From Candidatus Nitrosopumilus sp. SW (GTDB lineage Archaea; Thermoproteota; Nitrososphaeria; Nitrososphaerales; Nitrosopumilaceae): a DNA stretch of 64,000 nucleotides. How positions within the stretch are numbered: position 1 is the first letter of the stretch; each line of letters begins with the position of its first letter. The stretch covers positions 1,403,687-1,467,686 of the forward strand of contig NZ_CP035425.1 in assembly GCF_006740685.1 (NCBI RefSeq), given 5' to 3'. Below are positions 1 through 64,000 of the stretch, piece after piece. The notes beneath the pieces were generated by a model. It did not search any database. It had not been told where the DNA came from and saw nothing but the letters and a program-made list of their open reading frames with translations. A program made the translations under genes and the position numbers.

Positions 1-550
1 ATACAATCTGTTCTTCATTTACAATTCCTGAACTCTCAGATTCTGAAAAAGGCCAGTTTACTGACTTTAGCAAGTCTGATGTGTATCCATGCCATCCTCC
101 ATCAATCTTTGCAATTATTTTTTTACCAGTAACTGAACGTGCCAATCTAACTGCATACATTGTAGCCTCTGTACCTGATGTGACGTAGCGGATTTTCTCA
201 GCAACTGGTACTGCTTTAGAAATTAATTCAGATAATTTTATTGTCTGTTCATTTACTGTTCCATACATCCAACTTTTTTCAATTTGTTTTTGCAACGACT
301 CTTTGACTGTTTTTGGACCGTGTCCTAAAATCAAAGCCCAATGACCCATCCAATAATCTGTATACTTGTTATCATCAACATCAATCAAATTTTTTCCTGC
401 AGATTTTTTTACAACAAATGGATATGGTTCATAAAATCTTATGTTATGAGAAACACCGTTGACATGCAGTTTTGCTGATTTTGAAAACAGCTTTGCTGAT
501 GTAGGTGTTTTCTTTTTGTATTCTTTGATGTAATCCAAAAGCAAATTCAC
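1..550 (-). CDS. hemL: Glutamate-1-semialdehyde 2,1-aminomutase, 3' end outside window
   Basis: The enzyme is PLP-dependent and converts glutamate-1-semialdehyde to 5-aminolevulinate, the C5-pathway entry to tetrapyrroles, including cobalamin. Translating the minus strand from GTG 548-550 gives an N-terminus starting [11 protein letters not shown], then [14 protein letters not shown] and the PLP-pocket motif [16 protein letters not shown] typical of this aminotransferase family. An in-frame stop lies seven codons upstream and no ATG is available, so GTG is the likely start. The C-terminal part, with the PLP lysine, is beyond the window edge. It is divergent from the rRNA operon. Family assignment is firm; the exact start is less so. 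Confidence 0.9.
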
Positions 551-582
551 AAGAATATCTCTATCATTTTAACTATTGATAA

Positions 583-641
583 TGGCATAGTTTGGCATAG
601 TTATCAGGCACAGTTTTTCAAAACTGCCTAGTTTTGCATAG
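583..641. repeat. GGCATAG repeats and hairpin upstream of the rRNA promoter
   Basis: GGCATAG occurs at 584-590 and 594-600, with a related TGCATAG at 635-641. Between them lies a hairpin with a 7-bp stem (CAGTTTT 611-617, AAAACTG 620-626). It sits between divergent hemL and the rRNA operon, so a regulatory role is possible but unproven. Confidence 0.4.
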
Positions 642-699
642 TTGTGATGTTGTAATTTTTACAAAAAATGGCATCGATCAGGCTTATTTTCACGCATGG

Positions 700-708
700 T
701 TTATATGG
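700..708 (+). promoter_or_regulatory. Probable TATA box of the rRNA operon
   Basis: TTTATATGG matches an archaeal TATA element and lies about 225 bp before the 16S gene. That is a plausible distance for a long pre-rRNA leader carrying a processing stem. The rest of 551-926 shows no gene. The transcription start is inferred to be near 725-732. Confidence 0.5.
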
Positions 709-848
709 TTTCTACATGGTTGACCTTTTGCATACGTAACGCAATAGGCGGCGCTTGTGATGAAGTATGGTATTATGCCATTTTGTGATTCATGGGCCTC
801 CAGTTACGCATACAAAAATGAGGATTTGATCAAGTGATCAATATCTGA

Positions 849-872
849 GATGTGAAGATTATGTGCATCCGT
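849..872 (+). other. 16S pre-rRNA processing stem, 5' strand
   Basis: These 24 nt are complementary to 2413-2435 after the 16S gene, with only one unpaired base (T862), giving 13 plus 10 base pairs. Such stems enclose 16S in archaeal precursors and are substrates of the splicing endonuclease. I could not draw a canonical bulge-helix-bulge within this stem. Confidence 0.75.
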
Positions 873-926
873 CAATTCCAATTAAAGTACAAATGTACTT
901 CAATAATCAAAATCAAAAAATTTCAG

Positions 927-2398
<1,472 letters not shown>

Positions 2399-2412
2399 GA
2401 TAAGGAAAGTGT

Positions 2413-2435
2413 ACGGATGCACTAATCTTCACATC
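2413..2435 (+). other. 16S pre-rRNA processing stem, 3' strand
   Basis: This pairs with 849-872 upstream of 16S (ACGGATGCAC with 863-872, and the following 13 nt with 849-861). It lies 15 nt after the mature 16S 3' end. Confidence 0.75.
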
Positions 2436-2514
2436 AAATCATCGATGCAATGCATCACGAAAGTGATGTATGAAGGATGTAGCGGGTCCCTGCCAGGGGA
2501 CTTGCAATGATCGT

Positions 2515-2534
2515 CGTGCATAGTCGTGTAATAT
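2515..2534 (+). other. 23S processing helix (bulge-helix-bulge-like), 5' strand
   Basis: CGTGCATAGTC (2515-2525) pairs with GACTATGCGCG (5548-5558), including one G-T wobble. GTGTAA (2526-2531) can pair with TTACAT (5539-5544). This leaves three-base bulges on opposite strands, TAT 2532-2534 and AGA 5545-5547. The geometry resembles the archaeal bulge-helix-bulge cut by the tRNA splicing endonuclease, although the central helix is 6 bp rather than 4. Confidence 0.6.
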
Positions 2535-5538
<3,004 letters not shown>

Positions 5539-5558
5539 TTACATAGAGACTATGCGCG
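5539..5558 (+). other. 23S processing helix (bulge-helix-bulge-like), 3' strand
   Basis: This pairs with 2515-2534. Bases 5545-5547 (AGA) form the bulge opposite the 5' strand bulge. It follows directly on the mature 23S end. Confidence 0.6.
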
Positions 5559-5620
5559 ATGAATCATTTTCATTCATCAAAGTGGAATATACACGACTTG
5601 TACGATGATTTCATTTTTAA

Positions 5621-5650
5621 TCATGCTTAGCGAAAGCTATGCAATTTTTA
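5621..5650 (+). terminator. Hairpin with GAAA loop and T-tract after 23S
   Basis: GCTTAGC and GCTATGC form a stem (one mismatch) closed by a GAAA tetraloop at 5632-5635, followed by ATTTTTA. It is a plausible 3' end of the rRNA transcript. A smaller hairpin (5558-5578) precedes it. Confidence 0.5.
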
Positions 5651-5660
5651 TGATTTGAAG

Positions 5661-5689
5661 TTCCCTAGTGTAAACTAGGAAATATTTTT
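5661..5689 (+). terminator. Second hairpin and T-tract after the rRNA operon
   Basis: TTCCCTAG pairs with CTAGGAA (one bulged base) around a 6-nt loop, followed by ATATTTTT. It may be a back-up terminator, and could also serve the convergent gene on the minus strand. Confidence 0.45.
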
Positions 5690-5731
5690 CATTCTAAAAA
5701 AACTAAAAATTATTTTTCTGTATTTTATTTC

Positions 5732-7069
5732 TCAAAGAATTTTGATTGGAAAATAAAATACAAACCAACCTACAACTGAAATGAAAAATAAAGTTTTAAT
5801 TCCTATTCTTAATTTAGAATTTTTTATTTTGTCTATTGCAATGATTACTCCTAATGATATGAATGGGATTGTTAGAATGAAATAATATGGAAACATTATC
5901 CTCCCTGTAAACTGTAATAACAAATATGGTACATACATGGAAATCAAACCCGAACTTAGAAACAAAATTGTTTTCTCTCTATTTTTGATCACTCCATAAA
6001 TAATTAATCCCAAAGTAGACCAAAAACCAACTATCCATAAAACTTGGTTTGGGTCTCCTCTCCATTCAATACCAAATATTTTTCCAACATGTAGTTTACC
6101 TCCATGTGTTTCTTCAAATGGTTTTTCTTTTACCCATCCTAATCCATTTGCATTTTCAGGAAGAGGTATGGGTAGAATCCAATTGTGAGGATAATTTGTT
6201 AGATTTGTGTCCCAATTTTTGACTTTGTATGCCTCTGATGTTACATACCCTTTACTTAGAAAAACACCTAGATGCTCTATTGGATTCGTAATCTTACCAA
6301 TTTGAGTTTGTTGAATGTATCCTCTTGATTCCATAAGCTTTACTTTGGGATAAGAAAGTGCGCCTTCTCTACCATCTGGTAATTTCTGAGTGACAATCAT
6401 AGGATCATAAATTATGGGTTGATAAATTATATCGTAAATCCATAATGGAATCAGAAATGTTAATGATGTTAAAACTAGAAAAACTATGATCTTTCTTAGG
6501 TCTGTGATTTTTGGATTCCATTTGTAATTCACAACAACGTGGTTTATGATAATTAAAAAGAAAAAGAAAACAGCTGTTTCTTTAATTAAAAATGCAAAAC
6601 CTAATGTTATTGCTGCAAAATAATATTTTTTCTTAATGTAAAAATAATATGATAAAACTCCAAAGAACATTAAGGGCACATCTCTTAAGAACAAACTGGA
6701 ATGAACAAAAAATATCGTATCAAATGATAAAATTGCTGTTGCCAACAATGCATTTTTTTCTGTTGTGTATTCTCTAAACACATTGTAAAAAACTAACAAA
6801 GACAACATTCCAAAAATTACTGACGGAACTCTCCATGAAAACCAATTATCCCCAAAAATTAATGTTGTAGGACCTTGGAAGAAATTAATGCCTGGCATTT
6901 GATACGGTACATGGTCTTCCCCTTTCAAAAAATCTCTGAGAATTTCAAGAAAAATTGATTCATCCCAAATTTGTAAAAACTGAGGTTGTGCAATCACAAA
7001 TGCATGTAATACTAGTGATATGAGAATAATATGAGTAATTGTAATTTTGTTAAAATATTCTTGAATCAC
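5732..7069 (-). CDS. Membrane glycosyltransferase, GT39/PMT-like
   Basis: The 445-aa protein is predicted to transfer sugars from a lipid-linked donor to a protein or lipid on the outer face of the membrane. It has about ten hydrophobic spans. The acidic pair WDES (D36-E37) in the first external loop matches the catalytic D-E of dolichyl-phosphate-mannose mannosyltransferases. A large hydrophilic loop lies at about 220-330 between membrane segments. It stands alone, convergent with the rRNA operon and divergent from a histidine kinase. It could instead be an ArnT-like or other GT-C enzyme; the substrate cannot be told. The ATG start follows an AT-rich promoter region. Confidence 0.7.
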   Translation of the reverse strand: MIQEYFNKITITHIILISLVLHAFVIAQPQFLQIWDESIFLEILRDFLKGEDHVPYQMPGINFFQGPTTLIFGDNWFSWRVPSVIFGMLSLLVFYNVFREYTTEKNALLATAILSFDTIFFVHSSLFLRDVPLMFFGVLSYYFYIKKKYYFAAITLGFAFLIKETAVFFFFLIIINHVVVNYKWNPKITDLRKIIVFLVLTSLTFLIPLWIYDIIYQPIIYDPMIVTQKLPDGREGALSYPKVKLMESRGYIQQTQIGKITNPIEHLGVFLSKGYVTSEAYKVKNWDTNLTNYPHNWILPIPLPENANGLGWVKEKPFEETHGGKLHVGKIFGIEWRGDPNQVLWIVGFWSTLGLIIYGVIKNREKTILFLSSGLISMYVPYLLLQFTGRIMFPYYFILTIPFISLGVIIAIDKIKNSKLRIGIKTLFFISVVGWFVFYFPIKIL

Positions 7070-7238
7070 AAAAAAATCCTCAGATATTTGATTAAAAACC
7101 CTTTGAATTTCTTTTTAGAATTTCTTATGTTGAGCCTAATGTTGAAATTTTACCTTACATTATGCACGACTATTTACTTTGTTATCGAAAATAACACACA
7201 ACCGTTTGTATTATATCAAATAAGATCGTAAACTGTAC

Positions 7239-8363
7239 ATGAAAACTTCAACAGCATTAAAGAAACTCAATCTCAACATTTCTGAATTCGAAGAACGTCT
7301 CTTTGATCATTCCATTGTTGGAATAACTGATGATGAAGGAACTATCATTTATGCCAATAAAAATTTCTGTAAAATTTCAAAATATTCTGCTGATGAATTA
7401 ATTGGAAATAATCATAGAATACTAAAATCCGATGAACACTCTTCAGAATTCTTTGCAGATCTATGGGATACTATTACTAGTGGAAAAGTTTGGGAAGGTG
7501 AAATTAAAAACAAAGCAAAAGATGGTTCATTTTATTGGGTTAAAACCATAATCATCCCAATCGTTGATGAAAAGGGAATCAAAAATTATGTTGCCATCAG
7601 AAATAATATTACTAAAGAAAAAGAAATTCAAGAAAGACTGTTGAATATAGAAGATGAACTTCTTAAACAAAATGTAACATTACTTTCAGAAGTTGAAAAG
7701 AAAAGTGGAGAACTGGTAAAATCTGAAAGACTTGCAACTATTGGTACTATGGCAAGTAGAGTCGCACATGATTTGAAAAATCCTTTGACAATCATTCATA
7801 CTTATGCTGATATGTTAACTCCTGAAATTCTTGCAAAACTAGATCCTCAAGATAAAGAAAAATGGTTTAGATTACAGACATCTGTTTTGGATATGAATAG
7901 AATCATTGAAGATGTTTTGGATTTTGCAAGAACTACAGAAATCAAAAAGAAAAAGACTTCTTTCTTGAGTGTCTTGAGATTAGCAATGAATCATGTGAAA
8001 ACCCATTATGGTGTTGTCATTAATTTGCCTGAGAATGATGTATCTGTAAAATGTGATGCTAGAAAGATGGAGGGTGTAATGTCTAATTTACTCAATAACG
8101 CAGTTCATGCAGTTGATGGCACTGGAGAGGTTGATGTCAAAATATCTTCTGATTCTAAAGACATCACAATCGTTGTAAAGGACTCTGGACCTGGAATTCC
8201 TGAAAAAGATTTAGAGAGAATTTTTGAGCCTATGTATACTACAAAAACTACTGGTACTGGATTGGGATTGGTCATCTGTAAGAGTATTGTTGAACAACAT
8301 GGTGGAACTATCTCTGTGAGTAACAAACCTACTACGTTTACAATTACTATGCCTCTATCCTAG
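7239..8363 (+). CDS. Cytosolic PAS-domain sensor histidine kinase
   Basis: The protein has 374 aa and no membrane span. A PAS domain (about 18-130) contains the usual N-N-H-R-I-L segment, followed by a coiled coil (about 125-165). The H-box AHDLKNPLTII has phospho-acceptor H177. The ATPase domain shows NNAVHA (N-box, about 286-291), DSGPGIP (315-321) and GTGLGL (339-344). It should autophosphorylate in response to a soluble cue bound by PAS. No response regulator is adjacent, so it is an orphan kinase. Its last 20 residues closely resemble those of the membrane kinase at 61787-63676, suggesting a shared ancestor. Confidence 0.9.
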   Translation: MKTSTALKKLNLNISEFEERLFDHSIVGITDDEGTIIYANKNFCKISKYSADELIGNNHRILKSDEHSSEFFADLWDTITSGKVWEGEIKNKAKDGSFYWVKTIIIPIVDEKGIKNYVAIRNNITKEKEIQERLLNIEDELLKQNVTLLSEVEKKSGELVKSERLATIGTMASRVAHDLKNPLTIIHTYADMLTPEILAKLDPQDKEKWFRLQTSVLDMNRIIEDVLDFARTTEIKKKKTSFLSVLRLAMNHVKTHYGVVINLPENDVSVKCDARKMEGVMSNLLNNAVHAVDGTGEVDVKISSDSKDITIVVKDSGPGIPEKDLERIFEPMYTTKTTGTGLGLVICKSIVEQHGGTISVSNKPTTFTITMPLS

Positions 8364-8378
8364 ATTTTGGTATTAGGG

Positions 8379-8453
8379 TTATTCTTCTAATTCAATGTCG
8401 TTTTGAAGTTCTTTTGGTAACCCAATCCACCACTCTTTTTGATTTTCAGACAT
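8379..8453 (-). CDS. Possible 24-aa micro-ORF, antitoxin-like tail
   Basis: The ORF encodes MSENQKEWWIGLPKELQ and ends NDIELEE. It sits convergent to the kinase gene in an otherwise empty gap. The EWW..LPKEL..DIE pattern resembles the C-terminal or short forms of RelB/ParD-like addiction-module antitoxins, but there is no toxin nearby. The frame stays open 28 codons upstream without an ATG, so a longer form with a TTG start is possible. It is weakly supported and may be a remnant. Confidence 0.3.
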   Translation of the reverse strand: MSENQKEWWIGLPKELQNDIELEE

Positions 8454-8531
8454 CAAGAAAACAGATCGAAGGTTGCTAATAGATCTGTTGGTAAAATCTT
8501 CAAAGCAACAGTTCAAGAAAATATGACAATA

Positions 8532-9011
8532 TCAGTCCTTCAAATATGTTACATCTGAGACATCTTGGACATCTTTGATTTTAACAACAATTGTATCTCC
8601 TAATTTGTTAAAGATTCTTTGTCTCTTTTGATTTGTTAAAATCCATCCCAACACAACATCAAATGGCAACAAAAATGATTTTCCAAAACTGCTAATCAAA
8701 ACTCCTTTCAAACTTGGGGCTTTACCGTTCATGTTTACACTTTTCAAATTGAGAATTTTTTTACCAATTGTTTGCCCTGTTTTGTATTCTAAAACACTCC
8801 AATAAACAAAAAACATGAGACTAGTTGGAATGTATTCACTATTTTCCACCCAAAAAAAACTTTCTTCAAATTTATAATCTATTCCTCCAAACAATGTAAA
8901 AATCATTGCAGTGGATATCGATGAAATTATAATAAAATCAATTAACCATGCAATAAACCTGTCCGACCATTTTGCAAGAACAATTTTTGAAGGTGAATTT
9001 GAATCACTCAC
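8532..9011 (-). CDS. RDD family membrane protein
   Basis: The 159-aa protein has the RDD hallmark near the N-terminus (DRFIAWLIDF, about residues 17-26) and the second conserved block TGQTIGKKILNLK before the last third. Three hydrophobic segments are visible (about 20-45, 62-80, 105-125). RDD proteins are small polytopic membrane proteins; a few have been linked to ion transport, but the substrate here is unknown. It is a single-gene unit. Confidence 0.8.
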   Translation of the reverse strand: MSDSNSPSKIVLAKWSDRFIAWLIDFIIISSISTAMIFTLFGGIDYKFEESFFWVENSEYIPTSLMFFVYWSVLEYKTGQTIGKKILNLKSVNMNGKAPSLKGVLISSFGKSFLLPFDVVLGWILTNQKRQRIFNKLGDTIVVKIKDVQDVSDVTYLKD

Positions 9012-9108
9012 GAACTAACTAATTAATTCAAATTTATAAAACATGTTAATCATTAGTTAACACCAATCACAACACATTTGATTTATCATTCAATAACTAT
9101 CAGAACAT

Positions 9109-9240
9109 ATGAAGGCAAAATTTGCAACATCTTGTGTTTCTTGTGGTGATAAAATTCAACCAGGAAAAGAGATATCCAAAAATAAAGATGAAAAATGGGT
9201 TCACAAACATTGTGCTGAAGACTCTGAAGGATTACCCTAG
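9109..9240 (+). CDS. 43-aa zinc-finger-like protein
   Basis: The ORF starts MKAKFATSCVSCGDKI and ends HKHCAEDSEGLP. C9-x2-C12 and H34-x2-H-C37-type ligands could bind one zinc, as in PARP-finger or LIM-like small domains. It lies 28 nt before the methyltransferase gene, so the two may be co-transcribed. Function is unknown. The compact ORF with its own ATG and a good Cys/His pattern makes it probably real. Confidence 0.65.
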   Translation: MKAKFATSCVSCGDKIQPGKEISKNKDEKWVHKHCAEDSEGLP

Positions 9241-9268
9241 AAATTAATATGACTCTGTTCAATTAATT

Positions 9269-10123
9269 TTGAATTTCTTTTTGATATCGATTAACCCTCT
9301 TGATGTATTCTTTTGGACCTTTCGTAGAAGCGAAAAAGACACTGTAAATCTTTACAATGCCTTATCACCTGTCATGCAACTTGCAACAGGTGGATCTATG
9401 CTAAATTTTGGATATTGGTCTTCTGAACACTCTGATCCAATATCTGCTCAGGAAAACCTATGTATGATTTTTGCAAATCTTGCTGAATTGCCTTCTGCCA
9501 AACATGTAGTTGATGTTGGTAGTGGTTTGTCTGCACCCTCTCATCTCTGGCAACAAAAATTCCCAAACATTCTCTTGTATGATGTAAACATCAATTATTC
9601 ACAATTGTCCTTAGGCAAAAAACAAAAAATTGAATTCCTGAATTCTTCGTCAACAAAACTTCCATTCGCAAATGATTCTGTAGATCGAGTTTTGGCCTTA
9701 GAATCTGCACAACATTTCAAACCTCTTTCTGATTTTATTTCTGAATCCAAAAGAGTACTAACAAATTCTGGATTACTCGTCATGGCCATTCCTATAACTC
9801 TTGGAACTTCATCTCTCAAAGATTTAGGGATGTTAAAATTTACTTGGTCTTCTGAGCACTATTCTTTGGATGATGTAAAAAACACAATAAAATCATCTGG
9901 GTTTGAAATTAATCAAGAGCAATTAATTGGAAATTTTGTATATGATCCTCTTGCAGATTATTATTTGACACATAGAGAACAACTCAAAAAATCTATTTTG
10001 GAAAAATATCCTGGCTATGTTGAAAATATACTATACAAATCAATCCTCAAAATGAAATCTGCATCTGAAAAAGGGATTATTGATTATGCTCTTCTAAAAT
10101 GTGTTCCAAAAACTAGACAATGA
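9269..10123 (+). CDS. SAM-dependent methyltransferase, class I
   Basis: The 284-aa protein has motif I VVDVGSGLSAPSHLW (about 80-94) and a motif II-like acidic end of strand 2 (LLYDVNINY). Post-I loops LPFANDSVDRVLALESAQHF and RVLTNSGLLVMAIP follow. The arrangement resembles small-molecule methyltransferases such as the tocopherol or sarcosine type. The reading frame begins with TTG (9269) and has no early ATG, so the start is uncertain. Its 3' end overlaps the convergent gene by 11 nt. The substrate is unknown. Confidence 0.75.
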   Translation: MNFFLISINPLDVFFWTFRRSEKDTVNLYNALSPVMQLATGGSMLNFGYWSSEHSDPISAQENLCMIFANLAELPSAKHVVDVGSGLSAPSHLWQQKFPNILLYDVNINYSQLSLGKKQKIEFLNSSSTKLPFANDSVDRVLALESAQHFKPLSDFISESKRVLTNSGLLVMAIPITLGTSSLKDLGMLKFTWSSEHYSLDDVKNTIKSSGFEINQEQLIGNFVYDPLADYYLTHREQLKKSILEKYPGYVENILYKSILKMKSASEKGIIDYALLKCVPKTRQ

Positions 10124-11207
10124 GAATTCTTTTTTCAATCATATATTCTAGGGCTTGAATGTATTCATCTTCTGAAGTCAATCCATCAGTAAACCACATG
10201 GCACTTGTTTTCCACCATGCAGGAATTTTTAGACCGTGATATTGCACTCCTTCTGATTTTTCAAATACGTTAGTTTGAAGTACTGATGTTTTTTCCCAGT
10301 TTGTTGTGATTTCAGTTTTCTCAAATTTTTCAGATAGTAAAAGTCCAGTTTGCTTGTCAATTACGATGACCTTGGTCTTGTCTTGATTTTCTGCAACCAT
10401 TCCTTCTCTTAAGAGATTACCAATTGGATAAGTTACAGTTCCATAGACTTGGTATTTTTCATTGATTACATCTCCTATTTCTATGGGTGCTTTATAGAGA
10501 AATTTTCCTGTTCTGCAACATTTTTCTTCAACTGGAATTCTTGAATCTTCATCAAGTAAAAACTGGTAATTTTTTATCCCTTCTTCTGAAACAATTCTTG
10601 AATTAATCATAATTCCATCAGCATTTATTTTTTCAACTTCAAATTTCTCTGTGATTGTATTTCCATACTTACTAGTGTGGGAATAAGTTACGTAATCTGT
10701 TTCTTTTACACACAACCCCTCAATGCATAATCTTTGACTGACATTATCTATTATCTTTGGAGAAATTATATTATTTTTTATCAGTGCCCTTACTCCATAT
10801 GCATATAGACTATCCTTGTATTTTCCATCTGTCCATCTAACCGTATCTTGGATTACCCAAGCTGGCATTGTGGTGAATTCTTCGAGATGCCTTTCTTTAA
10901 GGAAACTAGAATCCCCTAGATACTTTTCAATTTCTGCAATCAACACAATGTCTCTTGCTTGATGCGTACTGCTCCATGCAATATGGTTATACAAAATAGC
11001 ACACGCTCTCAGATTTGGATATTGGGGGTGCAGATCAATTAATCCATCTAGACCAAATATTTCGTATTCGTCATGAAAAAATTCACAGAACTTCAAAATA
11101 TCTTGAGGGGTTTGTACTGGAAAATCAGGCTGATGTGCAAATGTGCTTTGGGCACTAAAACTCCCTACTATTATCCCTGATATTATTAGAATTACTACAA
11201 TTTTCAA
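10113..11207 (-). CDS. Secreted protein with C-terminal Trp-rich repeat
   Basis: The 364-aa protein has a signal peptide (about 1-24, hydrophobic core VVILIISGIIVGSF). Its middle part carries several Cys, including an ECC-type pair (SRIPVEEKCCRTG). The C-terminus reads IPAWWKTSAMWFTDGLTSED and YIQALEYMIEKRILIV, one degenerate copy of the 'IP.W.K..A.WW..G.I.D..F..gi.YLIe..II' module. The same module recurs in the proteins at 18081 and 34124. It is likely exported and exposed. Function is unknown; the module may aid surface anchoring or protein contacts. Confidence 0.7.
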   Translation of the reverse strand: MKIVVILIISGIIVGSFSAQSTFAHQPDFPVQTPQDILKFCEFFHDEYEIFGLDGLIDLHPQYPNLRACAILYNHIAWSSTHQARDIVLIAEIEKYLGDSSFLKERHLEEFTTMPAWVIQDTVRWTDGKYKDSLYAYGVRALIKNNIISPKIIDNVSQRLCIEGLCVKETDYVTYSHTSKYGNTITEKFEVEKINADGIMINSRIVSEEGIKNYQFLLDEDSRIPVEEKCCRTGKFLYKAPIEIGDVINEKYQVYGTVTYPIGNLLREGMVAENQDKTKVIVIDKQTGLLLSEKFEKTEITTNWEKTSVLQTNVFEKSEGVQYHGLKIPAWWKTSAMWFTDGLTSEDEYIQALEYMIEKRILIV

Positions 11208-11338
11208 TATTGTTACTTTTCAGTTTTTGCTTATTAATTTCATGTAAAAACTTGTTCAACTCTATGACCAATCTGGAATTTTTTTCAATTGATAATATTG
11301 ACTAGGTTTTTATTTTTGATATCCTAACTTACTTTATC

Positions 11339-11740
11339 ATGACTAGTTCTGAAGGTACTTTGAATCTGTATACTGAAAAATGCAAAAAATTACTTGAAGA
11401 ACCGGAGATTCGTTTTGCTGGAATTGTTGATAAAGATGGTCAATTGATTTCTGGTGGCTTTAAAGAAGGACTTACTCCTTATGAGGGTGATGAAACTAGA
11501 CTACAATCCTTTTTAGAATTTGTCTCAAAGGCATCTATAAGAAAGGAATATGATGAAAGTTTAGGCCCTATCAACTATTTGGCTGCTAGACGAGACAAGG
11601 CAGTTCTTGTTAGTTTTCCATTTCCTATAACTCAAATTCTCTTACTAATTTCTGCAGAACCTACTGCTAACATTGAAAATTTGGCAAAAAAGGTAGTTGA
11701 AATTTTTACTGATGTTACTAAAAGACTATCAAAACCTTGA
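11339..11740 (+). CDS. Small soluble protein, DUF6659-like family, roadblock-like fold suspected
   Basis: The 133-aa protein has paralogues at 16225, 39819 and 40306. Shared features are an N-terminal helix, a strand of the form 'IRFAGIVDKDGQLISGG', an acidic middle helix, and strands 'AVLVSFP' and 'ILLLISAE' near the end. The order helix-strand-strand-helix-strands recalls roadblock/LC7 or profilin-like modules, but this is inference. The family seems specific to this phylum. A TATA-like TTTTTGATAT lies about 25 nt upstream of ATG, suggesting a leaderless mRNA. Confidence 0.6.
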   Translation: MTSSEGTLNLYTEKCKKLLEEPEIRFAGIVDKDGQLISGGFKEGLTPYEGDETRLQSFLEFVSKASIRKEYDESLGPINYLAARRDKAVLVSFPFPITQILLLISAEPTANIENLAKKVVEIFTDVTKRLSKP

Positions 11741-11805
11741 AAATAACATGATTATATTTTTCTAACAAATGGTTTTAATTCTGTTTATGTTTTAGATTCT
11801 TTGAA

Positions 11806-12258
11806 TTGAAAGCGACTTTTGGTGCAGGATGTTTTTGGCATGTTGAGGATTTACTTAGCAAAACAAAAGGAGTCAGATCTACTAAAGTAGGATACATTGG
11901 TGGCAACCTTCCAAATCCTACTTATGAAGAAGTGTGTACTGATAGAACTGGACATGCAGAAGCCGTAGAAGTAGAATATGATCCTGATGAAATTTCATAT
12001 GAAGAACTCTTGGATGTTTTTTGGAATAATCATAATCCTACAACCCTGAATCGTCAAGGTCCTGATGTTGGAATACAATACCGCTCTGCAATTTTCTATC
12101 ATGATGAAAAACAAAAAGAGATTGCAGAAAAATCAAAATCACAGCTTGATTCTTCTGGAAAATTTAATTCTCCTATTGTAACTGAGATAACTCCTGCTCC
12201 TACATTTTACAAAGCAGAAGAATACCATCAAAAATATTTCAAAAAGAATGGATTCTGA
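11806..12258 (+). CDS. msrA: Peptide-methionine (S)-S-oxide reductase
   Basis: The 150-aa enzyme reduces methionine-S-sulfoxide in oxidised proteins, using a sulfenic acid formed on Cys9 in the family motif GAGCFWHVE. Other conserved pieces are [37 protein letters not shown] and AEEYHQKYF. No ATG precedes the motif; TTG at 11806 is the only practical start, immediately after an in-frame stop region. It is convergent with the UspA gene, with one base between the stops. Length is slightly short because the resolving C-terminal extension is absent. Confidence 0.95.
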
Positions 12259-12259
12259 A

Positions 12260-12691
12260 TTATTTTACAATTAGAACTGGAATCTTTGCAGTATGTATGA
12301 CATAATTTGACACACTTCCAAAGAACAACTCTTTTGCAGAACTTCTTCCACGTGAACCCATTACTATCATATCGAATTTCTCTTTACTTTGTGCAAGCTT
12401 GACAATATTGTATCCAATATCTCCTCGCATTAATTTCTCCTTGAACACTATGCCATTTTTTGCAGCCAAGATTTTGGATTCCTCCATAATTTTCTTCACT
12501 TCTCTATTAAGGGATTTTTCAACAGATCCAACCCCTCTGAATTCTGAGTGTGGTGGGGCATGAATTGAGAATACTCCTGTAATTGTCGCTCCGCATTGTC
12601 TGGCTAGTGTAATTGCCATCTCTAAGCCTCTTTGAGAGTTTTTAGAACCATCTAATGGAACCAGTATTTTTGAGATTTTTTTCGTTATCAC
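12260..12691 (-). CDS. Universal stress protein, UspA family
   Basis: The 143-aa single Usp domain begins KILVPLDGSKNSQRGLEMA and ends with the ATP-binding signature GSRGRSSAKELFFGSVSNYV followed by IPVLIVK. The G-x2-G-x9-G-S/N pattern is intact, so it is likely an ATP-binding Usp that forms dimers. It is monocistronic and convergent with msrA, so both are stress-related neighbours. Confidence 0.93.
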   Translation of the reverse strand: MITKKISKILVPLDGSKNSQRGLEMAITLARQCGATITGVFSIHAPPHSEFRGVGSVEKSLNREVKKIMEESKILAAKNGIVFKEKLMRGDIGYNIVKLAQSKEKFDMIVMGSRGRSSAKELFFGSVSNYVIHTAKIPVLIVK

Positions 12692-12819
12692 ATATTCTCA
12701 CTACTTTTGATCCTAAAAAAGATACTTTTTGATAGTCTAACAGATTTTTCCAAAAACTCAAAATTACTATGATCGCTAAATTAACTAAAACTTATCTACT
12801 GATGATAATTGAAGCTAAA

Positions 12820-13614
12820 ATGGTGGATGAGAAATTTCTTCAAATCGATGGAAATAAGATTCGTTATTTAGAATCTGGAAACTCTGATAAAACGTTAGTT
12901 CTTATTCATGGATTGGGGGCATCTGCTGAAAGGTGGGACAAAGTCATGCCTATTTTTGCAGAAGAATTTCGTGTTGTTATTCCTGATCTAATTGGATTTG
13001 GATATAGTGACAAACCTCTTGCTGATTATACTATAGATTTTTTCTCAGATTTTCTTAAACAGTTTCTAAAAACTGCAAATATTTCTAATACTTTTCTGAT
13101 TGGTTCTTCACTTGGGGGACAAATCTCTGCTGAATTTACTGCTGCAAACCCTGACACTGTCGAAAAACTTGTCTTGGTCTCACCCTCAGGAGTAATGAAA
13201 CAATCTACTCCTGCCCTTGATGCATACATTATGGCTGCATTATACCCTAATGAACAAAATGCCACAAATGCATTTGAACTAATGGAAGGTTCTGGTGAAA
13301 GTGTTGATCAAAGAATTGTTTCTAGTTTTATTGAACGAATGCAATTGCCAAATGCAAAACTTGCATTCATGTCTACAATACTTGGTTTGAAAAATGCAGA
13401 AATTATCACAAAAAAATTACCATCCATTTTAACTCAAACAATGCTAATTTGGGGTAGCGATGATCCTGTAATTCCAATTCACCACGCTGATGATTTTGTT
13501 TCGTCAATCAAAGACTGCCGTTTTGTTCGTATGGATGGATGCGGGCATACTCCTTACGTTCAAGATCCTCATACATTTTCTGAAAAGGTATTGGACTTTC
13601 TGGATGTCAATTAG
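12820..13614 (+). CDS. Alpha/beta hydrolase next to PHA genes
   Basis: The protein has 264 aa from the chosen ATG, or 281 from an ATG at 12769. The nucleophile elbow is GSSLGG, the oxyanion-loop motif is LIHGLGASAERWDKV, the acid lies in LIWGSDDPVIP and the histidine in GCGHTPYVQDP: a complete Ser-Asp-His triad. It resembles meta-cleavage-product hydrolases and esterases. Its position before the PHA genes suggests it hydrolyses PHA oligomers or a related thioester, but this is inference. I prefer 12820 because a TATA-like ACTTATCTA lies about 25 nt upstream of it and similarity begins there. Confidence 0.8.
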   Translation: MVDEKFLQIDGNKIRYLESGNSDKTLVLIHGLGASAERWDKVMPIFAEEFRVVIPDLIGFGYSDKPLADYTIDFFSDFLKQFLKTANISNTFLIGSSLGGQISAEFTAANPDTVEKLVLVSPSGVMKQSTPALDAYIMAALYPNEQNATNAFELMEGSGESVDQRIVSSFIERMQLPNAKLAFMSTILGLKNAEIITKKLPSILTQTMLIWGSDDPVIPIHHADDFVSSIKDCRFVRMDGCGHTPYVQDPHTFSEKVLDFLDVN

Positions 13615-13650
13615 GTGCACTTAAATACTTGCTAATTCCATTAGTTACCA

Positions 13651-14076
13651 ATGAATGGTAACGAAAACCAATATGATCCAACTACTATGTTTAAGGATTG
13701 GATCCAAAAAAGTGGACGTGCTCAAGCAGAATTTATGAAAAATTTTGGTGCTTTGATGACTAACCAAACTAGTAAAACATTCAACCCTCTTGACACTCTA
13801 AAAGAAGTTTCAGATAACACTAGACAAGCTCAATCAAACATGATGGAAAACATGTCTTCTATGCAAAACAAAAGCATGGATACAATGTTTAGCATTGGAC
13901 AAATGCTTCCATCTTTTATGAATTGGGGTGCATACAAAACTACCATTAGTAGTAACGGTAGAATTTCAATTCCGGAGGCAGAACGTAATGCCCTCGGATT
14001 AGGTGAAGGTGACTTGGTTCAAGTCATTGTTCTTCCAATAGCAAAAAAATCAAAAGCTAGGGAGGTGAAAAATTGA
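13651..14076 (+). CDS. Phasin-like protein fused to an AbrB/SpoVT-type DNA-binding tail
   Basis: The 141-aa protein has an N-terminal two-thirds (1-92) that is helical, Met/Gln/Asn-rich and amphipathic, as in phasins that coat PHA granules. The C-terminus (about 93-133; TISSNGRISIPEAERNALGL, then GEGDLVQVIVLPI) is a swapped-hairpin AbrB/MazE-type DNA-binding module. It may sense granules and bind DNA, as PhaR does in bacteria with a different domain. The ATG is leaderless-type behind TATA CTTAAATAC (13620s). It overlaps the next gene by 4 nt. Confidence 0.75.
   Translation: MNGNENQYDPTTMFKDWIQKSGRAQAEFMKNFGALMTNQTSKTFNPLDTLKEVSDNTRQAQSNMMENMSSMQNKSMDTMFSIGQMLPSFMNWGAYKTTISSNGRISIPEAERNALGLGEGDLVQVIVLPIAKKSKAREVKN
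14061..14068 (+). promoter_or_regulatory. Strong Shine-Dalgarno site setting a TTG start
   Basis: GGAGGTGA is fully complementary to the 16S tail TCACCTCC (2388-2395). It lies 4 nt before the TTG at 14073, supporting that start for the second phasin-like gene. The site is inside the coding end of the upstream gene. Confidence 0.75.
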
Positions 14077-14501
14077 GTAAGAACGAACAGATACAATCAA
14101 ATCCAAAAGATCTATTTTCTGTATATCAACAAAACGTAGATAAATTCTTCAACGGTATTAGAACATCAGTACCACAGTATCATCAAGCAATTACAAACGT
14201 ACAACAGGAATTCATACAAGCTTATGAAAACATTGCAGATTCAACCCTGACACTACAAAAAGAATTTGCAAAGAAAGCAGGTATTGCAGCAAACATTCCT
14301 GAGGCTACAATCAAAGTAATGCAAGATACAACAGAAGAAGTCGTAAAGGCTACATCAATTCAAAACCAAGTAACCCTTGCAACTATTGATGCAACACAAC
14401 AAAATATCAAAACCTTTAACGACAACGCAAAATCATTTGCTGAGTTAAACAGAAACATTCTACAATCTTGGATTTCTGCATTCACCACAAAGAACAACTA
14501 G
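14073..14501 (+). CDS. Phasin-like granule-associated protein
   Basis: The 142-aa, almost wholly helical protein lacks Cys and is rich in Gln/Asn/Thr. It has heptad-like stretches (about 20-135) such as FIQAYENIADSTLTLQKEF and SFAELNRNILQSWISAF. The composition, length and position two genes from phaC fit a phasin of the Phasin_2 type. It is translationally coupled to the AbrB-tailed protein: the TTG start overlaps its stop, with an ideal SD. It faces phaC tail to tail across a T-rich 37-nt gap. Confidence 0.7.
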   Translation: MSKNEQIQSNPKDLFSVYQQNVDKFFNGIRTSVPQYHQAITNVQQEFIQAYENIADSTLTLQKEFAKKAGIAANIPEATIKVMQDTTEEVVKATSIQNQVTLATIDATQQNIKTFNDNAKSFAELNRNILQSWISAFTTKNN

Positions 14502-14538
14502 TGGAGAATCAAATTTTTTAATTTTTTTCTTTTTTATT

Positions 14539-15603
14539 TTATGATCTTTCAGCTAACCATTGTCCTAATTCAGGTAACACTTTCTTTTGGGATAATGAGC
14601 TGGCAATCATGCCTACATGTCCTGTAGGGTACATTCTCAATGTTTTATCTTCACTACCTACTGCATAGTGAAGAGGCATGCTGCATTCTGGTGAAACTAA
14701 ATGGTCTCCAACTGCAACTTGTGTGAAAATTGGCATGTCTATCTTTTTCAAATCTACTAGTTGACCTTCTATGTGCATTTTATTTTGAATAAGTAAATTT
14801 TTCTGATAGATGTCCTTAATCCACTGTCTAAACAATTCTCCTGGAATTGGTGGTGTGTCTCCTAACCATTTTTCCACTCTGAGGAAACTATCTACAAATT
14901 TTTTATTTTCAATGTTTTTGAAGAAATTGACATATTTTTCAATGCCTTGCTCAAATGGTTTAAGAACTGAAAAACAATAGTACATGAATTCTGGAGGCAT
15001 ATTTCCAATAATTTCTACCATTTTATCTACGTCCATATGCTTTGCCAAGTTACTGATCACTGTGGTATCTCTCCAACCATCAATCACCGGCGCAGTTGCT
15101 ATGTAGTTTTTAACACTTTCCGGATGCAATGATGCATATGCTGTAGCAATTGTTGCTCCTGTACAATATCCTTGTAATGAAATTTTTTCAGTAGATGATT
15201 CATTTTTTATATATTCTACATATGTGTCCAAATACCCATTTACATAATCATCAAAATCAAGATACTTGTCCATACTAGTTGGTGTTCCCCAATCAAGCAT
15301 ATACACATCAAATCCTTGTTGAAGTAGATTTCTCACCCAGCTTTTTTCAGGTTGTATATCTAAAATATGAAATCTGTTAATCAATGCGTATGAAATCAAT
15401 AATGGTGTCTTGTGTTGTTTTTCCACAATTGGTTTGTAATGTAACAGACGTGTTTTATCCATTTGTTGTACTATATCGTGTGGAGTAACCTCTAAACTGA
15501 TTTCATCTGGAGCAGATACTAACTTTGGGGCATCAATTACATTTTTACTAAATTTTAAAATCTCTTCAATGATTTTTGGATCTACTCTTGACTCACTTTG
15601 CAT
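14539..15603 (-). CDS. phaC: Class III poly(3-hydroxyalkanoate) synthase catalytic subunit
   Basis: The 354-aa enzyme polymerises 3-hydroxyacyl-CoA into storage polyester together with PhaE. The lipase-like box GYCTGA has catalytic Cys147; D300 (VGDHLVSPE) and H329 (PTGHVGMI) complete the triad. Length is that of class III PhaC, about 350-360. It overlaps phaE, the upstream gene in the same operon, by 11 nt. The opposite-strand phasin genes end 37 nt away, making one PHA locus. Carbon storage as PHA is known in several Nitrososphaerota. Confidence 0.95.
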   Translation of the reverse strand: MQSESRVDPKIIEEILKFSKNVIDAPKLVSAPDEISLEVTPHDIVQQMDKTRLLHYKPIVEKQHKTPLLISYALINRFHILDIQPEKSWVRNLLQQGFDVYMLDWGTPTSMDKYLDFDDYVNGYLDTYVEYIKNESSTEKISLQGYCTGATIATAYASLHPESVKNYIATAPVIDGWRDTTVISNLAKHMDVDKMVEIIGNMPPEFMYYCFSVLKPFEQGIEKYVNFFKNIENKKFVDSFLRVEKWLGDTPPIPGELFRQWIKDIYQKNLLIQNKMHIEGQLVDLKKIDMPIFTQVAVGDHLVSPECSMPLHYAVGSEDKTLRMYPTGHVGMIASSLSQKKVLPELGQWLAERS

Positions 15604-16177
15604 TTTTTTTCATCTCCCTTTTCTTTAATTCTAATTCTAGTTTTGCAACTCTTTTTTTCAATGAATGTATCTCTTTATACACTTCATCAATCTCTTCTTT
15701 ACTTGGTAGGTTTACTGATTGTAATATTACATTTGTAATGTTATTCCAATGTTTTGTCAACTCTAATTCTTTTGAAACTAGTTTTCCATAATTATCTCCA
15801 AATTTCCCTGAATCAAATAACTCTGTAAAATCATTATCAAATATATCAATCCAAATTCTTTTGACTGCTTCTATTTGTTCTACATCTTGAGGAATTTCTG
15901 GTGCTTTTAGATTGACTTTTTTCTGTGCATCTGTCCATGTGTCTGCAAGTTGTTTATAGTATTCTGTTAGATGTTTGTTAAATTCCATCAAATCTTCATT
16001 AATCTCAATTAGTTCTGTTGAAATTTTCTTTGAGTTGGCTGCAAATGCTCTCATTGGACCAATTGATGCTAGCGCTTGTGGTTTACTTGACATTAAATGT
16101 ACAATATCTGTCCAGAATAGCGAAAGGTGCTTGTAATAATCGGTAATGTCTTTAGTTGACTCTGACTGCATAGACAC
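15593..16177 (-). CDS. phaE: Class III PHA synthase subunit PhaE
   Basis: The 194-aa, mostly helical protein has conserved W/Y-rich segments (SLFWTDIVHLMSSKPQA, QLADTWTDAQKK) and a C-terminal coiled coil with a Lys/Glu-rich tail (about 150-194). PhaE is the non-catalytic partner needed for class III PhaC activity. The overlap with phaC implies coupled translation. It is shorter than euryarchaeal or cyanobacterial PhaE (about 330 aa), as seen in thaumarchaeal versions. The first residues allow M1 or M3 as start. Confidence 0.88.
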   Translation of the reverse strand: MSMQSESTKDITDYYKHLSLFWTDIVHLMSSKPQALASIGPMRAFAANSKKISTELIEINEDLMEFNKHLTEYYKQLADTWTDAQKKVNLKAPEIPQDVEQIEAVKRIWIDIFDNDFTELFDSGKFGDNYGKLVSKELELTKHWNNITNVILQSVNLPSKEEIDEVYKEIHSLKKRVAKLELELKKREMKKNAK

Positions 16178-16224
16178 CTATTGAAACAGATCGCAATAAA
16201 TAGTTCGCTTGTATAATTAGACAA

Positions 16225-16617
16225 ATGGAAAACATCGAAGAACTTGAGAAACTTTGTCAAAAAATAACAAAATTGGATCCTAAGATGCGTTCTGCTAGGC
16301 TCATCAACAGCAGAGGCCATTTGATGGCTGGTGGGATGAAGGAAGGATTACTTTCACTTGAGGCTCAAAAACAAGACGAAATGATGTTTATGGAATTGGC
16401 ATTACGTGTTCGAATGAGGCATGAATTTGATAAAGAATTTGGTGTTGTTCATTTTTCAATGTCCTATCGTGATAAAGTAATTGTCATGAGTTTTCCATTG
16501 TCTGGTGATGATGTGTTGTTGGTTTCCTGCGAAAAAGAAATTAATTTTGGAAAAATACCCTTTAAAATTCTCAAATTGATTGAGCCCCTAAAAAATTCGC
16601 CTACTAAGACATTCTAA
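16225..16617 (+). CDS. DUF6659-like small protein, paralogue of 11339 gene
   Basis: The 130-aa protein shares the family core 'kmRSARLINSRGHLMAGGMKEGL', then 'RVRMRHEFDKEFGVVHFSMSYRDKVIVMSFPL' and 'DDVLLVSCE'. It corresponds closely in layout to the 11339 gene (GGFKEGL, ...RKEYDESLGPINYLAARRDKAVLVSFP). It is divergent from phaE with a 47-nt promoter region. Role unknown. Confidence 0.6.
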   Translation: MENIEELEKLCQKITKLDPKMRSARLINSRGHLMAGGMKEGLLSLEAQKQDEMMFMELALRVRMRHEFDKEFGVVHFSMSYRDKVIVMSFPLSGDDVLLVSCEKEINFGKIPFKILKLIEPLKNSPTKTF

Positions 16618-16653
16618 ACATAACAACTTAATTCTACTCTTTATGATTTTTCT

Positions 16654-17061
16654 ATGTTGTCTCAAGACGTTGATTGGGTAGAAATTGAATCTCTTGTAAA
16701 AAAACTCTCAAAGAAAATCCTAAAACTACCTAGAACTTTTTCAAGTATTACTACACTTAGTAGGGGTGGATTAGTTCCTGCACGTTTAGTTGCAGATCAG
16801 CTGGGAATAAAGAGGATTTTTGTAGATAAAAAGAAAATATCTTCTGATTCTTTATTCGTTGATGATATTTTTGATAGCGGTGATACCTTTGATGAAATTA
16901 TCAAACGAGTTGATGTCCCTTCAAAATTTGTTTATGCTACATTATTTGCAAGACGTGGAAAAAAATACCCTAGGCAATTACTCTATGGTAAAAAGACAAA
17001 CAATAGTGCATATGTTGTATTTCCTTGGGATAAATTAGAGTTTGAACGTTCTCAGAAATGA
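16654..17061 (+). CDS. Purine-type phosphoribosyltransferase
   Basis: The 135-aa protein has the PRPP-binding signature FVDDIFDSGDTFDE (residues 68-81) and the upstream flexible-loop/PPi site TLSRGGLVPARLVADQLG. The size and single domain resemble Gpt-type (xanthine/guanine) enzymes or the archaeal Hpt-like group. The specific base cannot be told. The stop codon directly abuts the stop of the convergent tfb gene. Confidence 0.85.
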   Translation: MLSQDVDWVEIESLVKKLSKKILKLPRTFSSITTLSRGGLVPARLVADQLGIKRIFVDKKKISSDSLFVDDIFDSGDTFDEIIKRVDVPSKFVYATLFARRGKKYPRQLLYGKKTNNSAYVVFPWDKLEFERSQK

Positions 17062-17976
17062 TTATTCATCATTAATCATTTTTCTTAATCCTGCACATCT
17101 GTTTCTAATGGTAACTTCTGTTACTCCAGATGCAATGGATATGTCTTTTTGAGATTTTACCTCTCCAGTACTGATGCATGCAAGATATAGTGCAGCAGCA
17201 GCTATTCCCATTGGATCTTTTCCTGCAACCACGCCCATTTTCTTTGCTTCATTAAGTATTGTAATTGCCTTACGTTTACTTTTTTCACTAAGTTCTGCAA
17301 TACTTGCAATTCTTGATACTCCTTTTACTGGATCAACTACTGGCATTTTTAATTCCAATTCTCTAAAAATTAATCTGTAACATCTTGCAACATCTTTTCT
17401 TCTAATGTTGATTCCTTTGGCAACATCATCTAATGTTCTTGGTGTTTCTGTATTTCTACAAGATGCATAAAGACATGCTGCTACTAATCCTTGAATTGAA
17501 CGACCTCTGACTAGTTTCTTTTCCATTGCTTTTCTGTAAATATAAGCTGCTTTTTCAATAACTGCATCAGTTAATGCTAGTTTGTCTTTTAGTTTGTCCA
17601 TTTCATTAAGTGCTTGTCTTAGGTTTCTATCTGCTGAAGAATGTGCTTGACTTCTACTGTCCCAAGTTCTTAATCTCTCAATTGAACTCTTGACACTTGC
17701 AGATAGTGGTTTTCCTGTTGAATCTTTGTTAGCTGCACCAATTACTGTGGATAATCCCATGTCATGCATTGTAAGTGATGTTCCTGCACCTGTTCTTGCT
17801 TTGTTACCTTCATCATTTGAAAAAGAACGCCATTCTGCACCTGTATCTGCAATTTTATCTGATACTACAAATCCACATTTTCCACAAAATAACTCACCAG
17901 TATTCTCATCGGTAATCATTTTTTTATCACCGCAAGCAGGACATTTTGAACCTGTAATCATTTGATTTCTAAGCAT
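17062..17976 (-). CDS. tfb: Transcription initiation factor TFB (canonical)
   Basis: The 304-aa protein recruits RNA polymerase to TBP-TATA. Its N-terminal zinc ribbon is intact (C12-x2-C15...C31-x2-C34). A B-reader/linker (GAEWRSF...GAGTSLTMHDMGLSTVIG) and two cyclin folds follow (about 105-195 and 205-295). The C-terminal HTH region TEVTIRNRCAGLRK is the BRE-contacting part. M6 is an alternative start. Compare the divergent second TFB at 24775-25686, whose first zinc knuckle is damaged. Confidence 0.96.
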   Translation of the reverse strand: MLRNQMITGSKCPACGDKKMITDENTGELFCGKCGFVVSDKIADTGAEWRSFSNDEGNKARTGAGTSLTMHDMGLSTVIGAANKDSTGKPLSASVKSSIERLRTWDSRSQAHSSADRNLRQALNEMDKLKDKLALTDAVIEKAAYIYRKAMEKKLVRGRSIQGLVAACLYASCRNTETPRTLDDVAKGINIRRKDVARCYRLIFRELELKMPVVDPVKGVSRIASIAELSEKSKRKAITILNEAKKMGVVAGKDPMGIAAAALYLACISTGEVKSQKDISIASGVTEVTIRNRCAGLRKMINDE

Positions 17977-18080
17977 AATGCATCAATTGCTACATTTGCC
18001 TTATTATCCATTTTACATAATTTCTACCGGTTATTTGTGTGTAGGTTGAGCTAACTAGTTTTTTCTTAAAATTTAGAACT

Positions 18081-19520
18081 TTAACTCAATAAACAATATG
18101 CGTATGACGGTGTGAATGATGGATACATTATACTAGTTTTATCTTCTACATGTTTCAAACCTATAGAATGACCTAACTCATGTGTCATGATCGTTTCAAC
18201 ACTGTCTACATCATACAATTGGAAACTTCCATCACAATTGTAATCTCCTAATGTAACTTCTACAACTCCTTTACCTAGATGCGCATGTCCTAAAACTCCG
18301 TCTCCTATGTTTCGAACTACCCATGTTATCCAAACATTTGCTTCATGTTTCAAATTTGTAATCTCAAACTTCATTTTTGCTTTTTGATTGTTTGTTGACA
18401 ATTCTTGTTCTTCCCAAAATGCAAATGAATTACTTAGTGTACTTACATGATCTAATGGCAATCCTGAAGGCTGTTCATTGATGTAAACTTTGTAGTAGAT
18501 GATGTATGTGTCATCAATAACCTCGTACGTAGGATCTGGGAAACTACTAGATGCTTTTTTTACCTCTTCTTCAAAATTCCATTTTACATAATCTCTAAGG
18601 AATTTTTTGATTACATCTTGACTAGGATTTGGATATTCAATGTATCTTTTTTCTTTTGTAATGTTATTTGAAATATCTCTGAGATATTTTGTAAATAAAT
18701 AAAATTCGTGATCTAACTCTTCTTGTGTTTTTTCTACTGTGTCCTCTATTTTGATTGTGATTAATCCATTTTCTATCATGTATTGTATTCCTTGCACAAA
18801 TGCTTCATCTTCAATTTGACCATCTGCCCACCATCCTGCATTATTTTTTATCCATTCTGGGATTTTTTCCTCAGTAGTATTTTGGGTCTCCACTGGTGGA
18901 ATTTCAATAATTTTATTATTTATCATATATAGTAATGCTGAAACAAATTCTGAGTCATCAATGTTGTCTGTTGACCACCATTTTGCTATTGGTTTTACCC
19001 AATCTGGTATTGATGAAATTGCCTGTTTCTCTAATTCTTTGGGTTTTTCTGTTGGTGTGTATGGGTATTTTGAAACTACCTTGTCTACAAATTCCTTGTA
19101 ATTCTGTATGACTGTACTGTTTGGTCTTTCTTTAAGGGCCTTTTCAAAATATGATGTTGCTTCTTGATATTCTCCCAAGTTTCCAAATCCCACTCCCATT
19201 CCAGCTAATGATATGACGTCATTTGGTCTGTGTTGTAAAACCGTGAAGAACTGCTCTAAAGATTTTCTGTGATCTCCCATATTGCTGTGTGCTATTCCTT
19301 TCATCTTTAACGTGGAGATGTTGTTTGGTGCGATTTCTAGTATGTCATCATAAATTGTTATGGCTTGATTATAATTCCCATTAGAAAAAAACTCCATTGC
19401 TTGATTAAACATTATCTCTGGTTCCTCACTTGTTTGAGCAAATGAAACTCCTGCAATACTTTGTGTACTGAGTATACTGATTACTAAAAGACAAGAAATT
19501 TTTTTAAAATAATTTGACAT
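18081..19520 (-). CDS. Secreted TPR protein with two Trp-rich repeats and a metzincin protease domain
   Basis: The protein has 479 aa. A signal peptide (1-29) precedes about three TPR units (30-150, e.g. FNQAMEFFSNGNYNQAITIY). Two Trp-rich modules follow (about 167-205, IPDWVKPIAKWW; and 216-255, IPEWIKNNAGWWADGQIEDE). The protease domain ends with HELGHSIGLKH (447-457), the metzincin HExxHxxGxxH zinc site, and the Met-turn SIMYPS. Secreted processing of cell-surface or environmental proteins is likely. The combination of TPR, Trp-rich modules and a matrixin-like domain is unusual. It is monocistronic. Confidence 0.85.
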   Translation of the reverse strand: MSNYFKKISCLLVISILSTQSIAGVSFAQTSEEPEIMFNQAMEFFSNGNYNQAITIYDDILEIAPNNISTLKMKGIAHSNMGDHRKSLEQFFTVLQHRPNDVISLAGMGVGFGNLGEYQEATSYFEKALKERPNSTVIQNYKEFVDKVVSKYPYTPTEKPKELEKQAISSIPDWVKPIAKWWSTDNIDDSEFVSALLYMINNKIIEIPPVETQNTTEEKIPEWIKNNAGWWADGQIEDEAFVQGIQYMIENGLITIKIEDTVEKTQEELDHEFYLFTKYLRDISNNITKEKRYIEYPNPSQDVIKKFLRDYVKWNFEEEVKKASSSFPDPTYEVIDDTYIIYYKVYINEQPSGLPLDHVSTLSNSFAFWEEQELSTNNQKAKMKFEITNLKHEANVWITWVVRNIGDGVLGHAHLGKGVVEVTLGDYNCDGSFQLYDVDSVETIMTHELGHSIGLKHVEDKTSIMYPSFTPSYAYCLLS

Positions 19521-19630
19521 GATTAGTGACTGTTTTGTGGTTTATTTCTATTTTCTACTGATTTGTATGTGTATAATCTTCAATTTTTTCTATACCTTAG
19601 AAAATCTTTAATTTATTCGATGTCTGCATT

Positions 19631-19978
19631 TTGATATTGGAAAAGGTTGGAGCAGGTAACATTATCTATGATCTTCGCAGGAAAATACAACAGGCACAAG
19701 CAGACTTGGAGCAATTAGGTGAACCTGTATCTAATATTCCTGAATTAATTGAGACTGCAAACCTCATACGATCTAATGAATACCTTCAGAAAGTAAACAT
19801 GAAACAAAACGAATTGCTTTCCGTTTATGAGCAATATTCTGAAGCCCTTGAAGAATTACTTTCTACGGTATTTGAAATTCAAAATGATCTCAAAGAAATC
19901 GTAAAAGAACAATCGTCATTACTTTCAAAACCAAAACGTACTTCTACAAAGCGAAAAACAAAAACTACAAAAAAATAG
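19631..19978 (+). CDS. Coiled-coil protein with basic tail
   Basis: The 115-aa protein has heptads over about 8-100 (RRKIQQAQADLEQLGE, SVYEQYSEALEELLSTVFEI) and a Lys/Thr-rich C-terminus (RTSTKRKTKTTKK) suited to nucleic-acid or acidic-protein contact. There is no ATG; TTG at 19631 or 19637 is the start. The stop abuts the stop of convergent birA. Function unknown. Confidence 0.6.
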   Translation: MILEKVGAGNIIYDLRRKIQQAQADLEQLGEPVSNIPELIETANLIRSNEYLQKVNMKQNELLSVYEQYSEALEELLSTVFEIQNDLKEIVKEQSSLLSKPKRTSTKRKTKTTKK

Positions 19979-20986
19979 TTATTTTGATACGTGAATAATA
20001 TCCCCTGCTATTACTCTGCTTACATTCTTGTTATTGGATACCACAAGGGCTCCATCATCATCAATCCTGATTGCTTTTCCTTCAATCTCACCATCAATTG
20101 TGTTTATTTTTACATCTTTTCCAATTGTTGATGATCTTTTAGTCCATTCTGAAATGATTTTTTTTGTTTGCTTTGAATCTAATAGTTTGTATATTTTCTC
20201 CAATTCTACCAAAAAGGATTGTACTAATTCAACGGGTCTAATTTTTGACTTGTGTTCATTTAATGAAGCCACTCCGTAAAAGTTTGGTGTTCCTTTGAGA
20301 TTTTTTTCAATATGCTTTACATCCACATCAAAATTAATTCCAACACCCAATACTAAATTCTCAATTTTGTTTGATTCTAATGATACGTCTACTAGCATAC
20401 CTGCCAGTTTTTTGCCTTTGATTGTAATGTCGTTTGGCCATTTTAACTCTGGAGTGATTTTGAATGTTTTTTCTAGTGCTATTGATAATGCTAATGCTGA
20501 TGCAATTGGAAATAATGTTGTCATAGTAATGTCAAATTTTGGATGTAAGATAACAGAAAACCATATTCCTCCTTTTGGTGAAACCCATTTTCTTCCAGAT
20601 CTTCCTCTTCCTCCAGTTTGTTTTTCTGCTACAATTATTGCGCCACTATTTTCAGAATTCTCTGCCATTTTTAGTGCCTGGGTTTGTGTGGAATCTGTTG
20701 AATCAAAGTAAAATGCCTTCTGTCCCATTATCTTTGTCTTCAACCCTGAAGTAATTTCCCAAGGGAGTAACACGTCAGAGTTTTTTGTTAGTTTGTATCC
20801 TAGTTTTTGTTTTGATTCCACCGTATATCCTAACTCTTGAATTTTTTTGATATGCTTCCATACTGCAACCCTGCTAATTCGTAATACATCACTCAAATCT
20901 TGTCCAGAAAGATATTCTGTATTGTGGGTTTGCAAAAATGTTAGAACTTTGGCTAACCCTGGATTGTCAAATGAATTATAAATCAA
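19979..20986 (-). CDS. birA: Biotin-protein ligase with N-terminal HTH, BirA type
   Basis: The 335-aa enzyme attaches biotin to acyl-CoA carboxylase, central to the 3HP/4HB cycle. A winged helix (about 10-62, LSGQDLSDVLRISRVAVWKH) suggests a bifunctional regulator as in E. coli BirA. The catalytic domain has GGRGRSGRKWVSPKGGIW (biotinyl-AMP loop) and LKWPNDI (key Lys), followed by a C-terminal SH3-like domain. The frame starts with TTG, since no ATG lies before the HTH. Confidence 0.93.
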   Translation of the reverse strand: MIYNSFDNPGLAKVLTFLQTHNTEYLSGQDLSDVLRISRVAVWKHIKKIQELGYTVESKQKLGYKLTKNSDVLLPWEITSGLKTKIMGQKAFYFDSTDSTQTQALKMAENSENSGAIIVAEKQTGGRGRSGRKWVSPKGGIWFSVILHPKFDITMTTLFPIASALALSIALEKTFKITPELKWPNDITIKGKKLAGMLVDVSLESNKIENLVLGVGINFDVDVKHIEKNLKGTPNFYGVASLNEHKSKIRPVELVQSFLVELEKIYKLLDSKQTKKIISEWTKRSSTIGKDVKINTIDGEIEGKAIRIDDDGALVVSNNKNVSRVIAGDIIHVSK

Positions 20987-21022
20987 TTATAGTCTGTTTT
21001 TGTTTCAAGTATAAAATTTACA

Positions 21023-21535
21023 CTAGAAACCAATGTCGATGTCAAAACCGCCATCGTCCATACCACCATCGTCCATACCACCATCGTCCATACCACCATC
21101 TGGCATACTTTCGGCTGGAACATAATCACCCATACTGGCACCAATCATACTAAACATCATACTAAACATCATGATGTCCATGACTCCAAAAAACATCATC
21201 ATTGGGAAAAATGATCTGTTATCGTCCATGAACCCTTGAAGCTTTTTCTTATCGCCACTTTGGTATAATGCTTGCATTTGATTCCATTTGTCTTTAATTT
21301 CATGTAATCTGTGGTCCAATTCGTTTGAACCTTTTTCAGTAACTTTTAACTCAATTTTTTTGCCTAGCCATCCTTTCTTTTCTTCTACTTTGATCAAGCA
21401 TTTCTCTTCTAATTTCTCTAAAATTGAATTAAGTTCTTCAGGTTTAATTTGAGTTGATCTCTGAATTTTGTCAAATTTTTTCTCGCCTCGCCTGATTGCT
21501 CCTAAAACTATGACATCTTTTGCCTCTTCTTCCAT
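21023..21535 (-). CDS. Winged-helix protein with Met-rich segment and GGMDD repeat tail
   Basis: The 170-aa protein has an N-terminal winged helix-turn-helix (about 5-75, FDKIQRSTQIKPEELNSILEKL) ending in a basic wing (KKGWLGKKIELKVTEKG). A helix and then a Met/Phe-rich hydrophobic stretch (about 108-135, FFPMMMFFGVMDIMMFSMMF) follow, possibly membrane-associated. The acidic tail is built of GGMDD repeats ending GGFDIDIGF. Together these suggest a DNA-binding regulator tethered to a membrane or protein partner. Target unknown. Confidence 0.65.
   Translation of the reverse strand: MEEEAKDVIVLGAIRRGEKKFDKIQRSTQIKPEELNSILEKLEEKCLIKVEEKKGWLGKKIELKVTEKGSNELDHRLHEIKDKWNQMQALYQSGDKKKLQGFMDDNRSFFPMMMFFGVMDIMMFSMMFSMIGASMGDYVPAESMPDGGMDDGGMDDGGMDDGGFDIDIGF
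21045..21105. repeat. 15-bp tandem repeat coding GGMDD
   Basis: Three to four near-identical 15-bp units (core CCACCATCGTCCATA on the plus strand) encode the five-residue repeat of the upstream-listed protein. Near-perfect DNA identity implies recent expansion or slippage; copy number may vary between strains. Confidence 0.8.
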
Positions 21536-21573
21536 GCTTCACCTAAAACATATTTCATTAAAATATTCTCTGT

Positions 21574-22479
21574 TTAAAGCAAATTCTTTGATTTTAATTC
21601 AGAAATCACAGCTGGAATTCCCTCTTTGTAAGAAGGATATTTGAATTGATAAATTTTAGAAATTTTTTGGTTAGACACCTTCATAGATGTAGTTAATAGT
21701 TTTATTAAATCTGAACCCAATACAGCTTTTGCCAAGAAATTGGGAACATTTCCTGGATGCTTTGCGCCTATTTGATCTGCTGTATAATTCACAAATTCTT
21801 TGAAAGTAACCGGCACTGAATCTGCTACAATATACGATTCTCCAAATCCTTTATTTTCATAAACTGCAATTGTACTCCCTACTGCATCATCTACATTCAC
21901 AAAACCTTTGAAATATTTTCCTCCTCCTGGAAGTTTAAATGATTTTTTCAATAATCTTTTAATCAACATTTGATAAAACCATCCTTCTGCACCATATACA
22001 TCACCAAAATGCACAACTGCAAAGTTAATTCCCTTCTTCTTACATTGTTCCTCAAGAAATTCTTGTGCCTGTAATCTAATTTTAACAAAATTTGTGTCTG
22101 GATTATAAGGATTGGATTCATTTATTGGATTATCTCCAGGATTTCCATATGCTCCCAAACCTGAAATGTAAATGATGGATTTTGTTTTATCTTGAATTGC
22201 CTTAAACAAGTTTTTGGTACCTTCTAGATTCACTTTTTCTAAAACCTTGACATTTTTTTCAAGAGGAGTATGTGATGCTAGATGAAAAACACAGTCAAAA
22301 CTTCTCTCACCAAATTCTAAATTGGAATCAGTTAGATCCCCTGCTACTTCATCAGTTTCTGTCTTTGTATGTTTTCCAGGTCTAACCAATGCAGTTATGC
22401 TGTAATTTTTTTCTTTTAGACTATGTACAAGTCTTGAACCAATAAACCCAGTTGCACCCGTAACTAAAACTGATTCCAT
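21574..22479 (-). CDS. Extended SDR (epimerase-like) with altered catalytic motif
   Basis: The 301-aa Rossmann protein has the NAD(P) motif VLVTGATGFIGSRLVHSL (4-21), FHLASHTPL and YISGLGAYG, as in nucleotide-sugar epimerases. The expected Y-x3-K is replaced: the aligned segment reads NFVKIRLQAQ, so Tyr becomes Phe and Lys becomes Arg. It may be an atypical reductase or a binding protein such as the NmrA-type or complex-I NDUFA9-like SDRs. It is a single gene. Confidence 0.75.
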   Translation of the reverse strand: MESVLVTGATGFIGSRLVHSLKEKNYSITALVRPGKHTKTETDEVAGDLTDSNLEFGERSFDCVFHLASHTPLEKNVKVLEKVNLEGTKNLFKAIQDKTKSIIYISGLGAYGNPGDNPINESNPYNPDTNFVKIRLQAQEFLEEQCKKKGINFAVVHFGDVYGAEGWFYQMLIKRLLKKSFKLPGGGKYFKGFVNVDDAVGSTIAVYENKGFGESYIVADSVPVTFKEFVNYTADQIGAKHPGNVPNFLAKAVLGSDLIKLLTTSMKVSNQKISKIYQFKYPSYKEGIPAVISELKSKNLL

Positions 22480-22575
22480 ATATTGAAAATTGCCTCATAT
22501 GATTTAAGATTTAGATGATTTTTCACTGGTACCAATTTTTTCAAAAATTATATTTGTGATGTTTGTAGATTAGTC

Positions 22576-22986
22576 ATGGAACGAGACGATCATTCTGATA
22601 AACAAATTCAAGACATTTTGTCTATGAAAAAAGTTGCAGTTGTTGGAATGTCAAAAAACCCTTCAAAGGCCGCTCATTATGTTCCCCGATATCTATCTGA
22701 AAATGGATTTGACATCACACCTGTAAATCCTTCTGCTGATGAAATTTTAGGAAAGAAATGCTATGAATCTGTATCTGATATTGATGAAGACGTTGAGATT
22801 GTAGATATCTTTAGACCTTCTGATGAGGTCTTACCATTTGTTCAAGAAGCAATCAAGAAAAAACCCAAAGTTATCTGGCTACAAGAAGGAATTCACAATC
22901 CTGAAGCTGAAAAACTGGCTAGGGATGCAGGGATCACTGTTGTTTTTAACAGGTGTATGTTGGCAGAACATCAAAGATTGTGTTAG
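22576..22986 (+). CDS. CoA-binding domain protein, YccU family
   Basis: The 136-aa protein is a single CoA_binding_2 Rossmann domain: KKVAVVGMSKNPSKAAHYVP, a second strand ITPVNPS, IVDIFRPSDEV and VIWLQEGIHNPEAEKLARDAG. Family members bind CoA and are often linked to acyl-CoA metabolism, with uncertain function. The next gene starts one base after the stop, so they form an operon. Confidence 0.88.
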   Translation: MERDDHSDKQIQDILSMKKVAVVGMSKNPSKAAHYVPRYLSENGFDITPVNPSADEILGKKCYESVSDIDEDVEIVDIFRPSDEVLPFVQEAIKKKPKVIWLQEGIHNPEAEKLARDAGITVVFNRCMLAEHQRLC

Positions 22987-22987
22987 T

Positions 22988-23353
22988 ATGGAAAACTTTG
23001 AGAATTTCTATCATGATTTGCTTGATCTAGCAAAAAAATATGAAACAAAAAACATTCCTTTGAAAATTGAAAAAGATCTTGAAAATGATATTGTAAAAAT
23101 ATTTGGTGAAAAAATTACTTCATTGGCAAGAGCAAAAAATGGTCTAAATGATGTAACTGAATTATCTTACACTACTGCAGAACACCATCCGTATTGGAAT
23201 TTGTTGTATAATTGCTCAGAACTTGCTACTACTGTTTTAGAAAAATGGAAAGACTCACTCTCAGATGAGGATTTATCTGATATAGAGTGGACAATCAAAG
23301 AACTGGCCCATTCACTTGAAAAAATCAAAAACAAAAACAATGTTGATTCCTAG
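22988..23353 (+). CDS. Hypothetical helical protein downstream of CoA-binding gene
   Basis: The 121-aa protein starts from ATG 22988, directly after the preceding stop; an earlier in-frame ATG lies inside that gene and is unlikely. It is all-helical and charged, with YHDLLDLAKKYETKN at the start and a Lys/Asn tail. No family was recognised. Co-transcription with the CoA-binding protein is very likely. Confidence 0.6.
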   Translation: MENFENFYHDLLDLAKKYETKNIPLKIEKDLENDIVKIFGEKITSLARAKNGLNDVTELSYTTAEHHPYWNLLYNCSELATTVLEKWKDSLSDEDLSDIEWTIKELAHSLEKIKNKNNVDS

Positions 23354-23387
23354 GCAGAGATAAATATTCTGAGATGAAAATTAGTTC

Positions 23388-24599
23388 ATGCCAATCAAAC
23401 TTGGACTAATTGGTAAAACCAATACTGGTAAAACTACTTTCTTTAACTCTGCAACCTTATCTTCTGAAGAAATTTCATCTTATCCATTCACTACAAAATC
23501 ACCTGTGTCTGGAATTGCAAACGCAATTACTCTTTGTGTACATCCTGAATTCAAAATTCAAGATAACCCAAATAATTCAAAATGTGTTGATGGTTGGAGA
23601 TACATTCCAATTGAGTTAATTGACCTTCCGGGATTGATCAAAGATGCATGGAAAGGAAAAGGATTGGGAAATCAATTTCTTTCAATTGCTGCACAGTCTG
23701 ATGCATTACTTCATGTAGTTGATGCATCTGGTGGCATAGATTCAACTGGAAAAATCACTGAAGTTGGAACTGGTGATCCAATATCTGATTTTGCTGATAT
23801 TGAAGAAGAATTGATTATGTGGTACCATAAAATTTTAGAAGGCAATCGTGAAAAAGTATCTAAATTAATTAATTCTGGTTCAGAATTTGTTGATGCTGTA
23901 ACTGATCTTTATCGTGGAATTGGTGTTAACAAATCCCATGTAAAGGAATCTCTTGTCGCAACCGGACTTGAAGAAAAACAATTTGATGATTTTGATATGG
24001 TTGATAGCAAAAAATTTGCATCCTACTTGAGAAAAATCTCGAAACCCACGTTAATTGTTGCAAATAAAATTGATGTAGATGGGGCAGACAAGAATTTTGC
24101 TCGATTGCGAGAACGATACAATGATTCTATTGTAATACCTGTTAGTGGAGATAGTGAATTTAGTCTAAGACGTGCTGAACAAAAAGGACTGATAAAATAC
24201 TCTCCCGGTTCTGAACAATTTGAAATACTAAAGTCTGATGAATTAAATGAAAAACAAACCAATGCTTTGGATTTCATTAAAAAAGGAATAATGGGAGAAT
24301 ACATGCGTACTGGAGTTCAATTTGCGATAAACGTTGCAGTATTCAAACTGCTTAAAATGAATTCCATATACCCTGTTGCTAATGAAACAAAACTCGCTGA
24401 TAAAAAAGGAAGAATTCTTCCTGACTTGATTTTGCTTAAAGATGGTGCAACAATTAATGATCTTGCAAAAGAAATACACACTGACTTGACAAAAGGCCTT
24501 CTTTATGGAAAAGATTTGAGATATAATCTCAGATTACCTGTAGATTATCAACTAAGAGATAGAGATGTTGTGTCTCTTGTTAGTGCTGCAAAAAAATAA
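23388..24599 (+). CDS. Obg-family GTPase/ATPase with TGS domain, archaeal YchF-like
   Basis: The 403-aa protein has G1 GKTNTGKTT (9-17), G3 IDLPG, G4 ANKID and G5 VSGDSE, an inserted helical domain (about 140-210) and a C-terminal TGS domain (about 320-400) ending DRDVVSLVSAAKK. It belongs to the YchF/DRG branch, which binds ribosomes. The usual NxxE of ATP-preferring YchF is NKID here, which favours GTP. Its stop directly abuts the stop of the convergent 61-aa gene. Confidence 0.9.
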   Translation: MPIKLGLIGKTNTGKTTFFNSATLSSEEISSYPFTTKSPVSGIANAITLCVHPEFKIQDNPNNSKCVDGWRYIPIELIDLPGLIKDAWKGKGLGNQFLSIAAQSDALLHVVDASGGIDSTGKITEVGTGDPISDFADIEEELIMWYHKILEGNREKVSKLINSGSEFVDAVTDLYRGIGVNKSHVKESLVATGLEEKQFDDFDMVDSKKFASYLRKISKPTLIVANKIDVDGADKNFARLRERYNDSIVIPVSGDSEFSLRRAEQKGLIKYSPGSEQFEILKSDELNEKQTNALDFIKKGIMGEYMRTGVQFAINVAVFKLLKMNSIYPVANETKLADKKGRILPDLILLKDGATINDLAKEIHTDLTKGLLYGKDLRYNLRLPVDYQLRDRDVVSLVSAAKK

Positions 24600-24782
24600 C
24601 TACTTTTTCTTGCTTCTTGGTTTTGTTCTAAGTACTGCTTTGCAACATATACATCTAGGATCATCTATTGCTAAGAAAATCCCACAAAATGTACATCTTT
24701 TTTGTCCAATCTCATATCTTATTTTATTTGGTGCTGGTCCTGCTTTGTGCATTTCACAAATACCTCTACATGTTCTACCCAT
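24600..24782 (-). CDS. 60-aa four-Cys zinc-finger protein in tfb2 operon
   Basis: The protein starts MGRTCRGICEMHKAG and carries a second set CTFCG...CICC, giving C-x3-C plus C-x2-C...C-x-C-C ligands. The basic tail RTKPRSKKK suggests nucleic-acid binding. The start at ATG 24780-24782 is set by GGAGGTGA (24788-24795), 5 nt upstream, which lies inside the last codons of tfb2. It is thus coupled to tfb2. Function unknown. Confidence 0.7.
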   Translation of the reverse strand: MGRTCRGICEMHKAGPAPNKIRYEIGQKRCTFCGIFLAIDDPRCICCKAVLRTKPRSKKK

Positions 24783-25686
24783 CAATTTCACCTCCTACTT
24801 TTTTCAGAATTTCTTTTGTCCTATCTCTGATTGTCACTGCACTAATTCCTGACACTTTTGAAATTTTTAACTGAGGTACCTTTTCCCCGTTTTTGATTGA
24901 TGCCAGATATACTGCAGCAGATGCCATTGCCATGGGATTTTTACTAGCTGAAACCCCGTTTCTTGCAGAAAGATCTAGAATTCTGTATGCTAATCTTTCT
25001 GCCTTTTCTGAAATATTTACAGACTTTGCAATTCGAGTTACAAATTCTGTTGGATGATAAATTTCTGGTGTAATGTCTAGTTCTCTTGAAAGAAATCTGT
25101 AAATTCTCTGAATGCTTTTTTTATTGACATTTCCTGCACTTGCGACATCTTGCAGTGTTCTTGGAGTATTTGTCATTCTGCATGTAATGTATATTGCAGC
25201 ACATAGCATCCCTGCAGTAGATCTTCCTGCAAGAATCTTTTTTGCAGCAATTTTTCTAAATAAATAAGCCGTTTGCTCTATGACTGGCTCTGGAAGTCCT
25301 AACTTTGCACCAATTCCATCAAGCATAGTGAATGCTTTTTGAAATGATTTGACAGAATTTGCTGAACGACTATTCCTATCCCACATTCTTAGGCGATAAA
25401 ACATTCTTCTGTTTTCACTTGACAATCCTCTTCCTGTTGCATCCTTATCTTTAGATTCTATGATGGTTGACAAACCCATGTCTATCATTTTCAATGAAAT
25501 TTTTCTTCCAACTCTACTATTGGTTTGATATTCTTCACTTGACATACCCAAACTTTCTGGACCACTATCTACAACTCTCTCAGATAAGACAGCACCACAG
25601 TTAGTACATGCAACTTCTCCTGTATTCAAATCCGTTATGACCTTGTTTTTTCTACAGGTCTTTTGATGGACAAGTTCTGTAATCAT
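24775..25686 (-). CDS. Divergent second TFB with defective first zinc knuckle
   Basis: The protein has 303 aa from the ATG at 25684-25686, which overlaps the preceding stop as TAATG; a GTG at 25698 is an alternative. The two cyclin folds and the recognition HTH (GISAVTIRDRTKEILKK) are intact. In the ribbon, C11, C27 and C30 align with the last three ligands of the canonical TFB. The first Cys is replaced by Gln8 with His7 next to it. The B-linker also differs (ESLGMSSEEYQTN). It lies downstream of a zinc-ribbon mini-gene and upstream of a zinc-finger gene. An operator-like motif precedes the operon. Confidence 0.9.
   Translation of the reverse strand: MITELVHQKTCRKNKVITDLNTGEVACTNCGAVLSERVVDSGPESLGMSSEEYQTNSRVGRKISLKMIDMGLSTIIESKDKDATGRGLSSENRRMFYRLRMWDRNSRSANSVKSFQKAFTMLDGIGAKLGLPEPVIEQTAYLFRKIAAKKILAGRSTAGMLCAAIYITCRMTNTPRTLQDVASAGNVNKKSIQRIYRFLSRELDITPEIYHPTEFVTRIAKSVNISEKAERLAYRILDLSARNGVSASKNPMAMASAAVYLASIKNGEKVPQLKISKVSGISAVTIRDRTKEILKKVGGEIDG
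24788..24795 (-). promoter_or_regulatory. Shine-Dalgarno site within the end of tfb2
   Basis: On the minus strand GGAGGTGA is a full match to the 16S tail and doubles as codons for the C-terminal Gly-Gly-Glu of TFB2. It fixes the start of the downstream zinc-finger gene at 24782. Confidence 0.75.
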
Positions 25687-25838
25687 TAGGCTCTCCACAA
25701 AAGAATACCGCAGTCTTCACATGAAATACCAAATTCGTATGAATCAATTTTCACATTTCCACAATGAATACAAATTCTTATTTCATTATTCTTAATTTTC
25801 AAATTATCGTTGTTTTTTTGAATTAGTTCTTGTTTCAT
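25686..25838 (-). CDS. 50-aa zinc-ribbon protein translationally coupled to TFB2
   Basis: The ORF starts MKQELIQKNNDNLKIKN and contains CIHCGNVKIDSYEFGISCEDCG, a clean C-x2-C...C-x2-C ribbon. Its stop overlaps the TFB2 start (TAATG), implying tight coupling. Because TFB2 lacks one zinc ligand, this stand-alone ribbon could be a partner supplying that function; that is inference. The TATA box CTTAAATAA lies about 20-30 nt upstream of ATG. Confidence 0.7.
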   Translation of the reverse strand: MKQELIQKNNDNLKIKNNEIRICIHCGNVKIDSYEFGISCEDCGILLWRA

Positions 25839-25856
25839 ACTATAGTTATGTTTGTA

Positions 25857-25895
25857 AATTATTTAAGAGAAAGATGATATTTTTTCTAGTGCTAA
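25857..25895 (-). promoter_or_regulatory. tfb2 operon promoter with one TTAGCACTAG motif
   Basis: On the minus strand TTAGCACTAG (25886-25895) lies 19 bp from the slot next to the TATA box CTTAAATAAT (about 25857-25866). That is the distal position of the two-copy arrangement seen elsewhere; the proximal copy is not recognisable. Confidence 0.6.
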
Positions 25896-25896
25896 T

Positions 25897-26127
25897 TTAT
25901 TGTAGATGTATTTGTTTTTTGTAACCAATTAAAATGAATGTAATTCCTAATAAGAATACTCCAATAGAAATTTTCTCTGCAGTAATAACGGTTGAAGTGT
26001 AAAAATGATATACAAAATCTGGTCCCCACACAATCAAATTCTGAATAGGAATTATTGTGGCTGAAATTAGAAAAATTACTCCAAATGCTGTCAGGATATT
26101 TGGTTTGTATGGTTTTAAGTGAAACAT
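25897..26127 (-). CDS. Small two-span membrane protein
   Basis: The 76-aa protein has two hydrophobic helices (about 10-28 and 50-68: FGVIFLISATIIPIQ and ISIGVFLLGITFILIGY) with a short loop and a basic C-terminus. It follows the 46-aa gene after 5 nt, so the two form an operon under the 26321 motif. No family was recognised. Confidence 0.55.
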   Translation of the reverse strand: MFHLKPYKPNILTAFGVIFLISATIIPIQNLIVWGPDFVYHFYTSTVITAEKISIGVFLLGITFILIGYKKQIHLQ

Positions 26128-26132
26128 TCTTT

Positions 26133-26273
26133 CTATGAAACAGCAACTATGGTTGCCATTGGTTGCTCCATTTCCTTATCTTTAGAAAGTTTCTTTGAAA
26201 TCATTTGAAATAACTCTTCTTCTGTCTTTGCAATTGCAGCAAATGTTGATTCTAACATACTTTCTTGTGTCAT
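26133..26273 (-). CDS. 46-aa small protein
   Basis: The ORF starts MTQESMLESTFAAIAKTEEE and ends MATIVAVS. It is an amphipathic acidic/basic helix with no recognisable domain. It is flanked by a motif-bearing promoter upstream and a coupled membrane-protein gene downstream (5-nt gap). Supported by context rather than homology. Confidence 0.5.
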   Translation of the reverse strand: MTQESMLESTFAAIAKTEEELFQMISKKLSKDKEMEQPMATIVAVS

Positions 26274-26309
26274 GACCTACTTTGGTCAAAATGATATTTT
26301 AGTGTGCAA

Positions 26310-26330
26310 TAAATAAAATTCTAGTGCCAA
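26310..26330 (-). promoter_or_regulatory. TTGGCACTAG motif beside TATA, minus-strand promoter
   Basis: On the minus strand TTGGCACTAG (26321-26330) directly precedes the TATA-like TTTTATTTATT (about 26310-26320), upstream of the 46-aa gene. Only the proximal copy is present. Confidence 0.55.
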
Positions 26331-26363
26331 TTTATGACTATTATTTGACAATTATTTATGATG

Positions 26364-26400
26364 TTGGCACTATGATTATTTTTTAATTTTTATTAAATAT
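26364..26400 (+). promoter_or_regulatory. TTGGCACTAT motif and TATA for the 26421 operon
   Basis: TTGGCACTAT (26364-26373) lies at the distal position relative to TATTAAATAT (26391-26400). The proximal slot is degenerate. ATG of the first gene is 21 nt after the TATA box, consistent with a leaderless transcript. Confidence 0.5.
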
Positions 26401-26420
26401 GATGATGAACAATACAACTC

Positions 26421-26783
26421 ATGCCTCATATTGTATTTGGTGATAGAATAGATCTAAATGATTTTTCAAAGAAATTCTCTCCTATTTTCAAAAAAGAACC
26501 TGTGCTAATAAAAATACAAACGATTTTTGTTGATAAAGATGGGCTGACAGCTCTACTCCCAACAGTTGTAATTTCTGATATTCACCAACAATTTTTAATT
26601 GAAATTTCCACCAGAAAAGACAAAACTACTATTCGACTTTATCCTAATACTGATCCTGAAAAGACTGATGGTGTAAAATTGTCTATGGCATTACTTGCTG
26701 CACAGATTATGCAAGTTTATCCTGATTTTAATATAACAAAGACAAATTTGTCTGATTATTTGGGGATGGTTAAAATATCATGA
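26421..26783 (+). CDS. Hypothetical alpha/beta protein, operon with SRPBCC gene
   Basis: The 120-aa protein has alternating strands and helices, e.g. VLIKIQTIFVDKDGLTALLP and DKTTIRLYPNT. No domain was recognised. Its stop overlaps the next ATG by 4 nt (ATGA), so the two are translated together. It lies in the motif-linked region, so it may be co-regulated with the light-response genes. Confidence 0.6.
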   Translation: MPHIVFGDRIDLNDFSKKFSPIFKKEPVLIKIQTIFVDKDGLTALLPTVVISDIHQQFLIEISTRKDKTTIRLYPNTDPEKTDGVKLSMALLAAQIMQVYPDFNITKTNLSDYLGMVKIS

Positions 26784-27229
26784 AGCAATTCACTATGAAA
26801 AGATTCTCAAAACTTCCTCAAGAATATATTTTTCAAATTAGCACTGATGTGGAAAATTTTCATAATATAATGCCAAATTATTTTAAATCATTAAATGTTT
26901 TGGATGAAACTAAATATGGCAAACTTGTTGATGAAAAAATTTCCTTTTTGGGCACTACGATTAAAATTAAAACAAAACATGTAATTATTTATCCTAACAT
27001 ACATGAAATTCATATTTTAACAGGTCCCCTGAAGGGAACTTCATTTGTTGAATATTATGATAAAACTGAAGATGGAACTATGGTTACTATTGATGTTAGT
27101 TTGAAATTCAACAATTTTTTTAGATTGTTTTCTTTTATGCAAAACATCCTTGCTAAAAAAATGAGTAAAACTATGGATGAGTTTATTTTATCTGTTGAAA
27201 AATATGCACTTGTAAACTCTCATGGTTAG
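26780..27229 (+). CDS. SRPBCC (START-like) ligand-binding protein
   Basis: The 149-aa protein has the cyclase/dehydrase pattern: FSKLPQEYIFQISTDVENFHNIMPNYF at the start, a curved sheet (EIHILTGPLKGTSFVEYYDK) and a long C-terminal helix (FMQNILAKKMSKTMDEFI). Such proteins bind hydrophobic ligands such as polyketides, quinones or lipids. In bacteria an SRPBCC gene is often found in photolyase/CarH clusters. The stop codon overlaps the first operator motif of the next promoter. Confidence 0.8.
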   Translation: MKQFTMKRFSKLPQEYIFQISTDVENFHNIMPNYFKSLNVLDETKYGKLVDEKISFLGTTIKIKTKHVIIYPNIHEIHILTGPLKGTSFVEYYDKTEDGTMVTIDVSLKFNNFFRLFSFMQNILAKKMSKTMDEFILSVEKYALVNSHG

Positions 27230-27262
27230 CACTATGTTTATTCTTTATCACTAGATAAATAT
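27226..27262 (+). promoter_or_regulatory. Tandem motif pair and TATA box before the FAD oxidoreductase
   Basis: TTAGCACTAT (27226-27235) and TTATCACTAG (27245-27254) are direct repeats 19 bp apart. The second touches the TATA box ATAAATAT (27255-27262), 20 nt before ATG. Confidence 0.8.
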
Positions 27263-27282
27263 CAATAAGACCACAAAAAATT

Positions 27283-28623
27283 ATGCCAAATGATGTTTTC
27301 ATAATTGGTGCTGGTGTGGGTGGGTTAACCACTGGTGCATTGCTTGCAAAGAAAGGATATTCTGTAAAAATCCTTGAAAAATCTTCAAAATTGGGGGGCA
27401 GAACTGCTTCATTACTGTATAAAAACCACATTTTGGATAATGGATTTCATATTATGCCCTTTTACAAAAAATCTGCAATTTTTGAAGTGTTGAAAAGCAT
27501 TGGAATTGAATCTAGATTAAAACTGGCAAAAGTGGATGACATTGCATTTCATTCTGATACTGGATTCCATAAATATCCTAAAGGAATGGGTGATTTACTT
27601 CAATTATCTTTAATTCCTATGAAGAGTAGAATACGCCTCCTTAAATTACTCCTTCCAATGGCATTTACTTCTATCAAAAAAACTGAAGAATGGGATGACA
27701 AATCTCTTACTGAAATAACTAAAAAATTAGATGATGACACAAAGGCCTTTTTTGAAGCCGTGTGCATGTTAGCTTTTGCTGATACTGCTGATCATATTTC
27801 ATTAGGTGAATTTGCAAGAACCATTATACGTGCAAATCCGTTTAAGGGTGGGACCAGCGAATTTGCATATCCAGATAATGGTGGATATGATTCAATTTCC
27901 CATGTCTTGGCAGACTATATTATTGAAAAAAATGGAAAAATCGAGACAAATCAATCTGTAAAAAAAATTGTAATTACTGATTCTAAAGTTACTGGTATTA
28001 TCACTAAAGATGATTCATTTTTTCCTACAGACTGTGTTGTAATTTCCTATCCGGCATATATGGCCTTAAATCAATTGTTTGATGAAGATATAATTGACAA
28101 AAAATTCATAGAAAAAATTAATCGTTTAGACAAAAAAACTGCTGTAGTCGAAGTTCATTTTGCATTGAATTCTAAAATCGATTCAAGACAAGTTGTTTTT
28201 CCTGTAGGGGAGCATTATGTTACAAAAGGAATATTTTTCATCTCAAACATTACCCCTTCTGTTTCTCCCTCTGGTGAACATTTGATAATTGCTGGTACTC
28301 CTGTAGACCCATCTGTCGCAGATGATTCTAAGAAAATTAAACAAATTGTACAATTGATGAAAACAGAAATTTCATCAATTTATCCAGACTTTAACTCATC
28401 TTTACTGTGGGAGAGGCCTATGGCTTGGAAATTAGTTGAATCTGTAGTAAAAGAGCCTGGGATGGTATGGAAATCAAAAATGCCTCACCAAATTCCAGGC
28501 ATAGAAGGCTTGTTTTTTGTAGGTGATTCTACTGTTAGTTATGGAATTGGAACTGATTCTGCAGCACATAGTTCCATTTTGTGTAGACCAAAGATTGAAT
28601 CTTTCCTTCAGGTCAAAAAATAG
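27283..28623 (+). CDS. FAD-dependent amine-oxidase/phytoene-desaturase-like protein
   Basis: The 446-aa protein has an N-terminal dinucleotide motif (VFIIGAGVGGLTTGALLAKK, about 5-24) and the FAD ribose/GG motif LEKSSKLGGRTAS. A C-terminal FAD segment GLFFVGDSTVSYGIGTDSAA is typical of carotenoid desaturases and protoporphyrinogen-oxidase-like enzymes. Whether it acts on carotenoids is unknown; no phytoene synthase is in the window. The tandem operator and convergent CarH-like gene tie it to the proposed light regulon. Confidence 0.85.
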   Translation: MPNDVFIIGAGVGGLTTGALLAKKGYSVKILEKSSKLGGRTASLLYKNHILDNGFHIMPFYKKSAIFEVLKSIGIESRLKLAKVDDIAFHSDTGFHKYPKGMGDLLQLSLIPMKSRIRLLKLLLPMAFTSIKKTEEWDDKSLTEITKKLDDDTKAFFEAVCMLAFADTADHISLGEFARTIIRANPFKGGTSEFAYPDNGGYDSISHVLADYIIEKNGKIETNQSVKKIVITDSKVTGIITKDDSFFPTDCVVISYPAYMALNQLFDEDIIDKKFIEKINRLDKKTAVVEVHFALNSKIDSRQVVFPVGEHYVTKGIFFISNITPSVSPSGEHLIIAGTPVDPSVADDSKKIKQIVQLMKTEISSIYPDFNSSLLWERPMAWKLVESVVKEPGMVWKSKMPHQIPGIEGLFFVGDSTVSYGIGTDSAAHSSILCRPKIESFLQVKK

Positions 28624-28624
28624 A

Positions 28625-29467
28625 TTAAATCTTTCTTAAAATTTTTGGAAGTTCCTCTAAACCACAATCTGGAATTATTGCACCTTCAAATTTTGGAATT
28701 TTTTTTGCTTGAAGTGCATATCCTCCAATTAACACTGGAATATCTGTATGTTCTTTGATTTTTTTAACTAGTCTTTGCCCTGCCATAAGATTATCTTCTA
28801 ATGTAATTGAAATGAAAACAACTTCCGGTTTATTATTGTCAATAAAACTAAGAATTGATTCAGTTGGCATTGAAACTCCCATATTGTAAACCTTGAATCC
28901 TTTAATCGAGAGATATGTTTCCATCACATCACATCCTAAACGATGTTCTTCTCCTATTGGCAAACAAATGAGGATCTTTTTCTTTTTTCCTGTACTTGAC
29001 ACCGTATCCATAATTATTTTGACAAGTGTTTGGGCAACGTTACTTGCAACATGTTCCGTAGCAATACTAATTTTTCCTGTGGCCCACTCGTCGCCAATTT
29101 TATACATTGTGGGTTTTAGAATTTTATCAAAAAAATCTGATGTATTAAATATTTTTATATATTCATCGTAAATTTTCATAGATTCTTGTATGTTACCTTC
29201 TGTTAATTTTTTGTATAATTGCTGTTTTGATTTTTTTGTAGCATCTTCTCTTTTCTTGATATCTTTTGGATTGTATAATGCTAAAACTGATAATACTTTA
29301 GGATCATTTCTGTAGTCTACTGGAATGTCATCTTTTACTACTTCGGATGCTTTTCCAAGATATTTGATAATTTCTTGTTTTGAAGTGCTCTTTTTTGAAT
29401 CCCAGATGCTTTTAACTAAATACAGGTATTGATCTGATTTTACTTTCTTTGCTCTTATGTATACCAT
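28625..29467 (-). CDS. B12-binding protein with CarH/LitR-type W-x9-EH cap motif
   Basis: The 280-aa protein has an N-terminus (1-45, YIRAKKVKSDQYLYLV..KQEIIKYLG) that resembles the basic hairpin at the N-terminus of some transposases; it is not MerR. The four-helix cap (about 80-155) has W128-x9-E138-H139, the signature of AdoCbl photoreceptors. The Rossmann B12 domain carries E173-x-H175-x2-G178 in place of D-x-H-x2-G. The residue after Trp is Ala129, where I recall Thermus CarH having His132. Its promoter carries a motif pair, so it may autoregulate. It could instead be a corrinoid methyltransferase partner, but no methyltransferase is nearby. Confidence 0.85.
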   Translation of the reverse strand: MVYIRAKKVKSDQYLYLVKSIWDSKKSTSKQEIIKYLGKASEVVKDDIPVDYRNDPKVLSVLALYNPKDIKKREDATKKSKQQLYKKLTEGNIQESMKIYDEYIKIFNTSDFFDKILKPTMYKIGDEWATGKISIATEHVASNVAQTLVKIIMDTVSSTGKKKKILICLPIGEEHRLGCDVMETYLSIKGFKVYNMGVSMPTESILSFIDNNKPEVVFISITLEDNLMAGQRLVKKIKEHTDIPVLIGGYALQAKKIPKFEGAIIPDCGLEELPKILRKI

Positions 29468-29484
29468 AATTTTCTTTAGTGGTA

Positions 29485-29523
29485 TGTTATATAACTAATG
29501 CTAACTCCATTTTCTAGTGGTAA
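29485..29523 (-). promoter_or_regulatory. Tandem motif pair and TATA for the CarH-like gene
   Basis: On the minus strand TTACCACTAG (29514-29523) and TTAGCATTAG (29495-29504) are 19 bp apart. The second directly precedes TTATATAAC (29485-29493), about 20 nt from ATG 29467. It suggests autoregulation. Confidence 0.8.
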
Positions 29524-29586
29524 ATTATCATTTAAGTGGATAATTTGTGATTCTTTATTCGTACATTGTTCAAAAATTATTATGAT

Positions 29587-29624
29587 TTGGCACTAGTAAC
29601 AATAATTATCACTAGTTTAAATAA
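29587..29624 (+). promoter_or_regulatory. Tandem motif pair and TATA for the 29681-31267 operon
   Basis: TTGGCACTAG (29587-29596) and TTATCACTAG (29606-29615) are 19 bp apart, followed at once by TTTAAATAA (29616-29624). A GGAG at 29668-29671 is the SD for ATG 29681, one of the few leadered mRNAs here. Confidence 0.8.
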
Positions 29625-29680
29625 TTTTGAAACGCATAATCATCCATGTATAAAATTCATCAAAAAAGGAGACATGTCTA

Positions 29681-29887
29681 ATGGATAAAACAATTCTTTT
29701 TACAGGCATTGCCTTGATTGGTCTTGGTGGTGGATTTTTAGCTGTACAAAACTTTGATGCATCACTACATTCAGCATTTGTCACTGGAGGATATCTCTGG
29801 TTAGGGATGGGTGGTCTAACAATTGCATTAGGTTTTAATGTCAAAAAAGAGAAACAAAACCCACAAATGATGGGAGCACTAAGATAA
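29681..29887 (+). CDS. Small two-span membrane protein, light-cluster operon
   Basis: The 68-aa protein has glycine-rich hydrophobic helices at about 5-22 (LFTGIALIGLGGGFLAV) and 33-52 (GGYLWLGMGGLTIALGF), with a basic tail. A clear SD (AAGGAG) lies 9 nt before ATG. The next gene starts directly after its stop. No family was recognised. Confidence 0.65.
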   Translation: MDKTILFTGIALIGLGGGFLAVQNFDASLHSAFVTGGYLWLGMGGLTIALGFNVKKEKQNPQMMGALR

Positions 29888-31267
29888 ATGGAACAAATGG
29901 TTTATCAATCTCCTACCTCTCATTACAAACCTTTTTCAATTTTGGTTACTGGTGCCACTGGTTTTATTGGCTCAAGATTAATTTCATCATTAGTTTCTTC
30001 TGGTTATACAGTAAAAGGTCTTAGTAGAAAACAATTACCTGGTAATGATAAAGTAAAATACGTTAAAGCAGATGTTTTCAATTTTGATGAATTAAAAAAT
30101 GCAATGGCTGGTATTGACACTGCATATTATTTACTTCACTCTATGGAAGGAGATAAAGGAGATTGGCAAGAATTTGCTAAAAGAGAAAAAATCCAAGCTC
30201 AAAATTTTCTTAGAGCTGCAACAGAGTCTGGTGTAAAACGAATTATCTATCTTGGCGGTTTAGTTAATGATGATCTTGATCTCTCCCCACATATGCGTAG
30301 TAGAAAAGAAGTTGGGGAAATTCTTGCATCAGGTGATATACCTGTAACTGAATTTAGGGCTTCTATAATTATCGGCGCAAAAGGTGGTTCTTATGCCATG
30401 CTTCGTTATCTTGTTGAAAGATTGAGGGTTATGGTTTGCCCATCTTGGGTAAAGTCCTTAGCTCAACCCATTGCAGTAGATGATGTAGTAGAATACCTTA
30501 CTAAATCTCTCTCAAAACCTGAAACTATAGGTAAGATTTTCGAGATTGGTGGTCCTGATAAAATAACTTATGAGGAATTAATGCGTGTTTATTCTGCATA
30601 TCTGAACAAGAATCTGTTTGTCATACAAATTCCATTTTTGACTACTAGACTATCGTCGTATTGGGTTGATCTTATCACTCCTGTTAAAGCATCACTTGCA
30701 AGACCTCTGATAGATAGTTTGGTTCATGATACTGTAGTTACTGATGATTCTATCACAAAAATTATTCCTATCCACCTAAAATCAGTTCGTGAAGCAATCG
30801 ATATTGCAACAAAAGAAATGAAATCAGATCCTCCTCAAATGGAACAAAGAGAGGAAAAAACAGGTTTCAAAATTAACCAAAAACTAATTCAAATTTCTCT
30901 ATTTGCATTAGCTGTAATCGGTTCAAGTTACTATTGGTTAGATGATAGAACTGATGTCTATGAACCACTATGGTTGATTGGTTCTGCAATTTGGTATGTT
31001 ACAATTGTATTTGCAATAATATTCATTCACAACAAAACTCGTTTGGGATACTTGATTGCAGGTGTGTTGTCTTGGATTACCTTGGCCTTCTGGTTGTTTG
31101 ATAACTACTATGTGTTGTTTGAAACATCACTGATTGCAAATCCTCCAAATGATTTGATGATCATAAGAAATTTTGTTGGCATCTTTGTAGTTATATTGAC
31201 TGTTATTGCATCTCACAACTTATTCCACAAGGTAATTGATTATCAATACAAAGGCAAACCAATATGA
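29888..31267 (+). CDS. NAD(P)-binding SDR fused to a four-helix membrane domain
   Basis: The 459-aa protein has residues 18-300 as an atypical extended SDR (ILVTGATGFIGSRLISSL; YLLHSMEGDKGDWQEF; RIIYLGGLVNDD), similar to the YbjT/complex-I-associated group. Residues about 330-455 contain four hydrophobic helices (LIQISLFALAVIGSSYYWL onward). The fusion would place a reductase at the membrane, perhaps acting on quinones or lipids. It is in an operon with the 68-aa membrane protein under a tandem operator. Confidence 0.8.
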   Translation: MEQMVYQSPTSHYKPFSILVTGATGFIGSRLISSLVSSGYTVKGLSRKQLPGNDKVKYVKADVFNFDELKNAMAGIDTAYYLLHSMEGDKGDWQEFAKREKIQAQNFLRAATESGVKRIIYLGGLVNDDLDLSPHMRSRKEVGEILASGDIPVTEFRASIIIGAKGGSYAMLRYLVERLRVMVCPSWVKSLAQPIAVDDVVEYLTKSLSKPETIGKIFEIGGPDKITYEELMRVYSAYLNKNLFVIQIPFLTTRLSSYWVDLITPVKASLARPLIDSLVHDTVVTDDSITKIIPIHLKSVREAIDIATKEMKSDPPQMEQREEKTGFKINQKLIQISLFALAVIGSSYYWLDDRTDVYEPLWLIGSAIWYVTIVFAIIFIHNKTRLGYLIAGVLSWITLAFWLFDNYYVLFETSLIANPPNDLMIIRNFVGIFVVILTVIASHNLFHKVIDYQYKGKPI

Positions 31268-31273
31268 TTGAAT

Positions 31274-32215
31274 TTATTGGTAAACTCTTACAAAAGAATT
31301 CTTTGAAACATTAATGTCTTCAAATTTTTCTGGATGAATTATTTTTGCCAGTATTTCTATTCCTTCAATTGTTCTGATGCTAGGTTTACTGAAAAATGAA
31401 TTGGCATCTACTGCAAAAACAGCCTGATTTTGCACTGCTTTGAGGCTGTTCCACCGCTCATCTTTTTCTAATATGTTACTGTATTCTGAAATTGTTCGCT
31501 TTGTATCAAATCCACATGGCATGAGAATTATTATGTCTGCATCAGAGTTTGATATCTCTTCAAAACCCATGCGTCTTGAATGCTCTCCTGTTTTGCTTAT
31601 TGTGTTCTTTCCTCCTGCAATTTCTATCATTTCTGGAACCCAATGACCCGCTGTAAAAAATGGTTTTATCCACTCAATTGCTAGAACTTTTGGAATATTG
31701 GCATGTCCTGCATTTCTTATTTTTTGAATTCTTTTTTTCAATAACTCTGAAATTTCTTTTGCCTTACCATCTTCTCCTAAAATTTCTCCTAACTTGATTA
31801 CTGAGTGCAAAATTTCTGATATATTATGTGGATCCATTGAATGAATTATTGGTTTTTTATTGAGAACTCGCAATGCATTGTTAACCTGATTGGTGTATGC
31901 GGCACACACTTCGCACGTTTCTTGAGATATTATGAGATCTGGATTGGCATCCTTTAGATTTTTTTCATTTAAAATGAAAATATCTTTTCCCTCTTTAAGA
32001 AGTTGGCATGTTTGTGTATTGATTTCATTGCTTGATAACATGTCAGAATCTATTACTGAACTAATTACTTGGGGTTTTGAAATTGCTTCACTAGGGAATT
32101 TGCATTCGTGTGTTACACCGTATATCTTATCTTGAACTCCAAACTCGTATAGTAATTCTGTTGCACTAGGTAAGAATGAAACAATTCTGTTTATTGTCAT
32201 GACCATTCTTGACAT
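31274..32215 (-). CDS. BtuF-like cobalamin-binding protein without signal peptide
   Basis: The 313-aa protein is bilobal, as in type III periplasmic binding proteins: RIVSFLPSATELLYEFGVQDKI at the start, DLIISQETCEVCA in the middle and GWVPEM-type segments around FTAGHWVPEMIEIAGG. The N-terminus lacks a signal peptide or lipobox, and no ABC transporter genes adjoin it. The conserved Cys pair (E-T-C-E-V-C) marks a subgroup often annotated as cobalamin-binding. It may store or deliver cobalamin to the B12-binding regulator. It is convergent with the SDR-membrane gene. Confidence 0.75.
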   Translation of the reverse strand: MSRMVMTINRIVSFLPSATELLYEFGVQDKIYGVTHECKFPSEAISKPQVISSVIDSDMLSSNEINTQTCQLLKEGKDIFILNEKNLKDANPDLIISQETCEVCAAYTNQVNNALRVLNKKPIIHSMDPHNISEILHSVIKLGEILGEDGKAKEISELLKKRIQKIRNAGHANIPKVLAIEWIKPFFTAGHWVPEMIEIAGGKNTISKTGEHSRRMGFEEISNSDADIIILMPCGFDTKRTISEYSNILEKDERWNSLKAVQNQAVFAVDANSFFSKPSIRTIEGIEILAKIIHPEKFEDINVSKNSFVRVYQ

Positions 32216-32294
32216 TTGGGAATAACAAGTGTTTACTTCTCGTCAATTTCAATAATTAGTCAAGTTATTAGGTACAAATCAGGCATGAATTTCA

Positions 32295-33452
32295 ATGTCT
32301 TTGAATTCTCAAGATATCCGTCGTTCAATTTTAACAAAATGGCATGATACATTATCAAAATATGGAAATTTGTTTTCTTCTGATTCAATCAGTGGAACCA
32401 GCCCTCCGTCAATATTTGTTGGATCGTACAATTATCCTCAAGTCTTTGTTGGTCCAATGGTTCCTCCAATTCATGGTGATACTAGTTTACTTGACAGTCC
32501 TGAAAAATGGACAGGAAAATCTTTAGAAGAAATTGTAAACTTTAGATTGAATTTAGTTCGTGGTACACAAAAAATGTCCGTTGATAAAACTGATGGACGA
32601 TACATTGAAAATTTACAGGAAGTTGCAATGTCTTCAAAACCAACTGATTCTGATTTGATTTTTCAAAAATCTGTATCTTCTAGTATTTCTCTTGACGGGG
32701 AAAGCGCCCCATTTGGTCCTGTTGGAGAAATAAAATCTGCCAAATTTTCTGGAACCTCTTCTGTAAAGTCCATTGAAAAAACATACTATGACAAAGATTT
32801 GAAAGCACAGGATGCCGTTATGAATTTGTACAATTCTGGAATTGATATTTCAAAAATTCAAAAATGTTTTAGCATTGGAATGCTTGGTCAAAAAAGAAAA
32901 CTTGTTCCAACCAAATGGAGTATAACTGCAACTGATGATATTATTTCAAAATCTCTTGCAGATGAAGTATTGGATTATGGATTAATTGATTCTTGTAGGG
33001 TTTTTTCATACGCTCATCTTGGAAATAATTTCTCTGTGGTTTTGTTCCCTCATCGATGGATATACGAGATGGTTGAGGCTTGGTATTCTAACGGTATTCT
33101 TGGATTTGGTTCTGATTATGAGGATGCTCGTGGCATTGGTCATCCTCCTGCAATAGCAGGTGCATATTTTGCTGCCAAATTAGCAGTACTGGAGTATCTA
33201 AATGAGGAAAAGATTCAATCAGGAGTTGTAATTTTACGAGAAATTCGTCCTGAATATGCAATTCCTGTGGGTGTATGGCAAGTTCGTGAAGGAATTCGTG
33301 AAGCAATGAAACAAACGCCTGTCATCACAAATGATTTTGATCATGCACTGAATTTGGCATCTGAGAAAATGAGTATTAGCAAGTCTGAATGGCTTTCTCA
33401 TGGAAATATTTCAAAATTAATGAGACAAAAAACCCTTTCAGACTTTTTCTAG
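32295..33452 (+). CDS. Archaeal DNA repair protein of the Nre family
   Basis: The 385-aa protein has features that match the family: SPPSIFVGSYNYPQVFVGPMVPP near the N-terminus, RYIENLQEVAMSSKPTD, and GVWQVREGIREAMKQ. A C-terminal PCNA-interacting peptide QKTLSDFF (378-385) is present. Nre proteins act with PCNA in repair of interstrand or UV-type damage in haloarchaea. The N-terminal Cys4 finger of some members is missing. Its presence beside photolyase and DUF1722 genes fits a DNA-protection theme. Its 3' end overlaps the next gene by 4 nt. Confidence 0.85.
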   Translation: MSLNSQDIRRSILTKWHDTLSKYGNLFSSDSISGTSPPSIFVGSYNYPQVFVGPMVPPIHGDTSLLDSPEKWTGKSLEEIVNFRLNLVRGTQKMSVDKTDGRYIENLQEVAMSSKPTDSDLIFQKSVSSSISLDGESAPFGPVGEIKSAKFSGTSSVKSIEKTYYDKDLKAQDAVMNLYNSGIDISKIQKCFSIGMLGQKRKLVPTKWSITATDDIISKSLADEVLDYGLIDSCRVFSYAHLGNNFSVVLFPHRWIYEMVEAWYSNGILGFGSDYEDARGIGHPPAIAGAYFAAKLAVLEYLNEEKIQSGVVILREIRPEYAIPVGVWQVREGIREAMKQTPVITNDFDHALNLASEKMSISKSEWLSHGNISKLMRQKTLSDFF

Positions 33453-34030
33453 CTTTTCTGAGATAACATTTGAAACAAATTTCCTGGTTGTGGATCTGAA
33501 TATAATAGAAAATATGTTTGACTTGCAAGATATGTGTTATTGAATCGATAAATAATTGGATTTATCTCAGATAATATTTTGCCGATAGTTATCTCCTCTC
33601 TTTTGAACTCATTTAATAATTCAAAAAATTGTTCTTTTTCTGACTGACTGAAATTTTTTGAGAAATATCCAAAAATATGCATTATTACATTTGAATGTGA
33701 TTTTATGGTAGGAGATCTTTCTAGTGCAATCTTTAGATGTTTTTCATATTCTGACATTATGTCTAGTAGTGAGATTTTTTTGTAACTTGCAACAATACTC
33801 CCTAAAATTTTTAGTTGATCTTGATTATGTGCCATGATCATGTATTTATTCATGGCTTGAAACGAAACAAGATTTTTGATTTTACCTTGTTTCACATCTT
33901 CAAATCTTTCTAAGACATATTCCTTGATGTCTTTCTCTGATAGTTTTGGTGTGTCTATAATCTCTTGTTTTTCACTCACTCTAGAAGATCGACTCTGTTT
34001 GCATATAAACAAGGACAGTCTGTAATTCAT
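33449..34030 (-). CDS. DUF1722 (YbgA-type) protein
   Basis: The 193-aa protein contains the family core FQAMNKYMIMAHNQDQLKIL, SNVIMHIFGYFSKNFSQSEK and YLASQTYFLLYSDPQP. In E. coli ybgA adjoins the photolyase gene phr, and DUF1722 proteins often occur in light-induced bacterial gene clusters. The molecular function is unresolved. The N-terminal 35 residues are extra and the start may be later. The divergent region with the 34124 gene contains three motif copies. A TATA-like CTAAATAAT (34060-34068, minus) overlaps one. Confidence 0.85.
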   Translation of the reverse strand: MNYRLSLFICKQSRSSRVSEKQEIIDTPKLSEKDIKEYVLERFEDVKQGKIKNLVSFQAMNKYMIMAHNQDQLKILGSIVASYKKISLLDIMSEYEKHLKIALERSPTIKSHSNVIMHIFGYFSKNFSQSEKEQFFELLNEFKREEITIGKILSEINPIIYRFNNTYLASQTYFLLYSDPQPGNLFQMLSQKS

Positions 34031-34101
34031 TTACCACTAGTTTTGTTGGCCAGAATGATATTATTTAGCACTAGAAATATCAGTTACCACTAGCTTATAT
34101 A
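34031..34101 (+). promoter_or_regulatory. Divergent control region with three TTRNCACTAG copies
   Basis: TTACCACTAG at 34031-34040, TTAGCACTAG at 34065-34074 and TTACCACTAG at 34084-34093 are all on the plus strand. The last two are 19 bp apart and abut CTTATATA (34094-34101), the TATA of the 34124 gene. The first copy touches the ATG of the minus-strand DUF1722 gene. Confidence 0.8.
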
Positions 34102-34123
34102 GGATAAGTGTAAAAATGCATTA

Positions 34124-35011
34124 ATGAAAACCGCAATAACTGCAATTGCCGCAATACTTCTAATTACTACCACTGTTTCTTCTGCACATGCAGAAGTTCC
34201 ATCCTGGGTAAAGAACAATGCAGGTTGGTGGGCCGATGGCTCCATTTCTGAATCTGATTTCCTAAAAGGAATTGAGTTTCTAATTAACGATGGAATAATT
34301 CAAGTTCCTCCAACAACTGTATCTTCACAATCCTCTGAAGGTGTTCCATCCTGGGTAAAGAACAATGCAGGTTGGTGGGCCGATGGAACCATTTCTGATG
34401 GTGAATTTGTAAATGGAATTCAGCATTTGATGTCTATGGGACTAATCACAGTTGCTTCAGCAGAACAAACTGGTGACCTCAAAAACACTGATTCAAAGTT
34501 AGCAGAATTAGAGGCCGAACTTGAGAAATGTTCTGAAATTACTAAAGCCTACAAACGACTTGATTGTGAAAAACCTATCAAACAAGCAATCAAAATACAC
34601 GAATACAAATCTAATGCTCAAAAATTTGACTTGGGACCAATTACCTATTATTGGACCGGACTTGGCTCTGAAGGAAATGAGTTTAAGATTACTGCTACAG
34701 GCCAACCTCTATTGTCAATTAGAATGCTTGCTGAGAACACCAGTTCTGAAATTGCTGCACTAAACTGTACTAGTCCACAAATATGTGCGTATGATGTATG
34801 GGATGGCTCAAAGGCCTTCAAATACTCTGGCATGGACTTTACTAGTGGACAAATTGTGTTAAATCCAGGAGATGCTAGAGAGTTTAACATTCTCTTTGGT
34901 CCAAACATTGGATATGGTGGAACCGAGTTTGAATATGATTCCTCAAAAGACTATGTCTTTAGAATCGCAGAAGACTTTGGCAGCGCAAATATTCCTCTAA
35001 ACATAGAGTAA
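34124..35011 (+). CDS. Secreted protein with two Trp-rich repeats, regulon member
   Basis: The 295-aa protein has a signal peptide (1-23, ITAIAAILLITTTVSSAHA). Two modules beginning VPSWVKNNAGWWADG follow at about 25-60 and 74-109, then a short coiled coil (about 125-140, Cys-bearing). The C-terminal half is beta-rich with four Cys. The coding DNA of the two modules shares an identical 44-bp block. Exported or surface role; function unknown. It sits behind a textbook tandem operator and TATA. Confidence 0.75.
   Translation: MKTAITAIAAILLITTTVSSAHAEVPSWVKNNAGWWADGSISESDFLKGIEFLINDGIIQVPPTTVSSQSSEGVPSWVKNNAGWWADGTISDGEFVNGIQHLMSMGLITVASAEQTGDLKNTDSKLAELEAELEKCSEITKAYKRLDCEKPIKQAIKIHEYKSNAQKFDLGPITYYWTGLGSEGNEFKITATGQPLLSIRMLAENTSSEIAALNCTSPQICAYDVWDGSKAFKYSGMDFTSGQIVLNPGDAREFNILFGPNIGYGGTEFEYDSSKDYVFRIAEDFGSANIPLNIE
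34196..34386. repeat. Identical 44-bp direct repeat inside the 34124 gene
   Basis: Positions 34196-34239 and 34343-34386 are identical, coding VPSWVKNNAGWWADG in both modules; flanking DNA has diverged. Identity at silent sites implies recent duplication or gene conversion. Confidence 0.9.
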
Positions 35012-35094
35012 TATCCACATTTTCTTATTTTTTACCTTTTTGAAGTAATTTTTTATTGTGTTAAAATACAATAGCATAAATTCTGGATTTTATC

Positions 35095-35865
35095 ATGTAT
35101 GATACTAACATGAGTAATGTTTCCGTTGAGAAGTCTTTTTCAAATTATGGGGTTTATGAAATTGACGACTCTTTAACCTTGAATCTCCCAAATACTGAGA
35201 TTAGGATCAAAAAAATTAGCCATAATGTTTTTTCATATGTTCGAAAAAACACTGAAGATGATTTAACTGAAAAAATCATTCCTGTAAAATCACCTACATT
35301 ACAAATCGAACTATGTCCGATCAGACCTTTGAATTTCCCTGCAAGGCGAACTGATTATGTTTATTTGGATTTTGAAACTCCTGTTTTTTTATCTGAAAAT
35401 TCATCCGCAACAATTTTTGCATTATGTCCAATCGAAATAGGAGTGTTTTTTGTACATGATAATCACAAAGATTCTTTGGATTGTTTTACATGTGATCCAA
35501 CTAATTCTCGTTTTTGTCTTTATGGTTCGCCTGAATCTGGAACTCTATGTAAATATGCAAAAACTCAGATTGTTGAATCTTATGATGATTCTACACCTTT
35601 TGTGAATGCTGTATTGAAAATAAACCTTCGAAATGAACTCACTAAAGGCTTTAGTATCGGTAAAGTTGTTTTTCCTATATCTGACAATTCTGTTTATTAT
35701 CAAAATTCAAAAGCAATAACTGATTCTGTAAATGCAATATTGAAGAAAAAACTAACTCTTGAAATAATAGATGTAGATCCTGAAAAAATACAAACCGATT
35801 TTATTTTGTCTCCAACATATGAAAGAGTTGAATCTACAAAACGTATGGACATGGGTGTTGATTAA
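35095..35865 (+). CDS. DUF432 protein coupled to MscS
   Basis: The 256-aa soluble, beta-rich protein has the archaeal DUF432 layout (YGVYEIDDSLTLNLPNTEIRI; FPARRTDYVYLDFETPVFL; ATIFALCPIEIGVFFV). It contains a Cys cluster (about 140-160: LDCFTCDPT, RFCLYG, GTLCKYA) that could bind metal. DUF432 genes often precede MscS genes in archaea. Here the stop overlaps the MscS start (TAATG), so a channel-associated regulatory role is inferred. M5 is an alternative start. Confidence 0.75.
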   Translation: MYDTNMSNVSVEKSFSNYGVYEIDDSLTLNLPNTEIRIKKISHNVFSYVRKNTEDDLTEKIIPVKSPTLQIELCPIRPLNFPARRTDYVYLDFETPVFLSENSSATIFALCPIEIGVFFVHDNHKDSLDCFTCDPTNSRFCLYGSPESGTLCKYAKTQIVESYDDSTPFVNAVLKINLRNELTKGFSIGKVVFPISDNSVYYQNSKAITDSVNAILKKKLTLEIIDVDPEKIQTDFILSPTYERVESTKRMDMGVD

Positions 35866-36689
35866 TGGTTTTTGAGTCTTTAGGTTCTTTATCTGAAATT
35901 GAAATTGTTGGTGGTTTGACTTTGCTTACATTATTGATTGGTGGAATTATCATGGCCATTGGAGTAATTATTGCAAGAACTGTGCGATTATTATTTACAA
36001 AATACTATGCTCCAAAATTACCTCAAGATTCTGCAAAAAATTTAGGTAAACTGATTTACTTTGGAATAATCATTTTATCTTTTTTGGTTTTCACATCTAC
36101 CACCGGAGTTGATTTTTCTGGTTTGCTTGTTGCAGGAGGTATTTTTGGTATTGTGATTGGTTTTGCTACTCAATCTGTTGTTTCTAATTTGATATCTGGT
36201 ATTTTCTTGATGATTGAAAAACCTGTAAAACAAGGTGATAAAATTGAGATTCCTGGTTCTGATGTTGTCGGAACTCTTTTAGATATTAGTACATTTTCTG
36301 TTCGCGTTAGGAAGTTTGATGGGACAATTATTAGAATTCCCAATGAATCTTTTTTTACATCAAACATACGTTCTCTTTCGTCTACCCCTGTAAGACGTTC
36401 TGAGGCTATAATCGGAATTGCATATAAAGAAGACATTGAAGGTGCGATATCTGTTATTGAAAAAGAAATCCGTAAGTCTATGAGCTTTGTTTTAATTTTA
36501 CCTAAACCTGAATTTCGAATTAATGAACTAGCTGATTCTAGTGTGAATATTGAAATTTTGGTTTGGCACCCAAGAGATGATTGGGACCAAGTGGGCCCTA
36601 TTTTACTTAAAGTTGCTAAAAAGGCATTAGATGATAATGGTATAGAAATCCCATTTCCTCAACGTGTTATTTGGAATGCAAAAGAATAG
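35865..36689 (+). CDS. Small-conductance mechanosensitive channel, MscS family
   Basis: The 274-aa protein has three membrane helices (about 14-38, 62-82, 85-118). The pore-lining third is Gly/Ala-rich (GLLVAGGIFGIVIGFATQSVVSN). A beta domain (KQGDKIEIPGSDVVGTLLDI; IIRIPNESFFTSNIRSLS) and an alpha/beta C-terminal cage follow. It releases solutes on osmotic down-shock. Translationally coupled to DUF432. The stop directly abuts the stop of the convergent 92-aa gene. Confidence 0.92.
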   Translation: MVFESLGSLSEIEIVGGLTLLTLLIGGIIMAIGVIIARTVRLLFTKYYAPKLPQDSAKNLGKLIYFGIIILSFLVFTSTTGVDFSGLLVAGGIFGIVIGFATQSVVSNLISGIFLMIEKPVKQGDKIEIPGSDVVGTLLDISTFSVRVRKFDGTIIRIPNESFFTSNIRSLSSTPVRRSEAIIGIAYKEDIEGAISVIEKEIRKSMSFVLILPKPEFRINELADSSVNIEILVWHPRDDWDQVGPILLKVAKKALDDNGIEIPFPQRVIWNAKE

Positions 36690-36968
36690 TTATGCTGTTT
36701 TCACAGACATCTTTTGTGATTGTCTTTTCTTAATTAGACTGTACATGATCATTCCAACATTAACAATTGAAACAATCTCAATCAAGTCTACTCCATACAA
36801 GAACCAATCAATTACCGGATGAACTCTTGAAACAAGTCCTGCTTCTAACATGATGTCTGCATTCCAAATCATGTGTGGAACTTGAATGAATTGAATGATT
36901 GCAATCACGATTATACTTCCAAGTATTTTGTTTTCATACCATTTCCAAAATTTATTCCATGCATTCAT
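36690..36968 (-). CDS. Small membrane protein
   Basis: The 92-aa protein has two hydrophobic helices (about 15-33, ILGSIIVIAIIQFIQVP; and 56-80, FLYGVDLIEIVSIVNVGMIMY). The C-terminus is basic. The promoter has TATA TTTAATAG (about 36989-36996) preceded by two 14-bp direct repeats. No family was recognised. Confidence 0.6.
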   Translation of the reverse strand: MNAWNKFWKWYENKILGSIIVIAIIQFIQVPHMIWNADIMLEAGLVSRVHPVIDWFLYGVDLIEIVSIVNVGMIMYSLIKKRQSQKMSVKTA

Positions 36969-37006
36969 GGATTGATTTAGTTTTTAATTCTATTAAACAA
37001 CACGAA

Positions 37007-37038
37007 AATTAGACCAAACTAATTAGACTGAACTAATT
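37007..37038. repeat. Two 14-bp direct repeats upstream of the 36690 gene
   Basis: AATTAGACCAAACT (37007-37020) is followed at once by AATTAGACTGAACT (37021-37034) and AATT. It sits just upstream of the probable TATA box of the minus-strand gene. It looks like an operator different from TTRNCACTAG. Confidence 0.5.
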
Positions 37039-37063
37039 TTTTTGTGCGTAAGTTTTTGTGAAA

Positions 37064-37723
37064 TTAGCTAAAGCTTTTCGTTTTTCTTTTTCTTTTTTTA
37101 ATGATAACGATTACTGGTATGCTGCATATTGCAATAAAAATTCCAAAAACAATCAGAATTGAGAAATAATCATTAACAAATAATTTTGTGTCTAGCCATG
37201 CTTTAGGTAACAATGTAAACATATTCTCTCCTGAAAAATCCTCTATTTCTCCAACCGCCAAACTATATTTTCCACTTTGATTTTTTTCATCGGTAACAAT
37301 AATGAAATATTTACCATCACTGGGTATTTCTGTTCTCAACTCCTGTCTTTCCCAATATGTCACTTGACCAAATGGTTCATAGAATTCATTTCCTGGAAAC
37401 CCTTTTTCATAAATTATTTTTTGTATGTTTGAGTTATCCTCTTTCATTAACACAAGACTGGGTGAATAATCTTCTAGTCCCTCAATTTTTGGAATTACAA
37501 TACTTGCATAAAATGAATCTCCTTTTTTGGCATCAAATGTGTAAAATTTTGCCTCATTTGTGCCTAGATTTTCATAAATTGCCCATGAAATTTTATGATC
37601 CGGAATCAACAACGCAGACTCGAAGTCTCTATGCGAATCATCATGGCTAATTAGTTTGTGACCAAACGCTTGATTCGTAGAAACTAGAATTAGAACAAAT
37701 ATCAAGAAATGGGTTTTTTTCAT
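37064..37723 (-). CDS. Exported beta-domain protein anchored by a C-terminal helix
   Basis: The 219-aa protein has a signal peptide (1-21, LIFVLILVSTNQAFG) and a His/Asp-rich start (HKLISHDDSHRD). A beta-rich external domain (about 25-165) follows, then a membrane helix (about 185-208, YFSILIVFGIFIAICSIPVI) and a basic cytosolic tail KKRKRKTKSF. The beginning (GHKLISHDDSH) could bind metal. Function unknown. Confidence 0.65.
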   Translation of the reverse strand: MKKTHFLIFVLILVSTNQAFGHKLISHDDSHRDFESALLIPDHKISWAIYENLGTNEAKFYTFDAKKGDSFYASIVIPKIEGLEDYSPSLVLMKEDNSNIQKIIYEKGFPGNEFYEPFGQVTYWERQELRTEIPSDGKYFIIVTDEKNQSGKYSLAVGEIEDFSGENMFTLLPKAWLDTKLFVNDYFSILIVFGIFIAICSIPVIVIIKKRKRKTKSFS

Positions 37724-37754
37724 ATCATATACTTCCTTTACCTTAAAACGATTC

Positions 37755-38135
37755 TCAGATTACCTCGCTAAGTTTTTTTAATTTTTTTAAATTTGTAATT
37801 TCTATATCGTTACTTAATGTAACAATTTTTGCAAGTTTGGGATTTGCATCTTTGCCTAATTTCAATATGGTATCTCCTTGAAATCTAATTTCTAGTGTAA
37901 CATTTTCATTTTTGAGTTTTTTTGCCAGATTTTTTGCTTCAGATAATTGCTTTATGATTCCAGGTTTCTCTGACACTTTAATTGGAATATCTATTATGTC
38001 TAAAACTCTTAGGTTCTCTTTTGCTGAAAAATTTATTGAGGGCTCATTATTGCACTTGACACTCAAATTCCCATTTGATAAAGATAATAAAAAATTGGCT
38101 GAGAGATTGATTTTTTTCATTCTCACTAACCTCAC
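37755..38135 (-). CDS. Hypothetical protein coupled to the 61-aa gene
   Basis: The 126-aa protein starts at GTG 38135, overlapping the previous stop by 4 nt (GTGA), or at ATG 38120 (MKKINLSANF). It is beta-strand-rich at the start (LSVKCNNEPSINFSA), with a central helix (KQLSEAKNLAKKLKNENV) and strand-rich end. No domain was recognised. Co-regulated with the 38132 gene through the tandem motif. Confidence 0.55.
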   Translation of the reverse strand: MRLVRMKKINLSANFLLSLSNGNLSVKCNNEPSINFSAKENLRVLDIIDIPIKVSEKPGIIKQLSEAKNLAKKLKNENVTLEIRFQGDTILKLGKDANPKLAKIVTLSNDIEITNLKKLKKLSEVI

Positions 38136-38317
38136 TTTGCTGTAATTGTCAGCTTACCTGTTAGGGCAACTGTTCCTGTGGGGACAACTTTACCATTTTT
38201 TTCAACCTTGCCTTTCATCTCAAGATTGTCAAAATCATAAGTGATTGAGGCGTGTTTTTCTGTCAGTTTGTCAAATACTTCTGCAAGTAAATTTGCCCAT
38301 TCTTGCTCTTCTGCCAT
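38132..38317 (-). CDS. 61-aa small protein, first gene of motif-controlled operon
   Basis: The protein starts MAEEQEWANLLAEVFDKLTE, a helix followed by beta strands ending GTVALTGKLTITAK. The size and helix-strand layout recall amphi-Trp-like domains, but the match is weak. The leaderless-type promoter carries two motif copies 18 bp apart. Confidence 0.55.
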   Translation of the reverse strand: MAEEQEWANLLAEVFDKLTEKHASITYDFDNLEMKGKVEKNGKVVPTGTVALTGKLTITAK

Positions 38318-38337
38318 GGAAGATGTACTGTTTTATC

Positions 38338-38374
38338 ATATTTAACATAGTGATAAATTTTCAACTAGTGCTAA
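38338..38374 (-). promoter_or_regulatory. Tandem motif pair and TATA for the 38132 operon
   Basis: On the minus strand TTAGCACTAG (38365-38374) and TTATCACTAT (38347-38356) are 18 bp apart, followed by GTTAAATATG (38337-38346). It overlaps the last codons of the photolyase gene. Confidence 0.75.
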
Positions 38375-39740
38375 ATTTTTTAAAAATATCTTTTGCTTTT
38401 TTTGATTCGACACTGTGTTCTACTATGGGGCTTGGATATTCTAATTTTTCAGGGAATTTTTTCCATAATTCATGAATAGTTTTACTAGGGACATCACTTA
38501 ATTCTGGAATCCATTTTTTAATATATTTGCAATCAGGATCAAATCGTTTTTGTTGAATCCATGGATTAAAAATTCTAAACCATGGTTGGGCATCACAACC
38601 TGTTGATGCAGACCACTGCCAATTCCCAACATTTACACATGTATCATAATCAATCAGTTTTGTACTGAAATATCTCTCCCCCCACCTCCAATCAATATGC
38701 AAGTCTTTTGTTAGAAATGATGCCACAATCATTCTGACTCTATTGTGCATCAGTCCTGTTTGATTTAACTCCCTCATACCTGCATCCACTATTGGAAATC
38801 CTGTTTCTCCGTTGGCCCATTTTGAAAATACTGATTTATCTTTTTTCCAGGGAATTTTTTGAAAATTTTTGATAAATTCTTTTGAATAACTTTGTGGAAA
38901 GTGATACATCAAATATGTAAAAAAATCTCTCCAAAAAAGCTCTGAAATGATGGTGTGATTTGCGCCTAGTTCTTTTTTACATTCTAGAAAAATTTCTCGA
39001 ATGGAACAAGTCCCAAATTTGTTATGTGCAGATAATAATGACGTTCCATTTTTTGCCGGAAAATCCCTTTCTGAATCATAATTTCTCAAATTTTTCAAAT
39101 TCTTTAGTAATTTTAAACATGAACTTCTACCTCCTGGCAGAAGAAATGTATTTTTTCTCTCTTCTTTTAAGAAATTTTTTGATGTACTTTCAAATTTAAT
39201 TTTTTGACGTGCAAAGTTTCCAAATTTGTATTTTTGTGGATTTCTGACTGGTAATTCTTTTGCCTTTCTAAAAAATGCTGAAAATACTTTGTAGGGTTCT
39301 CCCTTTATTGTCTTAATTGTATCTGGATCTTGTAATAATGAATCCTGAGTTAAAATAAAATCCATTTTGTTTTTGTGACATTTATTTCTGATTTTATTTT
39401 CTCTCTTTATGCTAAACGGTGTATAGTCTTTGTTCATAAAAATTGCATCAATTCTGATTTCTTTGATAATTTTTTGAATAACTTTTTCATAGTTTCCTGA
39501 AAAGAAATATAATTTTGATTTATTTTCTTTTAGTTGCGCATCTAAATCTGAGAGAGATTCTTTTAAAAATTGTAATCTGAATTCACTGAATTTTGGATTT
39601 GATTTTGAAATAATCTTTTCATCCCAAATGAAACATGGAAAAACTTTTGAAGAGAATTTTGATGCATTTATCAAACCTGTGTTGTCTTCAAGACGTAAAT
39701 CTCTTCTAAACAAAAACAGAGAATTTTGATATTTTCTCAT
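38361..39740 (-). CDS. phr: Deoxyribodipyrimidine photolyase, class I cryptochrome/photolyase
   Basis: The 459-aa enzyme repairs UV-induced cyclobutane pyrimidine dimers using blue light. The antenna domain begins LFLFRRDLRLEDNTGL. The FAD-binding domain has SELFWRDFFTYLMYHFP, GETGFPIVDAGMRELNQTG and NVGNWQWSASTGCDAQPWF, with the photolyase Trp-rich segments. NWQWSAS..CDA is a CPD-photolyase feature rather than cryptochrome-DASH. The start is ATG behind an AT-rich promoter. No motif pair was found directly upstream of this gene. Confidence 0.95.
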   Translation of the reverse strand: MRKYQNSLFLFRRDLRLEDNTGLINASKFSSKVFPCFIWDEKIISKSNPKFSEFRLQFLKESLSDLDAQLKENKSKLYFFSGNYEKVIQKIIKEIRIDAIFMNKDYTPFSIKRENKIRNKCHKNKMDFILTQDSLLQDPDTIKTIKGEPYKVFSAFFRKAKELPVRNPQKYKFGNFARQKIKFESTSKNFLKEERKNTFLLPGGRSSCLKLLKNLKNLRNYDSERDFPAKNGTSLLSAHNKFGTCSIREIFLECKKELGANHTIISELFWRDFFTYLMYHFPQSYSKEFIKNFQKIPWKKDKSVFSKWANGETGFPIVDAGMRELNQTGLMHNRVRMIVASFLTKDLHIDWRWGERYFSTKLIDYDTCVNVGNWQWSASTGCDAQPWFRIFNPWIQQKRFDPDCKYIKKWIPELSDVPSKTIHELWKKFPEKLEYPSPIVEHSVESKKAKDIFKKFSTS

Positions 39741-39818
39741 TTAATCTGTCACCATTTCTCAAATTTTCTATTCAAATTAACCACTTTTTGGAAATTCAGA
39801 AAAATAGTTTTCTGATCC

Positions 39819-40235
39819 TTATTTTTGTGATTTTATAAAATCTACTATGGATAGAATTTTCCCCATATCTGCAAGGTGTCCATAACTTTTTTTATTTCCG
39901 AATGGTGACTTTTTTTGTGGCTCATTAGTCATTGTACAGTATAACATATTTCCGCTTTCAAGGGGAACGGTAATCCTCTTAATTTTTTCATATGATGCTA
40001 TCGTATACATTCCATTTCCAATGTAATTTTTTACACGTGCATTTTCATCCCATCCATGTAATGCTCTTGTCAATGTTTGTTTTGTTTCTTCAAATGGAAC
40101 CAAATTTTTTAGACCTTCTCTTTGACTCCACCATAATATCTCGCCTTTGTTATTTGATACGGCTGCAAATCTAATATCCTTGTTAAAATCCATCAACATG
40201 TTGAGGAGTTTTTCTAATTTTTCCATAAGAATCAT
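39819..40235 (-). CDS. DUF6659-like protein A of a tandem pair
   Basis: The 138-aa protein shares an almost parallel plan with the next gene upstream: KLLNMLMDFNKDIRFAAVSN, KGEILWWSQREG, YTIASYEKIKRITVPL, and the C-terminal YGHLADMGKILSIVDFI. A roadblock-like sensor fold is possible. The promoter holds a single TTAGCACTAG (40273-40282, minus). M4 is an alternative start. Confidence 0.65.
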   Translation of the reverse strand: MILMEKLEKLLNMLMDFNKDIRFAAVSNNKGEILWWSQREGLKNLVPFEETKQTLTRALHGWDENARVKNYIGNGMYTIASYEKIKRITVPLESGNMLYCTMTNEPQKKSPFGNKKSYGHLADMGKILSIVDFIKSQK

Positions 40236-40272
40236 CTATCTTTTTTGTTAATAAATTTTTTAAATTACTCTG

Positions 40273-40282
40273 CTAGTGCTAA
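40273..40282 (-). promoter_or_regulatory. Single TTAGCACTAG motif before the 39819 gene
   Basis: It lies on the minus strand, about 38 nt upstream of the start. An AT-rich TATA candidate (ATTTATTAAC, about 40248-40257) follows it. Confidence 0.5.
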
Positions 40283-40305
40283 AATCATTAAAAATTAACT
40301 TGTTA

Positions 40306-40710
40306 CTACTCAAATGTGTTGACAAAGTCTACAATTGACAAAATCTTTCCCATTTCAACTAATTTTCCATAACTATGTTTTTTTGTATTTTTCATAGGGG
40401 TGTTGTCTACGCTCAAAAACAACATGTGAAATGCATCTATAGGGAGAGTTACTCTTTTAGTTTTTTCAAATGATGTAATATGGTATAATGGCTGTCCTAA
40501 TGGGACTCTGTCTGCTGCCTTGGATCTGTCAATCCAATCATCTGATTCCCGCTTTAAAGCTCTCTTAGTTTCAGACAATGGGACTTGTAATTTGTTAGAT
40601 GATCTTTTGGAACTCCACAAAATCTCCCCTTTGGTATTACTAATTATTGCAAGCCTGATATTCTCATCAAAATCCATCAACATATTGAGAACTTTCTCAT
40701 AACGGCTCAT
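40306..40710 (-). CDS. DUF6659-like protein B of a tandem pair
   Basis: The 134-aa protein reads KVLNMLMDFDENIRLAIISN, KGEILWSSKRSS, YHITSFEKTKRVTLPIDA and YGKLVEMGKILSIVDFVN, clearly a duplicate of the 39819 gene. Each gene of the pair has its own promoter and motif copy, so regulation was copied with the gene. Function unknown. Confidence 0.65.
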   Translation of the reverse strand: MSRYEKVLNMLMDFDENIRLAIISNTKGEILWSSKRSSNKLQVPLSETKRALKRESDDWIDRSKAADRVPLGQPLYHITSFEKTKRVTLPIDAFHMLFLSVDNTPMKNTKKHSYGKLVEMGKILSIVDFVNTFE

Positions 40711-40746
40711 AGGAAATCTTAAACTTTAGATAATAAAAAGAATTTG

Positions 40747-40767
40747 TTATTTATAAACAAGTGCTAA
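40747..40767 (-). promoter_or_regulatory. TTAGCACTTG motif next to TATA, 40306 gene
   Basis: On the minus strand TTAGCACTTG (40758-40767, one mismatch) directly precedes TTTATAAATAAC (about 40746-40757). Proximal position only. Confidence 0.5.
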
Positions 40768-40818
40768 CGATTTTGCTGAACGGATTAACTTATATCTTAT
40801 TTTTAAAAATCTCTTTGT

Positions 40819-41364
40819 ATGGGAAAACACTATGAAGGTTTTGTCGGTAGTATATGGGATGAATTTCCTCAACTAGCCGAATGGCACGATGATGATCCTA
40901 AGTTACTTCAGAAGTGGAGTTTAGATAAATTCATTGAAGCAGGATATCATAACTTTCATGCAGAAAGAAAGCAATTATACCATATCAGTAAACTAATCGA
41001 AAACTATGCAAGAGATAATGAGCAACCACTACTTGCAACTTTTGAAACAATAGCTCGCTACAAATTTGTTGAAAATAGATACCAAAAATTAATTGAGAAA
41101 ATACCAAAAATTTGGGTTGTTGCAGACTATGGAAAAACAAGTCTTACAACTCCGCCAAAAATTGAAGTGATTAATTGTAAGGATACTGAACTTGTAGATG
41201 TTTGGAGTGTTATTACAAGAGGACCTTATGGTACATTTGGATTAATTGCAGAAGAATATGAAGATGGAAAATTTCGAGGATTTTTCACTCTAAATCAAAA
41301 TGTTTGTAGATTGGCAGTAAATTCCATGGGTAAAATTTTGGGGAAAAAATTCAGTCTTCAATAA
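40819..41364 (+). CDS. DICT-like sensory protein A
   Basis: The 181-aa protein has HISKLIENYARDNEQPLLATFE, YQKLIEKIPKIWVVADY and a final strand-rich part (FGLIAEEYEDGKFRGFFTLN). This resembles the DICT sensory domain, predicted from genome context to take part in light responses. No output domain is fused, so it may work in trans. It is a paralogue of the 42466 gene. TATA ACTTATATC (40789-40797) lies 22 nt before ATG; no motif copy was recognised for it. Confidence 0.65.
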   Translation: MGKHYEGFVGSIWDEFPQLAEWHDDDPKLLQKWSLDKFIEAGYHNFHAERKQLYHISKLIENYARDNEQPLLATFETIARYKFVENRYQKLIEKIPKIWVVADYGKTSLTTPPKIEVINCKDTELVDVWSVITRGPYGTFGLIAEEYEDGKFRGFFTLNQNVCRLAVNSMGKILGKKFSLQ

Positions 41365-41415
41365 TTTTACAAGTTTTAAAATGCGTTTAAAATAATTTTT
41401 ACTTTAGAAATTTGA

Positions 41416-42186
41416 TTATGCCCATGCAAAAATTTGTTTATCATGATAACGTATTCCTAAAAACATCCCAAGAGTAATTCTAGACCTATCTCCCAAAATC
41501 TTTGTGACTTCGTGATAATAATTTGGATTAATAATTACAAGATCTCCATTGTTTATGTTTGACAACCTGCAAAATTCTGTTGATACTACATTTTGAGAAT
41601 AACCAAAATCTATGTTTCTATATCTTTCATCCTTTTTCTTCCATTGATTTTTGTAGATTATTACATCTCCTCCTAATTCTGATTCTTGTAAATGTATGAC
41701 ACATGATAGTTGATGATCAATATTTGAAACAAAATATTCTTTTCCTTCATATTGGACATTGTCTTTGTGGATAGGAATTGATTTACCTTTTCTATGAATT
41801 CTAATAACAAATGGTGAAAAATGACCTTCAGATTGTTTTGCTAAAGACATCGAAAAGGATGGCAATGAATTATTAATCATTGCATCAACCCTGAGTAAAG
41901 GATTTTGAACTTTTTTGAAAATACAATCCCATGTTTTTTGAAATTCTTTTGATTTGTAAAAATATTCTTTCTTTTTTGTTGTATGTGCCATTAAAAATGG
42001 CCCAATGTGTTCAAGTTGTGTTTTATCAAATTTTGTCTTTGATTTTTCTATTTTTTTGACTAAACTGATACATTGATTTTTTGAATAAAAATTTTTGATT
42101 ACTAATGCAGGAATTTGGCCCGATAGAAGTTTTTTAAAATTCTCACCTGAAATATTTTGATTTTTAATTATTATGGGCTTCCACAT
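41416..42186 (-). CDS. 2-oxoglutarate/Fe(II)-dependent oxygenase
   Basis: The 256-aa protein has the metal triad H140-x-D142 (IPIHKDN) and H225 (YYHEV), with R236 (RSRITLG) for 2-oxoglutarate, in a jelly-roll context (QLSCVIHLQESELGGDVIIY). It could hydroxylate a protein, peptide or small molecule. It is the last gene of an operon with the 95-aa gene, whose stop overlaps this ATG (TAATG), and a DICT-like protein. The neighbouring small protein is a possible substrate. Confidence 0.8.
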   Translation of the reverse strand: MWKPIIIKNQNISGENFKKLLSGQIPALVIKNFYSKNQCISLVKKIEKSKTKFDKTQLEHIGPFLMAHTTKKKEYFYKSKEFQKTWDCIFKKVQNPLLRVDAMINNSLPSFSMSLAKQSEGHFSPFVIRIHRKGKSIPIHKDNVQYEGKEYFVSNIDHQLSCVIHLQESELGGDVIIYKNQWKKKDERYRNIDFGYSQNVVSTEFCRLSNINNGDLVIINPNYYHEVTKILGDRSRITLGMFLGIRYHDKQIFAWA

Positions 42187-42473
42187 TAGTACCCTCCAAC
42201 TCCTGAATGAGAAACTTTGGCAACTACCATACCGGATTCATCTCTATCTTGAATCTCACATTTTAGAAATGCATCTTGAGTACATTGCTTTAAAATTTCC
42301 ATGTTCCACTCTGACTCGTTGTGTGGTAATCCTGGAATATCTGCCTGAATTATTTTTATTTTTTCAACATCTGAATAATTTTCTTTATTGCCATTTTTCC
42401 TATGTGTGACATTTAAAATAAAAGAATTGGATGACAAAATGTCAGAGCCGTTTCCCCATATGATGTCAGTCAT
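42186..42473 (-). CDS. 95-aa small protein between DICT-like and oxygenase genes
   Basis: The protein starts MTDIIWGNGSDILSSNSFIL and ends KVSHSGVGGY. It is mainly polar with two Cys in the second half. Both ends overlap neighbours (8 nt with the DICT-like gene, 1 nt with the oxygenase), so all three are translationally linked. No family was recognised. It may be a partner or substrate of the oxygenase. Confidence 0.6.
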   Translation of the reverse strand: MTDIIWGNGSDILSSNSFILNVTHRKNGNKENYSDVEKIKIIQADIPGLPHNESEWNMEILKQCTQDAFLKCEIQDRDESGMVVAKVSHSGVGGY

Positions 42474-43044
42474 TTTCCATACCGTAAGATTTGTCGAAAT
42501 CTATTCGTATTTTTAGAGATTTTTCTGTACTTTTTATTGCCTTTCCAATTATGGATGGACTAATCGAAAAGAATCCTCTATAGATTCCATCTCCTATGTC
42601 TTCTGCGATAAGCCCAAATGGTCCATTTTCACCCTTTGTGAGTACCATCCAGATCTCTGATAGATTTGTTCCGTCACAACTTATTACTTCTGTATTCTTT
42701 GGGGGCTGAGGGGCCAATGAGGGATTATTGAAATTTCCTATAATCCAAACTTTTGGAATATCTTCTACTAATTCCATGTACCTGTCCTCAACATACTTGT
42801 ATCTCTTAGAAGTCTCAAATGTAGCTAAAAGTGGAACCTTGTGTTTAGCTGCATAATTTTCAAGAAGAATACTTAGTCTGTAGAGTTCTTTTCTACCTGT
42901 TTCAAATCTAACGTATCCTGCTTTTATGTACTCACTAAGGTGCCATAACAGATTATGATCAGTGATATCTGTTATTTCGACATCTGCAAGTTTTGGAAAT
43001 TCTTTTAGAATTTCATCCATCATACTTTTGTATTGTAATTCCAT
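42466..43044 (-). CDS. DICT-like sensory protein B
   Basis: The 192-aa protein is a paralogue of the 40819 product with the same core: RLSILLENYAAKHKVPLLATFE, YKYVEDRYMELVEDIPKVWIIGNF and FGLIAEDIGDGIYRGFFSIS. It leads the operon with the 95-aa protein and the 2OG-Fe(II) oxygenase. Its promoter has a motif pair. A light- or redox-sensing role is inferred from the domain resemblance and its neighbours. Confidence 0.65.
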   Translation of the reverse strand: MELQYKSMMDEILKEFPKLADVEITDITDHNLLWHLSEYIKAGYVRFETGRKELYRLSILLENYAAKHKVPLLATFETSKRYKYVEDRYMELVEDIPKVWIIGNFNNPSLAPQPPKNTEVISCDGTNLSEIWMVLTKGENGPFGLIAEDIGDGIYRGFFSISPSIIGKAIKSTEKSLKIRIDFDKSYGMEND

Positions 43045-43063
43045 GACATCTCTATGTCAAAAT

Positions 43064-43101
43064 CATATATAACTAGTGTCCATAAATTTTACTAGTGCCA
43101 A
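43064..43101 (-). promoter_or_regulatory. Tandem motif pair and TATA, minus-strand DICT operon
   Basis: On the minus strand TTGGCACTAG (43092-43101) and TGGACACTAG (43073-43082) are 19 bp apart, directly followed by TTATATATG (43064-43072), about 20 nt before ATG 43044. Confidence 0.8.
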
Positions 43102-43103
43102 TA

Positions 43104-43140
43104 TTACCACTAGAACAATAATTTATCACTAGTTAAATAT
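43104..43140 (+). promoter_or_regulatory. Tandem motif pair and TATA for the 43161 gene
   Basis: TTACCACTAG (43104-43113) and TTATCACTAG (43123-43132) are 19 bp apart and abut TTAAATAT (43133-43140), 20 nt before ATG. It is back to back with the minus-strand pair, so four copies lie within 68 bp. Confidence 0.85.
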
Positions 43141-43160
43141 TATTAACGATAAATAACCTC

Positions 43161-43544
43161 ATGACCGCCCTAGTTCAAGAATCTAGAGAACAACATACTA
43201 GTGTAGAACCTTATTTTCATCAGTTCTTCCAGCAAGTTGTACAATCATTGCCACATGTAGATCCACAATTGTTGATCAAAGTCATGATGTTGGAGATGAA
43301 TCTTAAGGATTACATGGGAGCCAAAATTCCTCATGTCAACCTGTATGTCCAGTACAGGGAAGGAACTGACTTACAACAAAAACAAGAAGAAGGCAGAAAC
43401 AAGTATCCTATAGAGGTGACTGCATCAAAATGGGAAGATGGTGTAATCTTTTCAGGTTTGATGAGTATTAAAAATGTCGAGACTGTGTGTTCTGATCCTG
43501 ACATAGTAAAAGTTACTGGAAAAGCATCTCCTAGACACAACTAA
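43161..43544 (+). CDS. Hypothetical protein, regulon member
   Basis: The 127-aa protein has an N-terminal helix rich in Gln/His (EPYFHQFFQQVVQSLPHVDP), a Met-rich helix (LLIKVMMLEMNLKDYM) and a beta-rich end (VILFSGLMSI-type strand). No domain was recognised. The control region is the cleanest tandem operator in the window, so it is probably strongly regulated. Confidence 0.6.
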   Translation: MTALVQESREQHTSVEPYFHQFFQQVVQSLPHVDPQLLIKVMMLEMNLKDYMGAKIPHVNLYVQYREGTDLQQKQEEGRNKYPIEVTASKWEDGVIFSGLMSIKNVETVCSDPDIVKVTGKASPRHN

Positions 43545-43562
43545 CCCCCCATTTTTCATTTT

Positions 43563-43599
43563 TTACCACTAGGAACAATTTTTCCCACTAGTTAAATAT
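43563..43599 (+). promoter_or_regulatory. Tandem motif pair and TATA for the 43621 operon
   Basis: TTACCACTAG (43563-43572) and TTCCCACTAG (43582-43591) are 19 bp apart and abut TTAAATATC (43592-43600), 21 nt before ATG 43621. Confidence 0.8.
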
Positions 43600-43620
43600 C
43601 ATAAAACACATAGATACAAT

Positions 43621-43728
43621 ATGAGTTTGATCTCTGTATTTAAATGCAAAAATTGTGGAAAAGAATTTGAAGATTGGTCTTGTGATTTTTGTTACACAAA
43701 ATCTGTATTAGTGAAAATTAAGGTGTGA
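43621..43728 (+). CDS. 35-aa zinc-ribbon protein
   Basis: The ORF starts MSLISVFKCKNCGKEF and continues WSCDFCYTK: two C-x2-C knuckles 10-12 residues apart, a minimal zinc ribbon. It is the first gene after a tandem operator and overlaps the next gene if that starts at GTG 43725. It is probably expressed with the PNPOx-like protein. Confidence 0.65.
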   Translation: MSLISVFKCKNCGKEFEDWSCDFCYTKSVLVKIKV

Positions 43729-43730
43729 CT

Positions 43731-44165
43731 ATGCAAAAACTTGATAAACTGACTTTAGAATCCATTTTGTCTGACATCAAAATTCCCATTAGGATTGCTT
43801 TTTTAAAATCTGATGGAGTTCCCAATATTATCTCACTTTGGTATGAGCAAATTGGGGATAAAATTTACTGTGCAACACAAAAATCTGCAAAGGTTGTTTC
43901 ATATTTAGAAAAAAACCCTACATGTGGTTTTGAAATTGCATCTGATAAACCTCCGTACAAAGGAATCCGTGGAAGTGGCTCTGCAAAAATAATTGATGAA
44001 ATGGGTGAAGAAATTCTAAAGATTTTGATGAAGAAATATCTTGGAGATAAAGAGTCTACATTATCAAAAATACTGAAAAAAAATGTTAAAAATGAGGTTG
44101 CCATCGAGATTACTCCTCAACAAATATTTCATTATGATTATTCAAAGAGGATGAAAGATATCTGA
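43731..44165 (+). CDS. Pyridoxamine-5'-phosphate-oxidase-like flavin/F420 split-barrel protein
   Basis: The 144-aa protein (GTG 43725 adds two residues) has the split-barrel pattern IPIRIAFLKSDGVPNIISLWYEQIGDKIYCATQ and GIRGSGSAKIIDE, with a C-terminal VAIEITPQQIFHYDY. Such proteins bind FMN, F420 or heme; thaumarchaea encode several F420-linked versions. The substrate is unknown. It lies within a motif-controlled operon between two zinc-ribbon mini-genes. Confidence 0.8.
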   Translation: MQKLDKLTLESILSDIKIPIRIAFLKSDGVPNIISLWYEQIGDKIYCATQKSAKVVSYLEKNPTCGFEIASDKPPYKGIRGSGSAKIIDEMGEEILKILMKKYLGDKESTLSKILKKNVKNEVAIEITPQQIFHYDYSKRMKDI

Positions 44166-44166
44166 T

Positions 44167-44292
44167 ATGGCTTTAGACAATGCATGCCCTACATGTGGCT
44201 CTAAAAATTTTGATGCTCAAAAATCTGAAGTTTCAAATCAGTATGAACTTTTTTTTAAATGCAATAATTGTAAAAAGTTCTGGTATTCATAA
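44167..44292 (+). CDS. 41-aa zinc-ribbon protein
   Basis: The ORF starts MALDNACPTCGSKNFDAQ and ends FKCNNCKKFWYS: C7-x2-C10 and C32-x2-C35, a TFIIS-like ribbon layout. It begins 1-2 nt after the preceding stop, third gene of the 43621 operon. Function unknown; a transcription-related role is possible. Confidence 0.65.
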   Translation: MALDNACPTCGSKNFDAQKSEVSNQYELFFKCNNCKKFWYS

Positions 44293-44303
44293 ATATCAAA
44301 TAG

Positions 44304-44340
44304 TTAGCACTAGAATCAAAAGTTTCCTCTAGGTTATATT
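44304..44340 (+). promoter_or_regulatory. Tandem motif pair and TATA for the 44370 gene
   Basis: TTAGCACTAG (44304-44313) and a weaker TTTCCTCTAG (44323-44332) are 19 bp apart, followed by GTTATATT (44333-44340). An SD GAGGAG lies just upstream of ATG 44370. Confidence 0.7.
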
Positions 44341-44369
44341 CTGTAAAATGTAAATCATATTGAGGAGAA

Positions 44370-44684
44370 ATGCAACAAACCACACAAACAAAAACACCAC
44401 GGCTAAAATTCATGTTGATTTTGGCCGCAGCAACTTCAGTAATACTAGTTTTCACATTAACTCCTTGGAATATAGTTCCAACACTAGTTACTGAAGATGT
44501 ATCGGTCATTGCTGTTACTGATTATGGCTGTGTTGGTGAGTCTGTTTTAGGTCATTCTGTCGTTGTGGCAGATTGTAGTGCAGGTGTTGGAGATGTAGTT
44601 TCTGCAACATTTTATGTTCCTGCTATGGACCAAAACGGATACTATGACAGAATTGAGGCAAAATTAACAATGGTTAATCCTTAA
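44370..44684 (+). CDS. Small membrane-anchored exported protein
   Basis: The 104-aa protein has an N-terminal anchor helix (about 14-34, FMLILAAATSVILVFTL). The external beta-rich domain contains two Cys (TDYGCVGES and VADCSAGVGD) that could form a disulfide. An SD (GAGGAG) precedes the ATG by 5 nt, one of few leadered genes here. It is the last recognisable member of the motif regulon. Function unknown. Confidence 0.65.
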   Translation: MQQTTQTKTPRLKFMLILAAATSVILVFTLTPWNIVPTLVTEDVSVIAVTDYGCVGESVLGHSVVVADCSAGVGDVVSATFYVPAMDQNGYYDRIEAKLTMVNP

Positions 44685-44698
44685 TTCTTCTCTCTTTT

Positions 44699-46087
44699 TT
44701 ATTTTTCAGCTTTGATGTTTTCTTTTTTCATCCAGATTGTTTTACCTTTATGATCTATCAGCTCTACATTCATTTCGTTAAGTTTGTCACGAATTTTATC
44801 TGCTTCTTGGAATTGTTTTTCTTGTCGGAACTTTTCTCTATTCTCAATCATAGTGTCAATCTCTTTTTTCATATCTGCTGTCATCTCTGGAATGACCAAT
44901 CCTAAAATTTTGAGCATTCTTTGAAATTCATGTTTGATGATTTTAGCGTCTTCTTTTCCTAACTTTTCCTCAGCTGCTAATCTGTTGGCTTCTTTGACTA
45001 GTTGAAAAAATGCAGATAATGCAAGATGAGTGTTAAAATCATCCTCAAGTGCTTTATCGAATTCTGAGCCCAATTTTTCTACTGTGGGGCTGACATTTTC
45101 ATTATTTTCACTATTTGCATGAATTAACTCATAGTAGCAAGTTTCAACCTGTCGCCATTTTGTTAAATTCTCTTTCAATAATTCTTCAGAATAATCAATT
45201 GGCTTTGAATAATGTCCTGACAAGCAGAACAATCTGATAATGTTTGGTCCCCAATTTTCTAATACATGTTTGATTGACTTTATGTTTCCAATAGATTTTG
45301 ACATTTTCTCTCCATCAATGGTGACCATTCCTACATGCATCCAGATTTTTGCAAACTGATTACCTGTAAATGATTCAGATTGTGCAATTTCGTTTTCATG
45401 ATGAGGAAATATCAGGTCTCTTCCTCCTCCATGAATATCAAAATTTTCTCCTAGATACTTTGTACTCATTGCTGAACACTCTATGTGCCACCCTGGTCTT
45501 CCTTTTCCCCATGGACTGTCCCACACAGGTTCAACGTCTGAAAACTTCCATACTGCAAAATCTAGAGGATTGTTCTTTGCCTCATCGACTTCAATTCTTG
45601 CACCTGATTCTAATTCATCAATCTTCTTTTTTGATAATTTACCATATTCTGGAAATTTTGATACTGCAAAATATACTCCATTCTTTGATACATATGCAAT
45701 TTGTTTTTCAATTAATTTTTCAATAAACTTGATGATGTCTTCAATGTGTTCTGTTGCCTTTGGATAGTTTGTTGCACGTTTTACATTTAAACCATCAAAG
45801 TCATGAAAATAATTTTCAATGTATTTTGTACTGATTGCGTCCGCACTAGTATTTTCTGATTGAGCTCGGTTGATTATTTTATCATCAACATCTGTGAAAT
45901 TTTGAATAAACTCAATCTCTATTCCCTTATTTTCTAGGTATTTTCGAAGCACATCAAAGACTATGATTGTTCGTGCATGACCAATATGGGATTCATCATA
46001 AACTGTAACTCCGCAAAGATAAATTTTCACTTTTTTTGATATGTCTAATTCCTGTTCAGCGTTTGATAATGTATTTTGTAGTTTCAT
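44699..46087 (-). CDS. cysS: Cysteinyl-tRNA synthetase
   Basis: The protein has 462 aa from ATG 46085-46087, one base after the nadE stop; an upstream ATG at 46132 lies inside nadE and is less likely. The class I signature HIGH is present as SHIGHAR and KMSKS as EKMSKSIG. Zinc ligands are CGVTVYD, ECSAM and HHENE. It charges tRNA-Cys in the cytosol. It forms an operon with nadE. Confidence 0.96.
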   Translation of the reverse strand: MKLQNTLSNAEQELDISKKVKIYLCGVTVYDESHIGHARTIIVFDVLRKYLENKGIEIEFIQNFTDVDDKIINRAQSENTSADAISTKYIENYFHDFDGLNVKRATNYPKATEHIEDIIKFIEKLIEKQIAYVSKNGVYFAVSKFPEYGKLSKKKIDELESGARIEVDEAKNNPLDFAVWKFSDVEPVWDSPWGKGRPGWHIECSAMSTKYLGENFDIHGGGRDLIFPHHENEIAQSESFTGNQFAKIWMHVGMVTIDGEKMSKSIGNIKSIKHVLENWGPNIIRLFCLSGHYSKPIDYSEELLKENLTKWRQVETCYYELIHANSENNENVSPTVEKLGSEFDKALEDDFNTHLALSAFFQLVKEANRLAAEEKLGKEDAKIIKHEFQRMLKILGLVIPEMTADMKKEIDTMIENREKFRQEKQFQEADKIRDKLNEMNVELIDHKGKTIWMKKENIKAEK

Positions 46088-46088
46088 T

Positions 46089-46880
46089 TCACTCTCTATC
46101 TGGTTTTTGTGCTGGCAATCTTTTATGTTCACTGTTTTTGTTTAGTTCTTTGATTTTCTCTATTGTAGAAATTTCTATTCCTGTTATCTTTTGAGTTTCT
46201 TCTACTGAGAGGTTCTTTTCAAATAAACAATAAAGAATAGAATCTATTTCCTCATATGAAATTCCAAGCTCATCTTCTGCTTCATGGTCTTTCCACAAAT
46301 GAGGACTGCTCTTTTTTAAAATTACATTTTCTGGAACGCCTAAATATTTTGCAATCTCTCTTACTTGGAGTTTATACAATGAAATGATGGGTGTAACATC
46401 TGATGCACCGTCCCCAAATTTTGTAAAATACCCAATCAGATATTCACTTTTATCACTTGATCCTAACACTAGATAGTTTTTGGCATTTGCATAATAATAC
46501 AAAATATTTGTTCTAACTCTTGCTCGAAGATTTCCTTTTGCCCTTTCATTTGGTTCTAAATACATAGAGTATTCATTTACTATTGGGTTGATGTCAATTA
46601 GCTTGTATTGAATTCCTGTTAATGATATCATCTTTAGTGCATCTTCAGTTTCTGTTTTTGGTGTGATTCCAGTATCTGGCATGACTATTGCTATTGTTTT
46701 ATCTGCAAATTTTCTTTTGCAAATGTATGCTAAAACTGCTGAGTCAATTCCCCCGCTTAATCCTAAAATGAGTCCTTTTGCATGATTTTTTTCCATTTGC
46801 TCTTCTAGAAAATTTTCGATTGTACTTGTGATGGAAGAATAATCTTGATTTTTTATCTCATCAATGATTTCTTGATTCAA
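46089..46880 (-). CDS. nadE: NAD synthetase, ammonia-dependent
   Basis: The 263-aa enzyme converts deamido-NAD to NAD. The PP-loop SGGIDS (42-47) and downstream TDKSEYLIGYFTKFGDGASD-type motif (read as SDKSEYL...GDGASD) are clear. There is no glutaminase domain, so free ammonia is the nitrogen donor, fitting an ammonia-oxidiser. Upstream partner of cysS. Confidence 0.95.
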   Translation of the reverse strand: MNQEIIDEIKNQDYSSITSTIENFLEEQMEKNHAKGLILGLSGGIDSAVLAYICKRKFADKTIAIVMPDTGITPKTETEDALKMISLTGIQYKLIDINPIVNEYSMYLEPNERAKGNLRARVRTNILYYYANAKNYLVLGSSDKSEYLIGYFTKFGDGASDVTPIISLYKLQVREIAKYLGVPENVILKKSSPHLWKDHEAEDELGISYEEIDSILYCLFEKNLSVEETQKITGIEISTIEKIKELNKNSEHKRLPAQKPDRE

Positions 46881-46925
46881 TAAATGATTTGCAAAAACTG
46901 AGAATAAAAATTGTGCCTAAATTTT

Positions 46926-47228
46926 CTAAACATCTACATAGATGCCGTCATCTCTTGCTTCGACAGGGTATGTCTCTAACTTTACATCTTTGAGATAATC
47001 TGTCAATTCTCCTGTTTTGATGTTGTAATGCCAAAAATGCAGTGGACATTCCACAATGTCTCCGTCAAGTTTTCCTGGTGCAATTGATCCGTCCTGATGA
47101 ACACAGAGATCATCTATTGCATGATATCCGTCTTGATTAAAAATTGCAATCTGTTTTCCATCAATCTCAAATGCTTTGCCTTTACCTGCATCAATGTCTC
47201 CTTTTTCAGCAATTTTCTTCCAAGCCAT
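46926..47228 (-). CDS. Rieske-type [2Fe-2S] ferredoxin
   Basis: The 100-aa protein has ligands C42-x-H44 (LCVHQDG) and C61-x2-H64 (ECPLHFW), the typical C-x-H...C-x2-H. There is no membrane anchor, so it is a soluble Rieske ferredoxin like those serving dioxygenases or other electron chains. It is divergent from ahcY. The partner oxygenase is not in the window. Confidence 0.92.
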   Translation of the reverse strand: MAWKKIAEKGDIDAGKGKAFEIDGKQIAIFNQDGYHAIDDLCVHQDGSIAPGKLDGDIVECPLHFWHYNIKTGELTDYLKDVKLETYPVEARDDGIYVDV

Positions 47229-47301
47229 GATTTTTTGTTAATTTTGTCATTTATTTACATTCGCATGATAGGGTTTTATATCTCCGAATGAGATTTTGTT
47301 T

Positions 47302-48543
47302 ATGAGTAAAGTTAAGTCTAGCCCAAAACTGATCAAAGAAGGAAAACTATCCTATGAATGGGCAAGATCACACATGCAAATTCTAGATAATACAATTAAT
47401 CGATTAAAAAAATCAAAACCTCTCAAAGGAATCACCCTTGGATTTTGTCTCCATATCACAAAAGAGACTTCGGTATTATTAATGGGGGCAAAAGAACTTG
47501 GTGCAACTGTTGCATGTTGTGGCGGAAATCCACTAACTACACAAGACAATATTGCGGCATTTTTAGCATCTCAAGGAATTCATGTTTATGCATGGCATGG
47601 TCAATCTGTAAAAGAATATGATTGGTGTATTGACCAAGTCCTAAAACACAAACCAACAATTCTTACTGATGATGGAGCAGACATGAATGTCAAAGCTCAT
47701 TTTGATAAGCGATTTAAGGACATGGAAATTTTAGGTGCAACTGAAGAGACAACTGCAGGTGTAACTAGAATTAGGGCTGTTGAGAATCAAGGAAAATTAA
47801 GATATCCTGTAATCCTGGTAAATGAAGCATACACAAAACATATGTTTGATAATAGATATGGTACTGGTCAAAGTACAATAGATGGATACCTTCGTGCTAT
47901 GAACTTACTTCTAGCATCAAAGCGTGTTGTAGTTGTAGGTTATGGTTGGGTTGGTCGTGGTGTTGCATCAAGATGTAGTGGAATGGGTTCTAAAGTAATT
48001 GTAACTGAGATTGATCCTGTAAAAGCTCTTGAGGCTCACATGGATGGTTTTGAGGTAATGCCAATGGCGCAAGCTGCAAAGTTAGGTGACATCTTTATCA
48101 CTTGTACTGGAATGACTAGTGTAATTAGAAAAGAACACATTCTAAAAATGAAAGATGGTGCAATCATGGGAAATGTTGGCCATTTTGATGTAGAAATTGA
48201 TAGTAAATTTTTGCTAAAGGAATCAAAATCTGTTAAAGAAGTAAGACCTGCACTTGATGAATGTGTGCTAAAAAATGGAAAGAAAGTTTATCTCATTGGA
48301 CAAGGTCGTCTTGCAAACTTGGTTGCTGCAGAAGGACATCCTCCCGAAGTAATGGCACAATCATTCTCAAATCAGATTCTATCTGTAATGTACATCCTAA
48401 AAAACCACAAAAAGATGGAAAACAAAATCATCAATGTACCTGAAGAGATTGATACACAAGTTGCAGTTGATGCACTAAAGGCAATGGATGTAAAAATTGA
48501 CAAACTTACTCCTGAACAAGTAAAGTATGCAAACAGCTGGTAA
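47302..48543 (+). CDS. ahcY: Adenosylhomocysteinase
   Basis: The 413-aa protein starts at ATG 47302, with TTG 47296 as an alternative. It hydrolyses S-adenosylhomocysteine and so supports methylation. The NAD-binding segment VVVVGYGWVGRGVASRC, TDDGADMN, EETTAGVTRI and GQGRLANLVAAEGHPPEVM are diagnostic. Length is that of archaeal AhcY without the inserted loop of eukaryotic forms. metG follows after 37 nt. Confidence 0.97.
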   Translation: MSKVKSSPKLIKEGKLSYEWARSHMQILDNTINRLKKSKPLKGITLGFCLHITKETSVLLMGAKELGATVACCGGNPLTTQDNIAAFLASQGIHVYAWHGQSVKEYDWCIDQVLKHKPTILTDDGADMNVKAHFDKRFKDMEILGATEETTAGVTRIRAVENQGKLRYPVILVNEAYTKHMFDNRYGTGQSTIDGYLRAMNLLLASKRVVVVGYGWVGRGVASRCSGMGSKVIVTEIDPVKALEAHMDGFEVMPMAQAAKLGDIFITCTGMTSVIRKEHILKMKDGAIMGNVGHFDVEIDSKFLLKESKSVKEVRPALDECVLKNGKKVYLIGQGRLANLVAAEGHPPEVMAQSFSNQILSVMYILKNHKKMENKIINVPEEIDTQVAVDALKAMDVKIDKLTPEQVKYANSW

Positions 48544-48580
48544 AACTTCTTAACCCCAACACTGCTTTTGATAATATCTA

Positions 48581-50236
48581 ATGAACAAAAAAGCTATCAT
48601 TACTAGTGCATTACCTTATGCAAACGGTGAGATTCACCTAGGGCATGTCGCATCTACCTATTTGCCTGCAGATGTCACAACTAGGTTTCTAAAACAAAAT
48701 GGTGTTGAGGCATACTATGTTTGTGCATCTGATGATTTTGGAACTCCAATTTTGATTCAATCTGAAAAAGAAGGAAAAACCCCTGCAGAATATGTTGCTC
48801 ATTGGAATAAACGTGACTATGAGGACTTTACCGCCTTTGACATTGATTTTGATTATTTTTACAAGACTAGTTCTCCTGAAAATATTCAATTTGTTCAAGA
48901 TGTGTTCAAAAAACTCAATGATGCAGGTCACATATACGAGCAAGAAATAATTCAATTTTATTGTAATAACGACAAAAAATTCCTACCTGACAGATATGTT
49001 AAGGGTACCTGCCCATATTGTAAAGCAGAAGACCAATACTCTGATCTATGCGAAAGTTGTGGTCGTGTCCCTGAAGAGATTACAGATCCTAAATGTTCAT
49101 TATGTAATCAGCCTCCTACAAAAGAGAAGACAACACATTACTTTTTCAAACTCAAAAATTTTGGAGAGCCTCTCTCAAAATGGCTAGATGAAAATGAACA
49201 TCTTCAAAAAGATGTAAAAAAATATGTACAGAACTGGATAAAATCTGGTTTAATTGATTGGGATATTACCCGAGACATTACTTGGGGCGTTCCTGTTCCA
49301 CTTGATGGTACAACAGACAAGGTCTTCTATGGTTGGTTTGATAATCACTTGGCATACATCTCTACTGCACTGAAATTCCTAAATGACAAAGGCATTGACG
49401 GAAAAGAATTTTGGAATTCATCTGATATCTACCACTTTATCGGAAAAGACATTGTTTATCATCACTATCTGTTTTTACCTGCCATGCGATTGGGAATTGA
49501 AAATGAATACAAACTACCTGATTACATTCCTACAAGAGGGCACCTTACACTTCAAGGAAAAAAAATCTCAAAGAGCAGAAATTGGTATATTGGATTAAAA
49601 CAATTCTTAGAGTATTACCCTGCAGACTATTTGCGATTCTATCTTGTATCTATCAATCCTTATTCTCAAGATGACTTGAATTTTGACTGGGATGATTTTA
49701 CAACAAGAATAAATTCTGAATTAATTGGAAATCTTGGAAACTTTGTTAATCGTGCATTAGGATTCACCAAAAAAGCATTTGATGGAAAAATTCCAGATCC
49801 TGAAAACTTTGACGAAAAAGATTCTGAGGCAGAACAAAAAATTAAATCTCTTGCAACTGATGTTGGTACTTTGATGGAGCAAAATCATCTTGATAGAGCA
49901 CTAAAGAAGATTATGGAGTTTTCATCCTACTTTAATCAGTACTTTCAACATAAGGAACCTTGGAAGAAAGGTCCTGGTACTGCATCTTGTGTTTATCTTT
50001 CTGTCAATGCAGTTAGAAGCTTGGCAATAGCAGTATTCCCATTCATTCCTAAATCTGCTCAAAACATTTGGGTTCAACTTGCACTAGATGGTAAGGTAAA
50101 TGAACAAAATTGGAGTGATATGTCTGCTTTGGGAATACCTTCTGGGCATACACTTGGTGATTCCTCACCATTATTTGCCCGAGTTGAAGAATCTGATATT
50201 GAAAAATACAAAAAACAACTAGGACCTTCAGAATAA
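48581..50236 (+). CDS. metG: Methionyl-tRNA synthetase
   Basis: The 551-aa protein has a HIGH-type motif in PYANGEIHLGHVASTYL, a zinc knuckle insert with two C-x2-C pairs (CPYCKAED..CESCG and CSLCNQ), KMSKS as KKISKSRN, and the anticodon-binding helical domain (about 380-551). It lacks the C-terminal tRNA-binding domain. The next gene begins two bases after the stop. Confidence 0.97.
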   Translation: MNKKAIITSALPYANGEIHLGHVASTYLPADVTTRFLKQNGVEAYYVCASDDFGTPILIQSEKEGKTPAEYVAHWNKRDYEDFTAFDIDFDYFYKTSSPENIQFVQDVFKKLNDAGHIYEQEIIQFYCNNDKKFLPDRYVKGTCPYCKAEDQYSDLCESCGRVPEEITDPKCSLCNQPPTKEKTTHYFFKLKNFGEPLSKWLDENEHLQKDVKKYVQNWIKSGLIDWDITRDITWGVPVPLDGTTDKVFYGWFDNHLAYISTALKFLNDKGIDGKEFWNSSDIYHFIGKDIVYHHYLFLPAMRLGIENEYKLPDYIPTRGHLTLQGKKISKSRNWYIGLKQFLEYYPADYLRFYLVSINPYSQDDLNFDWDDFTTRINSELIGNLGNFVNRALGFTKKAFDGKIPDPENFDEKDSEAEQKIKSLATDVGTLMEQNHLDRALKKIMEFSSYFNQYFQHKEPWKKGPGTASCVYLSVNAVRSLAIAVFPFIPKSAQNIWVQLALDGKVNEQNWSDMSALGIPSGHTLGDSSPLFARVEESDIEKYKKQLGPSE

Positions 50237-50237
50237 A

Positions 50238-50990
50238 ATGAAACCCATTCCAAGAATTTCAACAAGAGGTTACTATGATCTTAAAACTGGAAAAACCCTA
50301 AAGAAAAATAACTATTATCTTTACCCAAAAAAAGATTTTCAGAAATTAGATGGTTCAAAGGAATTAACCATAATGATTCATGGTTTGAGAAATGACAATG
50401 CGGGTGCCATTGCAAAGGTTGTATTGGCACGTAATAGATTACGTAAATTGGGTTATTCTCATCCTGTAATTGGATTTAGTTATGATTCTAACACAACTGG
50501 GGCTCATTTGATCAAACATGCAAAACATGCTCTTGCTGTAGGCCAAAGTATTGCAAAAAAGAATGGACGCAATCTAGGTAAATTCATTGAGGATTTCAAA
50601 AAATCTAACCCAAAAACAAAGATACGGTTAATGGGACATTCGCTAGGCTCTCAAGTGATACTAAGTACAATTGAATATCTTGCAAAAAAGGAACAAAATT
50701 CTGGAATTTTAGAGAGTGTTTACTTTTTTGGGGCTTCTATTACTGAAGATGTACCGTCTTCAAAAAAATATGGAAAAGCACTTCGAACCATTGTCAATAA
50801 AAAAATCTTAAACCATTATGCACCTTCTGATGAAGTTTTGCGTTGGGCTGATGACAAAAATTACGTTTTGGGACCTCTTGGCCTGAATGGTGCAACTGGA
50901 AAAACTATCAGTAAATATCACCAGAAACTCGTTAAACCAAAAAATCATAGGTTTGCAAGTTATGCTGCTGTACTGAACACCTTTCCATAA
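50238..50990 (+). CDS. Alpha/beta hydrolase (DUF900-like)
   Basis: The 250-aa protein has an oxyanion region TIMIHGLRNDNAGAIAKV and nucleophile elbow RLMGHSLGSQVILST; a late acid/His pair is likely in NHYAPSDEVLRW and HHRFAS-type segments. It resembles cytosolic serine esterases of unknown substrate. It starts 2 nt after metG, so it is co-transcribed. Confidence 0.75.
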   Translation: MKPIPRISTRGYYDLKTGKTLKKNNYYLYPKKDFQKLDGSKELTIMIHGLRNDNAGAIAKVVLARNRLRKLGYSHPVIGFSYDSNTTGAHLIKHAKHALAVGQSIAKKNGRNLGKFIEDFKKSNPKTKIRLMGHSLGSQVILSTIEYLAKKEQNSGILESVYFFGASITEDVPSSKKYGKALRTIVNKKILNHYAPSDEVLRWADDKNYVLGPLGLNGATGKTISKYHQKLVKPKNHRFASYAAVLNTFP

Positions 50991-51036
50991 CATTTCTTTT
51001 CGTATGGTTTTTAGTGCCTAATTCTAAAATTTTCTT

Positions 51037-51957
51037 GTGGTAAAATCAATTAACTTCGTAGTTTTAGGTAAGCAAGATATTGCATCAGAATTTGGGAAGA
51101 AAGGAACTGAAACTGATCTGACCCTTTATGATCGAAAGGAATCTGACATAATCAAAACATGGGTTGCTCCAAGTGGGTTCCCAGATAAAATTCAGCCATT
51201 GTTTCAAGCAATTAATCTTGCAGAATATGTGATATTACATGTTGATAAATTAGATAAATTCACTGGGGAGCAAATCATTGCACTTGATTCTCTAAAAAAA
51301 GAAAAAGGAATTCTGTCTCATACCTTTGAAGTTGATGAATCTAAGTTGGATGCAATGATCAAAGGTACTGTAGTTGAAAATTACGCTAAGGTTGATCAAG
51401 ACAAAATTAAAGAAGAAATGGATAAACTTGAACCAATTACTTCTGACGGAGTTTCAGAAATGGTGATAGACCATTGTTTTGATGTAAAGGGTGTAGGAAC
51501 TGTGATTTTAGGTAAAGTCACCAATGGTAAAGTAAAACAATATGATAATTTGAAATTATATCCTGCTGGAATTGATGTCCTTATAAAATCAATTCAAATG
51601 CATGATGATCCTGTTGATGAATCGATATGTCCTGCAAGAGTGGGTTTGGCAGTAAAAGGCGCCAAACCTGATGAAGTTGGACGTGGCGATGTTATTTGTG
51701 AAGAAGGTGCAGTGGATGTTAAAACTGAAATTGAAATTGATTTTCAAAAAAGTCCTTTTTACAAAAGTGAGATTGCAGAAAATCAAGGTTGTCTAGTCAA
51801 CATAGGATTGCAAATAAAGGCTGCAAAATTCTCTTCAATATCTCCACTCAAACTCACTTTTGAAAAACCAATTGTATGTAAATCTGGACAAGTTGCAATA
51901 ATCTTGAAACCTGAATCGCCTACAATTAGAATACTTGGCAGTGGCAAAATAAAATAG
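51037..51957 (+). CDS. EF-Tu/SelB-like protein with degenerate GTPase domain
   Basis: The 306-aa protein has an N-terminal half (1-130) with the topology of a G domain but no P-loop GxxxxGKS, no DxxG and no NKxD. The second half matches EF-Tu domains 2 and 3 (VIDHCFDVKGVGTVILGKVTNGKVKQYDNLKLYP, and the final GQVAIILKPESPTIRILGSGKIK). This is the archaeal pseudo-SelB type, whose role may be tRNA or translation-linked. The start is GTG 51037. It is close to metG and nadM. Confidence 0.8.
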   Translation: MVKSINFVVLGKQDIASEFGKKGTETDLTLYDRKESDIIKTWVAPSGFPDKIQPLFQAINLAEYVILHVDKLDKFTGEQIIALDSLKKEKGILSHTFEVDESKLDAMIKGTVVENYAKVDQDKIKEEMDKLEPITSDGVSEMVIDHCFDVKGVGTVILGKVTNGKVKQYDNLKLYPAGIDVLIKSIQMHDDPVDESICPARVGLAVKGAKPDEVGRGDVICEEGAVDVKTEIEIDFQKSPFYKSEIAENQGCLVNIGLQIKAAKFSSISPLKLTFEKPIVCKSGQVAIILKPESPTIRILGSGKIK

Positions 51958-51992
51958 ACTAAATTTAATACAATCAAATTTGATGACTCATT

Positions 51993-52523
51993 ATGCGTGG
52001 ATTGATGATGGGAAGGTTTCAGCCTTTTCATTTGGGTCATCTGGAATTAGTTAAACAAATTCTTGATCAATGTGATGAAGTAATTATTGCAATAACTAGT
52101 GCACAGTTCAATTATTTGGAAAAAGATCCATTTACTGCTGGCGAAAGAATTGAAATGATTCATAATTCTCTCAAAGAAGCAAACCTTGATTTGAGAAAAT
52201 GTTTTGTAATGTCCATAGAGAATCAGTTTAACGTTGCAACATGGGCATCCTATTTGCAATCTGCATTACCTCATTTTGATAAAGTATACAGTGGGAATGA
52301 CTATGTCTCTATGCTTTTAGCTGATTCTGGAATAATTGTTGTAAAACCTGACTTCTTAGATCGAAAACAATACAATGCAACTAAAATCCGCTCAATGATA
52401 ATATCTGATGAAAATTGGAAAGACTATGTTCCAAATGCTGTTTATGAATTTCTGACAAAAATTAATGCAAAAAATAGGTTATCCGTAATTTCTAAATCTG
52501 ATACCAATCCTACAAAACACTGA
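51993..52523 (+). CDS. nadM: Nicotinamide-nucleotide adenylyltransferase
   Basis: The 176-aa archaeal-type NMN adenylyltransferase has MGRFQPFHLGHLELVKQIL with the (H/T)xGH site (HLGH) and a late ISxTxIR-like segment NATKIRSMI. It makes NAD from NMN plus ATP, complementing nadE in this window. The stop overlaps the next ATG (TGATG). Confidence 0.93.
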   Translation: MRGLMMGRFQPFHLGHLELVKQILDQCDEVIIAITSAQFNYLEKDPFTAGERIEMIHNSLKEANLDLRKCFVMSIENQFNVATWASYLQSALPHFDKVYSGNDYVSMLLADSGIIVVKPDFLDRKQYNATKIRSMIISDENWKDYVPNAVYEFLTKINAKNRLSVISKSDTNPTKH

Positions 52524-52642
52524 TGGAACCTGTACGTGCTTGTCCAATTTGCCCTGAATGTGGCTCAAAAAAATTCATTCGTATTCCTGATGAATCTGTT
52601 AAAGTAAAATGCCGTAATTGCAATCATATTATTCGCATATAA
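52523..52642 (+). CDS. 39-aa zinc-ribbon protein coupled to nadM
   Basis: The ORF starts MEPVRACPICPECGSKKF and ends CRNCNHIIRI. It carries CPxCPxCG plus C-x2-C, a compact ribbon. Its start overlaps the nadM stop (TGATG), implying coupling. Function unknown. Confidence 0.7.
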   Translation: MEPVRACPICPECGSKKFIRIPDESVKVKCRNCNHIIRI

Positions 52643-52701
52643 TAGTATAATATTAAAATAATCATAAATATTATGGCGATCATATAGTTATGGTGAGTTG
52701 A

Positions 52702-52767
52702 ATGACAAATATCACTTCCAATGTAATTTATCGAAACCCTCTTTCTGGAGGAAAATTTGACATCTAA
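52702..52767 (+). CDS. Possible 21-aa leader ORF before the RHH gene
   Basis: ATG 52702 begins MTNITSNVIYRNPLSGGKFD and ends with TAA at 52765. The codons for its Ser-Gly-Gly contain GGAGG, the SD for the next gene, and the two frames overlap by 11 nt. A GGTGAG lies before its own ATG. It may be a leader peptide used for coupling, or chance. Confidence 0.4.
   Translation: MTNITSNVIYRNPLSGGKFDI
52747..52751 (+). promoter_or_regulatory. GGAGG Shine-Dalgarno for TTG start at 52757
   Basis: GGAGG lies 5 nt upstream of TTG 52757, the only start that includes the whole ribbon-helix-helix domain. It matches the 16S tail. Confidence 0.7.
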
Positions 52768-53299
52768 TGGAAAAAAAAATTCTGCAAATGTTTCTTGTCG
52801 AATTGATAAAACAATTTACGATGAATTACTTTTAGATGCTGAGAAAAAAGGAATCAGTCTTAACTCTTTGATATCTAGTATTGCCAAACATCATGTAACC
52901 TGGAAAAGATATGCTGATGAAATGGGATTTGTTCCTATTACCAAACGGTTGATAGGAAAAATATTCAAAAATTTAGATCAAAAAACAATTGAATCAATAG
53001 CTCATGATCTGGGAGGAACTGTTCCTCGAGAATTATTATTCATGACTTTTGATAAAATGGATTTTGAAAATTTCATGCAGATACTTGAAATTAATGCAAT
53101 GCGATTTGGTTCTGTAAAACATACTCATGATGATGGGGTTCATGTATTGAATATCCACCATGGAATTAGTGATGAATTCTCTCATTTTCTTGCATGTGCA
53201 CATCAAAAGATGGCAGACGACTTGTCTCTCAAAATCAACATTACAAATTCTGATAAGAATATGCTGTGTTTGAATATTGAAAAACCAACTATTGATTAG
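52757..53299 (+). CDS. Ribbon-helix-helix regulator with C-terminal ligand/sensor domain
   Basis: The 180-aa protein has residues 8-48 (SANVSCRIDKTIYDELLLDA, then EKKGISLNSLISSIAKHHV) as a ribbon-helix-helix DNA-binding fold. The rest (about 50-180) is alpha/beta with several His (KHTHDDGVHVLNIHHG) that may bind metal. It is likely a transcriptional regulator of the NikR/CopG broad type, but the target is unknown. The 3' end overlaps the convergent gene by 11 nt. Confidence 0.75.
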   Translation: MTSNGKKNSANVSCRIDKTIYDELLLDAEKKGISLNSLISSIAKHHVTWKRYADEMGFVPITKRLIGKIFKNLDQKTIESIAHDLGGTVPRELLFMTFDKMDFENFMQILEINAMRFGSVKHTHDDGVHVLNIHHGISDEFSHFLACAHQKMADDLSLKINITNSDKNMLCLNIEKPTID

Positions 53300-53888
53300 T
53301 TAGTGTTTGACTCAAAAATTCATCTGATTTCAAACCTGTCTCTTTTGTCATGTTTAAAATTTTCAAAAATTTTTCCTTGTCTAAATCCTCTTGTTTTGTT
53401 CTTATGAAATATTTTGCACCATAATGCCCTCTTTCTGAAATGATTTCGTAGCCTACTCTGATCCCTGTTCTATAGTCTACTCTTAATGTTGAGAGAAAAT
53501 CATCTACCTTTTTCTTGAATTCCTCTTTTTGTTCTTCTGAAAATCTATACAAATTAAATGTCAATTCCTTACTTAGAAACGTCATAAACCCTGTTATGAC
53601 ATCTAAATTATTTTTGTCTTGAAATACTTCAATTCTCATTTTTAATGGACCGATATCTTGAAGTAAAAAATGAAATACATTTTTTGGTTCATTAACTTCA
53701 TTAAATGAAATATTTTCTTCACTAAGCCATTTTTCAATTCTATTTCTTATTTCGATATCTTTACCATCTAAATCATGAATCTTTTTGAGACATTTATTAC
53801 AAATTGGTTTTGTATCTTCTTCTTGTCCCCAAAAACCATTCATCTTCTCATTTTCAATAAATTCCTCACAACGACAACATTTGACCAT
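53289..53888 (-). CDS. Zinc-finger protein with DUF2299-like domain
   Basis: The 199-aa protein has an N-terminal finger CCRCEEF...CNKC (about 4-33), followed by a domain of the archaeal DUF2299 type (IEKWLSEENISFNEVNEP; GPLKMRIEVFQDKNNLDVI; FLSTLRVDYRTGIRVGYEII). DUF2299 resembles type III secretion chaperone-like folds; function unknown. Single gene. Confidence 0.6.
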   Translation of the reverse strand: MVKCCRCEEFIENEKMNGFWGQEEDTKPICNKCLKKIHDLDGKDIEIRNRIEKWLSEENISFNEVNEPKNVFHFLLQDIGPLKMRIEVFQDKNNLDVITGFMTFLSKELTFNLYRFSEEQKEEFKKKVDDFLSTLRVDYRTGIRVGYEIISERGHYGAKYFIRTKQEDLDKEKFLKILNMTKETGLKSDEFLSQTLTNQ

Positions 53889-53948
53889 GTATCTATTACA
53901 ACAATAAACCGCTTATTCTTTTTGGTAATAAAAAACAAAAAATGAGAA

Positions 53949-54224
53949 TTAGATCTTAATCCTCTTTGTTCCCTTCCCAGCACTGATATAATGACCCTTA
54001 AAGTCTGCTGGAAGAGTTGGTTTTTCCAATTCAGAGAGATTGATCTTTTTTGTACCCTTGTTTGCCATGATCATAAGATTTCCTGCAAGCTTTAGTCTAT
54101 CTTCATTTACTTTGTTTGTATTTTTCCCCATATACTCAGCTGGCAAAACTGGTTTTTCTTCAGTTGCTGTTCCTCTCTCTTTGGTGTGGCGTACCACGAT
54201 TGTGTCAATGAAATTTATGCCCAT
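53949..54224 (-). CDS. Hypothetical protein with internal repeat
   Basis: The 91-aa basic protein has two similar stretches: EEKPVLPAEYMGKN (about 22-35) and LEKPTLPADFKGHY (about 66-79), each followed by Lys/Thr-rich segments, ending GTKRIKI. It has no Cys and no membrane span. It may bind nucleic acid. Divergent from ilvC. Confidence 0.55.
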   Translation of the reverse strand: MGINFIDTIVVRHTKERGTATEEKPVLPAEYMGKNTNKVNEDRLKLAGNLMIMANKGTKKINLSELEKPTLPADFKGHYISAGKGTKRIKI

Positions 54225-54346
54225 CTCATTATGTTAAGTAAGTATGAAGATAATAAGATAACAGCATTTTTTTGTAGTTATTTGTAGCCATTTCATTCGT
54301 CAAATGTTTTTCATAGTTAATATTTGCAATAAAATCTGCCAAAATC

Positions 54347-55345
54347 ATGGCACAAACATGGAAAGATACCGATATCAGTCTTGATCCGATAAAAGATCAA
54401 ACAATTGCTGTAATTGGTTATGGAATTCAAGGTGATGCTCAAGCAAACAACATGAAAGACTCTGGTCTTAATGTTATAATCGGTCTTAAAGAAGGCGGTA
54501 ATAGCTGGAAAAAAGCCGAAGCTGATGGTCACAAAGTAATGTCAGTAGCAGATGCCACAAAACAGGCAGACATTATTCATATACTGATTCCAGATATGAT
54601 TCAAGGTCAAGTATACAAAGATGAAATCGGACCAAATCTTTCTGAAGGAAAAGCATTGTCATTTTCTCATGCAGCTGCAATCTATTGGAAATGGATTGAA
54701 GCACCAAACAATGTTGATTTAATCATGATTGCACCAAAAGGACCTGGTTCCAAAGTAAGAGAAACATATCTTGATAATTTTGGAACTCCAGCTATTGTTG
54801 CAGTTGAACAAGACTTTACAGGAAAAGCTTGGGATAGAACATTGGGAATTGCAAAAGCAATTGGAAGTGCAAGAGCCGGATTAATCAAAACTGCTTTCAA
54901 AGAAGAAGTAGAAACTGATTGGTTTGGTGAACAAGCAGACCTTTGTGGTGGTGCAGCTTCTATGGTGACAAACGCATTTGAAACTCTAGTTGAAGCAGGA
55001 TATCAACCAGAAATTGCATACTTTGAAGTCCTACATGAACTCAAACTCATTGTAGATATGATTCAAAGATATGGTATCAATGGAATGTGGAGACGTGTAA
55101 GTGAAACTGCAAGATATGGCGGTTTAACACGTGGACCAATGGTGATGGATTCTGCAAACAAAGAGAACATGAAAAAAGTTCTAACCATGATTCAAGATGG
55201 TACATTCAACAACGAGTGGATTTCTGAATACCAGAAAAATGGTAAAGATGCATTTGACAAATACATGAAACAATATGACGAACACCAAATTGAAAAAGTT
55301 GGTAAAGAAATGCGTAAAATGATGTGGCCTGATTCCACAGAATAA
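54347..55345 (+). CDS. ilvC: Ketol-acid reductoisomerase
   Basis: The 332-aa enzyme catalyses the second common step of branched-chain amino-acid synthesis, NAD(P)H- and Mg-dependent. The Rossmann motif is AVIGYGIQGDAQANNMKDSG; Mg ligands lie in the DLCGGAASMVTNAFETLVEAGY region and EVLHELKLIVDMI. It is a class I (short) form with the full knotted domain. No other ilv gene is adjacent. Confidence 0.97.
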   Translation: MAQTWKDTDISLDPIKDQTIAVIGYGIQGDAQANNMKDSGLNVIIGLKEGGNSWKKAEADGHKVMSVADATKQADIIHILIPDMIQGQVYKDEIGPNLSEGKALSFSHAAAIYWKWIEAPNNVDLIMIAPKGPGSKVRETYLDNFGTPAIVAVEQDFTGKAWDRTLGIAKAIGSARAGLIKTAFKEEVETDWFGEQADLCGGAASMVTNAFETLVEAGYQPEIAYFEVLHELKLIVDMIQRYGINGMWRRVSETARYGGLTRGPMVMDSANKENMKKVLTMIQDGTFNNEWISEYQKNGKDAFDKYMKQYDEHQIEKVGKEMRKMMWPDSTE

Positions 55346-55355
55346 TTCTTTTTTC

Positions 55356-55778
55356 TTATATTTTTCTTAATTTACCTACACCTGTATTGATATGATCAAT
55401 AATTGTAGGTAATGGGGTACCAGGTCCAAATACGTGGTCAATACCAGCTTTAATCAAATCTTTATGATCAATTTCTGGAATTACTCCTCCGCCAACTACT
55501 AGAACATCGTTAATCTTTTTCTTTTTGAGGGCTTTGACTACTCTTGGGAATAATGTTCCATGTGCTCCATTAAGTAAACTCATTGCAATTGCATCTACAT
55601 CTTCATCTTCTGCAATTTGTGCAACTCTCTCTGGAGTCGCAAATAATCCTGAATAGATAACTTCCATTCCTGCATCTCTGAATGCTCTACACAACACAAG
55701 TGCTCCTCTATCGTGTCCATCTAGACCCAATTTTGCAACTAAAATCTTGATGTTTCTTGTTTGCGTCTTCTGTTTCAT
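55356..55778 (-). CDS. Methylmalonyl-CoA mutase, B12-binding small subunit
   Basis: The 140-aa stand-alone cobalamin domain has the motif LGLDGHDRGALVLCRAF (D-x-H-x2-G) with S-L in AMSLLNGAHG and GG in VVGGGVIP. It pairs with the large subunit at 59749. Both act in the 3HP/4HB cycle, turning methylmalonyl-CoA into succinyl-CoA. The gene is separated from the large subunit by three genes and lies on the other strand. Its 3' end faces ilvC across 10 nt. Confidence 0.95.
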   Translation of the reverse strand: MKQKTQTRNIKILVAKLGLDGHDRGALVLCRAFRDAGMEVIYSGLFATPERVAQIAEDEDVDAIAMSLLNGAHGTLFPRVVKALKKKKINDVLVVGGGVIPEIDHKDLIKAGIDHVFGPGTPLPTIIDHINTGVGKLRKI

Positions 55779-55879
55779 GATATTATTCGATATTTTGTAT
55801 ATTTTAAAGGCTTTATTTGATTTTCTGATTTGCTTTTTAATAGAAAATCTACTTAAAGAGTATCATAGTCACCCCAAAC

Positions 55880-58372
55880 GTGGACGTTAATCCCATAAAT
55901 TATGAATTAACATTTGAGCCCGATCTTAAAAAATTCACATTCTTGGGAACTGAAACTATTATTGTTTCCTGTAAAAAGACAACAAATCTAATTTCTATGG
56001 ATTGTGCAGAAATTAAAATCAAATCCTGTACTGTGACATCTGGCTCTAAAATAATAAAATCAATTCCAAAAACTGATGAGAAAAAAGAGAGACTATCAAT
56101 AAAATTGGGAGAAAAAATCAAAGGCAAGGCAACAATCCATCTTGAGTTTCAAGGAATTCTAAATGATCGATTGTTGGGATTTTATCGCAGTCAGTATAAA
56201 CAAGGTGGAAAAACAAAATATCTTGCAACCACTCAATTCGAGGCTGCTGATGCTAGAAGGGCATTTCCATGTTGGGATGAGCCTGAAGCAAAGGCAACAT
56301 TTGAAATTTCAATTATTGCTGACAACAAATTTACTGCTATATCAAATATGCCTGTTCAATCCAAGAAAAAACTCAAAAACAAAACTCTTTACAAATTTGA
56401 CAAAACACCTATCGTTTCAACTTATTTGATTTATCTGGGTGTTGGTGAATTTGAATATCTAACTGGAAAAACTGGTAAAGTGCAGATTAGAGTTGTAACA
56501 ACTAAAGGAAACAAATCAAAAGGAAAATACTCTCTAGACCTTGGAAAGAAACTATTAACATCTTATGAAAAATATTTTGGAATAAAATATCCTCTACCTA
56601 AATTAGATTTGATTGCAATCCCCGACTTTGCTGCAGGTGCAATGGAAAACTGGGGTGCTATAACATTTAGAGAAACAATTTTGTTATATGATCCTAAAAC
56701 ATCTTCAACTAGAACAAAACAATTCATTGCTGAAGTAATTTCACATGAAATTGCACACCAGTGGTTTGGTAATCTTGTAACAATGAAATGGTGGAATGAT
56801 TTGTGGTTAAACGAAAGTTTTGCAACATTTATGGCAACAAAGTTTGTTGACAAATTTTACCCTGAATGGAATCTTTGGGACCAATTCATTGAAGATGCAA
56901 TGAACACTGCGATGGGATTAGATGCTCTTAAGACAACTCATCCAATCGATGTTACTGTAAACTCTCCTGCTGAAATTCGAGAAATTTTTGATGCTATATC
57001 TTATGATAAAGGTGGATGTGTTTTGAGGATGCTTGAAAACTATGTTGGCGAGAAAAATTTTAGAGCGGGCCTCAAACAATATCTTTCTGAATTCAAGTAT
57101 GGTAATGCCAAAGGACAAGATTTGTGGGATGCAATTGGAAAAGCCTCCAAAATGCCAGTAAGTGCAATGGTTAATTCGTGGCTAAAACAGCCTGGATTTC
57201 CTCAAATTGATATCTCTCAAAAGAACAAAGATTTGATTATCAAACAAAATCGCTTTTTGATGGAGCCTACCAAAAAAACCCAAAAGGGATTGTGGCATGT
57301 TCCAATTACTTATGGTTTGGGAAACGAGACAAAGACAAAACTTTTGACAAAAAAATCCACCACTGTTAAAGCCCCAAATGGACCTGGATTCGTTGCAAAC
57401 ATTGGACGTACTGGATTTTATCGTGTAAAATATGATGATGGAATATTACTTGATCTCAAAATGTTAGTTGATCAAAAACAAATTACTCCTGTAGATAGAT
57501 GGGCAATACAAAACGATTTGTTTGCATTGTGCGTTGCAGGAAAAGAAGATGTTGAAAATTATTTGGATTTTTCTGATGCATATTTTGATGAGGATTCTTA
57601 CCTTCCACAAACAAATGTTGCCACAAATCTAAACTCTTTAGCATCTTTGACTTTCTTTGAAGATTATACCGAACAAATTAGGAGTTATGCCATCAATTAC
57701 TTTAGAAAGATTTTATCTAATCTTGGTTGGACTCCCCAAAAAACAGACAAACATACGGATGCATTTTTGAGAGGATTTACAATATTTGCATTAGGCAAAT
57801 TTGGAGATGAGCATGTACTTGAACAAGCACAAACTAAATTCAAAGAGTTTTTGAAAAACCCCTCATCACTTCACCCTGATATTAGAGAAACTGTTTTTTC
57901 ACTTGTTGCATGGACTGGTAATGCAAAGACCCACTCACAATTAGTAACATTATACAAAAAAGCAAAAACCACTGAAGAAAAATTAAGATTCTTAGGTGCA
58001 ATGTGTAGTTTCCAAAATGAAAAACTACTAATCAAAACATTACAATTTTCCCAAACATCTGAAGTTCGTTCTCAAAACATGCAGTTACCTATTATGAGAA
58101 TTGCTGCAAATCCTTATGGAAAGAAAATTCTTTGGCCTTGGCTAAAGAAGAATTGGGGTAAATTAAGCAAAAAAGTAGGACATGGTAATCCCTTGTTTAA
58201 CAGAATTGTTGCAAGTATCGCATTAGTTGCAGATGATTCTATGGAAAAGGACATCAAATCATTCTTCAAATCTAATCCTACACCTGGAACTGAAAGAACC
58301 CAAGCCCAAACAATTGAAAAAATTCGAATTTACTCAAAATTCTTACGTCAGATGAGAAAAGAATTCAAATAA
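55880..58372 (+). CDS. M1 family aminopeptidase (tricorn-factor/PepN type)
   Basis: The 830-aa zinc peptidase has GAMEN at 253-257, HEIAHQWFGN with H289-E290-x2-H293 and E312 as third ligand. An N-terminal beta domain and a large helical C-terminal domain (about 430-830) flank the catalytic core. It is probably cytosolic (no signal peptide), finishing peptide degradation. The start is GTG 55880, just after a TATA-like TACTTAAAGA. The next gene begins 1 nt after the stop. Confidence 0.93.
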   Translation: MDVNPINYELTFEPDLKKFTFLGTETIIVSCKKTTNLISMDCAEIKIKSCTVTSGSKIIKSIPKTDEKKERLSIKLGEKIKGKATIHLEFQGILNDRLLGFYRSQYKQGGKTKYLATTQFEAADARRAFPCWDEPEAKATFEISIIADNKFTAISNMPVQSKKKLKNKTLYKFDKTPIVSTYLIYLGVGEFEYLTGKTGKVQIRVVTTKGNKSKGKYSLDLGKKLLTSYEKYFGIKYPLPKLDLIAIPDFAAGAMENWGAITFRETILLYDPKTSSTRTKQFIAEVISHEIAHQWFGNLVTMKWWNDLWLNESFATFMATKFVDKFYPEWNLWDQFIEDAMNTAMGLDALKTTHPIDVTVNSPAEIREIFDAISYDKGGCVLRMLENYVGEKNFRAGLKQYLSEFKYGNAKGQDLWDAIGKASKMPVSAMVNSWLKQPGFPQIDISQKNKDLIIKQNRFLMEPTKKTQKGLWHVPITYGLGNETKTKLLTKKSTTVKAPNGPGFVANIGRTGFYRVKYDDGILLDLKMLVDQKQITPVDRWAIQNDLFALCVAGKEDVENYLDFSDAYFDEDSYLPQTNVATNLNSLASLTFFEDYTEQIRSYAINYFRKILSNLGWTPQKTDKHTDAFLRGFTIFALGKFGDEHVLEQAQTKFKEFLKNPSSLHPDIRETVFSLVAWTGNAKTHSQLVTLYKKAKTTEEKLRFLGAMCSFQNEKLLIKTLQFSQTSEVRSQNMQLPIMRIAANPYGKKILWPWLKKNWGKLSKKVGHGNPLFNRIVASIALVADDSMEKDIKSFFKSNPTPGTERTQAQTIEKIRIYSKFLRQMRKEFK

Positions 58373-58373
58373 T

Positions 58374-58781
58374 ATGGCAAGAAAACTTCTCTCCCCAATC
58401 TTTTTAGGAGTATTTACTGTTCTTGCAATACTGTTTTTGACTGGCGGTGGTAATGATGACAAGGATGAACTTCGTAAGACATTTCAGGTTGATGCAGTAT
58501 ACTATGATACAGGACATGTAGAAGTTGCGTTTTTTGATAAATCCGAAAAAACTGATTCTGTAGTAATGGAAATTCTTGGAATGGAGGAGACATTTCAAAA
58601 ATCATTCTATAATCATGAATTCATTGAAATTGTTCCATTTCCAAATGAACCAAAATATGGTTGGGAAATTCATCCTGTTGTTTTAGAAATAGAACATCCT
58701 GAACTAGGACATGTTCAACTGAAAACCGAGATACATCCATTAGGTGATCCTGTTCCCCCTGTGATTTATTCAAGACCCTAG
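58374..58781 (+). CDS. Membrane-anchored hypothetical protein
   Basis: The 135-aa protein has an N-terminal signal/anchor (about 5-24, LLSPIFLGVFTVLAILFLTGG) followed by an acidic, beta-rich external domain (HVEVAFFDKSEK; VVLEIEHPELGHVQLKTEI). It follows the M1 gene after one base, so it is probably in its operon. No family was recognised. Confidence 0.6.
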   Translation: MARKLLSPIFLGVFTVLAILFLTGGGNDDKDELRKTFQVDAVYYDTGHVEVAFFDKSEKTDSVVMEILGMEETFQKSFYNHEFIEIVPFPNEPKYGWEIHPVVLEIEHPELGHVQLKTEIHPLGDPVPPVIYSRP

Positions 58782-58824
58782 ATCACACACAAGATTTTAT
58801 TGCACCTCTAAAAACTACTTTGTA

Positions 58825-59742
58825 TTGGATTTACTTGTTGACTTGAAGAAAGGAAAACGTGGAGCAATTGCAAAAGCCATCACTATAGTTGAAAATGATC
58901 AAAAGGAATCAAAAAAACTATTAAAGAAAATTTTCAAAAATACTGGAACTTCGATTATTATTGGAATAACTGGACCTGCTGGTGCTGGAAAAAGTTCCCT
59001 GATAAACAAAACTGCAGTTGCAATGAAAAAACTAGGCACAAAACCTGCAGTTTTGGCAGTAGACCCAACTAGTCATGTAACCGGTGGTGCAATTTTGGGT
59101 GATAGAGTTAGAATGACTGAATCAACTGATTCAGGAACTTACATACGTAGTATTGCATCTCGTGGTGCAACAGGAGCTGTATCTCGTTCCCTCAGAAACA
59201 GTATTCGTGTTTTAGAATATGCAGGATTTAATCCCATTATAATTGAAAGTGTAGGGGCTGGACAAACGGAAGTCGAAATATCTAATATTGCCGATATCAC
59301 TGTTGTAGTCTTTAATCCAAACACAGGTGACAGTATACAAACAATCAAAGCTGGTCTTACTGAAATTGGAGATATCTATCTTGTAAACAAAAGTGATCTT
59401 AGTGGAACAAATCAACTATTTGATGCAGTACGTGATTTTATTGGTGATTCTGAGAGAAATCCTGCAATTCTTAAAACTTCGGTAAAAAAGAATACTGGAA
59501 TTACCGAATTTGCAAAAACTCTCAAAAATATGATGGCATTAAAAAAGAAGTCCAAACAACAAAAGGATCAAGAACGACTAGAAGCCGAACTAAAAGATAT
59601 TGTTTTAAATAACATACGTGAAAAGATTGATGACATGTTAGATTCTGATAAAACATTTGCAAAATATTTAAAGAAATTACAATCAAAGGAAATTGATCCA
59701 TTTGATGCAGGAGATAAAATTACAAAATCAATGCTAAAGTGA
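58825..59742 (+). CDS. meaB: MeaB/ArgK-type G-protein chaperone of methylmalonyl-CoA mutase
   Basis: The 305-aa protein has the P-loop GITGPAGAGKSSLINK, base-contact region LVNKSD, Walker-type VDPTSHVTGGAILGDRVRM and ESVGAGQTEVEI switch, all diagnostic of the family. It loads or protects AdoCbl on the mutase. TTG 58825 is the start. It lies 6 nt before the large mutase subunit and is followed by the epimerase, a functional operon. Confidence 0.95.
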   Translation: MDLLVDLKKGKRGAIAKAITIVENDQKESKKLLKKIFKNTGTSIIIGITGPAGAGKSSLINKTAVAMKKLGTKPAVLAVDPTSHVTGGAILGDRVRMTESTDSGTYIRSIASRGATGAVSRSLRNSIRVLEYAGFNPIIIESVGAGQTEVEISNIADITVVVFNPNTGDSIQTIKAGLTEIGDIYLVNKSDLSGTNQLFDAVRDFIGDSERNPAILKTSVKKNTGITEFAKTLKNMMALKKKSKQQKDQERLEAELKDIVLNNIREKIDDMLDSDKTFAKYLKKLQSKEIDPFDAGDKITKSMLK

Positions 59743-59748
59743 TGAATA

Positions 59749-61347
59749 ATGGCGGCAAAAAAATCAAAACCAAAACAACCTGAAAAGAAAATCTTTACCG
59801 ATTCTAATTTCCCAGTAAAACGAATCTATCAAAAATCATCAAAGAAACGCCCAACAGAGGACTCGGGAAAATATCCATTTACACGTGGAATTCATCCTGG
59901 AATGTTCCGTGATAGATTCTGGACTATGAGACAATACTCTGGATTTGGTGATGCTAAGCTTACAAATGAGCGATTCAAGTTTATGCTTGAAAAGGGTCAA
60001 ACTGGACTCTCTATGGCTTTTGATCTTCCGACACAAATTGGATATGATTCTGATTCTCCTCAAGCAGAAGGTGAAGTCGGCAAAGTCGGAGTTTCTATTA
60101 CTTCTATCAAAGATATGATGACTGCCTTTGATGGTATTCCTCTTGGAAAGGTTAGTTCTTCAATGACAATTAATTCTACAGCTTCAACATTACTTGCATA
60201 TTATATTGCAGTTGGAGAATCTCAAGGATTCAAAAGTCACGAACTACGTGGAACAACTCAAAATGATATTCTCAAAGAATACATTGCAAGAAATACTTAC
60301 ATCTATCCTCCGCAACCTTCTATGAGATTAATCGGTGACATGATTGGTTATTGTGCAGAAAAAGTTCCTTCGTGGTACCCTGTGTCTATTTCTGGTTATC
60401 ATATGAGAGAAGCAGGATGTACTGCAACACAAGAAGTTGCATTTACTCTAGCAAATGCAATAGCATACATTCAAACTTGTTTGGATAAGGGATTGAAAAT
60501 TGATGACTTTGCACCTCGTTTATCATTCTTCTTTTGTTGTACAATCGAATTCTTTGAAGAAGTTGCAAAGTTTAGAGTCGCAAGAAAAGTTTATGCAAAA
60601 ATTCTCAAAGAAATGTTTCATGCAAAAAATCCAAGGTCATTGCAACTAAAATTCCATACTCAAACTAGTGGTGAATCACTTACTGCACAACAACCTGATA
60701 ATAACATTATTCGTGTAGCTATTCAAACAATGGCTGCAGTTGCTGGTGGTACACAATCACTTCATACAAACTCTAGAGATGAAGCATTAGCACTTCCTAC
60801 ACAGGAATCTGCAAAAATAGCCTTGAGAACCCAGCAAATTGTTGCACATGAGAGTGGAATCACAAAGACTGCTGACCCACTTGGTGGTTCTTACTACCTT
60901 GAGGAATTAACAGACCAAATTGAAGAGGGTGTGTGGAAATATCTCAAAAAAATCCAGAAGATGGGTGGCTCTGTAAAGGCAATTGAAAAAGGATTCTTCC
61001 AGTCTGAAATTAGAGCAAACGCATATCGTTTAAAGAAAGAGGCTGATGACGGAGAAAGAATTCTAGTTGGTGTTAACAAATATGTCGAAGAAGAAGAACA
61101 ACCAGAACTACTTAGAATTGGTGGTAAAGTTGAGATTCAACAGAAAAAAGCATTAAAACAATTACGCGCATCCCGTGACAAAAAGAAATGGGAAAAGGCA
61201 TTATCTGCAATGCAAAGTGCAGCAGATACTGATGATAATCTTATGCCTTACATTATCACTGCAGCAAAATCTTATGCTACTACTGGTGAAATTAGCAATG
61301 CATTTCGTGAAGTATTTGGTGAATATCGTCCAAAAGAGGTATTTTAG
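59749..61347 (+). CDS. Methylmalonyl-CoA mutase, large (catalytic) subunit
   Basis: The 532-aa TIM-barrel subunit has TMRQYSGFGDAKLTNERF and MAFDLPTQIGYDSDSPQAEG at its start. The Tyr after Arg-Gln (Y63) favours methylmalonyl over isobutyryl substrates, which have Phe. Late motifs HTNSRDEALALPT and TADPLGGSYYLEELTDQIE are typical. The B12 domain is a separate protein (55356). It interconverts methylmalonyl-CoA and succinyl-CoA in the 3HP/4HB cycle. Confidence 0.96.
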   Translation: MAAKKSKPKQPEKKIFTDSNFPVKRIYQKSSKKRPTEDSGKYPFTRGIHPGMFRDRFWTMRQYSGFGDAKLTNERFKFMLEKGQTGLSMAFDLPTQIGYDSDSPQAEGEVGKVGVSITSIKDMMTAFDGIPLGKVSSSMTINSTASTLLAYYIAVGESQGFKSHELRGTTQNDILKEYIARNTYIYPPQPSMRLIGDMIGYCAEKVPSWYPVSISGYHMREAGCTATQEVAFTLANAIAYIQTCLDKGLKIDDFAPRLSFFFCCTIEFFEEVAKFRVARKVYAKILKEMFHAKNPRSLQLKFHTQTSGESLTAQQPDNNIIRVAIQTMAAVAGGTQSLHTNSRDEALALPTQESAKIALRTQQIVAHESGITKTADPLGGSYYLEELTDQIEEGVWKYLKKIQKMGGSVKAIEKGFFQSEIRANAYRLKKEADDGERILVGVNKYVEEEEQPELLRIGGKVEIQQKKALKQLRASRDKKKWEKALSAMQSAADTDDNLMPYIITAAKSYATTGEISNAFREVFGEYRPKEVF

Positions 61348-61743
61348 ATGAAGATTGATCATATTGCAATTGCCGTAAATGATGTAGAGGAATCTGCTAA
61401 AGTTTACCAGCAAGCTTTAGGTGTAGACTCTGTAGAATTTGAAACAGTAGAGTCTGAAGGAGTCAAAGTTGCAATTATTCATTTAGAAAATGGCCGTGTT
61501 GAATTAATGCAACCAACAAATGACAATAGTCCCATCAAAAAATTCTTGGAGAAAAAAGGGCAAGGACTACATCACATGGCACTTGAAACTGATAACATCG
61601 AAGGTGAAGTAGAAAGAATGGAAGGATGTGGGATTCAATTTCTAGGACAAATCAGACCTGGTTCTGCAGGGACCAAAGTTACCTTTATTCATCCAAAATC
61701 ACTTCATGGTGTTTTGGCTGAACTTTGCTCTCATCCAAAATAG
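61348..61743 (+). CDS. mce: Methylmalonyl-CoA epimerase
   Basis: The 131-aa vicinal-oxygen-chelate fold has two beta-alpha-beta3 halves. The metal site is suggested by IDHIAIAVNDVEESA, GLHHMALETDNIEGE and VTFIHPKSLHGVLAELC. It interconverts R and S methylmalonyl-CoA before the mutase. ATG directly follows the mutase stop, so the genes are fully coupled. Confidence 0.95.
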   Translation: MKIDHIAIAVNDVEESAKVYQQALGVDSVEFETVESEGVKVAIIHLENGRVELMQPTNDNSPIKKFLEKKGQGLHHMALETDNIEGEVERMEGCGIQFLGQIRPGSAGTKVTFIHPKSLHGVLAELCSHPK

Positions 61744-61786
61744 ATTTGAAGCAACTACTAAATTCCAGTGAGTTGTGTGTGAAGAC

Positions 61787-63676
61787 ATGAAAATTCGTAC
61801 TCAATTGATATTTTTCTTTTCAATTATTATTATTCTCAGTGTTGGTATTTCTTCATACTTTGCAATCTCTTACACTGAATCAAGTATACTTGATGCTGAA
61901 ATTGCAAAAATGAATACTCATAATGCCGAAATTATGCATGAAATAGAAACTCTACATCAAAGAGCGTCAGAAGATCTTGTCTTTGCTTTGAAAAATCCAA
62001 AATTTGTAGAGTATTTTGAGTTGCCTGAAACTAAAGCTGGTAATGTATATGATGAAAATGGCGTCCTTCAATTCACTGAGAAACAACAAGAAATAAAGGA
62101 AGAATTAGAACGATGGACATATCATTTTCAAAATAAATTTGAAGTTGATGAGACTTGTTTAATTGATGCGACAGGACAAGAACATGCAAGATTGGTGTTG
62201 AGTCAAATAGAAATTAATGAAAATCTTTCTCCTGATGAAGCAACTGCTCCATTTTTTGAATCGTCCTTTATGAAACAAAAAAATGAAGTCCATGTACAAT
62301 ATCCTTATGTTTCTCCTGATACTGAAAGGTGGGTCTTTGCCTATACTTCTCCTGTGGAATTAGGTAATGGTCAAAAACCTGCAATCTATCACTTTGAAAT
62401 GCCTATGACTGTATTTGAAAAACTTCTTGATGGTCGTGATGGTAGAATGTTTGTTGTAGATCCTAACGGATACATAATTGCTGATACACAAGATACGGTG
62501 ACTGAAACAGTTTCCTCTTTTGAGCCTGAGAAACAATTTCCGTCATTTCAAACTGCTTTTGGTGATGATAGTCTAAATATTTTAAATGAAATGAAATTAA
62601 ATGAAATTGGCAGTGGTTCTTACTTTGATGGAACAGAAACACATTACTTTGTTTATGAACGTCTTTCAACATTTGATTGGATTTTGATTTATGAAAAACC
62701 TGAATCTTTAATGCTTGTTGGTCATACCACTCTTTCTGATTTACTTTTTACAATTGGAATAATTGCATTGTCTGTAACAATTATTGGCATTTTTAGTGTG
62801 ATTGTGATTTCTTCTAGAATTACAAGACCCATTACCAAACTAGCTGATGAAATATCTAAAGAAAACCCTGAACGTTTAGAAGAATTGGATGTATCTGATC
62901 CTGATATTGGCAAAATTTCTCACTCTGTAAATGATTTGATTCAGAAAATGAATTCGTATCAAGAAGAAATCCATCTACAAAACCAGGAACTTCTCATTCA
63001 AAAACAACAATTAGAAAGAATGGCAAAAATTGGAGAATCTGCATCAAAATTAGTTCATAATCTAAGAACCCCTTTGACTGTGATCAAAGCAACTGTGGAT
63101 TTGATTTACCATTCTTCAAAAGAATCCCTTGATGATGCTTCTATTGAAAAATTAGACCGAATTAAATCTGCTTCTGAAAATCTTGAAACCCAAATTCGTA
63201 GTGTTCTACAATATGTTCGTGAAAAACCTCTTGATATTCAGAATGTGAAACTGCGTGATTTGATTAATGATACTTTGAATACAATTCAAATTCCTTCATC
63301 TGTAAACGTGTCTGTAGAATGCTCTGATGATGTAATTCAATGTGATCCTGACAAACTTCAGATTGTTCTGATGAATATCATTAACAATGCACTTGAAGCA
63401 GTTGACAAATCTGGTAAAATCACCATATCTTCAAACAAGTCAAATCATGATAATCAAATTCAAATTAGTGACAATGGCCCCGGAATTCCTTCTGAAAATA
63501 TGGCCAAAATCTTTGATTCGCTATTTACTACAAAACCCTCTGGAACTGGCTTAGGATTGTCTTTTTGCAAGTCTGTTTTGGAACAACATGGTGGTTCAAT
63601 TACTGTATCCCAAAACCCCACGACGTTTACCATTTCATTACCTAAAAAATCTCTAGTTAAAAAATCAAAAGAGTAA
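61787..63676 (+). CDS. Membrane sensor histidine kinase with dCache-like external domain
   Basis: The protein has 629 aa from ATG 61787; a GTG at 61775 is possible. TM1 lies at about 3-26, an external double-PAS/dCache-like domain at about 30-310 (including a GRMFVVDPNGYIIADT segment), and TM2 at about 318-343 with HAMP after it. The H-box LVHNLRTPLTVI carries His424. ATPase motifs are NNALEA, DNGPGIP and GTGLGL. No response regulator is adjacent. The last residues (HGGSITVSQNPTTFTISLP) are strikingly like those of the PAS kinase at 7239. Confidence 0.92.
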   Translation: MKIRTQLIFFFSIIIILSVGISSYFAISYTESSILDAEIAKMNTHNAEIMHEIETLHQRASEDLVFALKNPKFVEYFELPETKAGNVYDENGVLQFTEKQQEIKEELERWTYHFQNKFEVDETCLIDATGQEHARLVLSQIEINENLSPDEATAPFFESSFMKQKNEVHVQYPYVSPDTERWVFAYTSPVELGNGQKPAIYHFEMPMTVFEKLLDGRDGRMFVVDPNGYIIADTQDTVTETVSSFEPEKQFPSFQTAFGDDSLNILNEMKLNEIGSGSYFDGTETHYFVYERLSTFDWILIYEKPESLMLVGHTTLSDLLFTIGIIALSVTIIGIFSVIVISSRITRPITKLADEISKENPERLEELDVSDPDIGKISHSVNDLIQKMNSYQEEIHLQNQELLIQKQQLERMAKIGESASKLVHNLRTPLTVIKATVDLIYHSSKESLDDASIEKLDRIKSASENLETQIRSVLQYVREKPLDIQNVKLRDLINDTLNTIQIPSSVNVSVECSDDVIQCDPDKLQIVLMNIINNALEAVDKSGKITISSNKSNHDNQIQISDNGPGIPSENMAKIFDSLFTTKPSGTGLGLSFCKSVLEQHGGSITVSQNPTTFTISLPKKSLVKKSKE

Positions 63677-64000
63677 CTATTCCATCATTTTCAGTGTGTC
63701 TGATGCAGTAATAATTCCCATAATTTTTGATTTTTTTGTAACAAGGATGCATTTGGAATAACGAATCAATGGAACTAGTACATTTGCAGGCGTTTCAAAG
63801 TCTACTATTGGTGGAACAGGATCCATCGTGTCTGCTAGTTTTGCATTTTTTAATTCAGCTTCTCCCACATCTGCAAGATGTTTGACAATTCCGTCTTCTG
63901 ACACAACTCCTACTATTTCTTTTCCATCAAATACTGGAATTTGACTAATTGATAATTCATGCATCTTTTTGATTGCATCATGTAGTGTATTGGATGGTTT
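63677..64000 (-). CDS. CBS-domain protein, 5' end outside window
   Basis: Reading the minus strand, the visible 107 codons include KKMHELSISQIPVFDGKEIVGVVSED and a second half ECKILVTKKSKIMGIITASDTLKMME-type ending. These are two CBS modules with the usual 'IPVFD...GVVSEDGIV' pattern. CBS pairs bind adenosine nucleotides and regulate enzymes or transporters. The start is beyond position 64000. It is convergent with the histidine kinase; stops abut. Confidence 0.85.
   Translation of the reverse strand, partial: KPSNTLHDAIKKMHELSISQIPVFDGKEIVGVVSEDGIVKHLADVGEAELKNAKLADTMDPVPPIVDFETPANVLVPLIRYSKCILVTKKSKIMGIITASDTLKMME

Follow-up and report, generated by a model that had tools for sequence, protein, structure and literature searches.

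The class I CarH/LitR regulators of Thermus, Myxococcus, and Bacillus combine a MerR helix-turn-helix with a C-terminal module made of a cap and a Rossmann B12 domain, and they act on direct-repeat operators, with three or four 11-bp repeats, which overlap the promoter. In CarH, the dark form, loaded with adenosylcobalamin (AdoCbl), is a DNA-binding oligomer that is released by light (PMC8156234). Typically for the CarH/LitR family, this dark assembly is a tetramer and comes apart upon illumination. The signature of light-responsive cobalamin domains (GxxW, EH, GxxH, and GxxxP) has been validated by spectroscopy and structure, and, even though Thermus CarH carries a His at position 132, the light-responsive CtMerR, SasPcob, and AbDPcob present Arg, Gln, and Tyr, respectively, at that location (PMC11796333, whose text does not mention archaea). 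In Thermus CarH itself, the H132A variant largely fails to fall apart in light (PMC10442372). In Pseudomonas, a light-induced LitR region groups a photolyase, a short-chain dehydrogenase, and an FAD oxidoreductase (PMC9758184). As to overall architecture, CtMerR of Chloracidobacterium (PDB 8JBS/8JBT) is a bacterial protein with a MerR-type N terminus, and the photocobilins SasPcob and AbDPcob (PDB 8J2W/X, 8J2Y) lack a DNA-binding domain; both carry a biliverdin-binding domain, to which AbDPcob adds a diguanylate cyclase.

Ammonia-oxidising archaea, which are regarded as light-sensitive, rank with the most abundant cells of the ocean. In the open-access papers searched, we encountered neither a light-sensing regulator described for this group nor any archaeal B12 photoreceptor, nor one with a DNA-binding module such as that described below. 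We analysed a stretch of 64,000 nucleotides from Candidatus Nitrosopumilus sp. SW (hereafter, the window), whose genome is a single contig of 1.5 Mb, and we interpret the B12-binding protein encoded there, with a probability of roughly 0.7, as an AdoCbl-dependent light-sensing transcription repressor of ammonia-oxidising archaea. This interpretation suggests that, in marine members of the group, photoprotection genes are controlled by light perceived through vitamin B12.

The B12-binding protein and its relatives

The reading frame of interest is real, starts with ATG, and is organized as follows:

28625..29467 (-), B12-binding one-component regulator of 280 aa, candidate archaeal light sensor (open reading frame list, Pfam, 117 distinct homologues, AlphaFold2)
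29270..29467 (-), residues 1-66, basic beta-sheet module of three strands that takes the place of MerR and putatively binds DNA (conservation, AlphaFold2)
29000..29236 (-), four-helix cap, residues 78-156, with G125xxW128 and E138H139 (Pfam, homologue alignment; PMC11796333, PMC10442372)
28628..28984 (-), B12-binding Rossmann domain, residues 162-280, with G172xxH175 and G197xxxP201 (Pfam, homologue alignment)

Pfam recognizes the cap (B12-binding_2, residues 82-152, E=9e-11) and the Rossmann domain (B12-binding, residues 172-251, E=7.7e-11) and no other domain, and the protein ends after the latter, so that the biliverdin-binding and diguanylate cyclase domains of the photocobilins are absent. 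All four motifs of the light-responsive signature are present (G125-W128, E138H139, G172-H175, and G197-P201). An earlier note on this DNA, made from the letters alone, had claimed a W-x9-EH motif in the cap, an E-x-H-x2-G motif in the B12 domain, and an alanine after the Trp, and we could recognize each of them, as W128-x9-E138-H139, E173-x-H175-x2-G178, and Ala129. W128, E138, H139, and H175 match W131, E141, H142, and H177 of CarH, His175 being the predicted lower cobalt ligand.

Among the 117 distinct homologues, W128, E138, and H139 are each kept in 114, G172 and H175 in all, and P201 in 116; GxxW, EH, GxxH, and P201 are complete in 114, and the Gly of GxxxP varies among relatives. Ala129 occupies the place of the His that ligates cobalt in the light state of Thermus CarH; in most homologues this residue is A, S, E, Q, D, V, K, or R, and in none of the 117 is it His. 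Hits with E of at most 1e-10 occur in 143 of the 300 sampled Nitrososphaeria genomes, and about 100 genomes hold a genuine relative; some of the weakest hits, whose best E is about 1e-11 to 1e-14, are methionine synthases, for instance the 840-aa reading frame of L002 in the window's own genome. No viral copies were found.

The same note had proposed a CarH/LitR-like B12 photoreceptor and had named, as the outcome that would refute it, methyltransferase corrinoid proteins as best homologues. With a family profile of 18 members, the top solved chains are the photocobilin structures 8j2x/8j2w (SasPcob; 82 bits), followed by CtMerR 8jbs (70 bits) and AbDPcob (66 bits), with the trimethylamine corrinoid protein (59 bits) and methionine synthase (58 bits) behind the photoreceptors. 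CarH is the best NCBIfam model (NF052513 equivalog, 61.9 bits, below its cut-off of 400), and MtgC (44 bits), pyl_corrinoid (43 bits), and MetH (42 bits) all remain far under their family cut-offs. The structure comparison with CarH proposed in the note agrees: the AlphaFold2 model of the 280-aa protein (mean pLDDT 89.8) has CarH, CtMerR, or photocobilin structures as all of its 50 best PDB fold matches. The refuting outcome was thus not encountered, and the photoreceptor candidate is supported by profile and fold ranking, with cofactor binding, light response, and DNA binding inferred.

A single-sequence phmmer search ranks methionine synthase first, above CarH, so that the closeness to photoreceptors is visible only by family profile or fold. 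That ranking is what could be said for a methyltransferase corrinoid protein or an orphan B12 carrier, a reading to which we give almost no credence, since it has against it the profile and fold searches, the conserved N-terminal module with its operator linkage, and the absence of any recognized methyltransferase gene next to the B12 gene. In its specific form of a corrinoid methyltransferase partner (METHYLTRANSFERASE partner), it is ruled out by the profile and fold ranking.

Compared with the class I CarH/LitR proteins, the archaeal photoreceptor candidate shares the C-terminal cap and Rossmann module with GxxW, EH, and GxxH, a direct-repeat operator overlapping the promoter, and a photoprotection-type neighbourhood. 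Different from them, it is an archaeal protein without the MerR helix-turn-helix, never has His after the Trp, and faces an archaeal TBP/TFB promoter with operator units of 10 bp and a period of 18-19 bp. With CtMerR it has in common a B12 domain of the light-responsive kind that lacks the His132 equivalent (Arg there, Ala here), and the photocobilins are its nearest solved B12 domains by profile and by fold. Since it has neither a MerR domain nor an 11-bp operator and scores below the family cut-off, the protein, which works like CarH as far as its inferred light function goes, is placed outside the CarH/LitR family, as a variation on the known B12 photoreceptors.

The N terminus had been described in the note as a small basic hairpin-like segment other than MerR; it has no Pfam match, and AlphaFold2 predicts three antiparallel strands (residues 2-9, 12-23, and 28-39) and a helix (56-65) with a pLDDT of 93. 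Residues 1-66 are the most conserved part of the family, with invariant R5, K7, Y14, L17, V18, W22, Q31, Y36, L37, G38, and P49, and searches of Pfam, NCBIfam, PDB sequences, and Foldseek gave no significant match for the module. Its DNA binding is inferred from its basic character, from its position in the place of MerR, and from the operator evidence. A suspected resemblance to the start of IS1634-type transposases could not be confirmed. As a separate observation, a weaker form of the module (KGQTYYYLEHSIRDGKKVQKKEIYLGRKIP) starts archaeal Fic-family proteins (for example, G040 and L226), which carry a Fic instead of a B12 domain; a related beta-sheet module fused to a Fic domain occurs in Nitrosopumilaceae proteins of about 300 aa (L226, L227, L228, and L233), and the weaker form also begins short proteins of genome G532.

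Tandem operators and the genes behind them

The operator unit TTA(G/C)CACTAG is repeated every 18-19 bp, and its last copy abuts the TATA box. Aligned sites read TTA(G/C)CACTAG, about nine AT-rich bases, TTA(N)CACTAG, an immediate TATA-like TTWAWATA, and an ATG about 25-30 bp further on. In a spacing histogram drawn from 934 kb of loci around the B12 gene, same-strand CACTAG pairs peak only at spacings of 18 and 19 bp (17 and 45 pairs, respectively; 62 in all), with 1 to 7 pairs at other spacings. A position weight matrix (PWM) trained on the sites of other genomes gave nine tandem sites in the window, with scores from 22.6 to 43.3 (threshold of 20); the next-best candidate reached 11.7, and ten Markov shuffles produced nothing above 11. 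All nine lie between 27.2 and 44.4 kb, and pattern searches at one mismatch yielded no other convincing site genome-wide (hits were not inspected singly, except for a one-mismatch match at 730953, inside an apparent transporter gene). Chance as the origin of the operator was considered and is ruled out by a reversed-pattern control, the shuffles, and the spacing histogram. The sites, found by PWM and pattern searches, are these, with the PWM score for some of them:

27230..27254 (+), CACTAT-N13-CACTAG before the FAD oxidoreductase
29495..29538 (-), B12 gene's own promoter: CACTTA (29538-29533), CACTAG (29519-29514), and CATTAG (29500-29495) in 19-bp steps, then TTATATAA (29494-29487)
29591..29615 (+), CACTAG-N13-CACTAG abutting the TATA-like TTTAAATAA, promoter of the divergent 29681-31267 pair (score 43.3)
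34069..34093 (+), before 34124-35011 (score 41.6)
38347..38370 (-), CACTAG-N12-CACTAT between the photolyase and 38132-38317 (score 36.9)
43073..43097 (-), CACTAG-N13-CACTAG before 42466-43044
43108..43132 (+), before 43161-43544, within 43104-43140
43567..43591 (+), upstream of 43725-44165, with a long leader
44308..44332 (+), CACTAG-N13-CTCTAG before 44370-44684

The tandem operator that the earlier note saw in the gene's own promoter is there, in a somewhat degenerate form (CACTAG and CATTAG, with CACTTA as a third unit); the stronger pair, at 29591-29615, is that of the divergent gene, and 43161-43544 is driven by the site at 43104-43140, which the note suggested for binding assays.

The proximal CACTAG occupies the BRE position, and in each promoter a second, equally conserved copy lies 18-19 bp upstream without a TATA box. 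Repression is favoured by the proximal repeat, which abuts the TATA box, since a protein bound there would keep TFB away. The distal unit lies just upstream of the BRE, the usual binding place of archaeal activators, and it is conceivable, though in our opinion unlikely, that a B12 light sensor on these same sites is an activator that sits upstream of the core promoter and recruits TFB/TBP, its activity being turned on or off by light; the proximal unit, where a bound protein should clash with TFB, and the precedent of bacterial CarH, which represses on overlapping promoters (PMC8156234), speak for a repressor instead.

To define the targets of the putative repressor, the first genes behind sites across genomes were counted as distinct sequences. 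The B12 gene itself has 30 distinct sites; the other members in the window, and the neighbouring photolyase, are listed below:

34124..35011 (+), predicted secreted protein without Pfam hit, the most frequent regulon member (45 distinct sites)
29888..31267 (+), NmrA/SDR-type NAD(P)-binding protein with a C-terminal membrane part (Pfam; 26 sites)
42466..43044 (-), protein with weak DICT sensory-domain likeness in relatives, all scores under the Pfam cut-off (17 sites)
38132..38317 (-), 61-aa conserved protein behind the 38347-38370 operator (10 sites)
27283..28623 (+), FAD-dependent amine-oxidase/CrtI-like oxidoreductase (Pfam Amino_oxidase E=6.8e-30; NCBIfam PRK07233/HpnE/CrtI-like; 6 sites)
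44370-44684, gene behind the 44308-44332 operator (6 sites)
29681..29887 (+), 68-aa small membrane-like protein, first gene behind its operator (open reading frame; 5 sites)
43161..43544 (+), 127-aa regulon protein (3 sites)
43725-44165, weakly Pyridox_ox_2-like protein (3 sites)
38361..39740 (-), DNA photolyase/cryptochrome family, without an operator of its own

The neighbourhood parallels the Pseudomonas LitR region in the kinds of genes (PMC9758184), with orthology not established. Two further observations concern these genes: 40819-41364 and 42466-43044 are paralogous, with sub-threshold DICT likeness, and one of them stands behind an operator; W-rich repeats such as SWVKNNAGWWADG are common to the secreted-looking proteins encoded at 34124-35011, 18081-19520, and 10113-11207.

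Distribution of gene, operator, photolyase, and TFB

We searched the 300 Nitrososphaeria genomes mentioned above for the exact tandem, CACTAG-N13-CACTAG. Among the Nitrosopumilaceae, it occurs in 64 of the 82 genomes bearing the B12 gene and is missing from the other 18, versus 5 of the 88 lacking the gene (p=5e-24), the latter frequency being at the chance level, which we estimate at about 0.1 per genome. In the window's genus, the counts are 34/43 with the gene and 0/28 without it, not counting one genome in which just a fragment of the gene is present, at a contig edge. The association persists upon stratification by genus (z=8.3), with significant contrasts within genera g1, g2, g4, g8, and g12, and its recurrence within most genera indicates that it is not one inherited block. 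Furthermore, a tandem with at most two mismatches is found in the promoter of the B12 gene itself for 54 of 70 homologues, as against some 4% of random stretches. It mostly precedes the start codon by 33-36 nt, typically by about 34 nt, and this site is also seen in families f2 and f3 of the same order. The predicted link between protein and DNA is supported by co-occurrence and by the autoregulatory site, in the absence of binding data; they do not prove that the B12 protein itself touches CACTAG.

The photolyase is encoded in 32 of the 82 gene-bearing Nitrosopumilaceae genomes versus 1 of the 88 gene-lacking ones. As a direct target it was rejected, since of 19 loci examined, 18 have no tandem site in front of the photolyase; the exception (L161) has a two-mismatch site. 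The single photolyase-bearing Nitrosopumilaceae genome without a detected B12 gene, G110 (C69, C89), contains one exact tandem operator, and its B12 gene may be missing from the 120-contig assembly.

The same promoters could also be regulated in response to cobalamin supply or to redox or oxygen state, sensed through B12, with no physiological part for light. B12 domains do serve redox and cofactor sensing too, the bis-His ligand is absent at position 129, and the photolyase is missing from many gene-bearing genomes. Nevertheless, we regard this as improbable, considering that 114/117 homologues retain the Trp/Glu-His set for adenosyl binding that characterizes proven light-responsive domains, that the photolyase is almost confined to gene-bearing Nitrosopumilaceae, and that no cobalamin-synthesis genes were found among the targets.

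A further gene travels with that of the candidate light sensor:

24775..25698 (-), TFB (TFIIB-like initiation factor)

In most Nitrosopumilus carriers, an orthologue of this TFB (at least 64% identity) is encoded 1-6 kb from the B12 gene. In the complete genome G052, which presents the gene and two tandems, the best TFB is only 42% identical, and in genus g2 (G003 and G082), where gene and operator are present, the TFBs are only 44-46% identical and the neighbouring loci contain no TFB orthologue; it follows that the TFB is not needed for the operator. The company of the TFB and the BRE position of the proximal unit would fit CACTAG as the recognition element of TFB 24775-25698, with the B12 protein acting on the TFB or elsewhere and not on DNA. 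This is very improbable in view of the second copy without a TATA box in each promoter and of G052, G003, and G082, and, as a sole explanation, the operator as the TFB's own element is ruled out by G052, which keeps gene and operators without the orthologue.

The constant company of the TFB may instead mean that it is a dedicated initiation factor for the regulon. Starting from the repressor interpretation, one could tentatively imagine, as a possibility that we doubt more than we believe, a two-part light-controlled module of basal transcription, in which the B12 photoreceptor, with its PDB-unmatched beta-sheet head on the BRE, competes with the dedicated, co-travelling TFB, so that light switches TFB access to the photoprotection regulon.

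Predicted mode of action

In the dark, the cap and Rossmann domains would hold AdoCbl, with His175 below the cobalt and Trp128 and Glu138 around the adenosyl group, and the C-terminal domains would keep the protein oligomeric. The N-terminal beta-sheet modules could then bind the direct repeats TTA(G/C)CACTAG every 18-19 bp, so that the proximal one, at the TFB contact site beside the TATA box, would block initiation. Green or blue light would break the Co-C bond, the adenosyl group would leave, the assembly would loosen, and about nine promoters, that of the B12 gene included, would open. The domain make-up, the signature, the operator grammar, the autoregulatory site, and the association of the gene with operator and photolyase are established at the level of sequence comparison. 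We infer, on the other side, that the protein binds AdoCbl, contacts the operator directly, changes its oligomeric state, represses in the dark, and is released by light; dark binding and light release are expected by analogy with CarH (PMC8156234). AdoCbl should be available, since methylmalonyl-CoA mutase and MeaB are encoded in the window and ammonia-oxidising archaea, which acquired cobalamin synthesis, are inferred cobalamin makers (PMC7554672).

With His never found at position 129, the bis-His form of Thermus CarH is not expected in the light state, which should rather be like that of CtMerR, with water or hydroxide on the cobalt. The missing ligand does not exclude light sensing, as CtMerR, SasPcob, and AbDPcob respond to light without His132; the poor disassembly of Thermus H132A indicates that the output step may differ in the archaeal protein.

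If the proposal is true, archaea would have a B12 photoreceptor whose operator and targets are defined and whose DNA-binding domain is not of the MerR type and has no counterpart among solved folds. A single protein and a single DNA of 40 bp would suffice for a direct test of how ammonia-oxidising archaea perceive light, and a possible green-light switch of new architecture would be at hand for optogenetics.

Lastly, some copies of the protein diverge in the residues discussed above. In L050 (7501-8265(-)), L055, and L069, the N-terminal module is kept, the Trp/Glu/His set is lost, and the own promoter has no operator; these copies are possibly B12-independent regulators and, by analogy only, recall the B12-independent CarA paralogue of Myxococcus. 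Second divergent copies lie about 3 kb from the photolyase in G065, G125, and G171.
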